DNA of 38,015 bases, taken from Bathymodiolus platifrons methanotrophic gill symbiont. GTDB lineage: Bacteria > Pseudomonadota > Gammaproteobacteria > Methylococcales > Methylomonadaceae. The stretch is from assembly GCF_002189065.1 (NCBI RefSeq), contig NZ_BDMN01000110.1, positions 1 to 38,015 of the forward strand. Reading direction: 5' to 3'. Both the position numbers and the translations under genes were made by a program. Of the stretch, positions 1 through 38,015 are shown in pieces. The notes below the pieces were generated by a model. The model saw nothing but the letters and a program-made list of their open reading frames with translations, made no database searches and was not told where the DNA came from. Every line of letters starts with the position of its first letter. Position 1 is the stretch's first letter.

Positions 1-1108
1 CCTGCGCCTTCTGGAGACTATCATCCCGTCCGGGGCTGACAGCGATAGCCAAAATAGAAATAGATTCATCTTTTATTATGTGGAGATGATTCGCATAATT
101 TTTAGCTCTAGGAAAGACCCTCCATGTCACAAAATCATCTTCTATAACTCTTGCCCCATTGACTCCTAGTATACTCAAATTATTTTGGCTTTCAATTACA
201 GTTCCAAATGTTGCAGTTCGTGAAGAAATAACTTCCTCACTGCCAAGACTCACAAAGTTATCAATACTTGAATACTTTAACTCTGATTGTTTAACAATGG
301 CTATACTCATATCTTCAGCTAATAAAAACATTTTATCCCCTGCTTGCCAACTATTTATAATATGCTTTCCGTTTATATTGTCTAGCTCACAAATTGATGG
401 TTTTTCTTTTTTGATAGTATTAACTATGCTCCAATATTCCGAGTCGTTACCTTGGAATTCTTTTTTTATAGGAATCGGAGAAAAATCAATTATATTTACT
501 CCTGTATTCGTATTTGCAATTAGTCTGTCATTTTGCCAGTCACAATCAACACACACAGAATCAACCAATTTAGAAATATCTTTATCTGATACCATTTTGT
601 TTTTAGGTATAAATGCCAAAACTCCATCTTGACCAGATGCAATAGCAAGCCTAAAAAAATTATTTGTGGCTATATTAAAGGTCGCTTCATTCCATATTTT
701 CATAGACTCTCTAAATTCACCAATTCTTCCACTGTTCCAAGAGAAATCTATTGCATCAACCCCTTCCTCAGAAGCGATATAAATTCTATTTTTATATACA
801 TTTATATCTGATGGCCAGACACCAATATTTTTCTTGATAAACATACAAGATGAAAGCGCACTCTCTTTCACCAGTAAAATATTATTTTGAAAACCTTCTG
901 GTATTTTAGATGAACGGGAATTTTCAAAATAACCCTTCAATAAAAATTGTTGTTGACTATTATAGCCACTGAGTGCTTGTGAAATTACTTCACTCCATGA
1001 ATAGGTAGTGAGATTAAAATCACTATCTACAAGAATTAATACACCAGAGTATATAAACGAAGATAAATAATCCCCTTCAATTTCAATTGAAATTATATTT
1101 TCTTTCAT
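1..1108 (-). CDS. Unrecognised protein, N-terminal 369 codons (runs off left edge)
   Basis: Reading the minus strand from the ATG at 1108 gives an uninterrupted frame of 369 codons to base 1, so the gene is partial at its 3' end. I do not recognise the family. It has no obvious signal peptide or membrane segment. It is rich in Ile, Ser, Asn and short alternating hydrophobic/polar runs, with recurring Trp and Gly-Val/Ile-Asp patterns (e.g. GVDAIDFS, GVNIIDFS) that would suit a beta-propeller-like repeat protein; that is inference only. The start is supported by AGGG about 9 bases upstream and by the TAATG overlap with the stop codon of the preceding gene fragment, implying translational coupling. 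The last ~12 codons at the edge are more GC-rich than the rest. It lies in an accessory zone transcribed away from an integron-type integrase stub, so it may be a cargo gene. Confidence is high for coding, low for function. Confidence 0.75.
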   Translation of the reverse strand, partial: MKENIISIEIEGDYLSSFIYSGVLILVDSDFNLTTYSWSEVISQALSGYNSQQQFLLKGYFENSRSSKIPEGFQNNILLVKESALSSCMFIKKNIGVWPSDINVYKNRIYIASEEGVDAIDFSWNSGRIGEFRESMKIWNEATFNIATNNFFRLAIASGQDGVLAFIPKNKMVSDKDISKLVDSVCVDCDWQNDRLIANTNTGVNIIDFSPIPIKKEFQGNDSEYWSIVNTIKKEKPSICELDNINGKHIINSWQAGDKMFLLAEDMSIAIVKQSELKYSSIDNFVSLGSEEVISSRTATFGTVIESQNNLSILGVNGARVIEDDFVTWRVFPRAKNYANHLHIIKDESISILAIAVSPGRDDSLQKAQ

Positions 1109-1756
1109 TAAAATTTACCCTGGGCAATCCGTGAAGCAACTGATTTTTTAATGTATTCTTTTGATACCCATTCTTTTAATACATTAGCAGGCGCGCCATG
1201 CTACCTCACAACATTCTGGGACTCCTGTCACCAACATTCATTCGCCTACGCAGCGAATGGGAGATGCCCTGGTCGCCCTGCGTCCGTCTCAACTACGCAC
1301 AAAACCCTGCTCCGTTAAGACTACCTCAAATGGCTGGACGGCTATTCGGAATGCAATTCTTGCCTCCCTCGCGCGCTACTAGCGCACTTCGGATCAGCGA
1401 ATTGCCCTGTCGCCTACCAGGGACTAAAAATCATCACTCCGCTTAGGCTCCGTTTCCCTGATTTTAAGCGAAGGAGGACGATCACCAGACCGTTTAGAAG
1501 AAACAGGATATCCATGCCAAACATCTTGGTTAGCCCAATACTTAGCTATATGTAAATCTCCTTTTTGGTCTCTTCCTAAAACATTAAATTGCTCATGAAC
1601 TGACCAAAGATTTTGTTTTTTACATTGCCAATTATTTATATTAGCCAAGGTAAATAATCTTAACTCCTCCCATTCACTGACAACCCATTGACTTTTCTGA
1701 TGTAGTGGTAACTTTCCACGATGTTGGTAATTTACAGTATATGCTTTAAATTTCAC
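1108..1756 (-). pseudogene. Small unrecognised gene split by an insertion element
   Basis: The 5' part (ATG at 1756) encodes about 95 plausible residues ending HGYPVSSKRSGDRPP at 1472. The frame then enters GC-richer repeat DNA and stops at 1424. On the far side of the repeat, from about 1191 to the TAA at 1108-1110, the minus strand reads PANVLKEWVSKEYIKKSV and continues ASRIAQGKF. Removing the repeat joins the two pieces in frame around a Pro codon, giving a protein of about 121 residues. I recall this arrangement (HGYP, RPP, VLxxW, RIxxGKF) as a compact conserved pattern in short bacterial proteins, but cannot give a family name. The TAA overlaps the ATG of the downstream gene by one base. 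Split structure is seen directly; the reconstruction is inference. Confidence 0.7.
1187..1474. mobile_element. ~280-bp GC-rich insertion element, copy 1
   Basis: Positions 1187-1419 match 37784-38015 almost base for base; the only difference I see is one base missing in the second copy near GGCTATTCGG. The flanking DNA differs at the left side, so this is a dispersed repeat. It splits a small minus-strand gene. The likely insert is 1192-1471, with AGG at both junctions (1189-1191 and 1472-1474) as a possible 3-bp target duplication; shared bases make the ends uncertain. It contains hairpins such as CATTCGC/GCGAATG and GCGCT/AGCGC. CGCTT/AAGCG lies near its right end. There is no clear terminal inverted repeat and no convincing protein, so it is non-autonomous. 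The 82-codon plus-strand frame inside it looks incidental. Confidence 0.75.
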
Positions 1757-2042
1757 TTATTTTGTCAGTAAATATTATATTAAAGTACAGAGTTATAACA
1801 TTATTATTAGCAGGCAACCTTTCTCTGATACCTAAGATATTCACCACGTAAACAAGAATATTATACAGGATATCAATATCCTGTACTTTCTCCCTATTCT
1901 CCCACTGTATTGATCTTAAAATCAGGCAGTTTTCCCTGCTATCAAAATTATCCTGTCAAATTGCCTCAATAATTGATAATATCCAGAAAAACAGGCGTAT
2001 TAACAAGAAAACTTAATCTATTTATAGTTTGGTTTATTATCT
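1757..2042. other. Non-coding spacer between split gene and integrase stub, with a perfect palindrome
   Basis: AT-rich spacer between divergently oriented genes. It contains a perfect 20-base inverted repeat at 1865-1884 (ACAGGATAT, two-base loop, ATATCCTGT). If the plus-strand integrase stub was once an integron integrase, attI and the cassette promoter would be expected here. I looked for GTTRRRY/RYYYAAC core sites and found none that match strictly, so no attI is called. Confidence 0.4.
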
Positions 2043-2201
2043 ATGTCAATTGAAAAACCTAAAAAGAATTTACTAGAGGAAACACGGAGCATTTTTCGGC
2101 GCTTACATTACTCGATTCATACTGAACGTGCTTATTGTGATTGGGTTATGCGTTTTATACGTTTTCATCACTTAGAACCTCTGGGTCAGGTCCCGAATTG
2201 A
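2043..2201 (+). pseudogene. Integron-type tyrosine integrase, N-terminal fragment
   Basis: An ATG at 2043 opens a 52-residue frame containing LLEETRSIFRRLHYSIHTER followed by AYCDWVMRFIRFHHLEP. This matches the N-terminal SAM-like (core-binding) domain of integron integrases, where LHYSxxTExAYxxWVxxFIxFH is characteristic. Similarity ends around residue 46, at CTGGGTCAGG, and the frame stops at 2199-2201. No catalytic domain (the Arg, His and Tyr of tyrosine recombinases) follows in any frame nearby. The fragment is therefore dead as a recombinase. The break coincides with a hairpin-bearing sequence (2193-2236), suggesting that insertion or deletion truncated it. Genes to its left lie on the opposite strand, as integron cassettes would. 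Confidence is good for the domain identity, moderate for the integron assignment. Confidence 0.75.
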
Positions 2202-2629
2202 GAATTTAAGTAAGTTTTTTTGTGTTCGCAATTCGGAGCCCCATCGTTTTTGATAAAATCCAAGTATCACCATACGAAACAAAGGGTCTAATATTCCAAC
2301 ATTTATAATGTATCAAAGTAGAGAGAACGTTACTCTAAAATTTTATATAACTAAAGGCGTGACGGAACAAGATAGATATAAAAAATCAGCCCATCCTCAC
2401 ACTAATTTTTCTCTGAGACCAATAAGAAGATTGGCGGACTAAAGTCCGCTCTTGTATATTAAAAATATCTCTTAAACACAGGATTATTTAAATCACATTG
2501 TTTATAGTAATAACTGATTTCTGGGGAAGCCGGTCCGCTCTTAAGCCTTGAGCTTGCATGTAGATAGGCTCCCCACCCTCGTCATCCATGCCGTAGAGTA
2601 TATGAGACCTGTAAGCAAAGCTTCTGAGC
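2193..2629. other. Non-coding region with two palindromic motifs
   Basis: There is no supported gene between the integrase stub and pgeF. An inverted repeat at 2193-2236 (CCGAATTG ... CAATTCGG, 28-base spacer) begins where the integrase homology stops. A self-complementary GCGGACTAAAGTCCGC sits at 2434-2449; it is a half copy of the element found whole at 11554-11622 and 26501-26569. The plus-strand frame at 2548-2817 overlaps pgeF antisense and is a shadow. Confidence 0.5.
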
Positions 2630-3355
2630 CTACACTTTCCAGATCATTGTTGCCATACGCCCAGTCTGGCCGTCGCGTCGATAGGAAAAAAATCGCTCTT
2701 TGTCTGTTACAGTGCAATATTGGCCGCCATAGATTTGCTTTACACCTGCTTTATTTAGCAAGATGCGTGCAATCTGATAAATATCTGCTAAATACTTATC
2801 TTCTGTATGTTTCTTGAATGCACTAGCAAACTGTGCTGATTTATTGGTAAAAGCATTACGTACATCATCACTTACCTCAAAACATTGAGTGCCAATTGCA
2901 GGGCCCAGCCATGCATAAAGCTCAGTACTGGACATTTTAAGCACGGTATTTTCAATTATGCCATTTAATAAGCCTCTCCAGCCACCATGTATTGCAGCGA
3001 CCATTGTACCCTGCCGATCACATAGTAGTAGGGGTAAACAATCCGCGGTTAATACGGTGCAAACAGTACTGTTTTTTCTTGTGTAACTGGCATCCGCCTC
3101 AGGGGGTTCGGTTACTTGATCGGCGCAAACAACTTGTACACTATGCGTCTGCCTTAACCAGACGGGTTCGGCAGGCAGGGCCAGCATGCTTGTAATTCGT
3201 TGCCGGTTTTCTAATACATGATGTGGCAAATCGTTTACATGGTCAGCTGGGTTTAAACTGCTGAACTCCGCCTGGCTAACGCCGCCTGTTCTTAATGTTG
3301 TAGCTGCGCGGATATATGCAGGAGCAGGCCAGTCAGGAGTGATCCAGTGTGTCAT
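2630..3355 (-). CDS. pgeF: Peptidoglycan editing factor / YfiH-type laccase-domain protein
   Basis: A 241-residue protein of the YfiH/PgeF family, a cytoplasmic multicopper-oxidase-like domain. Members have been linked to removing wrongly built peptidoglycan precursors and to purine nucleoside metabolism; the exact reaction here is not shown by sequence. The metal-site motifs are present: RQTHS near residue 69, TADCLPLLL near 103 and AIHGGWRGL near 120, followed by GPAIGTQCFEV. Length is typical. The start overlaps the 3' end of rluD by 23 bases on the same strand, so the two are probably co-transcribed with rluD first. The rluD-pgeF order next to divergent bamD matches the common gammaproteobacterial arrangement, which supports the assignment. 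Confidence 0.93.
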   Translation of the reverse strand: MTHWITPDWPAPAYIRAATTLRTGGVSQAEFSSLNPADHVNDLPHHVLENRQRITSMLALPAEPVWLRQTHSVQVVCADQVTEPPEADASYTRKNSTVCTVLTADCLPLLLCDRQGTMVAAIHGGWRGLLNGIIENTVLKMSSTELYAWLGPAIGTQCFEVSDDVRNAFTNKSAQFASAFKKHTEDKYLADIYQIARILLNKAGVKQIYGGQYCTVTDKERFFSYRRDGQTGRMATMIWKV

Positions 3356-4286
3356 TTGTTCTTAATACTGCTAATAATTCTTGCATGTCATCGGGTACGG
3401 GCAGCTGCCATTCACAATATTCACCTGTACGAGGATGTATTAAGCCAAGTTTTTCTGCATGCAAGGCTTGTCGTTTAAAATTACGTAATACTTTTTCTAG
3501 TTCATCGCCACAATCCTTGGGCATTTGAAATCGACCGCTATACATGGGATCACCAACTAACGGCATGCGCATATGAGCCATATGCACTCTAATCTGGTGG
3601 GTTCGACCTGTTTCTAGTTTAACTTGTATCAACGTATTGCGTAGAAAACGTTCGAGCACACGATAATGGGTGATTGCCGGCTTTCCGGCATCTCGAACAG
3701 CAAACTTTTTGCGGTCAGTCGGGTGCCTCCCAAGAGGCTCATCAATAGTTCCGCCACCGGTCATACGCCCTATGGTAATCGCCAGGTATTCACGATGAAT
3801 TTCTCGCGCCTGTAATTGTTCAACCAGGCTGTGATGAGCAGCTAAGGTCTTGGCGACCATTAACAATCCACTGGTATCTTTGTCGATACGATGGACTATT
3901 CCTGAGCGAGGAATAGTGACTGCCTCAGGGAGGTAGAATAATAAAGCATTTTGCAAGGTTCCAGTCCAGTTCCCTGCACCGGGGTGAACTACAAGGCCTG
4001 CTGGTTTATTGACAATTAAAATATCATCATCTTCATAGATGATATCTAGAGGAATATCTTCCGCCAGGTATTCTGTGACTTCCTCTGCCTCGGCATCTAA
4101 AATTAGCGCCTCACCTCCTACCAGGCGATCTTTTGCTTTAAGTTGCTCTGCATTGACAGTGACACGTCCAGCTTTGATCCAAGATTGCAATTTATTTCTT
4201 GAATAGTCAGGGAAAATCTCCACCAAGACTTGGTCTAAACGCTTTCCTGCTAACTCTAAAGGTACTTCGGCTGTTAATATCGCCAT
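3333..4286 (-). CDS. rluD: 23S rRNA pseudouridine(1911/1915/1917) synthase
   Basis: A 317-residue RluD-family enzyme that converts uridines to pseudouridine in helix 69 of 23S rRNA. An N-terminal S4 RNA-binding domain (about residues 12-75, with KRLDQVLVE and SWIKAGRVTVN) is followed by the catalytic domain. The catalytic-Asp motif HRIDKDTSGLLMVAKT lies near residues 131-147, and GRTHQIRVHMAH near 226. INxK-type conserved residues appear as IVNKPAGLVVHPG near 91. Length is usual for RluD. It is transcribed divergently from bamD, with about 127 bases between the two start codons, and runs into pgeF with overlap. This genomic setting distinguishes RluD from RluC, though sequence alone does not exclude another RluA-superfamily member. 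Confidence 0.94.
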   Translation of the reverse strand: MAILTAEVPLELAGKRLDQVLVEIFPDYSRNKLQSWIKAGRVTVNAEQLKAKDRLVGGEALILDAEAEEVTEYLAEDIPLDIIYEDDDILIVNKPAGLVVHPGAGNWTGTLQNALLFYLPEAVTIPRSGIVHRIDKDTSGLLMVAKTLAAHHSLVEQLQAREIHREYLAITIGRMTGGGTIDEPLGRHPTDRKKFAVRDAGKPAITHYRVLERFLRNTLIQVKLETGRTHQIRVHMAHMRMPLVGDPMYSGRFQMPKDCGDELEKVLRNFKRQALHAEKLGLIHPRTGEYCEWQLPVPDDMQELLAVLRTNDTLDHS

Positions 4287-4413
4287 ATAATAATTCTTTC
4301 CTAAAACTGTTTTATCTTTAACAATTGTATTTATCTATAACAAATTCTTTTACAATAAAGCAAACTTGTTACAAAAAGCATATCAATTAATCTTACAACG
4401 TGTCGTTGCAACT

Positions 4414-5241
4414 ATGCCAATATTTTTCCATAAATTAGCATTTATCCTTTGTTTATCTCTTTTCTTACAAGCGTGTAATTCTTTCTCTAAAGAAAAAGGT
4501 GATGCATATGCAAGCTGGACTGTTGATCAGTTTATTACAGCAAGTAAGGAAGAGTTAGAGGATGAAAATTATAAAAAAGCAATTAAATTGCTAGAGCAAC
4601 TTGATTCTCGCTATCCTTTTGGTGCTCATTCTGCTCAAGTTCAACTCGACCTTACTTATGCGTATTACAAAAATTCTGATTCTGAAGCGGCCTTAGCTTC
4701 GGCTGATCGCTTTATTAAAACCCATCCGCGCCATCCAGATGTTGATTATGCCTATTATTTGAAAGCACTGGTCAATTTTAACCGTGAACTAGGCTTTATC
4801 GATCGTTTTGTACCATCCGATAAAACCCAGCGTGATTCATTATTTACTCAGACATCGTATCTTAATTTTGAAGAGCTCCTACGCCGTTTTCCTGATAGCA
4901 AATACGTGCCTGATGTAAAACAACGCATGACATATTTAAGATATTCTTTGGCGCGACACGAACTACACGTTGCTCGCTTCTATATAGTTAGAGAGGCTTA
5001 TGTTGCCGCAGTAAATCGTACTAACTATATTTTACAGCATTATCAGGATACACCTGCGGTTCCTTTCGCATTAGAAATTCAAATAAAAGCTTATCAGATT
5101 TTAGGCCTACAGGCATTGGCTGACGATAGTGCTAAAATCTATGCTTATAATTACCCTGATGGTCCAGTACATCCTGAAGCAGATCCAAGTAATGTCGTGG
5201 TGGTTCCATTTATCTGGAGCCTATTTGCCTTTGATAGATAA
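4414..5241 (+). CDS. bamD: Outer membrane assembly lipoprotein BamD
   Basis: A 275-residue BamD (ComL/YfiO) lipoprotein, an essential part of the BAM complex that folds beta-barrel proteins into the outer membrane; it faces the periplasm. The N-terminus has a positively charged start, a hydrophobic run and a lipobox ending LQAC, so Cys21 is the predicted lipidated residue. TPR-like helices follow (for example LLEQLDSRYPFGAHSAQVQL and YYLKALVNFNRELG). I chose the ATG at 4414. An in-frame TTG at 4366 would add 16 residues ahead of the signal peptide and lacks support. It is divergent from rluD, the usual arrangement. A putative cobalt transporter follows after 26 bases. Confidence 0.93.
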   Translation: MPIFFHKLAFILCLSLFLQACNSFSKEKGDAYASWTVDQFITASKEELEDENYKKAIKLLEQLDSRYPFGAHSAQVQLDLTYAYYKNSDSEAALASADRFIKTHPRHPDVDYAYYLKALVNFNRELGFIDRFVPSDKTQRDSLFTQTSYLNFEELLRRFPDSKYVPDVKQRMTYLRYSLARHELHVARFYIVREAYVAAVNRTNYILQHYQDTPAVPFALEIQIKAYQILGLQALADDSAKIYAYNYPDGPVHPEADPSNVVVVPFIWSLFAFDR

Positions 5242-5267
5242 GTTTACTTCACTTTAAGCATTGTATT

Positions 5268-6002
5268 ATGTATTTTCGCCAACTTTTCTTAATTTCTTGC
5301 CTGACTGCGCTAGTAGCAAGTTTAGGCTTTAGTCTTTATCAGTGGTATCTGGTAAATCCCATTATATTTGCCGCAGAGCTTTTTGAGCTCGCTGAGCCGA
5401 TAGATTTAACGGCAACGGAACATGGGCTAGAGCAAACTGAGTCCTGGGCACCTGATGATGGTATTGAACGCAGCCTATATACTTTATTGGCTAATTTTTT
5501 GATGAGTCTCGCGTATAGCCTATTGCTAGGTTGTGCCGTGGTGTTTCGTGGCCCTAGTTCAACGCTAAAAGGTTTAACCTGGGGAATGGCTGCTTATTTA
5601 TCAGTATTTATAGCGCCTGGCCTGGGTTTAGCACCAGAAATTCCTGGTATGGAGGCAGCAGACTTGAGCCAGCGACAAAACTGGTGGCTGTTAACTGTTA
5701 GCCTGACTAGTATTGGCCTGGCTGTGCTTGCATTTAGTCCTCGTTATTATAAAGGAGCAGGACTGATATTGATGCTTCTACCACATTTAATTGGAGCGCC
5801 TGCCCCTGAAATACATGGTTTTAGTCATTCTGACCCAGAAGCAGTAGCTATGCTAACAGGGCTATGGCATCAGTTCATTCTGCAAACCAGTATCGCGAAT
5901 GCTTTATTATGGTTTATAATCGGTTGCAGTACAGGCTTTTTATGCCACAAATTTATTGATGCTGTGCCACCCTTGCAACCTACCAAATTGAATAAGGCTT
6001 AA
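5268..6002 (+). CDS. cbtA: CbtA-family putative cobalt transporter, membrane subunit
   Basis: A 244-residue integral membrane protein of the CbtA family. It begins MYFRQLFLISCLTALVASLG, a start typical of the family. Hydrophobic segments lie near residues 5-30, 75-95, 102-120, 138-155, 163-178 and 205-225, so about six helices are likely. CbtA and CbtB were proposed as a cobalt uptake system by comparative genomics of B12-regulated genes; direct transport evidence is limited. The next gene, two bases on, encodes a CbtB-like protein, which supports the call. No cobalamin riboswitch can lie directly upstream, because only 26 bases separate it from bamD. It may be read from the bamD promoter or from one inside bamD. 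Confidence 0.8.
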   Translation: MYFRQLFLISCLTALVASLGFSLYQWYLVNPIIFAAELFELAEPIDLTATEHGLEQTESWAPDDGIERSLYTLLANFLMSLAYSLLLGCAVVFRGPSSTLKGLTWGMAAYLSVFIAPGLGLAPEIPGMEAADLSQRQNWWLLTVSLTSIGLAVLAFSPRYYKGAGLILMLLPHLIGAPAPEIHGFSHSDPEAVAMLTGLWHQFILQTSIANALLWFIIGCSTGFLCHKFIDAVPPLQPTKLNKA

Positions 6003-6003
6003 T

Positions 6004-6189
6004 ATGAATGTTAATAACCCTGCTTCACTAGAACAAAGTGTTCCTGTTGCTTTAACTAAAAACATACAGCTATTAGCTGCAGCGGCATTAGGATTTGTTA
6101 TTTTATTTGGCGTTGGTTTTGCGCCGATGGATTTAGCGCATAATGCAGCGCATGATACGCGTCATAGTGTTGCGTTTCCTTGCCATTAA
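6004..6189 (+). CDS. cbtB: CbtB-family putative cobalt transporter, small His-rich subunit
   Basis: A 61-residue protein with one predicted membrane helix (about residues 20-42, LLAAAALGFVILFGVGF). Its short histidine-rich tail HNAAHDTRHSVAFPCH could bind a divalent metal. This small size, single helix and C-terminal His cluster are the hallmarks of CbtB, the partner of CbtA in the proposed cobalt uptake system. The start codon lies two bases after the cbtA stop, so the genes are almost certainly co-translated. It is followed by a tandem repeat derived from the 3' end of the convergent nadE gene. Confidence 0.82.
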   Translation: MNVNNPASLEQSVPVALTKNIQLLAAAALGFVILFGVGFAPMDLAHNAAHDTRHSVAFPCH

Positions 6190-6200
6190 ATACAGAGACC

Positions 6201-6300
6201 AGGCTTTATAGTGCTTAGCTTAATCATATAAAGTCGGAATAGCCTGTCGAAAGGCTTTATAGTGCTTAGCTTAATCATATAAAGTCGGAATAGCCTGTCG
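6201..6300. repeat. 49-bp tandem direct repeat covering the nadE 3' end
   Basis: Two identical 49-base units (6201-6249 and 6252-6300) are separated by two bases. The right-hand unit contains the last codons and stop of nadE (RQAIPTLYD, stop). The left-hand unit is an extra copy beyond the stop. The nadE product is unaffected. It looks like a local tandem duplication of the gene end. Confidence 0.9.
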
Positions 6301-7104
6301 TTTGTGTTGAGTTTTCTGGAATGTCTCTATAATTAATTGAGTTACTTTATCCGCAACAGGTTTCCCTTCAAGAAAATCATCAAGCTGATCATAACCTAGC
6401 CCCAAAGCCTGTTCATCGGTTTTTCCTGGAGCTAAATCTTCTAGGTCTGCAGTAGGCGCTTTTTCTATCAATACTGTGGGGGCAGCCAATTTTATTGCCA
6501 GCTGTCTGACCTGGCGCTTATTCAAGCCAAAAAGCGGTGCAAGATCACAGGCGCCATCACCCCATTTAGTAAAAAAACCTGTTATATTTTCAGCAGAATG
6601 GTCAGTTCCAATAATTAGCCCCCCCAATAAGCCGGCGATTTCATATTGAGCTATCATCCGCGTGCGAGCTTTAACATTACCTTTGCTAAAATCCAGACTT
6701 GTTGCTGAATCTGGTAATAATCCATGCTCTTTTAGTACGTGACATGTTTCTGCATGAATTGCATCCACACCTGATTGAACATTAACCGAGATACTGCGTC
6801 CAGGCTGGATAAAACTAATGGCTAGTTGAGCATCACTTTCGTCAGCCTGAATATTATAAGGAAGGCGTATAGCAATAAATTGATATTCACTACTCTTTTC
6901 TTCCTCGTTTAGTTGCTCAATTGCTAATTGAGCTAATCGACCGCAGGTTGTTGAATCGATACCGCCACTAATACCCAATAGTAGTTTTTTTAAACCTGAT
7001 TTTTTAAGTTGTCGCTTTATAAAATTGATGCGACGTTGAATTTCAAACTCCGGGTCTATAACCGGAAGTACTTTCATTTCTGCAGTGATATTTTGTTGGT
7101 TCAT
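6271..7104 (-). CDS. nadE: NAD synthetase (ammonia-dependent type)
   Basis: A 277-residue NAD+ synthetase that amidates nicotinic acid adenine dinucleotide to NAD+, using ATP, the last step of NAD synthesis. The PP-loop ATP-binding motif [19 protein letters not shown] lies near residues 43-61. [19 protein letters not shown] and [10 protein letters not shown] further on are characteristic NadE blocks, and the C-terminus [11 protein letters not shown] fits the usual HKR-containing tail. There is no N-terminal nitrilase (glutaminase) domain, so ammonia is the likely nitrogen donor. It is convergent with cbtB. Its 3' end lies in a 49-bp tandem duplication. Confidence 0.95.
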
Positions 7105-7340
7105 GAGTTGCTTGAAAGAAGCTTAGAGCTTTACCGTTAGCGAGAGAATATTTCGTTAATTTCATGTTTGATATTAATTGTATCTGAGTTAGCTGTCATC
7201 AGTGGTAAAATATTATGTATATATTTACTATACTGCGCATAACTATGATTGTGGGCCGTTTTTAACGGACTAGCTTTGTTTACAGTTATTGTGCCCGCGC
7301 AAAATATAGTTCAGTTATTCTGGAAGCAAGATTTTTTGAT

Positions 7341-7718
7341 ATGAGTGAAACAAATAAAATTTCTATTGAAGTTTACCCCAGGTATATTGCAGACCAATCG
7401 AGTCCTAGTACGCATAAATATGCTTTTGCCTATACCATAAAGATTACAAATAGCGGAACAACGCCGGCTAAATTATTGAGTCGACATTGGCTGATTACTG
7501 ATGCCAATGGTAAGGTTGAGGAGGTTCGTGGCGAAGGTGTTATTGGTAAAAAGCCCTACCTGAAACCAGGCGAGACCTTTACTTATACCAGTGGTGCTCT
7601 TATTGAAACGGCCGTTGGCGTGATGCAAGGGAAGTACATTATGCTCTCTGATACAGGAGAAAACTTTGACGCACTTATTCCTCAATTTACTTTATCGATA
7701 CCTAGAACTTTACACTAG
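7341..7718 (+). CDS. apaG: ApaG protein
   Basis: A 125-residue ApaG protein, a single fibronectin-III-like beta-sandwich domain. Conserved blocks include YAFAYTIKITNSGTTPAKLL, HWLITDANGKVEEVRGEGV and the Gly-rich IGKKPYLKPGETFTYTSGA, followed by GVMQGKYIML. Length is typical. ApaG has been linked to magnesium/cobalt resistance phenotypes, but its molecular role is not settled. It sits two bases upstream of apaH, the classic apaGH pairing. ksgA and pdxA, often found upstream, are absent: nadE lies upstream on the opposite strand instead. Confidence 0.94.
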   Translation: MSETNKISIEVYPRYIADQSSPSTHKYAFAYTIKITNSGTTPAKLLSRHWLITDANGKVEEVRGEGVIGKKPYLKPGETFTYTSGALIETAVGVMQGKYIMLSDTGENFDALIPQFTLSIPRTLH

Positions 7719-7720
7719 TT

Positions 7721-8545
7721 ATGGCTATCTACGCGATTGGTGATATTCAGGGTTGTTATGATGATTTACGCCGCTTACTGGACAAAATTGATTTTAATAA
7801 AAAAACGGACCAACTCTGGTTTGTTGGAGATTTAGTTAATCGCGGGCCTAAGTCATTAGAAACTTTGCGTTTTATCAAGTCACTGGGTAATGCTGCCATT
7901 TGCGTATTGGGAAATCACGACTTGCATTTGCTTGCCGTTGCCTATAAACATGCCCCTGTACGTGCAAAAGATACACTACGACCAATTTTACAGGCGAAAG
8001 ATAAAGACGAATTATTGCATTGGTTAAGGCATAGACCGTTATTTCATTATAATAACGATTTTTGTTTGTTGCACGCTGGCTTGCCTCCTCAATGGGACTT
8101 TGCCATGGCAAAGAAAATGGCGACAAAAGTAGAAAAGGAATTACGCGGTGATAATTACTTAAAGTTTTTTAAAAATATGTATGGTAATGAGCCTGACCAG
8201 TGGAGTGATAATTTTAAAGGCTATGAGCAATTGCGTTTTACCGTGAACTGTTTTACCCGCATGCGTTTGTGTGATAAACATGGTCGTTTAGATTTTAAAT
8301 ACAGTGGCGTTCTTGGCAATCAGCCAAAACATTTAATACCCTGGTTCGATCTTCCACATAGAAAAAATGATCATTTGAAAATTATTTTTGGTCACTGGTC
8401 TGCACTAGGGTATCACCACTCGAATAATTGTTATGCTATTGATACCGGTTGTCTGTGGGGCGGGCAACTTACTGCACTAAAGCTCGGGACTAAAATGCAC
8501 AGAATCAGTATTGATTGTGCAGGTCATAGAATGCCGGATAAATAA
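7721..8545 (+). CDS. apaH: Diadenosine tetraphosphatase, symmetrical
   Basis: A 274-residue ApaH that hydrolyses Ap4A to two ADP and can decap Np4-capped RNA. The metallophosphatase motifs are all visible: GDIQGCYDDL near residues 7-16, GDLVNRGP near 36, GNHDLHLLA near 64 and LLHAGLPPQW near 116. GHWSALGYHH near 225 and AIDTGCLWGG near 240 follow. Length is normal. It lies two bases after apaG, so the two are translationally linked. The 595-base gap downstream holds two palindromic elements. Confidence 0.95.
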   Translation: MAIYAIGDIQGCYDDLRRLLDKIDFNKKTDQLWFVGDLVNRGPKSLETLRFIKSLGNAAICVLGNHDLHLLAVAYKHAPVRAKDTLRPILQAKDKDELLHWLRHRPLFHYNNDFCLLHAGLPPQWDFAMAKKMATKVEKELRGDNYLKFFKNMYGNEPDQWSDNFKGYEQLRFTVNCFTRMRLCDKHGRLDFKYSGVLGNQPKHLIPWFDLPHRKNDHLKIIFGHWSALGYHHSNNCYAIDTGCLWGGQLTALKLGTKMHRISIDCAGHRMPDK

Positions 8546-8585
8546 TAGCATCAGTAAAAAGTGAGTAGCAGCTCTAAAATAGAGT

Positions 8586-8751
8586 TTAGGGAGCTGGAAA
8601 TAAATAAACGTCCACTATTTGGGCAGGATTTTTGTTCGTATTCAAGGCGCAGTAACAGGCGCATAGCTGGCTACGCAACTGTTACTACAACGCAGAAGAC
8701 GGACAAAAAGACTAGCAATCTTGGATGATTATTTGTTTCCATCTCCCTTAA
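8586..8751. repeat. ~165-bp long imperfect palindrome, copy 1
   Basis: Almost the whole stretch folds back on itself. Outer arm GGGAGCTGGAAATAAATAA pairs with TTATTTGTTTCCATCTCCC. The middle arm GTTCGTATTC pairs with GAAGACGGAC, the inner arm AGTAACAG with CTGTTACT, and the tip GCATAGC with GCTACGC. The core GGCGCATAGC...GCAACT is shared with two other copies (8901-9064 and 20060-20226), while the arm sequences differ and still pair. No protein is encoded. Confidence 0.8.
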
Positions 8752-8805
8752 TTGTAGTGAAGATCTACAAGTTTTAACAAAACCATAGATAGAAACCTAA
8801 ATTTA

Positions 8806-8831
8806 GCATAAAGAAGATAGAGTCTTTATGC
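8806..8831. repeat. Short perfect hairpin
   Basis: GCATAAAGA and TCTTTATGC form nine-base perfect arms around an eight-base loop, between the two large palindromes. There is no T-tract, so a terminator role is unproven. Confidence 0.5.
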
Positions 8832-8900
8832 AAATGATCTCAGTGCTTTCTGTGCTGAAAATTTTTAATCTTTTATACTGAATGTCATAGCTGCTTTAAA

Positions 8901-9064
8901 CTAAGGATTGGGGATGAAATAAACTCCGAAACTGGCGCAGGATTTTTGTTCAGTTTCAAGGCGAAAAATAGGCGCATAGCAAGCTACGCAACTATTTTTA
9001 CAACACAGAAACTGAAAAAAAAGACAAGTCAGTTTCGGGTTTTATAAAATTCTCAGTCCTAAGC
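8901..9064. repeat. ~165-bp long imperfect palindrome, copy 2
   Basis: Same family as 8586-8751. The inner arm AAAAATAG pairs with CTATTTTT, the middle arm CAGTTTC with GAAACTG, and the outer CCGAAACTG with CAGTTTCGG; the far ends GGATTGGGGAT and ATTCTCAGTCC also largely pair. The tip GCATAGC/GCTACGC and the flanks GGATTTTTGTT and AAAAGAC are shared with copy 1. It ends about 75 bases before the hcp start, so it could affect hcp transcription. Confidence 0.8.
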
Positions 9065-9140
9065 ACATATTGTGCTTTACTGATAGAATATAAACCGTTA
9101 CACAAGCCATATCAATTAGAACTAATATTAGAGAATAAAC

Positions 9141-10811
9141 ATGTTTTGTTACCATTGCCAGGAAGCTAAAAAGAATATTGCCTGTGATACCGCAGGAATT
9201 TGTGGAAAAAAAGCAGATGTTTCTAGCTTACATGATTTATTAACTTACGCCTTAAAAGGCCTGTCTTTTTATGCAGTACAAGCGGCTCAATCTGATATAA
9301 CTGATATTAATATTGATAAATTTACAGCGCGAGCACTATATTCAATGGTGACCAATGTTAATTTTGATCCAGCCGTCTTTGTACAATTAATTTCTGAAGC
9401 GGTACAGCGACGCGAGCATTTAAAAAGAATATTGCTGGAAAGCGGTGCCGATTTAAATAAGGAAGAAGTGCCAGAGGAAGCGCAATGGAACTATGATCAA
9501 ATTGAGCTAGCTGCCTTTGTTAAAAAAGGAGAAACAGTGGGTGTTAAGCCCAATGAAGAATTATCAGCAGATGAACTCGATCTGCATGCCGCCAGGGAGA
9601 TGTTGATATATGCAGCTAAAGGTCTAGGCTCTATATTAGAGCATGCTCAGGTGTTAGGGTTTTTTGAACTTGAGCATTATGTGTTTATGCATGAATCTGT
9701 TGCTTATACATTACGTAAAGATCCAGGTTTAGATGATATTCTTGCCATGAACTTTAAATGTGGAGAGCAATCGATACTGGCTATGGCATTGTTAGAACGG
9801 ATCAATATTGAAAAATTCGGCCAGCCGACGGCAACGAAAGTACATTTAGATACCTGGGATACACCCGGGATTCTAGTGTCTGGGCACGATTTTCATGATT
9901 TACAGGATTTGCTGGAACAAAGTGCAGGTAGTGGTGTAGATATATACACGCATGGGGAGATGATTGCCGCTCATGGATATCCTGCATTTAACAAATATTT
10001 TAATCTGGTCGCTAATTATGGCGGAGCATGGCAGGATCAGAAAACCCAATTTGGTAAGTTTCAGGGCCCTGTTTTAGTCACTAGTAATAGCCTGCAACAG
10101 CCGAAAAAAGGCTATACTGAAAAAGCGTATACTTCGGGCATGGTTGGCTGGCCTAATGTGGCACATATTGAAAAGCGCCGGGCAGATAAAGCCAAGGATT
10201 TTTCCATAATTATTGAACAAGCACTGCAATGTGAACCACCCTTACCTTTAACCGAGGGTACTGTTACGGTAGGTTATGGCCGGCAAGCGCTGATCGCTTT
10301 AACTGAGGCCATTTCCCAGTCTATTAAGTCCAGAGATATTAAACGTATTATTGTCTTAGTTGGTTGCGATGGACGGCATAAAGAGCGTCGTTATTACACA
10401 GGGTTAGTGGAAGCATTACCTGAAGATACCCTGATTTTAACGGCAGGTGATACTAAGTACAGATTCCATCAATTAGATTTAGGGGAAATCAATGGTGTGC
10501 CTCGCCTGTTAGACGCAGGGCAAACGCAAGATTTTTATGCCATCATTGCATTTTTAACGCATTTGCAAAAAAGCATGCAGTTAGAGCATTTAAATCAATT
10601 GCCAGTCTCGTTTAATATCGCCTGGTATGAGCAGCACACTATTTTAATGATGTTGTCCCTGTTAGCATTAGGGGTCAAAAATCTACGTATTGGCCCAACC
10701 TTACCACCATTTTTTAGCCCAGGAATTTTACAGAAATTAACTGACGAACTCGCTGTAAAAGGAATTGATACGCCTGAAAATGATATTGCAGCAATGTTAG
10801 CGGGTGAGTAA
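9141..10811 (+). CDS. hcp: Hybrid-cluster-protein homologue with altered cluster ligands
   Basis: A 556-residue homologue of Hcp (prismane protein; hydroxylamine/NO reductase). It starts MFCYHCQEAKKNIACDTAGI with Cys3, 6, 15 and 21: the CX2CX8CX5C spacing of class I Hcp, which carries a [4Fe-4S] cluster, unlike the CX2CX11CX6C enteric form. Compared from memory with Desulfovibrio vulgaris Hcp, the hybrid-cluster site keeps His249 (SGHD), Glu273 (THGEM), Cys409 (VGCDGR; the persulfide Cys in Hcp) and Glu497 (WYEQ). The other three Cys ligands are replaced: Ser317 (TSNS; Cys312), Asp437 (TAGDTKYRF; Cys434) and Thr462 (DAGQTQD; Cys459). The codons (AGC, GAT, ACG) are clear. The fold and surrounding motifs are otherwise well conserved, so this is not decay. 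A normal hybrid cluster seems unlikely and the activity is unknown. No hcr reductase gene is adjacent. A UPF0114 gene and a glutaredoxin-like gene follow closely. Confidence 0.93.
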   Translation: MFCYHCQEAKKNIACDTAGICGKKADVSSLHDLLTYALKGLSFYAVQAAQSDITDINIDKFTARALYSMVTNVNFDPAVFVQLISEAVQRREHLKRILLESGADLNKEEVPEEAQWNYDQIELAAFVKKGETVGVKPNEELSADELDLHAAREMLIYAAKGLGSILEHAQVLGFFELEHYVFMHESVAYTLRKDPGLDDILAMNFKCGEQSILAMALLERINIEKFGQPTATKVHLDTWDTPGILVSGHDFHDLQDLLEQSAGSGVDIYTHGEMIAAHGYPAFNKYFNLVANYGGAWQDQKTQFGKFQGPVLVTSNSLQQPKKGYTEKAYTSGMVGWPNVAHIEKRRADKAKDFSIIIEQALQCEPPLPLTEGTVTVGYGRQALIALTEAISQSIKSRDIKRIIVLVGCDGRHKERRYYTGLVEALPEDTLILTAGDTKYRFHQLDLGEINGVPRLLDAGQTQDFYAIIAFLTHLQKSMQLEHLNQLPVSFNIAWYEQHTILMMLSLLALGVKNLRIGPTLPPFFSPGILQKLTDELAVKGIDTPENDIAAMLAGE

Positions 10812-10841
10812 AAAGCATTCTGCACCATTTAAGACAAGACA

Positions 10842-11336
10842 ATGGTAGAACAAACAATTGAACGCTTACTCTATGCGAGTCGGTGGTTGTTAGCACCTAT
10901 TTATTTAGGCATGAGTCTGGCTTTAGTGGCCCTGGCTATTAAGTTTTTTCAAGAGCTATACCACTTTATTCCGCTTATTTTACAGGTTGATGAGTCACAG
11001 TTAATTTTAAAATTACTAACTTTCATAGATATTACGCTGGTCGGTAGTTTAACAGTGATTGTTATGTTTAGTGGCTATGATAATTTTGTTTCCCGCCTGG
11101 ATATTGAAGAAGGAACTGAGAAATTAAACTGGTTAGGAACGCATGATTATGGTTCCTTAAAGATGAAAGTTGCCTCTTCAATCGTTGCTATTTCATCAAT
11201 ACACTTACTTAAAGTGTTTATGAATATTGAGCAATTAGCCAATGATAAATTGCTTTGGTATGTGGTAATTCATATCACTTTTGTTATCTCTGCCTTTTTA
11301 ATGGGCTATCTTGAAAAACATGTCGGCCATGACTAA
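10842..11336 (+). CDS. UPF0114 / YqhA-family inner membrane protein
   Basis: A 164-residue membrane protein of the TIGR00645/UPF0114 (YqhA) family, whose function is not established. The family signature is visible at the start ([20 protein letters not shown]) and in the middle ([20 protein letters not shown] then YDNFVSRLD). About four helices are predicted, near residues 17-37, 58-79, 110-126 and 138-158. It begins 30 bases after the hcp-like stop and overlaps the next gene by 8 bases, so the three genes look like one transcription unit. Whether it works with the Hcp-like protein is inference. Confidence 0.88.
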
Positions 11337-11550
11337 GCTCACTCTATTAGGTACTTCAGCCTGCCATTTATGCGAGCAAGCAGAGGACTTATTGCAGCAA
11401 TTAGATGTTACTTATCAGAAAATTGATATTGCTGAACAAGAACAATGGCAGGAACGGTATGCGATAAAAATCCCTGTATTACTTAATATGCAAAACCAGA
11501 AGGAGCTCTGCTGGCCTTTTGATATTGACGATATTAAAGCTTTGAAATAG
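11329..11550 (+). CDS. Glutaredoxin-like (DUF836-type) thiol protein
   Basis: A 73-residue thioredoxin-fold protein beginning [20 protein letters not shown]. The CHLC motif (Cys12, Cys15) matches the active site of small glutaredoxin-like DUF836 proteins. IPVLL near residue 44 carries the cis-Pro typical of the fold. I chose the ATG at 11329, which overlaps the end of the upstream UPF0114 gene; ATG at 11320 and TTG at 11311 are also in frame. It is probably a cytoplasmic thiol-disulfide protein. It ends just before a palindromic element that separates the cluster from fumC. Confidence 0.85.
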
Positions 11551-11553
11551 AGT

Positions 11554-11622
11554 GTAGAGCGGACTTTAGTCCGCTAGTTTTATACCCCCCCCCCTGGAAT
11601 AGCGGACTAAAGTCCGCTCTAC
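11554..11622. repeat. GCGGACT palindromic element, full copy
   Basis: Two perfect 23-base inverted arms (11554-11576 and 11600-11622), each beginning or ending GTAGAGCGGACTTTAGTCC, surround a short spacer with a run of ten C. Each arm is itself palindromic. The same element is at 26501-26569, and half an arm is at 2434-2449. It sits between the glutaredoxin-like gene and fumC, where it could act as a stem-loop at an mRNA end, though no T-tract follows. Confidence 0.88.
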
Positions 11623-11635
11623 AAACGTTGAAGAC

Positions 11636-13018
11636 ATGAATACTGAGTTCAGAATAGAAAAAGATAGCATGGGTGAATTACAAGTTCCTGCTGATGCCTT
11701 ATATGGTGCGCAAACTCAGCGAGCTATTAATAATTTCCCTATTAGCGGCTTAGTACTACCGCCCGCTTTTATTAAGACGGTGGCTTTAATTAAGCAGACC
11801 GCTGCTAAAGCAAATATTCAGCTAGGTGTATTAGATTCAACAAGAGGCGAGGCTATTATTCAGGCTGCTGAACAGATTATTCAAGGCAAACATGCTGAGC
11901 AATTTCCGGTTGATATTTTTCAGACAGGCTCAGGCACTAGCACCAATATGAATGTTAATGAAGTATTGGCTCATCTTGCTTCAGAATCCTGTCCGGAAGC
12001 AGTCGGTGCAAATGATCATGTCAATATGGGGCAAAGTAGTAATGATGTCATTCCTACTGCGATACATGTCAGCACAGCCATAGAATGCCAGCGTCAATTA
12101 TTACCAGCTTTAGATCATTTGGCTGAAACTCTGGAAGCTAAAGCCATTGCTTGCCGGGATTATACAAAAACCGGGCGCACCCATTTGATGGATGCCATGC
12201 CTATGACCCTGGAGCAAGAGTTGGGAGCATGGGCTCAGCAAATTCGTAATGGCATAGCGCGGGTTTCCGGTGCATTACCGAGAGTACAAAAGCTGGCACA
12301 GGGTGGCACAGCAGTGGGTACAGGAATTAATGCACACCCGGAATTTGCAGCATTATTTGCTGATACGATGACTGAGGTGACTGGTATAGCCTTTAGTCCC
12401 AATGAATCTTTTTTTGAAAGTTTAAGCTGTCAGGACGCTATTGTTGAATTATCAGGGCAATTAAAGACAATTGCAGTGAGTTTAATGAAAATTGCCAATG
12501 ATTTACGCTGGATGAACAGTGGTCCCTTGGCTGGTTTAGGAGAGATTGAATTAACAGCTTTGCAACCAGGTAGCAGTATTATGCCGGGTAAAGTTAATCC
12601 GGTAATTCCAGAAGCAACTGCCATGGTTGCTGCGCAGGTGATTGGCAATGATGCCACGATTACCATTGCAGGTCAGTCGGGCACTTTTCAGCTTAATGTG
12701 ATGCTACCAGTGATTGCCTATAATATTTTACAAAGTATAGAAATCATCAGTCAGGTCAGTATCTCCCTGGCGGATAAGGCAATTGCGGATTTCACTGTAC
12801 GTGAAGATAATTTACAAGAAGCATTGGCGAGAAACCCGATATTAGTCACGGCATTAAATCCGATTATTGGCTATGCAAAAGCCGCTAAAATTGCTAAATC
12901 TGCCTATAAACAAGGGCGACCTATCATTGATGTTGCTGAAGAAATGACTGATATTCCACGCGGAGAATTAGAGAAAATTCTGGAGCCAAAGCACCTGGCG
13001 GCAGGCGGTGTAAATTAA
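11636..13018 (+). CDS. fumC: Fumarate hydratase, class II
   Basis: A 460-residue class II fumarase that interconverts fumarate and malate in the TCA cycle. It starts in the usual way (EKDSMGELQVPADALYGAQT). Substrate-binding and catalytic blocks are present: TGSGTSTNMNVNEVLA, GQSSNDVIPTAIHVS, GRTHLMDAMPMTL, and the superfamily signature GSSIMPGKVNPVIPEA near residues 314-329, whose serine is the catalytic base. Length is typical. The ATG lies 14 bases after a palindromic element. Being iron-free, this type is oxygen-stable. Confidence 0.96.
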   Translation: MNTEFRIEKDSMGELQVPADALYGAQTQRAINNFPISGLVLPPAFIKTVALIKQTAAKANIQLGVLDSTRGEAIIQAAEQIIQGKHAEQFPVDIFQTGSGTSTNMNVNEVLAHLASESCPEAVGANDHVNMGQSSNDVIPTAIHVSTAIECQRQLLPALDHLAETLEAKAIACRDYTKTGRTHLMDAMPMTLEQELGAWAQQIRNGIARVSGALPRVQKLAQGGTAVGTGINAHPEFAALFADTMTEVTGIAFSPNESFFESLSCQDAIVELSGQLKTIAVSLMKIANDLRWMNSGPLAGLGEIELTALQPGSSIMPGKVNPVIPEATAMVAAQVIGNDATITIAGQSGTFQLNVMLPVIAYNILQSIEIISQVSISLADKAIADFTVREDNLQEALARNPILVTALNPIIGYAKAAKIAKSAYKQGRPIIDVAEEMTDIPRGELEKILEPKHLAAGGVN

Positions 13019-13046
13019 TAAGTACCAAAACGAAAGAAAGTCGTAG

Positions 13047-13072
13047 CCCGTATGGAGCTTGCGCAATACGGG
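13047..13072. repeat. REP-like hairpin downstream of fumC
   Basis: CCCGTAT and ATACGGG form a seven-base perfect stem with a 12-base loop. It resembles the GTAGCCCGTAT...ATACGGGAA repeats scattered in many gammaproteobacteria. Only this copy is seen here. The rest of 13019-13192 shows no gene. Confidence 0.5.
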
Positions 13073-13192
13073 AAACAGCTGCATCGATTCTAATGCGATA
13101 CAAGGCTTATTTTCATCACCATGAAGAGCGTGAAGGAAAGGAGATTGACTGTTTAACGAAAGATCATAAAATACTTCAATACAGCTTATAAA

Positions 13193-13396
13193 CTGAAGTT
13201 TCCCAATAATTATTTATGGTAAAATTGAAACTATGCTACAACTATATGAAAAAAATAGTCTTTTCATTCGTTTCAAATGCTATTGCCTAAGGGGAATTAA
13301 GTAGGGGTTTGCTATAAACATGGCAAAACCACCTAAAATAAACCTCGATACACCAGCATTGTGTATTTCAGCTACTCAATAATTGGGAAACTTCAG
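13193..13396. mobile_element. 204-bp MITE, copy 1
   Basis: The terminal inverted repeats begin CTGAAGTTTCCCAATAATT on the left and end AATAATTGGGAAACTTCAG on the right. The element is flanked by an 8-bp target duplication, CTTATAAA (13185-13192 and 13397-13404). The copy at 14879-15082 appears identical. No transposase is encoded, so it would need one from a related full-length element elsewhere. Confidence 0.93.
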
Positions 13397-13442
13397 CTTA
13401 TAAAGTTAATACTGTAATATCTTTAAGTCCTTCCTGCCTTTC

Positions 13443-14132
13443 ATGGTAAAGCACATGACAATGACACATTTCAAACCTAGACTGATTGTTTTTGATCTGG
13501 ATGGTACTCTAGTAGATTCATCCCCTGATATAGCAATAGCGATAAATCAGATGTTATCTGAATTAAATCAGGCCACCTATTCAGAACAAGAGATAAAACA
13601 GTGGTTAGGCTTTGGCGCTACGAAGCTAATTAATTGTGCACTTACGGGCGAGTTAGAGCCAAAAATAGAACCAGCCAATCTGCGACAAGCGATGCGTTTG
13701 TATTTTAACTTTTACAGTGCAAATATCTGTGTAAATAGTCAATTATATGCAGGGGCTAAGGAAGGTCTGGAGCAACTTAAACTAGCTGGAATTAAGTTAG
13801 CCTGTGTAACCAATAAACCTGCACTATTGACCTTACCTTTATTAACTGAGATTGGCATTAAAGATTACTTTCAATTTATTGCTTCTGGCGACACATTTCA
13901 ACGAATGAAGCCCGATCCACTGCCTTTATTGGAAGCGGCAAAAGCCATTGCAGTGGATCCAGAACAAGCATTAATGGTAGGTGATTCTATCAATGATATA
14001 CAGGCAGGAAAAAATGCAGGCTTTAAAACAGCAATAGTGCCTTATGGTTATATTGGAAAATATAGCATTGATGAGTTAGGGGCTGATTATCAAATTAATA
14101 CTATTGAACATTTAGCAAAATTAGTGTGCTAA
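13443..14132 (+). CDS. gph: Phosphoglycolate phosphatase (HAD family)
   Basis: A 229-residue HAD-superfamily hydrolase of the Gph type, which removes phosphate from 2-phosphoglycolate formed in DNA repair or photorespiration-like metabolism. Motif I is VFDLDGTLVDSSPDIA near residue 17, motif II is CVTNKPA near 122, motif III is the Lys in RMKPDPLPLLEAA, and motif IV is GDSINDIQAGKNAG near 180. The first ATG (13443) is given; in-frame ATGs at 13455 and 13461 are equally possible and no clear ribosome site decides. gph upstream of trpE-trpG is a common arrangement in gammaproteobacteria, which supports gph over other HAD enzymes. It lies between two MITE copies. Confidence 0.82.
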   Translation: MVKHMTMTHFKPRLIVFDLDGTLVDSSPDIAIAINQMLSELNQATYSEQEIKQWLGFGATKLINCALTGELEPKIEPANLRQAMRLYFNFYSANICVNSQLYAGAKEGLEQLKLAGIKLACVTNKPALLTLPLLTEIGIKDYFQFIASGDTFQRMKPDPLPLLEAAKAIAVDPEQALMVGDSINDIQAGKNAGFKTAIVPYGYIGKYSIDELGADYQINTIEHLAKLVC

Positions 14133-14154
14133 TGAACAGAAGTAGGTTTGTGGT

Positions 14155-14721
14155 ATGAAAATTGTATTTATAAGGCATGGTAAGCCCGACTTACCAGAGT
14201 TAGGTAAATTACAGGCGAATGAACTTCATCAATGGATTAAAGCCTATAATGCAGCCAGTCTGGATACAGCTCAGCAACCGCCAAAACAGGCAGTTGAGCT
14301 AACAAAACAATGTAATGTTGTAGTCTGCAGTAATTTACGACGTTCGATAGAATCAGCAAAACTTCTGGGTATAAGAGGTATTTATTGTATCGATGCAATA
14401 TTTCGCGAAGTAGAATTGCCTTACTGTAATATCCGCTCTCCTAAACTGTCGGCTACAGTATGGTTTGTGTTATTTAGGATACTTTGGTTTATGGGTTACT
14501 CAAATCATTCTGACTCTAAATCTACGGTAAAACAAAGAGCGGCTATTGCTGCAGGTATGTTACATAATAGAGCACTGGCTAATAATAGCGTCCTCCTAGT
14601 TGGGCATAGTATATTTAACAGTTATATTGGCAAGCAACTGAAAATGAAAGGCTTGCAAGGGTCTACAAGTATTTTTAGTAAACACTGGCAAATAAGTGTG
14701 TATGAATACCCTGAACTGTAG
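14155..14721 (+). CDS. Histidine phosphatase superfamily protein
   Basis: A 188-residue protein of the histidine phosphatase (phosphoglycerate-mutase-like) superfamily. It has the catalytic RHG motif (MKIVFIRHGKPDLPELG; His8), a Ser-Asn-Leu-Arg-Arg block (VVCSNLRRSIESA) and a second conserved His (LLVGHSIFNSYIG). The substrate cannot be deduced. It starts 22 bases after gph and is probably co-transcribed with it. A hydrophobic stretch near residue 100 (WFVLFRILWFMGY) is unusual for a soluble enzyme and may hint at membrane contact. The gph pair sits in a block bounded by identical MITEs, so it could in principle move or be deleted as a unit. Confidence 0.8.
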   Translation: MKIVFIRHGKPDLPELGKLQANELHQWIKAYNAASLDTAQQPPKQAVELTKQCNVVVCSNLRRSIESAKLLGIRGIYCIDAIFREVELPYCNIRSPKLSATVWFVLFRILWFMGYSNHSDSKSTVKQRAAIAAGMLHNRALANNSVLLVGHSIFNSYIGKQLKMKGLQGSTSIFSKHWQISVYEYPEL

Positions 14722-14878
14722 CTAATCACTTAAGCTGGTACTTGACTCTTTAAGTCGCTATTTGTGCATAGGTGCTTCGCAGTTAAAGGCCAGCGCTACA
14801 ATATATTCAATAACATTATTAAAAACAGCATCATTCGTTTAAAATAGATAAATTCATTTTTTGACTGCTGTTTATAAT

Positions 14879-15082
14879 CTGAAGTTTCCCAATAATTATT
14901 TATGGTAAAATTGAAACTATGCTACAACTATATGAAAAAAATAGTCTTTTCATTCGTTTCAAATGCTATTGCCTAAGGGGAATTAAGTAGGGGTTTGCTA
15001 TAAACATGGCAAAACCACCTAAAATAAACCTCGATACACCAGCATTGTGTATTTCAGCTACTCAATAATTGGGAAACTTCAG
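14879..15082. mobile_element. 204-bp MITE, copy 2 (upstream of trpE)
   Basis: Same sequence and orientation as 13193-13396, flanked by an 8-bp duplication TTTATAAT (14871-14878 and 15083-15090). Both target sites have TTATAA at the centre. It ends 60 bases before the trpE start, so it has likely replaced or separated the original trp leader or promoter. Confidence 0.93.
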
Positions 15083-15142
15083 TTTATAATCAGGTACGGT
15101 TTTTTAATAAAGCCCCGTGTCACCATCATAAAATACACCCCC

Positions 15143-16630
15143 ATGACACCAGAACAATTCAAGCAATATGCCGATCAAGGCTACAATCGAATCCCTATCG
15201 CACGTGAAGTGCTAGCAGATTTAGATACCCCATTGAGTGCGTATCTTAAATTAGCGGATGGGGCTTATTCATATCTTTTTGAATCGGTACATGGTGGAGA
15301 GCAATGGGGTCGATATTCTATTATTGGCCTACCGTGTAAATCTTTAATAAAAATATTCGGCAATGAAATTCGGATTGAAGAATCAGGGGCAGTAGTTGAA
15401 ACTTTAGAGCATGATAATCCACTGATCTGGATAGAAGAGTTTAAAGAACGTTTCAAAGTGCCGGATATAGAAAATCTCCCACGCTTTAATGGTGGTCTGG
15501 TTGGTTATTTTGGTTATGAAACCATTGGTTATATAGAACCGCGCTTAAAATCAACGGGGAAAGACGATCCGATTGCCAGCCCGGATATTTTATTGATGGT
15601 TTCTGAAGAGATATTAGTATTCGATAACCTGTCTGGCAAAATGATACTACTCACTCATGCGAATCCAGAGCAAAATAATGCATATGAGAATGCACAAGTT
15701 CGCCTTGATGAACTGATCATAAAATTACATGAGTTAAAAGCTCAAACCAATAGAGAACATAGCCCTAGGCAGGTAAATGAAGCAGATTTTGTCTCAGGAT
15801 TTACTGAGCAAGGATTTAAAGACGCGGTATTAAAAGCTAAGGAATATATTGTTGCCGGGGATGTGATGCAAGTCGTGTTATCACAGCGCTTATCTATTCC
15901 TTTTGCTGCTGTCCCGATTGATTTATATCGTGCTTTACGTTGTTTGAATCCATCACCCTATATGTATTATCTCAATTTAGGGGGTTTTCATATTGTCGGT
16001 TCTTCACCTGAAATTCTGGTTCGCTTAGAAGATGAGATGATCACTGTTCGGCCTATTGCTGGCACAAGGCCTCGTGGTAAAACTCCAGCTGAAGATTTGG
16101 CACGAGAAAAAGATTTATTAGCTGATCCTAAAGAACTGGCTGAGCATCTGATGCTAATTGATTTAGGACGTAATGACGCAGGGCGTGTGGCTAAAATAGG
16201 AACGGTTGAATTAACCGATAAAATGTTGATAGAGCGTTATTCACATGTGATGCATATTGTTTCCAATGTCACCGGAGAATTGCAGGCAGACAAAGATGCT
16301 TTTGATGTTTTGGCAGCAACTTTTCCTGCGGGAACAGTGAGTGGAGCACCCAAAATTAGGGCAATGGAAATTATTGATGAATTAGAGCCAGTAAAACGAG
16401 GCGTGTATTCAGGTGCGGTAGGCTATATTTCCTGGTCGGGAAATATGGATACCGCAATTGCCATCAGAACCGCAGTAATAAAAGATAAAACTTTACATAT
16501 ACAAGCTGGAGCAGGGATCGTTTATGATTCAGTACCCCAGAATGAATGGGATGAAACCATGAATAAAGGACGTGCAATTTTCCGTGCAGTAACAATGGCT
16601 GAGGCTGGATTAAACGGGGGCGGCTCATGA
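15143..16630 (+). CDS. trpE: Anthranilate synthase component I
   Basis: A 495-residue TrpE that, with TrpG, makes anthranilate from chorismate and glutamine, the first step of tryptophan synthesis. The feedback-site region ([20 protein letters not shown] near residues 41-60) and [10 protein letters not shown] are present, as are the catalytic blocks [35 protein letters not shown] and [21 protein letters not shown] chose the ATG at 15143, which gives the family N-terminus [19 protein letters not shown]. An in-frame start at 15047 would lie inside the MITE. The stop overlaps trpG (ATGA). Confidence 0.95.
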
Positions 16631-17217
16631 GCAAATGTAAAGTTGTGATGGTCGATAATTATGACTCCTTTACTTATAACCTGGTGCAATATTTTGGTGA
16701 GCTAGGTGCTGATGTCACAGTCGTACGTAATGATGAAGTCAGTGTTGATGATATTCGCGCTCTAAATCCCGATAAAATTGTAATTTCTCCTGGGCCATGT
16801 ACACCTAAAGAAGCCGGGATTTCAGTTGCTACGATCCTCAGCTTTTCTGGAGAGCTACCAATACTAGGAGTTTGTTTAGGTCATCAAAGTATTGGGAATG
16901 CTTTTGGCGGCAATATTGTTCATGCGAAAAGTATTATGCATGGCAAAGTTTCGCCGGTTTATCATAATAATGACGGTGTATTTGCAGGCTTGAATAATCC
17001 ATTTACTGCAACGCGTTATCATTCATTAGTGATTGATCAAAAAACATTGCCTGAATGTCTGGAAATTACAGCATGGACACAAGATGAACAGGGTAATATT
17101 GATGAAATCATGGGCGTACGCCATAAAGAGCTAGATATTGAAGGTGTGCAGTTTCATCCGGAATCTATTTTGACTGAGCATGGTCATGATATGTTGCGTA
17201 ATTTCCTGGAGAAATAA
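16627..17217 (+). CDS. trpG: Anthranilate synthase component II (glutamine amidotransferase)
   Basis: A 196-residue class I glutamine amidotransferase supplying ammonia to TrpE. It opens [20 protein letters not shown], then [11 protein letters not shown]. The nucleophile elbow [16 protein letters not shown] carries the catalytic Cys (about residue 83), and the His/Glu pair lies in [14 protein letters not shown] near 174. The start codon overlaps the trpE stop by 4 bases, so the subunits are translationally coupled. A homologous subunit (PabA) can serve both folate and tryptophan pathways; the trp context favours TrpG, though dual use is possible. Confidence 0.93.
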
Positions 17218-17286
17218 ACCCAGGGTATTTCATGTACCTTCTCGTTTGCTGAATTATTGTGTGTAAAACGCAGCTAACCAAATAAA

Positions 17287-18294
17287 ATGAATATACAAAC
17301 GGCCTTACAAGCAGTATTGGAGAAACAAGACCTTTCTCGCCAGGAAATGCGTGATGTTATGCGCAGTATTATGAGTGGTGAGAGCAGCTCTGCACAAATA
17401 GCGGGGTTTTTAATCGCCTTACGTTGCAAAGGTGAAACGGTAGAAGAAATTACTGCCGCTGCCGAAGTGATGCGTGAACTTGCTAGCAAAGTAAATATAC
17501 AGGGCGAACATATTATCGATACCTGCGGAACCGGGGGCGATGGCGCAAACACATTTAACATCTCGACTACTTGTGCCTTTGTTGTCGCTGCTGCAGGAGG
17601 AGCTGTTGCCAAACATGGCAATCGTTCAGTTTCCAGCCGTTCAGGTAGTGCGGATGTGCTTGAGGCAGCAGGAGTTAATCTGAATCTATCTGCCGATCAG
17701 GTAGCGCAATGCGTTAATAGCATTGGTGTTGGATTTTTATTTGCGCAAAAGCATCATGGCGCTATGAAGCATGTTGGAGGTCCACGCAAGGAAATGGGTG
17801 TACGTACACTCTTTAATTTGCTGGGCCCTTTAGCAAACCCCGCGGGTGCTCCAAACCAGTTAATCGGTGTTTTTGACAAGCAATGGGTAGAGCCAGTCGC
17901 TCATGTATTAAAAGCGCTAGGTAGTGAGCATGTTTTAGTTGTACATGCTGATGATGGATTGGATGAAATCAGTATTGCCAGCGAGACCACGGTAGCAGAG
18001 TTAAATAAGGGTGAAATTACGACTTACCGTATTAGTCCTGAGCAATTTGGCTTGCAGCGTGCCAATTTAGCTGATTTAGCGGTAACAGATGTTGAACACA
18101 GTTTAGCCGTGGTAATGTCTGCATTAAATAACCAACCCGGTCCTGCTCGAGATATAGTTGTCTTAAATTCAGGTGCAGCCATTTATGCAGCGGGTTTGGT
18201 GGATTCTTTAGCTGCCGGCATCGCTAAGGCACAAGAGGTTTTAGCTTCTGGCGCAGCAAAGGAAAAGCTGGATGCGCTGGTAAATTTTCACTGA
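17287..18294 (+). CDS. trpD: Anthranilate phosphoribosyltransferase
   Basis: A 335-residue TrpD that joins anthranilate to PRPP, the second committed step. The PRPP and anthranilate motifs are clear: [18 protein letters not shown] near residues 78-95, [20 protein letters not shown] near 107-126, and [19 protein letters not shown] near 157-175. Length is typical. It follows trpG by 69 bases, in a gap that shows no strong terminator. A large hairpin lies between it and trpC. Confidence 0.95.
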
Positions 18295-18318
18295 TTTTAG
18301 ATTTCCCAAATAATCTGT

Positions 18319-18372
18319 GTAGGGCGTGGCTTTAGCCCGCAGTATGAAAGGCGGGCTAAAGCCACGCCCTAC
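18319..18372. repeat. GTAGGGCG palindromic element inside the trp operon
   Basis: Two perfect 22-base arms (18319-18340, 18351-18372) start GTAGGGCGTGGCTTTAGC and read back on the other strand, with a 10-base loop. The same element is at 24996-25050. It lies between trpD and trpC, and its RNA stem could lower downstream expression or protect the upstream mRNA. There is no T-tract. Confidence 0.88.
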
Positions 18373-18444
18373 AGTAATGTTTAACAGTTATGTTCTATTT
18401 ATGAATAGCACACAACTATGAACTTTTTCGAACAAAACATTCCT

Positions 18445-19245
18445 ATGACCGATACTCCTGATATTTTAAAAAAGATACTTGCTACAAAAGCTGAAGAAGT
18501 TGCAAAACGCAAACAACGTATGTCAGTTGCTGATTTAGCAGGCATTATTAGCGATACAGAAACACCGCGTGGTTTTGCTCTGGCTTTGCAAGATAAAGCA
18601 GCTAGTAAAAAGCCTGCCATTATTGCTGAAGTGAAGAAAGCATCTCCAAGCAAAGGGGTTATTAGAGAAAATTTCAAACCTGTTGAAATTGCGCAGGATT
18701 ACGCAATGAGTGGCGCAACTTGTCTTTCGGTATTAACCGATAAAGAATATTTTCAGGGCGGTGAAGTTAATATGCAACTGGCTCGGCAAGCCTGTCCTTT
18801 GCCGGTATTACGTAAGGATTTTATGATTGATCCTTATCAGATACATGAGTCACGGGCATTAGGTGCGGATTGTATATTATTAATTGTTGCTGCTTTATCG
18901 GATACGCAAATGCATGAACTGGCGGATACGACAAAAGAATTGGGTATGGATATACTGGTCGAAGTGCATGATAAAGCAGAAATGGAACGTGCTTTAAAAC
19001 TGGATACGCCATTAATGGGTATTAATAATCGTAACCTACGCACATTTGAAACGTCGCTACAGACTACGCTAAATTTACAAGCCATGGTGCCGGAAGATCG
19101 TTTGGTGATTACCGAAAGCGGCATTCACACTCCAGAAGATGTGCAATTAATGATGGATAATGATATTTATACCTTCCTGGTAGGTGAGGCATTTATGAGG
19201 GCTGAGCAGCCAGGTGCAAAAATGCGTGAATTGTTTTCACTTTAG
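18445..19245 (+). CDS. trpC: Indole-3-glycerol-phosphate synthase
   Basis: A 266-residue TrpC, a TIM-barrel enzyme that closes the indole ring from CdRP. The motifs are [17 protein letters not shown] near residue 55, [20 protein letters not shown] near 118, [16 protein letters not shown] near 182 and [12 protein letters not shown] near 221. It is monofunctional: there is no fused TrpF domain. I chose the ATG at 18445 ([20 protein letters not shown]), the typical family N-terminus. An ATG at 18418 would add nine residues and neither has a good ribosome site. It is separated from trpD by a palindromic element. Confidence 0.94.
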
Positions 19246-19346
19246 TCAGAAAGTTTAAAATAATAAATCAGACTGACCGAGGTAAAAGAATAAGCTGGTA
19301 GAGCAGCTAGTTACTCATTGCCTACACAGATTCCAGCGTTTGCAGC

Positions 19347-19369
19347 TCCCTGTCAATAAAAGACAGGGA
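19347..19369. terminator. Possible bidirectional terminator between trpC and a convergent gene
   Basis: TCCCTGTC and GACAGGGA form an eight-base perfect stem with a seven-base A-rich loop, followed by ACTTTATTTAT. It lies between convergent trpC and the gene ending at 19419. The T-tract is interrupted, so strength is uncertain. Confidence 0.6.
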
Positions 19370-19418
19370 ACTTTATTTATCTTGAATTAGTCGTATGGAT
19401 TAATTGAAGCCTACAGGG

Positions 19419-19895
19419 CTAAACTTTATATTTATCCATCGCTTTTATCACCGAAAGTGCTTCAGCGACAACCACTTTCGTAGCATCATCCAGTTCATTA
19501 TTTTTATAGATTTTTTCTAGTAAACCTTCTTCGACCAGGGCTTCTTTTATCCAGCGTTTAACCATTCTATAGCTGCCCGCCACTTTTGCTTCTTCGCCCG
19601 TTGCCGGATTTTTCATCATAACAGTGCGTAATTCAATTTTAGGCGATGCTAGTTTATTGGTTTTAGGCTTTGTTTTAGCTTGAGTTGCCTGCGCAGGTTT
19701 GGCTTTTTTAGTTGCACCTTGTTTAGTAGAAATTTCGTCAACTTTTACAGTAGCTGCTACATTCGCTGGTGATTTAGAACTTATCTTATCATCCACTTTT
19801 GCGCTGTTGCTTTGTTGCCCGTCATCATCATTAACAGAGCTATAGACAACATAGGCTACATAGATAACCACTAAAATAAAAAGAATCTCAAACAT
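19419..19895 (-). CDS. Small membrane-anchored protein of unknown function
   Basis: A 158-residue protein. An N-terminal hydrophobic helix (FEILFILVVIYVAYVVYSSV) is followed by a low-complexity Ala/Lys/Thr-rich linker (about residues 25-85). A compact C-terminal domain follows, with VMMKNPATGEEAKV, YRMVKRWIKEALVEEGLLEK and IYKNNELDDATKVVV. It looks like a bitopic inner-membrane protein with a cytoplasmic or periplasmic domain on a flexible tether. I recognise no enzymatic motif and can only say that the C-terminal domain looks like a conserved gammaproteobacterial unknown. It is convergent with trpC. Confidence 0.75.
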   Translation of the reverse strand: MFEILFILVVIYVAYVVYSSVNDDDGQQSNSAKVDDKISSKSPANVAATVKVDEISTKQGATKKAKPAQATQAKTKPKTNKLASPKIELRTVMMKNPATGEEAKVAGSYRMVKRWIKEALVEEGLLEKIYKNNELDDATKVVVAEALSVIKAMDKYKV

Positions 19896-20059
19896 GGTAC
19901 TGCACTCCTGAATATTTATTATTGTTATTATATAAAACCCGAGTATAGGTTAAACTAACAAAATACACCAGAATCAATTGTTTATTCCAATTCTCGTTCA
20001 TGTCTTTAAGCAATTTTCTATTGCGCTCTATAATTCCACGCTCAACTGATTTTTCTAGT

Positions 20060-20226
20060 TTAAGGAGCGAGGATTTAATAATACCCGAAAGTATGACGCA
20101 GGTTTTTGGTTTCACAGTCGTGCTTGGAAAACAGGCGCATAGCAGGCTATGCAACTGTTTTTATAGTGCGGCTGTGGAGCCAAAAGACAAGTCAGGCTCG
20201 GGTATTATTGAGTTCTCACTCCTAAG
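20060..20226. repeat. ~165-bp long imperfect palindrome, copy 3
   Basis: Same family as 8586-8751 and 8901-9064. The tip GCATAGC/GCTATGC is perfect, the inner arm AAAACAG pairs with CTGTTTT, and the middle CACAGTCG with GGCTGTGG. The outer AATAATACCCGA pairs with TCGGGTATTATT, and the ends with AGGAGCGAG/CTCACTCCT. Its right end overlaps the stop of the retropepsin copy. The plus-strand frame at 20000-20230 inside it is not a gene. Confidence 0.8.
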
Positions 20227-20630
20227 GTAACTCGATCACCATCTTGCCATCAAACTGAGTGACTTTAAACTTTTTTAGAACAGTCATGCCAATTAAAACC
20301 CGATCTAGTTTTTCAAGAATAAGTGCATGCGTATTTTTCAAGGTGATAGACCCGATTGTTAAAGTAGCTATCGTGGTTTGATATGCTCTCACGTTTCCTG
20401 CTGCTGTACTACTGACAACAGGCATACCAAATATTAAACCTGCCTGTTTAGCTAATTTACTAGGAACTGCTACTGAGGTTGCGCCGGTATCGATCATAAA
20501 CTCCATTTTATGCTTATTAATCATTCCGATTCCGGAATAATGTCCTCTTCTGTCAGCCGAAATAATGATTCCTTGCTGCGTACTTTTAATTGGATTTTCA
20601 AGTAGTGCGTGTTGAATAATGTCATTCGGG
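20205..20630. repeat. Duplicated block A (retropepsin locus)
   Basis: This 426-base block is repeated as 20676-21102 (427 bases). I see two differences: G/A near 20580, changing Thr to Met, and one extra C in the other copy at 20822-20825. A MITE fragment lies exactly between the two blocks. Confidence 0.9.
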
Positions 20631-20635
20631 AGCAT
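20222..20635 (-). CDS. Retropepsin-like aspartic protease, copy A, lacking signal peptide
   Basis: A 137-residue single-domain aspartic protease of clan AA. The catalytic motif is FMIDTGATSVAVPSKLAKQA and the C-terminal end is intact (ALILEKLDRVLIGMTVLKKF, ending VIELP). Such proteins are usually exported or membrane-anchored and dimerise for activity. Compared with copy B, this one lacks the N-terminal membrane/signal segment. Its ATG (20633-20635) is supplied by the adjacent MITE fragment and only two new residues precede the shared sequence. It may be translated but mislocalised, or it may be dead. It was produced by the local duplication. Confidence 0.75.
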   Translation of the reverse strand: MLPNDIIQHALLENPIKSTQQGIIISADRRGHYSGIGMINKHKMEFMIDTGATSVAVPSKLAKQAGLIFGMPVVSSTAAGNVRAYQTTIATLTIGSITLKNTHALILEKLDRVLIGMTVLKKFKVTQFDGKMVIELP

Positions 20636-20675
20636 AGTTTCAATTTTACCATAAATAATTATTGGGAAACTTCAG
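20632..20675 (-). mobile_element. MITE terminal fragment
   Basis: These 44 bases are the reverse complement of the first 44 bases of the 204-bp MITE at 13193 and 14879, including the full terminal repeat CTGAAGTTTCCCAATAATT. The other 160 bases are missing. It sits exactly at the junction of the duplicated retropepsin blocks. Confidence 0.92.
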
Positions 20676-21102
20676 TTATTGAGTTCTCACTCCTAAGGTA
20701 ACTCGATCACCATCTTGCCATCAAACTGAGTGACTTTAAACTTTTTTAGAACAGTCATGCCAATTAAAACCCGATCTAGTTTTTCAAGAATAAGTGCATG
20801 CGTATTTTTCAAGGTGATAGACCCCGATTGTTAAAGTAGCTATCGTGGTTTGATATGCTCTCACGTTTCCTGCTGCTGTACTACTGACAACAGGCATACC
20901 AAATATTAAACCTGCCTGTTTAGCTAATTTACTAGGAACTGCTACTGAGGTTGCGCCGGTATCGATCATAAACTCCATTTTATGCTTATTAATCATTCCG
21001 ATTCCGGAATAATGTCCTCTTCTGTCAGCCGAAATAATGATTCCTTGCTGCATACTTTTAATTGGATTTTCAAGTAGTGCGTGTTGAATAATGTCATTCG
21101 GG
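20676..21102. repeat. Duplicated block B (retropepsin locus)
   Basis: Second copy of 20205-20630, starting right after the MITE terminal repeat with TTATTGAG. It has one extra base relative to block A, which breaks the reading frame of the gene it carries. Confidence 0.9.
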
Positions 21103-21200
21103 TGCTCAATTGCATAACTTGGCGATTGCCTAGTCAGGAAATTGTCTGCTGCCAAATACATGAGAACGAAAGTAATAAAAACAAACAAGAGTGGCTTCAT
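20693..21200 (-). pseudogene. Retropepsin-like aspartic protease, copy B, frameshifted
   Basis: This copy has the complete N-terminus: a hydrophobic export or anchor segment (MKPLLFVFITFVLMYLAADN), then the protease domain with FMIDTGATSVAVPSKLAKQA. The frame breaks after TIATLTIG because of one extra C in the run at 20822-20825, and ends early at 138 residues. Restoring one base gives about 168 residues ending VIELP, the same as copy A. The run of four C makes a sequencing or slippage error plausible; if so, this is the functional gene. Clan AA proteases of this kind are common in proteobacteria, with poorly defined substrates. Confidence 0.8.
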
Positions 21201-21235
21201 TTTGATTAACTTAGGTTGAGGGGCACTAGGATATG

Positions 21236-21320
21236 CCGGAAGTTAGATTTATCCTGCATCTAACTCAATGCGGGACTAAAGTTTCACTTCCGGTGCTGGT
21301 GTGGGTAACGATCCACACCT
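21236..21320. other. Cluster of inverted repeats between the DUF934 gene and retropepsin gene
   Basis: Three stems crowd into 85 bases: CCGGAAGT (21236-21243) with ACTTCCGG (21286-21293), nested around AGTTAGAT (21241-21248) with ATCTAACT (21258-21265), then GGTGTGG (21298-21304) with CCACACC. They lie in the spacer downstream of the cysI-type operon. This could be a terminator region, a repeat element or a structured RNA; no T-tract follows on the minus strand. Confidence 0.5.
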
Positions 21321-21347
21321 CGGGTGATGTGATATTTGTAACTCTAC

Positions 21348-21797
21348 TTAGGCAACGGACTCTTGGGAATCTACTGAAAAATCACTCATGGATTGAATGA
21401 CTTGTTGCGCATTGTCCTGATCATTTAACTCAAAACTACTGACACCGACACGGTTTAGATAAAAAACCTGATCGCGCATAAAATCACCACTGGCACGAAT
21501 ATCACCGGTATATCCATAACGACTGCGCAATAAACGGGCATGAGTAAAAGCGCGTCCATCGGTAAACACTGGGATATATAGCTCAATCAATTGAAAGTGA
21601 GACAAATCACTAGCAATTTCATCTAGCTCCACATCAGACTCAAGTCTTAAACCCAGATGTTTAACCTTAGATAATTGCTCGCGCTCTTGCTGCCACCGGA
21701 CTAAAGAAACAATAATATAGTCAGCTTTTAACGGTGTTTCGTCAACGATATAAGCCCAGTTATCCTGAGTAACTTGCTTATCTTTAATGAGTTGCAT
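21348..21797 (-). CDS. DUF934-domain protein, partner of sulfite reductase
   Basis: A 149-residue DUF934 protein. The family block DGRAFTHARLLRSRYGYTGD then IRASGDFMRDQVFYLNRVG is clear near residues 79-116. DUF934 proteins are almost always encoded beside a CysI/NirA-type hemoprotein and may take part in electron transfer to it or in its assembly; the molecular role is not established. It overlaps the 3' end of the reductase gene by 14 bases on the same strand, so the two are co-expressed. Confidence 0.88.
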   Translation of the reverse strand: MQLIKDKQVTQDNWAYIVDETPLKADYIIVSLVRWQQEREQLSKVKHLGLRLESDVELDEIASDLSHFQLIELYIPVFTDGRAFTHARLLRSRYGYTGDIRASGDFMRDQVFYLNRVGVSSFELNDQDNAQQVIQSMSDFSVDSQESVA

Positions 21798-23439
21798 ATG
21801 TTTTCTCCTTAAATGGGGCTATACCAACACGCCTAACCGTGGCTAGAAATGATTCATCTTCATTAATACGCTGCTCAATATAGACTTCAAGTAGGGTTTT
21901 AACGACTGAGGTAACATCTTCCTTGCTAACAGCAGGCCCCAAGCGATGACCAATAGCAGCATCATTTTCAGAGGATCCGCCTAATGTTATCTGATACCAT
22001 TCGACGCCTTTTTTATCAACCCCCAGAATACCGATATGACCAACGCTTTGATGCGCACAGCCATTCATACAACCTGAGATATTGATTTTTAAATCGCCTA
22101 AATCATGGATGTAATCCATAGAGTCTAAAGCTTCATTGATCTCTTTGGCAACGCCGATCGACCCTGCATTTGCAAGAGAGCAATAATCCAGACCAGGGCA
22201 GCAGATCATATCAGTCGCTTTACCAATATTGGGTGTTGCCAGCTTTAAAGCATCTAGTTTTTTCCATAAATCGAATAAATCGGCCTGCTTTACATCAGCT
22301 AATACTAGATTTTGACGGTGAGTAACCCGTACCATACCAAAACTGTGTTGATCAGCTAGCTCTGCAATAGCATCAAGCTGGCTTTCAGTACAATCTCCCG
22401 GTGGGCTATCGGGTGCTTTTAATGAAATATAAACGGCATGATAACCGTCTACTTTATGCTCTGCGATATTATGCTTAAGCCAGGTAGAAAAATCAGCATT
22501 ATTAGCTGAGTTATCGGCATAACTTGTATCTTGTGCTGCATTAGCCTGGTAAGCAGGAGGCGTAAATTGTTGCTGTATTTCGCTGATACGCTCTGAACTT
22601 AATTCCAGTTTATCTTTAATTAAATCCCATTCAGCCTCTATTTGTTTTCTGATTTCTGTGAGACCTGTTTCTCTTACCAGTATCTTAATCCGGGCTTTAT
22701 ATTTATTATCACGGCGTCCATAGAGATTATAAACACGTAATATAGCTTCCAGATAAGACAGTAAATGTTTCTTCTCTAAAAATGGTCTGACAATTTGACC
22801 AATGACAGGTGTACGGCCTAAGCCACCGCCAACAAAGAGGGAAAACCCCACTTCACCCTGGTCATTTTTAACCAGTTGCAAACCTATATCATGGAATCGA
22901 ATTGCGGCACGATCCTGCTGGGATCCACTTACTGCAATTTTGAATTTGCGCGGTAAATAGGCAAACTCTGGATGAAAGATGGTCCATTGACGAATTATTT
23001 CGCAATAGGGCCGCGGATCTTCTAGCTCATCAATAGCAACACCTGCCAATTGGTCAGAGGTAGTATTTCTAAGGCAGTTCCCACTAGTCTGTATGGCATG
23101 CATTTGTACGCTGGCTAGTTCCTCTAGTATATCGGGAACTCTTTCCAGTGCCGGCCAGTTAAACTGTATATTTTGCCGGGTAGTAAAATGACAGAAGCCT
23201 TTATCATAATCACGGGCAATTGATGCCAGCTTTCTGACCTGTTTACTCGATAGTAAGCCATAAGGTCCGGCTATACGTAATAAAGGGGCATGTGTCTGCA
23301 CATACACGCCATTCATTAAACGTAATGCGCGGTATTTATCATCGGCAATTTCACCTTTTAAAAAGCGTTCAGTCTGATCACGAAACTGGGTGACACGTTC
23401 ATCAATGAGAGTTTGATCTTTATCGTTATATTGATACAT
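21784..23439 (-). CDS. cysI: Sulfite reductase hemoprotein (CysI/NirA type)
   Basis: A 551-residue siroheme/[4Fe-4S] reductase that reduces sulfite to sulfide (or nitrite to ammonia) in the cytoplasm. The two ferredoxin-like repeats are visible, with the substrate-binding region HFTTRQNIQFNW near residues 84-95. The cluster cysteines are in CCPGLDYCSLANAGSIG (CX5C) and NISGCMNGCAHQSVGHIG (CX3C). The neighbouring DUF934 gene and the sequence style favour assimilatory sulfite reductase over nitrite reductase. No cysJ flavoprotein is adjacent, so ferredoxin or another donor is likely. Confidence 0.88.
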   Translation of the reverse strand: MYQYNDKDQTLIDERVTQFRDQTERFLKGEIADDKYRALRLMNGVYVQTHAPLLRIAGPYGLLSSKQVRKLASIARDYDKGFCHFTTRQNIQFNWPALERVPDILEELASVQMHAIQTSGNCLRNTTSDQLAGVAIDELEDPRPYCEIIRQWTIFHPEFAYLPRKFKIAVSGSQQDRAAIRFHDIGLQLVKNDQGEVGFSLFVGGGLGRTPVIGQIVRPFLEKKHLLSYLEAILRVYNLYGRRDNKYKARIKILVRETGLTEIRKQIEAEWDLIKDKLELSSERISEIQQQFTPPAYQANAAQDTSYADNSANNADFSTWLKHNIAEHKVDGYHAVYISLKAPDSPPGDCTESQLDAIAELADQHSFGMVRVTHRQNLVLADVKQADLFDLWKKLDALKLATPNIGKATDMICCPGLDYCSLANAGSIGVAKEINEALDSMDYIHDLGDLKINISGCMNGCAHQSVGHIGILGVDKKGVEWYQITLGGSSENDAAIGHRLGPAVSKEDVTSVVKTLLEVYIEQRINEDESFLATVRRVGIAPFKEKTYATH

Positions 23440-23598
23440 ATTTAAGCGCTAATATAAGCGTATTGAATAGAGTCTTTAATCATATACCGCTAGCGATTAA
23501 ATGACAAAATAAATTAGTTGATGATATCATATGCGGTTGAGTTTAAAGAAAATTCTATAAAAATAATTATTAATTCATTGAAAGCCTAGGGGGTTGTT

Positions 23599-24972
23599 TT
23601 GTTACGTTTATTTTTGATTTTTGCTGCGCTACTCAGCATGCCTCAGTTGGCAATGGCTGAAGAGCAAATTGTTAATCTGGGACTGACCGGAACAGAGCGC
23701 GGCATTTATACTGTGCTGATTTTCATCATCGCTTATGGCTTTGTCATGGCCGAAGAGTTTACCGGTTTACGTAAATCCAAGCCTGTTATTATTGCGGCTG
23801 CAGTTATCTGGGCCCACGCGGCTATTCTTGCTGCTGAAGCAGGAGTCTCTACAGAAGCCCTACATGAGGCATTTGAGTTTAACCTTAAAGAATATGCCGC
23901 ATTAATGCTGTTCTTACTGGTTGCGATGACCTATATCAATGCCATGGCCGAACGTAATGTGTTTGAAGCATTACGCTCTTGGATGATTAGAAAAGAATTT
24001 GGCTATAAAAAGCTTTTCTGGATCACCGGTATTATTACTTTCTTTTTATCGGCAGTTGCAGATAACCTGACTTCAGCTCTATTGGTTGGTGCGGTTGTTT
24101 TAGCGGTAGGTAAAGATAACGAAAAATTTGTTGCCATTGGTTTTGTAAACCTTGTTGTTGCTGCTAATGCAGGTGGTGCATTTAGCCCCTTTGGTGATAT
24201 CACGACCCTAATGGTATGGCAAGCCGGCTATGCTGAATTCTTTGATTTCTTCGCTTTATTTATCCCTTCGGTTGTTAACTATCTTATCCCGGCCTACTTT
24301 ATGTGGCTGGCTGTGCCTGATGAGCAACCAGCCGCAACAAACGAAGCTGCGGTTGAATTAAAGCCAGGTGCAATTCAAGTCTGTGTTCTATTTATATTAA
24401 CCATTGTCACTGCTGTTAGCTTTAAACAAGTACTACATTTACCACCTTTTATGGGCATGATGGCCGGTTTAGGTGTGTTAATGGTTTATGGCTTTAGGCT
24501 TAAAACCCTATATAGCTCTGGTGAAGGTGAAGAGCATGATGAGTTTGATATCTTCGATAAAGTACGCGATGCAGAGTGGGATACATTATTCTTCTTCTTT
24601 GGTGTGGTTTTTGCGGTCGGTGGTTTAGGTTATATTGGCTATCTAGAGTTAATTGCTGCAGGTATGTACGATGGCCTAGGTCAGACACCAGCGAATATTA
24701 TTGTTGGGGTTATCTCAGCGATTGTTGATAATATCCCGGTAATGTTTGCAGTATTAAGCATGAATCTGGATATGGACTTATACCAATGGTTATTGGTTAC
24801 ATTAACTGCCGGTACTGGTGGTTCAATGCTATCTGTGGGTTCAGCGGCAGGTGTTGCATTAATGGGTTCATCTAACCATAAATATACTTTCTTTAGTCAT
24901 ATGAAATGGACACCAGTGATTGCACTAGGTTATATCGCAAGTATCTTTGTGCATTATTTAATCAATGGCTAA
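23599..24972 (+). CDS. nhaD: Na+/H+ antiporter NhaD
   Basis: A 457-residue NhaD antiporter that exports Na+ (and Li+) in exchange for H+. It has a cleavable-looking or first helix (LRLFLIFAALLSMPQLAMAE) and about 12 further hydrophobic segments. Conserved intramembrane polar motifs are SAVADNLTSALLVGAVV, NAGGAFSPFGDITTLMVW and VDNIPVMFAVLSMN. The start is a TTG, chosen because AGGGGG lies about seven bases upstream (23587-23592) and no better in-frame start precedes the hydrophobic segment. NhaD is typical of marine and saline-adapted proteobacteria, a hint about habitat. A GTAGGGCG palindrome and a terminator follow. Confidence 0.93.
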   Translation: MLRLFLIFAALLSMPQLAMAEEQIVNLGLTGTERGIYTVLIFIIAYGFVMAEEFTGLRKSKPVIIAAAVIWAHAAILAAEAGVSTEALHEAFEFNLKEYAALMLFLLVAMTYINAMAERNVFEALRSWMIRKEFGYKKLFWITGIITFFLSAVADNLTSALLVGAVVLAVGKDNEKFVAIGFVNLVVAANAGGAFSPFGDITTLMVWQAGYAEFFDFFALFIPSVVNYLIPAYFMWLAVPDEQPAATNEAAVELKPGAIQVCVLFILTIVTAVSFKQVLHLPPFMGMMAGLGVLMVYGFRLKTLYSSGEGEEHDEFDIFDKVRDAEWDTLFFFFGVVFAVGGLGYIGYLELIAAGMYDGLGQTPANIIVGVISAIVDNIPVMFAVLSMNLDMDLYQWLLVTLTAGTGGSMLSVGSAAGVALMGSSNHKYTFFSHMKWTPVIALGYIASIFVHYLING

Positions 24973-24995
24973 TAGCTGAAAAGTTAATTATAGCC

Positions 24996-25050
24996 GTAGG
25001 GCGTGGCTTTAGCCCGCTACTATAACAAGCGGGCTAAAGCCACGCCCTAC
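24996..25050. repeat. GTAGGGCG palindromic element, copy 2
   Basis: Perfect 22-base arms (24996-25017 and 25029-25050), identical in sequence to those at 18319-18372, with a different 11-base loop. It lies just after nhaD and before its terminator. Confidence 0.88.
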
Positions 25051-25088
25051 GCAAATTGATTGAGTTAATAGAAACTCTGTTTTAAAGA

Positions 25089-25122
25089 GGGGGTAGAATT
25101 TTAGATTCTGCTCCCTTTTTTT
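25089..25122 (+). terminator. Rho-independent terminator after nhaD
   Basis: GGGGGTAGAAT pairs with ATTCTGCTCCC (two G-U pairs) around a four-base loop, and seven T follow directly (25116-25122). It has the standard shape for an intrinsic terminator. Confidence 0.88.
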
Positions 25123-25151
25123 ATTTCTGAAATATTTATTTAACCTTAGAT

Positions 25152-26504
25152 ATGACTAAGCATAGCTGGAAACAATCCTTTGCCGCTTATATGCGCCCAC
25201 AAGTATTAGGCATGTCTTTTCTTGGCTTTTCGGCTGGGCTTCCTTTTTTATTAGTATTCTCAACACTTTCGGCATGGTTGCGTGATTCTGGTATTACCTT
25301 ATCGGTTATTGGCTTTTTTAGCTGGGTAGGCTTAACCTATTCTATTAAAGTTATCTGGGCACCTGTGGTTGATCGACTACCATTGCCTTTTTTAACTCGC
25401 TTACTCGGTAAGCGTCGAAGCTGGATGTTATTGGCTCAAGTTGGTATTTCAGCTGGATTAATGGCCTTGGCAGAGCTAAACCCACTCACTCAAATTGAGT
25501 TAATTGCTGTAACGGCAGTATGGATCGCTTTTTGTTCAGCAACACAGGATATTGTCATTGATGCTTATCGTATTGAAGCCATAGGGCCCGAATATCAGGC
25601 AGCAATGGCCGCCATGTATGTCTTTGGCTATCGCGTTGCTTTGCTGGTTTCTGGTGCCGGTGCTTTTTATATCGCCGAATATGTAGGCTGGAATGCTGCT
25701 TATTCAGCGATGGCTTTATGTATGTTTGTTGGTATAGTGGCCACTTTACTCAGTTCTGAGCCTAAACACCTGCAGAACAAGCAGGCAACTGAACTGGAAA
25801 ATAAAATCGAGACGGCATTAGATGTGCAAGCCCATAAAGGCACACTGCAGCGCTTAATTGCCTGGTTTTCTGATGCCGTTATCAGCCCGTTTGCTGAGTT
25901 CTTTGTACGTAACGGCAAAACGGCTATCTGGATTCTAGCTTTGATAGCACTGTATAAAATGAGTGATATCACTACGGGAGTGATGGCCAACCCATTTTAT
26001 CTGGACTTAGGTTTTAGCAAAACAGAAATTGCCGACGTAAGTAAAATTTTCGGTTTTTTTATGACCATCTTTGGTGCGGCGCTAGGAGGTGTGTTGGTTA
26101 TACGCTATGGTCTGATGAAGCCCTTGTTATTAGGTGCTGTCTTAGTTGCAGGCACTAACTTATTATTTGTTTTGCTCGCAAACTCCGAGCCTGATCTACG
26201 CTTATTGGCTATCGTGATCAGTGCCGATAATTTAAGTGGTGGTATTGCCACCTCTGTCTTTATCGCCTACTTATCCAGTCTAACCAATAGCGCCTACACT
26301 GCTACACAATACGCGCTGTTTAGCTCACTAATGACATTACCGGCTAAATTAATGGGGGGCTTATCAGGCCTGATCGTTGATGCATATGGCTATGCGATGT
26401 TCTTTTTGTATGCTTCGTCAGTGGGGTTGCCTGCAATCGTGTTGGTACTGGTATTGATGCGTATGCAAAATAATACCGTTAATATTCAAAGCAAAACGCT
26501 GTAG
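25152..26504 (+). CDS. ampG: AmpG-type MFS permease
   Basis: A 450-residue major facilitator of the AmpG family, which carries anhydromuropeptides released by wall turnover back into the cytoplasm for recycling. The family start MRPQVLGMSFLGFSAGLPFL is present, followed by YSIKVIWAPVVDRLPLPFLT and the conserved ATQDIVIDAYRIE. About 12 helices are predicted, with a longer loop near residues 205-240. The TAG stop (26502-26504) lies in the first bases of a palindromic element. A related acetyl-CoA-transporter-like MFS role cannot be excluded, but AmpG is the best fit. Confidence 0.87.
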   Translation: MTKHSWKQSFAAYMRPQVLGMSFLGFSAGLPFLLVFSTLSAWLRDSGITLSVIGFFSWVGLTYSIKVIWAPVVDRLPLPFLTRLLGKRRSWMLLAQVGISAGLMALAELNPLTQIELIAVTAVWIAFCSATQDIVIDAYRIEAIGPEYQAAMAAMYVFGYRVALLVSGAGAFYIAEYVGWNAAYSAMALCMFVGIVATLLSSEPKHLQNKQATELENKIETALDVQAHKGTLQRLIAWFSDAVISPFAEFFVRNGKTAIWILALIALYKMSDITTGVMANPFYLDLGFSKTEIADVSKIFGFFMTIFGAALGGVLVIRYGLMKPLLLGAVLVAGTNLLFVLLANSEPDLRLLAIVISADNLSGGIATSVFIAYLSSLTNSAYTATQYALFSSLMTLPAKLMGGLSGLIVDAYGYAMFFLYASSVGLPAIVLVLVLMRMQNNTVNIQSKTL

Positions 26505-26569
26505 AGCGGACTTTAGTCCGCTATTTTGAAAATTAGGGAGTGAAACTAGCGAACTAAAGTCCGCTCTAC
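26501..26569. repeat. GCGGACT palindromic element between convergent genes
   Basis: The arms 26501-26522 and 26547-26569 match the element at 11554-11622 apart from one base (GCGAACT in the right arm). The GTAG at each end supplies the TAG stop codons of both convergent genes: ampG at 26502-26504 and the amrS frame at 26566-26568. Confidence 0.88.
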
Positions 26570-27651
26570 ATTTTGACACTCAGGCGCTTAGCGCCCCAGT
26601 CACCAGGTTTTGCTGCAAAATGTCCCGCGCATTGCGTACCGCAGGCTGCACACGCCCCTGATTCTGTTAAATTCCAGTCAGATAGTTGATACCAGTCGCG
26701 GCCTATTAGTAAATGCCCGCAGGCATGACAATAGGTACTATCGGCCGCCTTGTCATGAACGTTACCAACATAGGCATAATGCACGCCGTTTTTTAAAGCA
26801 ATCTCTCGTGCCATTAATAATGAAGAGACAGGGGTAGATGGCTTATCCTGCATTTTCCAGTCCGGATGAAAGGCGGTAAAGTGCATAGGTACATCACTGC
26901 CTAGGTTTTCTACCACCCACTGAGTCATTTGCTCTAACTCTTCAGTGGAATCATTTTCACCAGGAATGATAAGTGTTGTTAGTTCTAGCCAGACCGATGT
27001 TTCATGTTGCAAATAAAGCAGAGTATCCAATACTGGCGCTAAATGAGAACCTGTTAATTTACGATAAAAATTCTCGGTAAAAGCTTTTAAATCAATATTT
27101 GCCGCATCCATGTGCTGATAAAATTCAGCTCTGGGCTCGGGACATACATAACCTGCAGAAACAGAAACTGATTTGATGCCTAATTCTCGACAGGCAATCG
27201 CTGTATCGATGGCATATTCGTGAAAAATCACCGGGTCATTATAGGTGTAGGCGACACTTAAGCAATCGAGCTCAGAGGCTTTTTTGGCTATCTTTTCAGG
27301 TCCGGCAATACTCATTAATGAGTCCATTTCGCGTGACTTACTGATATCCCAGTTTTGACAGAATTTACAGGCCAGATTACAGCCCGCTGTGCCAAAAGAA
27401 AAGACTGATGAGCCAGGGTAAAAATGGTTTAATGGTTTTTTTTCAATCGGATCAATAGCAAAGCCACTAGAACGACCATAACTGGTTAAGACGACTTTCT
27501 TATCCTAATTTTTGCGCACAAAGCATAAGCCTCGTTGGTCAGAATGTAATTTACAAAATCGGGGGCATAAATCGCATTGTATACGGCCATCGCCAAGGTC
27601 ATGCCAATAGCGAGTGGCAACAATTGATTCAGAGTTTTCTCTTGTATGCAT
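26566..27651 (-). pseudogene. amrS: AmmeMemoRadiSam radical SAM protein AmrS, interrupted by an in-frame amber codon
   Basis: Reading from the ATG at 27651 gives a 361-codon frame, broken only by one TAG at codon 49 (27505-27507). Before it stands the Cys-rich N-terminus (CDLCPRFC, RGLCFVRKN); after it comes DKKVVLTSYGRSSGFAIDPI without any frame change. The radical SAM motif CNLACKFC (codons 91-98) is intact but lies downstream of the TAG. The next ATG (27327, codon 109) comes after the cluster motif, so reinitiation there would give an inactive protein. C-terminal blocks such as AFHPDWKMQDKP and YCHACGHLL are conserved. AmrS belongs with AmrB (Memo) and AmrA (AMMECR1), whose genes are divergent next door. 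It is a nonsense mutation, suppression or a sequence error. Confidence 0.88.
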
Positions 27652-27862
27652 AACAAACCTCATTAATTAAGAACCTGCGATATCTACTAATCTGAAAGGA
27701 TGCGTATCACATGCTTGCTGGGCCAACTGAGTATGCAATAAAAGCCTTGTGCACGTCTATTCGGCCTAAAAAATTAAACTATTTATTGGATAGAAACTTG
27801 TAATTTAACATTAATAGGCTTATATAGAGAATTAAAACATTTTTCTCATAACAGGAAATAAT

Positions 27863-28648
27863 ATGCCAAATATACGCCCACCTGCAGTCGCTGGCTCGTT
27901 TTATCCTGATAACCCGAACACACTAGCGTCGATGATTGAAAGCTACCTGGAGCAGGCTGAGCCAGTAGACAAAGCTCCAAAGGCTATGATCGTACCTCAT
28001 GCAGGTTATATTTATTCAGGTGCTTGTGCTGCGACGGCTTATGCCCGCTTACAACCCGGGCGTAGTCATATTAAGCGTGTGATTTTATTAGGCCCATCAC
28101 ATAAAATTGGCTTTACAGGGCTTGCTCTTTCTCATGCAGAGGCTTTCAGAACCCCATTGGGGAATATTCCTCTGGATACAAATGCGATTGCATCTCTAGC
28201 TAAGCTCCCCTTTGTCGAATATCTGGAACAGGCACATGAGTTTGAGCATAGCCTAGAAGTGCAACTGCCTTTTTTACAAATGGTTTTAGATGCATTTTAT
28301 CTGATTCCTATTGTCGTAGGTGATTGCCCAGCTGAACAGATAGAGCAATTACTAGAACTATTTTATGGTACAGAGGGTACTTTAATCGTTATTAGTTCGG
28401 ATCTTAGTCATTTTCATGATTATGCCACTGCGCAACGCTTAGATAGGGAAACCAGTGACAAAATTGAACGACTTGATTATCTACATTTAAATTACGATAG
28501 CGCCTGTGGGCGAGTACCTGTGAGCGGGCTACTCTCTCTGGCCCAAAAAAAATCCTTGCAGATTGAAACCATTGATCTTAGGAATTCAGGTGATACTGCT
28601 GGAGATAAAAGCCGTGTTGTGGGGTATGGTGCTTATGTTATTAACTAG
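27863..28648 (+). CDS. amrB: AmmeMemoRadiSam system protein B (MEMO1 family)
   Basis: A 261-residue Memo-family protein, related to class III extradiol dioxygenases. It opens MPNIRPPAVAGSFYPDNPNT. The conserved histidines are in VPHAGYIYSGACAATAYARL near residue 44, LLGPSHKIGFTG near 76, HEFEHSLEVQLPFLQ near 122 and SSDLSHFHDY near 177. In bacteria and archaea Memo genes cluster with AMMECR1 and a radical SAM gene; the shared function is not established. The ribosome site AGGAAA precedes the ATG. It is transcribed divergently from amrS (211-base spacer) and overlaps amrA. Confidence 0.92.
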   Translation: MPNIRPPAVAGSFYPDNPNTLASMIESYLEQAEPVDKAPKAMIVPHAGYIYSGACAATAYARLQPGRSHIKRVILLGPSHKIGFTGLALSHAEAFRTPLGNIPLDTNAIASLAKLPFVEYLEQAHEFEHSLEVQLPFLQMVLDAFYLIPIVVGDCPAEQIEQLLELFYGTEGTLIVISSDLSHFHDYATAQRLDRETSDKIERLDYLHLNYDSACGRVPVSGLLSLAQKKSLQIETIDLRNSGDTAGDKSRVVGYGAYVIN

Positions 28649-29195
28649 CAATCAACAACAATTAATGCGCATAGCTAAAGACTCAATTGCCTATGGATTG
28701 GAGCATGGCATTGCGGTACCCATTAACTACAAAGAGTTTGTAGCGGAATTACAAGCACAGCGCGCAACATTTGTTACTCTGGAAATTAAGCATCAATTGC
28801 GTGGTTGTATTGGCATGTTAGAGGCTATACGTCCCTTAATTGTTGATGTGGCCGAAAACGCTTTTGCAGCTGCATTTCGTGACCCTCGGTTCCCGCCGGT
28901 AACCACAGCTGAATATAGCCAATTAGAAATTCACCTTTCCATTCTAAGTGCGGCGGAGCCAATGAGTTTTTATTCAGAAGAAGACTTGGTTCGGCAATTA
29001 CGCCCTGGAGTAGATGGATTGATTATGCAAGAAGGTGGGCATCGAGGCACATTTCTGCCTTCTGTGTGGGAATCATTAGCTGAGCCCGGAGACTTTTTAC
29101 TACACTTGAAGCAAAAGTCTGGTCTGGCAAGTGATTATTGGTCTGACTCACTGAAGGTTTCGCGTTATGAATGCGAATATATTTCTGAAACTTAA
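28635..29195 (+). CDS. amrA: AmmeMemoRadiSam system protein A (AMMECR1 domain)
   Basis: A 186-residue AMMECR1-domain protein. The family hallmark LRGCIGMLEAIRPL is present near residues 55-68, with FAAAFRDPRFPPV near 80 and EIHLSILSAAEP near 100. GLIMQEGGHRGTFLPSVWES follows near 128. AMMECR1 proteins are part of a conserved but biochemically unclear trio with Memo and a radical SAM enzyme. I chose the ATG at 28635, which overlaps amrB by 14 bases; an ATG at 28626 and an upstream start at 28563 are in frame but extend past the family N-terminus. Confidence 0.9.
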   Translation: MLLTSNQQQLMRIAKDSIAYGLEHGIAVPINYKEFVAELQAQRATFVTLEIKHQLRGCIGMLEAIRPLIVDVAENAFAAAFRDPRFPPVTTAEYSQLEIHLSILSAAEPMSFYSEEDLVRQLRPGVDGLIMQEGGHRGTFLPSVWESLAEPGDFLLHLKQKSGLASDYWSDSLKVSRYECEYISET

Positions 29196-29205
29196 ATTAT
29201 GACAG

Positions 29206-29307
29206 GGTGGAATAGCGTATGCTCTCCACATGAAGGGTGTACGAAGGTTGGGGATGTTTTTTTGTTTCGGGTGTGTGTGCCGGAAAACGCTCACGCTATT
29301 CCGGCCT
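29206..29307. repeat. Imperfect inverted repeat between amrA and the TPR gene
   Basis: GGTGGAATAGCGTATGC near 29206 pairs imperfectly with GCTCACGCTATTCCGGCC ending near 29306. It occupies the short gap between convergent genes and resembles the other palindromic repeats of this genome. A run of seven T (29257-29263) lies within it. Confidence 0.6.
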
Positions 29308-29320
29308 ACGGTCTGTTTTA

Positions 29321-30007
29321 TTACTTTGCGTATGCAGCAGTGAACAGTATTGGTTTATTAACTGCGACTAGTTGACTGTTGTCCATAATAGCCTGTTGTG
29401 CCTGTGCGTGTAATTGATTGTCAGCAAACACTTGCGTTGTTCTCGCTGGAATGGCGAGTGCTCGCTTAAAATAAGCTACCGCTTCTTTTTGTCGCCCTTG
29501 CATAACCAGGAAGTCACCATAGAAATAGTTTGCATCAATAGTATTAGGGTTAATTACAAGAGCTTTTTTTAGCATTTTCTGTGCTTTATCGTTATCCCCA
29601 TAAGCGATAGGCCAGCTGGGAACCATATAATAAAGTGACCCTAGGGTAACAAATGCCGCGCCTTCTGAGGCATTTGGGTCTAATTCTATTGCCTGCAATA
29701 AAAGGTCTCGAGCCTGATGAATTGCGCTTAATGCCTTGAGTGGACTAATATTTTCAGCGTTAGATGCGACAATAATCGCTTGCTGGATAATTAATTCTGC
29801 TTTATTCGGGTATTGTGCCTGTACGCTCTTAAGGTTGGCAAGTAATTGCTTATATGCCCCTGGCTGTTGCTCTTTTGCAACACTGTAATGAATATGAGCC
29901 CATTGGAACTCTATTTTTTGCACAGCAAGCTCTAATTCATTAGCCTTTACAAGAACGGGCATTGAATTTAGCGCAAGCAGAATAAGTAGGGTAGATATCT
30001 GTTTCAT
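29321..30007 (-). CDS. Exported TPR-repeat protein
   Basis: A 228-residue protein with a Sec-type signal peptide (MKQISTLLILLALNSMPVLV, then KANE), so it is probably periplasmic. Helical TPR-like units are seen around residues 90-120 (ARDLLLQAIELDPNASEGAA) and 135-190 (AQKMLKKALVINPNTIDANY; KEAVAYFKRALAIPA). No enzymatic motif is visible. TPR proteins of this size act as scaffolds, and the partner is unknown. It ends close to a palindromic repeat shared with amrA. It is on the same strand as the CYTH and sugar genes, but 58 bases separate it from the CYTH gene. Confidence 0.8.
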   Translation of the reverse strand: MKQISTLLILLALNSMPVLVKANELELAVQKIEFQWAHIHYSVAKEQQPGAYKQLLANLKSVQAQYPNKAELIIQQAIIVASNAENISPLKALSAIHQARDLLLQAIELDPNASEGAAFVTLGSLYYMVPSWPIAYGDNDKAQKMLKKALVINPNTIDANYFYGDFLVMQGRQKEAVAYFKRALAIPARTTQVFADNQLHAQAQQAIMDNSQLVAVNKPILFTAAYAK

Positions 30008-30065
30008 ACGCTAAATATAGTTGCTAATTCACTTTTTTGCAACATTTGTTGCAAAAAATATACAA

Positions 30066-30533
30066 CTACCAGCGAGTATAAGGGTGTTTTGCTAATTGAT
30101 TATTGTAATAGCGAACATCTTCCGTGACCTCCTGACCTACCCAGTCTAATTTCTCAAATATCTCATTTACAGCAGATAGCTCTATTTCAGCGACGATCAA
30201 GCCTTGATTTTCGCCTGAAAATTCATCAATTTCCCAAGTATGTTGCTTAACTACAACAAGATGCCTTGTTTTTTCCACTAGCGGCTTATGGCATAAGGTA
30301 TTGAGTAATTCATGGGCATCTTCAGCCGGTATATCGTATTCATATTCCTGACGCTGGGCACCTATCGTGGCACTTTTAATATTTATCTTGGCACTATCAT
30401 CACTCACTCGGACTCTGACAGAGCTATGCTTGTCGCTATTCAAATAACCTTGCCGGTAACGTGTGGATTTTGATACCTGGGTTCGCCAATTATCATTGGC
30501 CAGTAAAAACTTACGTTCTATTTCTATTGCCAT
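30066..30533 (-). CDS. CYTH-domain protein (inorganic triphosphatase-like)
   Basis: A 155-residue single CYTH domain. It opens MAIEIERKFLLAND with the signature ExExK (EIERK). The alternating acidic and basic strands of the tunnel fold follow: RYRQGYLN, SVRVRVSDDSAKINIKS, YEYDIP, and LIVAEIEL near residue 112. Bacterial proteins of this size are often tripolyphosphatases; adenylate cyclase or thiamine-triphosphatase activity is also known in the superfamily, so the substrate is open. It starts six bases after the galE stop, suggesting co-transcription. Confidence 0.88.
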   Translation of the reverse strand: MAIEIERKFLLANDNWRTQVSKSTRYRQGYLNSDKHSSVRVRVSDDSAKINIKSATIGAQRQEYEYDIPAEDAHELLNTLCHKPLVEKTRHLVVVKQHTWEIDEFSGENQGLIVAEIELSAVNEIFEKLDWVGQEVTEDVRYYNNQLAKHPYTRW

Positions 30534-30539
30534 AACTTT

Positions 30540-31580
30540 TTATTTATATCCATTCGGGTTTGCACTTTGCCAGCGCCAGGTGTCAGTAACCATATCATCC
30601 AGGTTTTTTTCTGTTTGCCAGTTAAGTTCGCGTAAAGCTAAACTGGAGTCAGCGTAATTCTCTGCAATATCGCCTGCGCGACGTTCAACAATTTTATATT
30701 TAATCGTCTTTCCAGTTATGCGCTCAAATGCAGAAACAATTTCCAGCACGCTATAGCCTTTTCCAGCGCCTAGATTATAGGCTCTACAACCTGAGGAATT
30801 GTTTAAAGCTTGTAATGCCTGTATATGGCCTTTAACTAAATCAACGACATGAATATAATCACGCACACCCGTGCCATCAATAGTAGGGTAATCACCACCA
30901 AATACAGATAGTTGATCCAGCTTGCCAACAGCAACTTGTGATACATAAGGAACCAGATTATTTGGAATCCCATTGGGATCTTCGCCGATCAAACCACTTT
31001 TATGCGCACCAATTGGATTAAAATAACGCAATAAAATAATGTTCCAGGGATTGCTATAATTAGATAAATCATCAGCGATGGGCAGGTCTTTGAGAATATC
31101 TTCGACCATTGCTTTTGACTTACCATAAGGATTTGTCGCACCAAATACGGGTAAGTCCTCAGTATATTTAACGCTATCAGGCTCACCGTAAACGGTTGCA
31201 GAGGAGCTGAAAATGATTTTTTTAATGCCAAATTGTTGCATCATTTCTGTTAACACTAGCGTGCCATAAACATTATTTTGATAGTATCTTATTGGTTGAG
31301 CACAGGACTCACCGACTGCCTTCAAGCCTGCAAAATGTAGCACGGCATAAATTTCATGCTGGTTAAAAATGTCGTTTAATGCCTGTTTGTCGCGAATATC
31401 AGCCTGAACAAAGCACAGTGATTTACCGGTGATTTTTTCAACCCGCGCCAAAGACTCAGGCTTGCTATTAGATAAATTGTCGATGACGATAACATCATAG
31501 CCTGCTTCTAATAACTCTATACAGGCATGGCTTCCAATATATCCTGCGCCACCAGTTACCAAAATTTTCTCTGCACTCAT
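30540..31580 (-). CDS. galE: UDP-glucose 4-epimerase
   Basis: A 346-residue extended short-chain dehydrogenase that interconverts UDP-glucose and UDP-galactose with bound NAD+. The nucleotide motif TGGAGYIGSHACIELLEAGY is near residues 8-27, HFAGLKAVGES near 80 and FSSSATVYGEP near 120. The catalytic Tyr/Lys are in NPYGKSKAMVEDIL near 147. I chose the ATG at 31580 because AAGGA lies at suitable distance; an ATG at 31586 is also possible, while the TTG at 31601 is too far upstream of it. It lies downstream of rfbC on the same strand, so UDP-Gal is probably made for the same surface polysaccharide. Confidence 0.93.
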   Translation of the reverse strand: MSAEKILVTGGAGYIGSHACIELLEAGYDVIVIDNLSNSKPESLARVEKITGKSLCFVQADIRDKQALNDIFNQHEIYAVLHFAGLKAVGESCAQPIRYYQNNVYGTLVLTEMMQQFGIKKIIFSSSATVYGEPDSVKYTEDLPVFGATNPYGKSKAMVEDILKDLPIADDLSNYSNPWNIILLRYFNPIGAHKSGLIGEDPNGIPNNLVPYVSQVAVGKLDQLSVFGGDYPTIDGTGVRDYIHVVDLVKGHIQALQALNNSSGCRAYNLGAGKGYSVLEIVSAFERITGKTIKYKIVERRAGDIAENYADSSLALRELNWQTEKNLDDMVTDTWRWQSANPNGYK

Positions 31581-31653
31581 TTTCATTAATCCTTGGTCCA
31601 ACTATTTTTCGTACGGCCCTACCGATTTAAGTAAGCTGTATCTTTCTTAGCGT

Positions 31654-32196
31654 TTAATAAGCATAGGCATCTTTTAATAACAGTCCGTGCTGATCTTTCC
31701 CTGAAAGCTGGGGTTCACCATCAAAATGCCAATCGATATTGATCGCTGGGTCATCCCAGGCAATGCAGCGTTCATATTCAGGGGCATAATAATCTGTGGT
31801 TTTATACAAAAAATCTGCACTTTCACTTAATACTACAAAGCCATGAGCAAATCCTGCTGGAACCCAAAGTTGACGGTGACTGTCTTCATTAAGTTCTACG
31901 CCTTCCCACTGGCCAAAAGTTGGAGATGACTGACGAATATCAACAGCTACATCAAAGACTGAGCCACGCGTGACTCGTACTAGCTTACCCTGAGGTTGTT
32001 GAATCTGATAATGCAGGCCACGTAATACACCTTTAGCAGAGCGGCTATGATTATCCTGGACAAATTGTAGATCTAGGCCGGTTGCTTCATTAAAGGCTTG
32101 CTGATTAAAACTTTCGAAGAAAAAGCCACGACTATCACCAAAGACTTTTGGTTCCAGGATCATGACATCAGGAATATTGGTCGGGATAGCTTTCAT
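31654..32196 (-). CDS. rfbC: dTDP-4-dehydrorhamnose 3,5-epimerase
   Basis: A 180-residue cupin epimerase, the third step of dTDP-L-rhamnose synthesis. Conserved blocks are [14 protein letters not shown] near residue 18, the catalytic His in [20 protein letters not shown] near 56-75, and [18 protein letters not shown] near 80. [15 protein letters not shown] near 110 contains the usual Gly-Phe-Ala-His. Its start overlaps the rfbA stop by four bases. Also known as rmlC. Confidence 0.95.
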
Positions 32197-33080
32197 AAAA
32201 CACCGTCGTCATTGAGTAATTGCATCAAGTATTGGCCGTAGCCACTTTTTATTAAGGGTTGTGCAAGCTGTTGTACATCATCTGCGTTGATAAAACCATT
32301 ACGATAGGCAATCTCTTCAGGGCAGGCAACTTTTAAGCCTTGACGTCGCTCTACCGTTTCAATAAACATACTCGCTTCGTTCATGCTTTCATGTGTTCCC
32401 GTATCTAACCAGGCGAAACCGCGCCCCATATTCTCAACATTCAACTGATTTTGTTGTAAATAGACTTTATTTACATCAGTTATTTCCAGTTCACCACGTG
32501 CAGAGGGTTTTAAATTACTAGCAATATCGACGACCTGGTTATCATAGAAGTACAAGCCGGTAATGGCATAATTACTTTGCGGATGAGTGGGTTTTTCTTC
32601 TATTGATGTAGCTTTGCCCTGTTTATCGAAACCTACTACACCGTATCGTTCTGGGTCCTGTACATGATAGGCAAAAACGGTGGCACCCTTATCTTGGTTT
32701 GAGGCGTGATCAAGCAATTTAACTAAGTCATGTCCATAAAAAATATTATCACCTAGTACCAATGCAGAAGGGCTATTACCTATAAAGCTTTTGCCGATGG
32801 TAAAGGCTTGAGCCAATCCATCCGGACTGGGTTGTACCGCATATTGAAGGTTAAGCCCCCAGTCACTACCGTCACCTAGTAACTGCTCAAAGCGTGGTGT
32901 GTCCTGAGGTGTACTGATAATTAATATATCCCGAATCCCTGCTAACATTAAGGTGCTTAGCGGGTAATAAATCATTGGTTTATCGTAAATAGGCAGTAAT
33001 TGTTTCGATACTACCTTAGTTACAGGGTATAAACGCGTGCCAGAGCCTCCAGCAAGAATAATTCCTTTACGTTGAGTCAT
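32193..33080 (-). CDS. rfbA: Glucose-1-phosphate thymidylyltransferase
   Basis: A 295-residue nucleotidyltransferase that makes dTDP-glucose from dTTP and glucose 1-phosphate. The signature [20 protein letters not shown] is at residues 5-24, with [20 protein letters not shown] after it. [13 protein letters not shown] near 107 carries the metal-binding Asp, and [20 protein letters not shown] near 160 is also typical. Length is standard. It starts one base after the rfbD stop and overlaps rfbC, inside a tight four-gene operon. Also known as rmlA. Confidence 0.96.
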
Positions 33081-33081
33081 A

Positions 33082-33978
33082 TTATTTCTCTAAAAATTCA
33101 GTCAGCATTCTTGCTACGCCGGATTGCCACTTAGGGAGGGTTAAAGCAAAATTTGTTTGTAGTTTACTAGTATTTAGCCGTGAGTTATTAGGCCGCTTGG
33201 CCGGAGTTGGGAATGCACTAGTTGGAACGGGAGAAATAGCTTCAACTACCGTGTTTAAATTTTGTCCCATTTTTTGCGCGTAGTCTATAACAAAGCTTGC
33301 ATACCCATGCCATGAGGTTTCTCCAGCTGCGACAAGATGATATAGACCACTTAGTTCAGGACTAAGCTGTGCTGTACGAATAGCATGAGCTGTGACATCC
33401 GCTAACAAGTCAGCCCCTGTTGGTGCGCCAATTTGATCATTAATAACAGTTAGGCTATCTCGCTCTTTTGCAAGACGAAGCATGGTTTTAGCAAAATTAT
33501 TACCTCGAGCCCCATAAACCCAGCTGGTGCGAAAGATAAGGTGGTTACAGCCTGATGCCTGAATCGCTTGTTCACCAGCAAACTTAGTTGCTCCATAGAC
33601 ACTCAAAGGGCCAGTTACATCCGTTTCTTGCCATGCAACTGTGCCATCGCCAGCAAAAACATAATCTGTTGAATAATGTACCAGCCAGGCATTAAGTAGT
33701 TTTGTCTCTTGCGCCAAAACAGCGACAGCATCTGCATTAATCGTTTGCGCTAATTCTTTTTCACTCTCTGCTTTATCAACGGCAGTATAAGCAGCGGCAT
33801 TAACAATGATATTGGGTTTAATTTGTCGAACAGTATCCGCTAAACCCGATAGGTCAGTGAAATTGGCACAATAATCTTGACTAGTACTATCCAGAGCGAT
33901 TACTTCACCTAGTGGTGCCAAGCTACGCTGAAGTTCCCAGCCTACCTGGCCGTTTTTGCCTAATAAGAGTATTTTCAC
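33082..33978 (-). CDS. rfbD: dTDP-4-dehydrorhamnose reductase
   Basis: A 298-residue short-chain dehydrogenase that reduces the keto sugar to dTDP-L-rhamnose with NAD(P)H. It starts [20 protein letters not shown], a nucleotide-binding GxxGxx[13 protein letters not shown] near residue 60, [10 protein letters not shown] near 105 and the catalytic [10 protein letters not shown] near 128 follow. [11 protein letters not shown] near 151 and [15 protein letters not shown] near 181 are also typical of RfbD. Its start overlaps the rfbB stop by one base. Also known as rmlD. Confidence 0.95.
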
Positions 33979-35042
33979 TAGCTACGCTCCTGGTAGTTTT
34001 TTTCTACCCAGTCACGATAAGCACCAGATTGTACATTGGCCACCCAGTCTTGATTATCCAGATACCACTGCACTGTTTTGCGTATCCCTGTATCGAAAGT
34101 TTCTACTGGTTTCCAGTCTAGTTCACGCTCAATTTTCCGAGCATCAATAGCATAGCGGCGATCATGCCCCAAACGATCTGTAACAAAGGAAATTGGCTCG
34201 GCGTAGCCCTGTTTATCAGCTCGGGGGCGTAGTTCATCCAATAAGCTGCAAACCGTATGCACTATTTCTAAATTAGGCTTTTCATTCCAGCCACCTACAT
34301 TATAAGTTTCTCCTGATGTACCCGCTGCCAATACTCGACGAATGGCACTACAATGGTCTTTTACATAAAGCCAGTCACGTATTTGCTGACCATCTCCATA
34401 AACAGGAAGCGATTTACCCGCTAAAGCATTAACAATTATCAGTGGAATCAGCTTTTCAGGGAAATGATACGGGCCATAGTTATTCGAGCAGTTCGTTGTT
34501 AATACAGGTAATCCATAAGTATGGTGATAGGAATGGACCAAATGGTCACTGGCTGCTTTACTTGCTGAATAAGGGCTATTCGGTTCGTATTGGTGTGTTT
34601 CAGTGAATGCTGGCTCGTCCTTTGCTAAAGAACCATAAACTTCATCAGTGGAGACATGTAGCAAACGAAAATTTTGTTTGCTATTTCCGTCCAGTTTATT
34701 CCAGTAAGCACGAATGGCTTCTAGTAAATGAAATGTACCGACAACATTAGTTTGTATAAAAGCTTCAGGGCCGTGTATAGAGCGATCAACATGGGATTCT
34801 GCCGCAAAATTAATCACAGCACGTGGCTGATGTTTTTCTAGTAATTCACTAATTAAACTGGCATCACCAATATCTCCCTGAACAAAGATATGCCGATTAT
34901 CTCCCTGTAAAGAAGACAGGCTTTCCAGGTTTCCTGCATAGGTGAGTTTGTCTATATTGACGATAGATTCATCATTTTCGGCGAGCCAATCGAGGACAAA
35001 GTTAGCACCAATAAATCCTGCTCCGCCTGTTACAAAAATCAT
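33978..35042 (-). CDS. rfbB: dTDP-glucose 4,6-dehydratase
   Basis: A 354-residue extended short-chain dehydrogenase, the first gene of the operon. It converts dTDP-glucose to the 4-keto-6-deoxy sugar. IFVTGGAGFIGANFVLDWL is at the N-terminus and NFAAESHVDRSIHGPEAFI near residue 77. HVSTDEVYGSL near 129 contains the Asp-Glu dehydration pair, and the catalytic NSPYSASKAASDHLVHSYH lies near 155. SNNYGPYHFPEKLIPL and YGDGQQIRDWLYVKDH follow. Length is typical. The spacer upstream is the likely promoter region, shared with the divergent epimerase-dehydratase. Also known as rmlB. Confidence 0.96.
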   Translation of the reverse strand: MIFVTGGAGFIGANFVLDWLAENDESIVNIDKLTYAGNLESLSSLQGDNRHIFVQGDIGDASLISELLEKHQPRAVINFAAESHVDRSIHGPEAFIQTNVVGTFHLLEAIRAYWNKLDGNSKQNFRLLHVSTDEVYGSLAKDEPAFTETHQYEPNSPYSASKAASDHLVHSYHHTYGLPVLTTNCSNNYGPYHFPEKLIPLIIVNALAGKSLPVYGDGQQIRDWLYVKDHCSAIRRVLAAGTSGETYNVGGWNEKPNLEIVHTVCSLLDELRPRADKQGYAEPISFVTDRLGHDRRYAIDARKIERELDWKPVETFDTGIRKTVQWYLDNQDWVANVQSGAYRDWVEKNYQERS

Positions 35043-35802
35043 ACTTTAAGTCCCTGGTTACTTTATTTGCCACTACTCTTGAAGTTTAATAAGAAAAATT
35101 CAGAGAGGCCATTTTCTGACCGAAAATTGTAGCATATTTTAACTCTCCTTTTATAAAGGAAGGGAGTTACTGAGTTAGTTTAGAACTTGAAAAAATAGCT
35201 GCTGATGACTCGCGCTGTAACCAATTGATTCCTATGCATTTCAGAGGGTGTGCTCACTTAATCTAGAAAGTAGCTAATAATTATAAAGCAATGATTTATG
35301 CCAGCAATGCTAAAAATACGTGCAACTATTTTTTTGTTTCAAGTAGAGGTGCAATTATTATCTTGCCTATCAAATTGAATTGTATTGCTTATCTACCCTT
35401 TCAATGCCAACATAAGAAACTCTTTGCAATATATTTTTCCAGGTTCAGATAACCTGAACTCGCGGTAGTTACTTGATACTATTTTATACATCGTCATTCC
35501 GGCAGAGCCTGCCCCAAGCGAAGGCTGGGGGAAGCCGGAATCCAGTCACATGAATGTGAACGATGCCATCCATGGCACTGGATACTCGCTTCCCTGCGGG
35601 TATGACGGGTGATTGGTACATTATGTAACTTGGTTTTGACGCATGAAACTGTGCATTATGGTCTCACTATATTATCTTGATAATTTCCATAAGGCTTTGA
35701 TTTTATTATGCTGAGATCAGGTGCTCTGAGGTTAAATATAGAGGACTTTAGGCTGTTTTTATCTCTGTACTCATATCTTTCCAAAATTTACCGAGGCAAT
35801 AA
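35043..35802. other. 760-base non-coding spacer between divergent sugar genes
   Basis: No gene is supported. It holds a hairpin at 35141-35168 (AACTC/GAGTT with CCTTT/AAAGG inside) about 100 bases upstream of rfbB, a short hairpin GTTCAG/CTGAAC near 35442-35457, and a dispersed-type repeat at 35492-35607. The promoters of rfbB (minus) and the WbpM-type gene (plus) should lie here, but I cannot pick convincing -35/-10 pairs. Confidence 0.5.
35492..35607. repeat. CGTCATTCCGGC palindromic repeat
   Basis: A 116-base element bounded by CGTCAT and ATGACG. It has internal pairs ATTCCGGC/GCCGGAAT and ATCCAGT/ACTGGAT. It resembles the widespread CGTCATTCC...GGAATCCAG...GGTATGACG repeats known from many bacteria. 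Only one copy is in the window. Confidence 0.8.
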
Positions 35803-37653
35803 GTGTTAAAAAATAACTTTGCATTTAGATCACGTTTAACCATCGCAATTCATGATGCTTTGATGGTGGCATGTGCCTGGCTACTTGCTTTCTGGATTCG
35901 CTTTGATTTAGATCTGATTCCTAGTGAATATCTTACTAATGCCCTTCGTTACTTGCCTTATGTCATTATTAGCCAATCGATTATTTTCTGGTACTTGGGT
36001 TTATATAAAGGTGTCTGGCGCTTTTCCTCGTTACCTGATTTAATCAGAATTTTTAAGGCTGTCTTTTTCGGTGTATTTTTTATTGCCGGTAGTCTTTTTG
36101 TCTATAACCGCCTGGCTTTTATGCCACGCTCGGTATTACCACTGTATACCAGTTTTTTATTACTATTTTTAAGCATTCCCCGTTTGTTTTATCGCTATTA
36201 TAAAGACTGGGTAAAGCACGAAGCTGCAGCGCAGCGAGCACTAATCATAGGTGCAGGAGCAGCAGGAGAAATGTTAGCTAGAGACTTATTGCAAGATGAG
36301 GTCTCTTTATTACCTATTGCCTTTGTTGATGATGATAAAGCAAAAAAAGGGCGTTCAATACGCGGCTTACAGGTATTTTTTGATACTAATCTGGTGGCTG
36401 AATATACCGCTAAACTGAATGTTGATATTATTCTAATAGCGATTCCATCGGCATCAGATATAGAGATGCGTGGCATGATCGAGGCTTGTGAACGAGCTCA
36501 TGTTCCTTTTAAAACTCTGCCATCTGTTAAAGAGTTACTCTCAAATACTGTTTCTAAAGGTAATTTAAGAAATGTAGCCATTGATGATATTTTAGGGCGT
36601 GAGCCTGTTAATTTAAACTGGGCACAAATTAAATCCAGCCTGTCGGGTAAGAAAATTTTAGTTACTGGAGGCGGCGGTTCAATTGGTTCCGAGCTTTGTC
36701 GTCAACTTGCCCAGGTTGCACCCGAATCAATCATTATTTATGAGCATTCTGAATTTAACCTGTATCAAATACATTCAACATTACGTAGAAGCTTTCCTGA
36801 TTTAAAACTTAGTGCAATTTTAGGGGATGTCGTCGATAGAGCTGCTGTAGAAGACCTTATTCGCAATGAAAAACCTGAGGTTATTTTTCATGCTGCAGCT
36901 TATAAGCATGTGCCTTTATTAGAGCAACAGGTTTTAGCTGCAGTCACTAATAATTTAATAGGCACAAAAAATGTTGCTGAAGTGGCGCTGGCAGAAAAAG
37001 TTGAGCGTTTTGTTTTAATATCTACTGATAAAGCCGTTAATCCTAGTAATATTATGGGGGCAACTAAACGCGCCGCAGAAATCTTGTGTCAAAACCTAAA
37101 TACCTTAGCAAAACACACATCATTTATAACCGTCCGTTTTGGTAATGTACTAGATTCGGCAGGTAGTGTTGTCCCCTTATTTAGAGAGCAAATTAAAATG
37201 GGTGGGCCTGTCACTGTTACGCACCCCGATGTAAGCCGTTTTTTTATGACTATCCCCGAAGCCTGTCGGCTGATTATGAATGCAGAAGCTGTGGGGGCTG
37301 GTGGCGAAATATATGTATTGGATATGGGGCAGGCAATAAAAATTAGCTATCTGGCTGAGCAAATGATTCAGTTAAGTGGCTTAAGTGTAGGTTCGGATAT
37401 TAAAATCGAATATATCGGCTTGCGTGCTGGAGAAAAATTACATGAAGAATTATTTCATGAACAGGAGCAATTATTAGGTACCGGGTTTGAAAAACTCTTT
37501 TTAGCAAAAGCCAGGCGCTATGAACAAGATGTCTGGGAGAAACAAATGGAAAATTTACTGGTGGCTTGTAAAAACCGCGACTCTGTAGATATTCAGGCAC
37601 AATTAAAACAATTAGTACCCGAGTTTAATAATGTAGATGAGCAGGAGTACTAG
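35803..37653 (+). CDS. WbpM/CapD-type nucleotide-sugar epimerase-dehydratase
   Basis: A 616-residue membrane-anchored polysaccharide biosynthesis protein. Four hydrophobic segments fill about residues 12-130. A first Rossmann-like region follows (ALIIGAGAAGEMLARDLL near 149), then the catalytic short-chain dehydrogenase domain, with KKILVTGGGGSIGSELCRQL near 283. ILGDVVDR and FHAAAYKHVPLLE come next. STDKAVNPSNIMGATKRAAE near 412 has Met in place of the usual catalytic Tyr, as in WbpM, PglF and FlaA1. These enzymes are 4,6-dehydratases (often 5-epimerases) acting on UDP-GlcNAc. The start is GTG, supported by GAGG seven bases upstream. It is divergent from rfbBDAC and serves the same surface glycan pathway. 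Confidence 0.9.
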   Translation: MLKNNFAFRSRLTIAIHDALMVACAWLLAFWIRFDLDLIPSEYLTNALRYLPYVIISQSIIFWYLGLYKGVWRFSSLPDLIRIFKAVFFGVFFIAGSLFVYNRLAFMPRSVLPLYTSFLLLFLSIPRLFYRYYKDWVKHEAAAQRALIIGAGAAGEMLARDLLQDEVSLLPIAFVDDDKAKKGRSIRGLQVFFDTNLVAEYTAKLNVDIILIAIPSASDIEMRGMIEACERAHVPFKTLPSVKELLSNTVSKGNLRNVAIDDILGREPVNLNWAQIKSSLSGKKILVTGGGGSIGSELCRQLAQVAPESIIIYEHSEFNLYQIHSTLRRSFPDLKLSAILGDVVDRAAVEDLIRNEKPEVIFHAAAYKHVPLLEQQVLAAVTNNLIGTKNVAEVALAEKVERFVLISTDKAVNPSNIMGATKRAAEILCQNLNTLAKHTSFITVRFGNVLDSAGSVVPLFREQIKMGGPVTVTHPDVSRFFMTIPEACRLIMNAEAVGAGGEIYVLDMGQAIKISYLAEQMIQLSGLSVGSDIKIEYIGLRAGEKLHEELFHEQEQLLGTGFEKLFLAKARRYEQDVWEKQMENLLVACKNRDSVDIQAQLKQLVPEFNNVDEQEY

Positions 37654-37783
37654 CTGTTAACTACTTTCAGTGGCCTCTACTCCACATTTAGCCAAAAATT
37701 AAGAGTTTTACAGTATACCTTGCTATAGAGATTGTGAAAGTATTCTATTTTTTACCTTCCCCCTTGAAAAAGAGGATTAAGGG

Positions 37784-38015
37784 GCAGGCGCGCCATGCTA
37801 CCTCACAACATTCTGGGACTCCTGTCACCAACATTCATTCGCCTACGCAGCGAATGGGAGATGCCCTGGTCGCCCTGCGTCCGTCTCAACTACGCACAAA
37901 ACCCTGCTCCGTTAAGACTACCTCAAATGGCTGGACGGCTTTCGGAATGCAATTCTTGCCTCCCTCGCGCGCTACTAGCGCACTTCGGATCAGCGAATTG
38001 CCCTGTCGCCTACCA
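37784..38015. mobile_element. ~280-bp GC-rich insertion element, copy 2 (cut by window end)
   Basis: Matches 1187-1419 over 232 bases in the same orientation, with one base fewer (GGCTTTCGG against GGCTATTCGG). It sits about 130 bases after the epimerase-dehydratase gene, and the window ends inside it. The shared left boundary begins GCAGGCGCGCC in both copies although the DNA before it differs. Confidence 0.88.

Follow-up and report, generated by a model that had tools for sequence, protein, structure and literature searches.

Hybrid cluster protein homologues without three of the hybrid-cluster cysteines form a single clade in a family of methanotrophs

Introduction

The genome of the methanotrophic gill symbiont of Bathymodiolus platifrons encodes a homologue of the hybrid cluster protein (Hcp) in which three of the four cysteines that hold the hybrid cluster are replaced. 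This locus raises the question of whether a protein altered in this way can still carry the cofactor and the reductase function that its annotation implies, and of what else its active site might do. The gene lies in a stretch of 38,015 nucleotides (contig NZ_BDMN01000110.1), the whole of which was analysed and is termed the window here; the protein and its clade are referred to as Hcp*.

The hybrid cluster is bound by seven ligands (His, two Glu and four Cys), which are stated to be conserved in all HCP classes (PMC10502027, excerpts). One Fe is held by Cys459, His244 and Glu268 (PMC9311411, excerpts), and another by Glu490 and the persulfide Cys402 (PMC10210160, excerpts), which are the equivalents of Glu494 and Cys406 by the alignment with D. 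vulgaris Hcp (1e2u); we infer that Cys312 and Cys434 serve the remaining irons. No earlier report of a cysteine-less Hcp was found in the literature searched, which comprised in part excerpts of papers and had subscription journals mostly outside its scope.

Results

In this study, the open reading frame at 9141-10811 on the forward strand was found to begin with ATG and to contain no internal stops. The encoded protein is about 41% identical to D. vulgaris Hcp and aligns with it free of gaps at the cluster sites, and the following features were assigned:

9141..10811, + strand: Hcp* gene, 556 aa, without three of the four hybrid-cluster cysteines (PF03063, NF003658, TIGR01703 and alignment with D. 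vulgaris Hcp)
9147..9203, + strand: CX2CX8CX5C motif (Cys3 TGT, Cys6 TGC, Cys15 TGT, Cys21 TGT), proximal [4Fe-4S] site with class I spacing (alignment and codons)
9885..9887, + strand: His249 (CAC), equivalent of D. vulgaris His244, Fe ligand kept (alignment and codon)
9957..9959, + strand: Glu273 (GAG), equivalent of Glu268, Fe ligand kept (alignment and codon)
10089..10091, + strand: Ser317 (AGC), replacing the cluster ligand Cys312 (alignment and codon)
10365..10367, + strand: Cys409 (TGC), equivalent of the persulfide cysteine Cys406, kept here (alignment and codon)
10449..10451, + strand: Asp437 (GAT), replacing the cluster ligand Cys434 (alignment and codon)
10524..10526, + strand: Thr462 (ACG), replacing the cluster ligand Cys459 (alignment and codon)
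10629..10631, + strand: Glu497 (GAG), equivalent of Glu494, Fe ligand kept (alignment and codon)

A preliminary description of this DNA had reported the exchange of Cys312, Cys434 and Cys459 for Ser317, Asp437 and Thr462 with the other ligands kept, which was borne out by the gap-free alignment and the codons; three of the seven hybrid-cluster ligands are replaced. The four N-terminal cysteines carry the same numbers (3, 6, 15 and 21) in D. vulgaris Hcp. A further change, which that description did not mention, lies at position 496, where 65 of 65 canonical Hcps have Lys and the window protein has His499.

The PF03063 profile matched residues 1-549 with 386 bits, and this full-length match together with the fold places Hcp* in the Hcp family (PF03063) by descent. 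The annotation models NF003658 (616 bits against a cut-off of 367) and TIGR01703 (572 against 361) give it the label "hydroxylamine reductase", and it is the sole Prismane-family match in the window's genome (99% complete, 613 contigs). The protein lacks the longer N-terminal cysteine spacing by which class II Hcps are recognized, and class II is separate in the tree described below. The cysteines of the CODH C-cluster correspond to Hcp positions 312, 406, 434 and 459, with a further Cys at the position of Glu268 (PMC10502027, excerpts); by this equivalence, these positions are occupied by Ser, Cys, Asp, Thr and Glu in the window protein, which does not qualify as a Ni-CODH.

A match was detected in 72 of 237 genomes of the window's family. 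The Hcp* form was present in 41 genomes, one per genome (best match at least 626 bits), and the other family matches reached at most 404 bits, except for 571 bits in G260, which is the locus L081. One protein was read per genome for these 41 genomes, with G147, G148, G224 and G257 tied to their loci via coordinates. The carriers belong to six genera and include Methyloprofundus, Methylobacter luteus, M. marinus and the methanotrophic symbionts of Bathymodiolus, sponges and Gigantopelta. Within the window's genus, G013 was the sole Methyloprofundus-type genome without an Hcp* match (1 of 18), and the absence is unproven there because a contig end cuts the UPF0114 gene where Hcp* would lie.

The comparison set held 110 distinct rows, namely 41 clade members, 65 sequences with all ligands (including D. 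vulgaris) and 4 that were set aside: L067 (a 64-residue clade piece), L108 and L112 (canonical but cut) and the composite frame L144, which has a non-Hcp N-terminal part, Gln in the 244 column and all four hybrid-cluster cysteines. Outside the clade, every distinct Hcp in which all sites could be read (65) had the complete ligand set. Cys312, Cys434 and Cys459 were all missing in 41 of 41 clade members, each of which has at least three of the seven ligands replaced. The residues found in the 41 members, in D. vulgaris numbering, were as follows:

Position 244: His 37, Ser 2, Gln 1, Asn 1
Positions 268 and 494: Glu 41 at each
Position 312: Ser 40, Asn 1
Position 406: Cys 23, Thr 9, Tyr 5 (five members of the window's own genus), Ala 3, Gly 1
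Position 434: Asp 35, Glu 6
Position 459: Ser 18, Thr 14, Ala 4, Asn 2, Val 1, Ile 1, Gly 1
Position 496: Gln 20, Lys 19, His 1, Thr 1

All four N-terminal cysteines were found in 38 of the 41; the exceptions are two sequences cut by contig ends (L017 and L022) and one truncation (L005/L034, missing residues 1-19; the gene of the B. japonicus symbiont has lost its first 19 residues). Chance and a sequencing, assembly or alignment artefact are ruled out for practical purposes, given that the same substitutions recur in 41 genomes, including those of Methylobacter luteus and M. marinus, and that the alignment is gap-free at the ligand sites.

The possibility that the lost ligands had moved to cysteines nearby was also considered. 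Among the 39 near-full-length members, the only cysteines conserved clade-wide were 3, 6, 15 and 21 (in window numbering, as are those below; the truncated L005 is without the first three). Partly conserved were Cys207 (29 members), Cys364 (25), Cys409 (22), Cys154 (11) and Cys435 (6), and cysteines at 148, 223 and 430 occurred in 4 members each. Cys207 and Cys364 are not relocated ligands, because both are also present in the canonical L081, and Cys364 in D. vulgaris as well. Cys435 lies two residues from Asp437, the site of the lost Cys434, in 6 of 39 members only. Relocation was therefore rejected for the clade, since no neighbouring Cys is invariant and 207 and 364 also occur in canonical proteins; the check for offset cysteines proposed in the preliminary description thus came out in favour of a true loss.

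Maximum-likelihood analysis of 67 proteins placed the 39 near-full-length Hcp* members in one group with support of 100/100, joined to the rest of the tree by a long branch (0.45 changes per column). The Ser/Asp/Thr clade that the preliminary description had proposed to look for does exist, in the form of a Ser/(Asp/Glu)/small-residue clade of single origin. Its sister was L081 (G260:C13), a canonical class I Hcp from a methanotroph draft genome (support 99/96), a relation that rests on a single draft-genome sequence and a class I sample of 12 rows. L081 is 45% identical to Hcp* and shares His5 and Asn288 with it, while keeping all seven ligands and Lys496. The class I Hcps of D. vulgaris (1e2u), D. 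desulfuricans (1gn9) and M. thermolithotrophicus (8cnr) have in common with Hcp* the full-length homology, the fold, the N-terminal spacing, Glu268, Glu494 and usually His244; unlike them, Hcp* is without Cys312, Cys434 and Cys459 in 41 of 41 members, without Cys406 in 18 and without Lys496 in 22. The simplest history would be one class I ancestor in methanotrophs, the loss of all three cysteines on one branch and conservation afterwards.

Estimates of dN/dS (Nei-Gojobori) ranged from 0.056 to 0.212 in 16 clade pairs, with the highest value in a pair of sponge symbionts, against 0.035-0.052 in three canonical pairs, so that the constraint on Hcp* appears somewhat weaker; dS was near saturation in many of the pairs. 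These slightly raised values, the lost active-site ligands and the 5' truncation in the B. japonicus symbiont, where Hcp* may be dispensable in view of that loss, could be taken as signs of a gene that is decaying and heading for loss. Decay is nevertheless highly improbable for the clade, in which a single ancient change is common to 41 genomes, internal stops are absent from the matches and dN/dS stays within the range given. The statement that the gene is intact and otherwise well conserved was upheld by the lack of stops and by purifying selection in relatives; these data and the single origin of the clade also fit a repurposed protein, as the preliminary description had put it, better than a decaying one.

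The canonical set has 93 columns with a conservation of 97% or more; the majority residue is unchanged in the clade at 76 of these, and the 17 where it differs include 312, 434 and 459. An AlphaFold2 model of Hcp* built with 33 sequences reached a pLDDT of 88 and a pTM of 0.89, residues 5-20 being under 50. The Hcp fold was retained in the model, and class I Hcps were its best PDB matches: Foldseek gave a TM of 0.91 and an rmsd of 1.9 to 1e2u, and VIA-align gave Z 47.8-48.2 for 1gn9, 8cnr and 1e2u; across the fold comparison Hcps scored Z 43-48 and CODHs about 26 and below.

The seven motif stretches around the ligands were more conserved than the remainder: among 39 members, 27 of their 67 positions were invariant, compared with 114 of all 552 columns. 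The invariant residues include Gly243, His266, Asn311, Gly405, Asp407, Gly408, Arg409, Gly433, Gly457, Gln458, Trp492 and Gln495 (D. vulgaris numbering). The stretches are not uniformly frozen; besides 406, 459 and 496, positions 269, 270, 271, 313, 435, 460 and 463 vary. Residues 459 and 496 vary together: all 19 members with Lys496 have Ser or Asn at 459, and 21 of the 22 members with another residue at 496 have neither. These counts ignore relatedness, but the sister pair L071/L073 differs at both positions. Several canonically small positions have become bulkier: Ala469 (Ala in 65 of 65 canonical Hcps) is Leu in 36 of 39 clade members, Ala497 (65 of 65) is Thr in 37 of 39, and position 462, which is Ala, Ser or Thr in canonical Hcps, is Phe in 36 of 39. 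Tyr161 changes in the opposite way, to Leu in 36 of 39.

The bulkier residues could fit a filled cavity, and they bring in the reading that Hcp* holds only its [4Fe-4S] cluster, with side chains filling the former hybrid-cluster site, and serves in electron transfer, in redox or NO sensing or as a scaffold for a partner. Such a protein has perhaps one chance in three, and it agrees with the variation at 406 and 459 and with N-terminal cysteines that are missing only where contig ends or the one truncation remove them. An idle site, however, should not need two invariant Glu and an acid at 434 in 41 of 41 members, nor motif stretches that are more conserved than the remainder of the protein.

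Downstream of Hcp*, the window contains the following features:

10842..11336, + strand: UPF0114 (TIGR00645) family gene, 30 bp downstream of Hcp* (profile matches)
11311..11550, + strand: gene for a small glutaredoxin-like protein (PF05768), overlapping the end of the UPF0114 gene; its true start may be internal (ORF and profile)
11558..11575, + strand: terminator-like hairpin after the three-gene unit (consensus scan; weak, with 5 sites against 2.5 expected in the region)

The order Hcp*, UPF0114 and glutaredoxin-like gene, with UPF0114 on the strand of Hcp*, recurred in 12 of 13 Methyloprofundus-type loci, L051 being the exception. The glutaredoxin-like gene bears on the proposal, made in the preliminary description, that the retained Cys409 might act in thiol or nitrosothiol chemistry. 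The window protein has this residue, as do 23 of 41 members, which would suit chemistry of the thiol, persulfide or nitrosothiol kind centred on it, as would the gene that follows in those 12 loci. For the clade the proposal was not supported, with Thr, Tyr, Ala or Gly in place of Cys in 18 of 41 members, including the five of the window's genus with Tyr, and with the glutaredoxin-like gene missing beside the other 24 of the 37 loci compared; it is very unlikely to account for Hcp*. Within the family, the UPF0114 gene is carried by 134 of 237 genomes, spread over 26 of 29 genera, mostly without Hcp*; it was rejected as a dedicated partner, being widespread where Hcp* is absent, and is probably a bystander.

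In other genera, 18 of 37 loci have metG directly upstream of Hcp* (17 distinct, L054 and L091 being the same place), and 14 of 37 (13 distinct) have an orphan gene for an RnfB-type ferredoxin directly downstream. Between metG and Hcp* the stop overlaps the start in L058, the gap is about 20-25 bp in L044 and L048, and it exceeds 250 bp in L082; such close spacing suggests that expression in these genera is steady and not induced by NO. Neither metG nor rnfB adjoins Hcp* in a third set of loci (L046, L047, L055, L057 and L061). The position between metG and RnfB in several genera would offer an empty-pocket protein a possible electron partner. This adjacency may, however, be a passenger effect: metG and rnfB stand about 250 and 390 bp apart in two of four Hcp*-free genomes (G093 and G101; 10 were searched), the other two, G027 and G114, having no metG within a flank of about 1.5 kb, and the best rnfB match of the window's genome sits on another contig. 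The case for RnfB as a dedicated electron donor of Hcp* is thus weak. Since both the metG-rnfB pair and UPF0114 also occur without Hcp*, the neighbours are poor evidence of function; their sets vary by genus, and they name no substrate. A strict FNR-like pattern gave no match within up to 400 bp upstream in 28 loci, and the window contained no tRNA and no Rfam family at the gathering threshold.

A canonical Hcp was also present in 20 of the 41 Hcp* genomes (19 with a class-II-scoring Hcp, and that with L081), against 31 of 196 other genomes by a hand tally that counts one fragment (G065) among the 31; Hcp* is thus no simple replacement. Class II Hcps, which act with Hcr, as in E. coli and Methylobacter tundripaludum, belong to the same family as Hcp*, are about 38% identical to it and, unlike it, have the longer N-terminal motif and all ligands in those read. 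Asp and Ser ligate iron-sulfur clusters in some other proteins, and Hcp* scores far above the cut-offs of the hydroxylamine reductase models, so that a modified Fe-S-O cluster held by Ser, Asp and Glu, in a protein that is still an NO or hydroxylamine reductase, deserves consideration. Hybrid clusters are moreover described as readily rearranging (PMC9311411, excerpts). A modified cluster is nevertheless improbable. With Ala, Val, Ile or Gly at 459 in 7 of 41 members and Thr, Tyr, Ala or Gly at 406 in 18, these sites lack thiolates and conserve no oxygen ligand instead, and the function is already covered by the canonical Hcp in 20 of 41 genomes. No Hcr-type reductase was recognized among the recurrent Hcp* neighbours, and the three matches to PF00175, the NAD-binding family of Hcr, in the window's genome are all on other contigs. 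In M. tundripaludum, the canonical Hcp/Hcr is a hypoxia-induced NO reductase (PMC6977074, excerpts).

Outside the family, sampled genomes of the class (n = 369) and of the phylum (n = 398) each gave one clade-scoring match, which was the window itself. A scan of genome contigs from 84,980 species with two clade-derived peptide patterns yielded 36 loci, of which 35 belonged to the Hcp* clade (one a 64-residue piece) and one was a canonical Hcp of Brachyspira; as the patterns were derived from the clade, cysteine-less Hcps unlike Hcp* could still occur elsewhere. The same two patterns found no Hcp* relative in the viral collection, and each of the 46 matches in plasmid records stayed below 60% identity. 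On these grounds a mobile origin of Hcp* was rejected.

Discussion

The replacement of three ligands in every member of the clade, and of a fourth in many, indicates that the canonical [4Fe-2S-3O] / [4Fe-3S] hybrid cluster, and with it the annotated hydroxylamine/NO reductase function, has very probably been lost in Hcp*, as far as can be judged from sequence. The label "hydroxylamine reductase" is probably a misannotation. Descent and fold place Hcp* in the Hcp family; the cofactor site that defines the family does not. A natural ligand change that alters cluster and activity has a precedent within the same Pfam family in CooS-V of Carboxydothermus hydrogenoformans and in deviant Ni-CODHs (PMC9311411 and PMC6344411, excerpts); in CooS-V, however, one ligand exchange makes a hybrid cluster, whereas in Hcp* three to four exchanges unmake one.

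Carboxylate-ligated iron proteins act on or sense small oxidants, and a mechanism of this kind is proposed here for Hcp*. The sulfur half of the Hcp active site would have been removed and the oxygen/nitrogen half kept, and the former hybrid-cluster pocket would bind one or two metal ions, with iron as the first choice, through Glu273, Asp or Glu437, Glu497 and usually His249. The retained [4Fe-4S] cluster would feed electrons to this new metal site, and the protein would act on or sense a small oxidant such as NO, O2 or peroxide. The hard-metal site is guessed because the sulfur ligands are lost (except Cys406 in 23 of 41), the O/N ligands are kept and an acid is gained at 434. The invariant Glu268 and Glu494, the fixed acid at 434 and the nearly fixed Ser at 312 among the 41 members argue for such a site; the 4 of 41 members with Gln, Ser or Asn in place of His249 argue against a strict carboxylate-plus-His site. 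A metal site supplied with electrons by the [4Fe-4S] cluster is our tentative preference, at somewhat less than an even chance, and the protein with an empty pocket is its near-equal rival. Of the roles put forward in the preliminary description, a different metal centre, electron transfer and sensing may thus each still apply. More doubtful is the fuller proposal of an all-O/N-ligated non-heme site (Glu, Asp/Glu, Glu and usually His) wired to the [4Fe-4S] cluster, with which aerobic methanotrophs might perhaps respond to NO, O2 or peroxide in an oxygen-tolerant way. To our knowledge, no all-O/N-ligated metal centre occurs elsewhere in the Hcp/CODH superfamily.

These findings have consequences for how hcp genes are read. 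In Methyloprofundus INp10, two hcp homologues were described, one of them highly transcribed, which was read as a sign of hydroxylamine (PMC8788690, excerpts). The Methyloprofundus genome G008, taken as the putative INp10 genome, carries one Hcp* gene and one canonical hcp gene, and one of the two INp10 homologues may thus be Hcp*. Inferences of hydroxylamine detoxification from the hcp label alone are unsafe, and the INp10 reading is an example, the transcribed copy being either Hcp* or canonical.

In conclusion, the hybrid-cluster ligands have been stated to be conserved in all classes (PMC10502027, excerpts), yet the Hcp* clade is intact, under selection and very probably without the usual cluster. 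The clade, which includes symbionts of deep-sea mussels and sponges, offers a natural experiment on the functions of the individual Hcp ligands.

Sequence surroundings of Hcp* in the window

A dispersed repeat with the core GGCGCATAGCNNGCTACGCAACT, the whole unit of which was judged by eye to span roughly 90-100 bp, occurs upstream of Hcp*, the Hcp-family protein that lacks three of the four hybrid-cluster cysteines, and its core recurs elsewhere in the window. The copies of the repeat and a separate pair of ORFs are located as follows:

8610-9040: two copies of the repeat, upstream of Hcp*
20134-20156: third copy of the repeat core, with one mismatch
20222-21200, (-): two tandem, nearly identical ORFs of 137 and 138 aa

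A pattern scan of the genome to which the window belongs revealed 22 exact copies of the core, and the reversed control pattern gave 0 copies in the same genome. The sequences of the tandem ORFs part ways at the C-terminus, and both ORFs appear to resemble retropepsin-type aspartic proteases.

Relatives and variants of Hcp*

Among the 237 family genomes, the sole match of intermediate score (571 bits) was L081, a canonical class I Hcp encoded in a methanotroph draft genome (G260:C13:17266-18933), which was placed in the tree as the nearest relative of the Hcp* clade; the same genome also encodes Hcp*. Judged by the titles of their records, many of the named Hcp* carriers appeared to be marine or symbiotic (mussel, sponge, snail).

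The locus L144 (G958:C27) is a single open frame of 516 aa in which unrelated N-terminal sequence is followed by the C-terminal part of an Hcp. It may be a gene fusion or a disrupted gene, or the frame may simply run across a junction.

In the B. japonicus symbiont, Hcp* (locus L034) no longer has residues 1-19, as seen in the stretch 1480-1560, and with them three of its four N-terminal cysteines are gone. A second fragment of the gene, on a separate contig (G001:C16:83302-83574), matches residues 99-190 at 71% identity. Because of this loss and the separate second fragment, it is possible that Hcp* is decaying in this symbiont.
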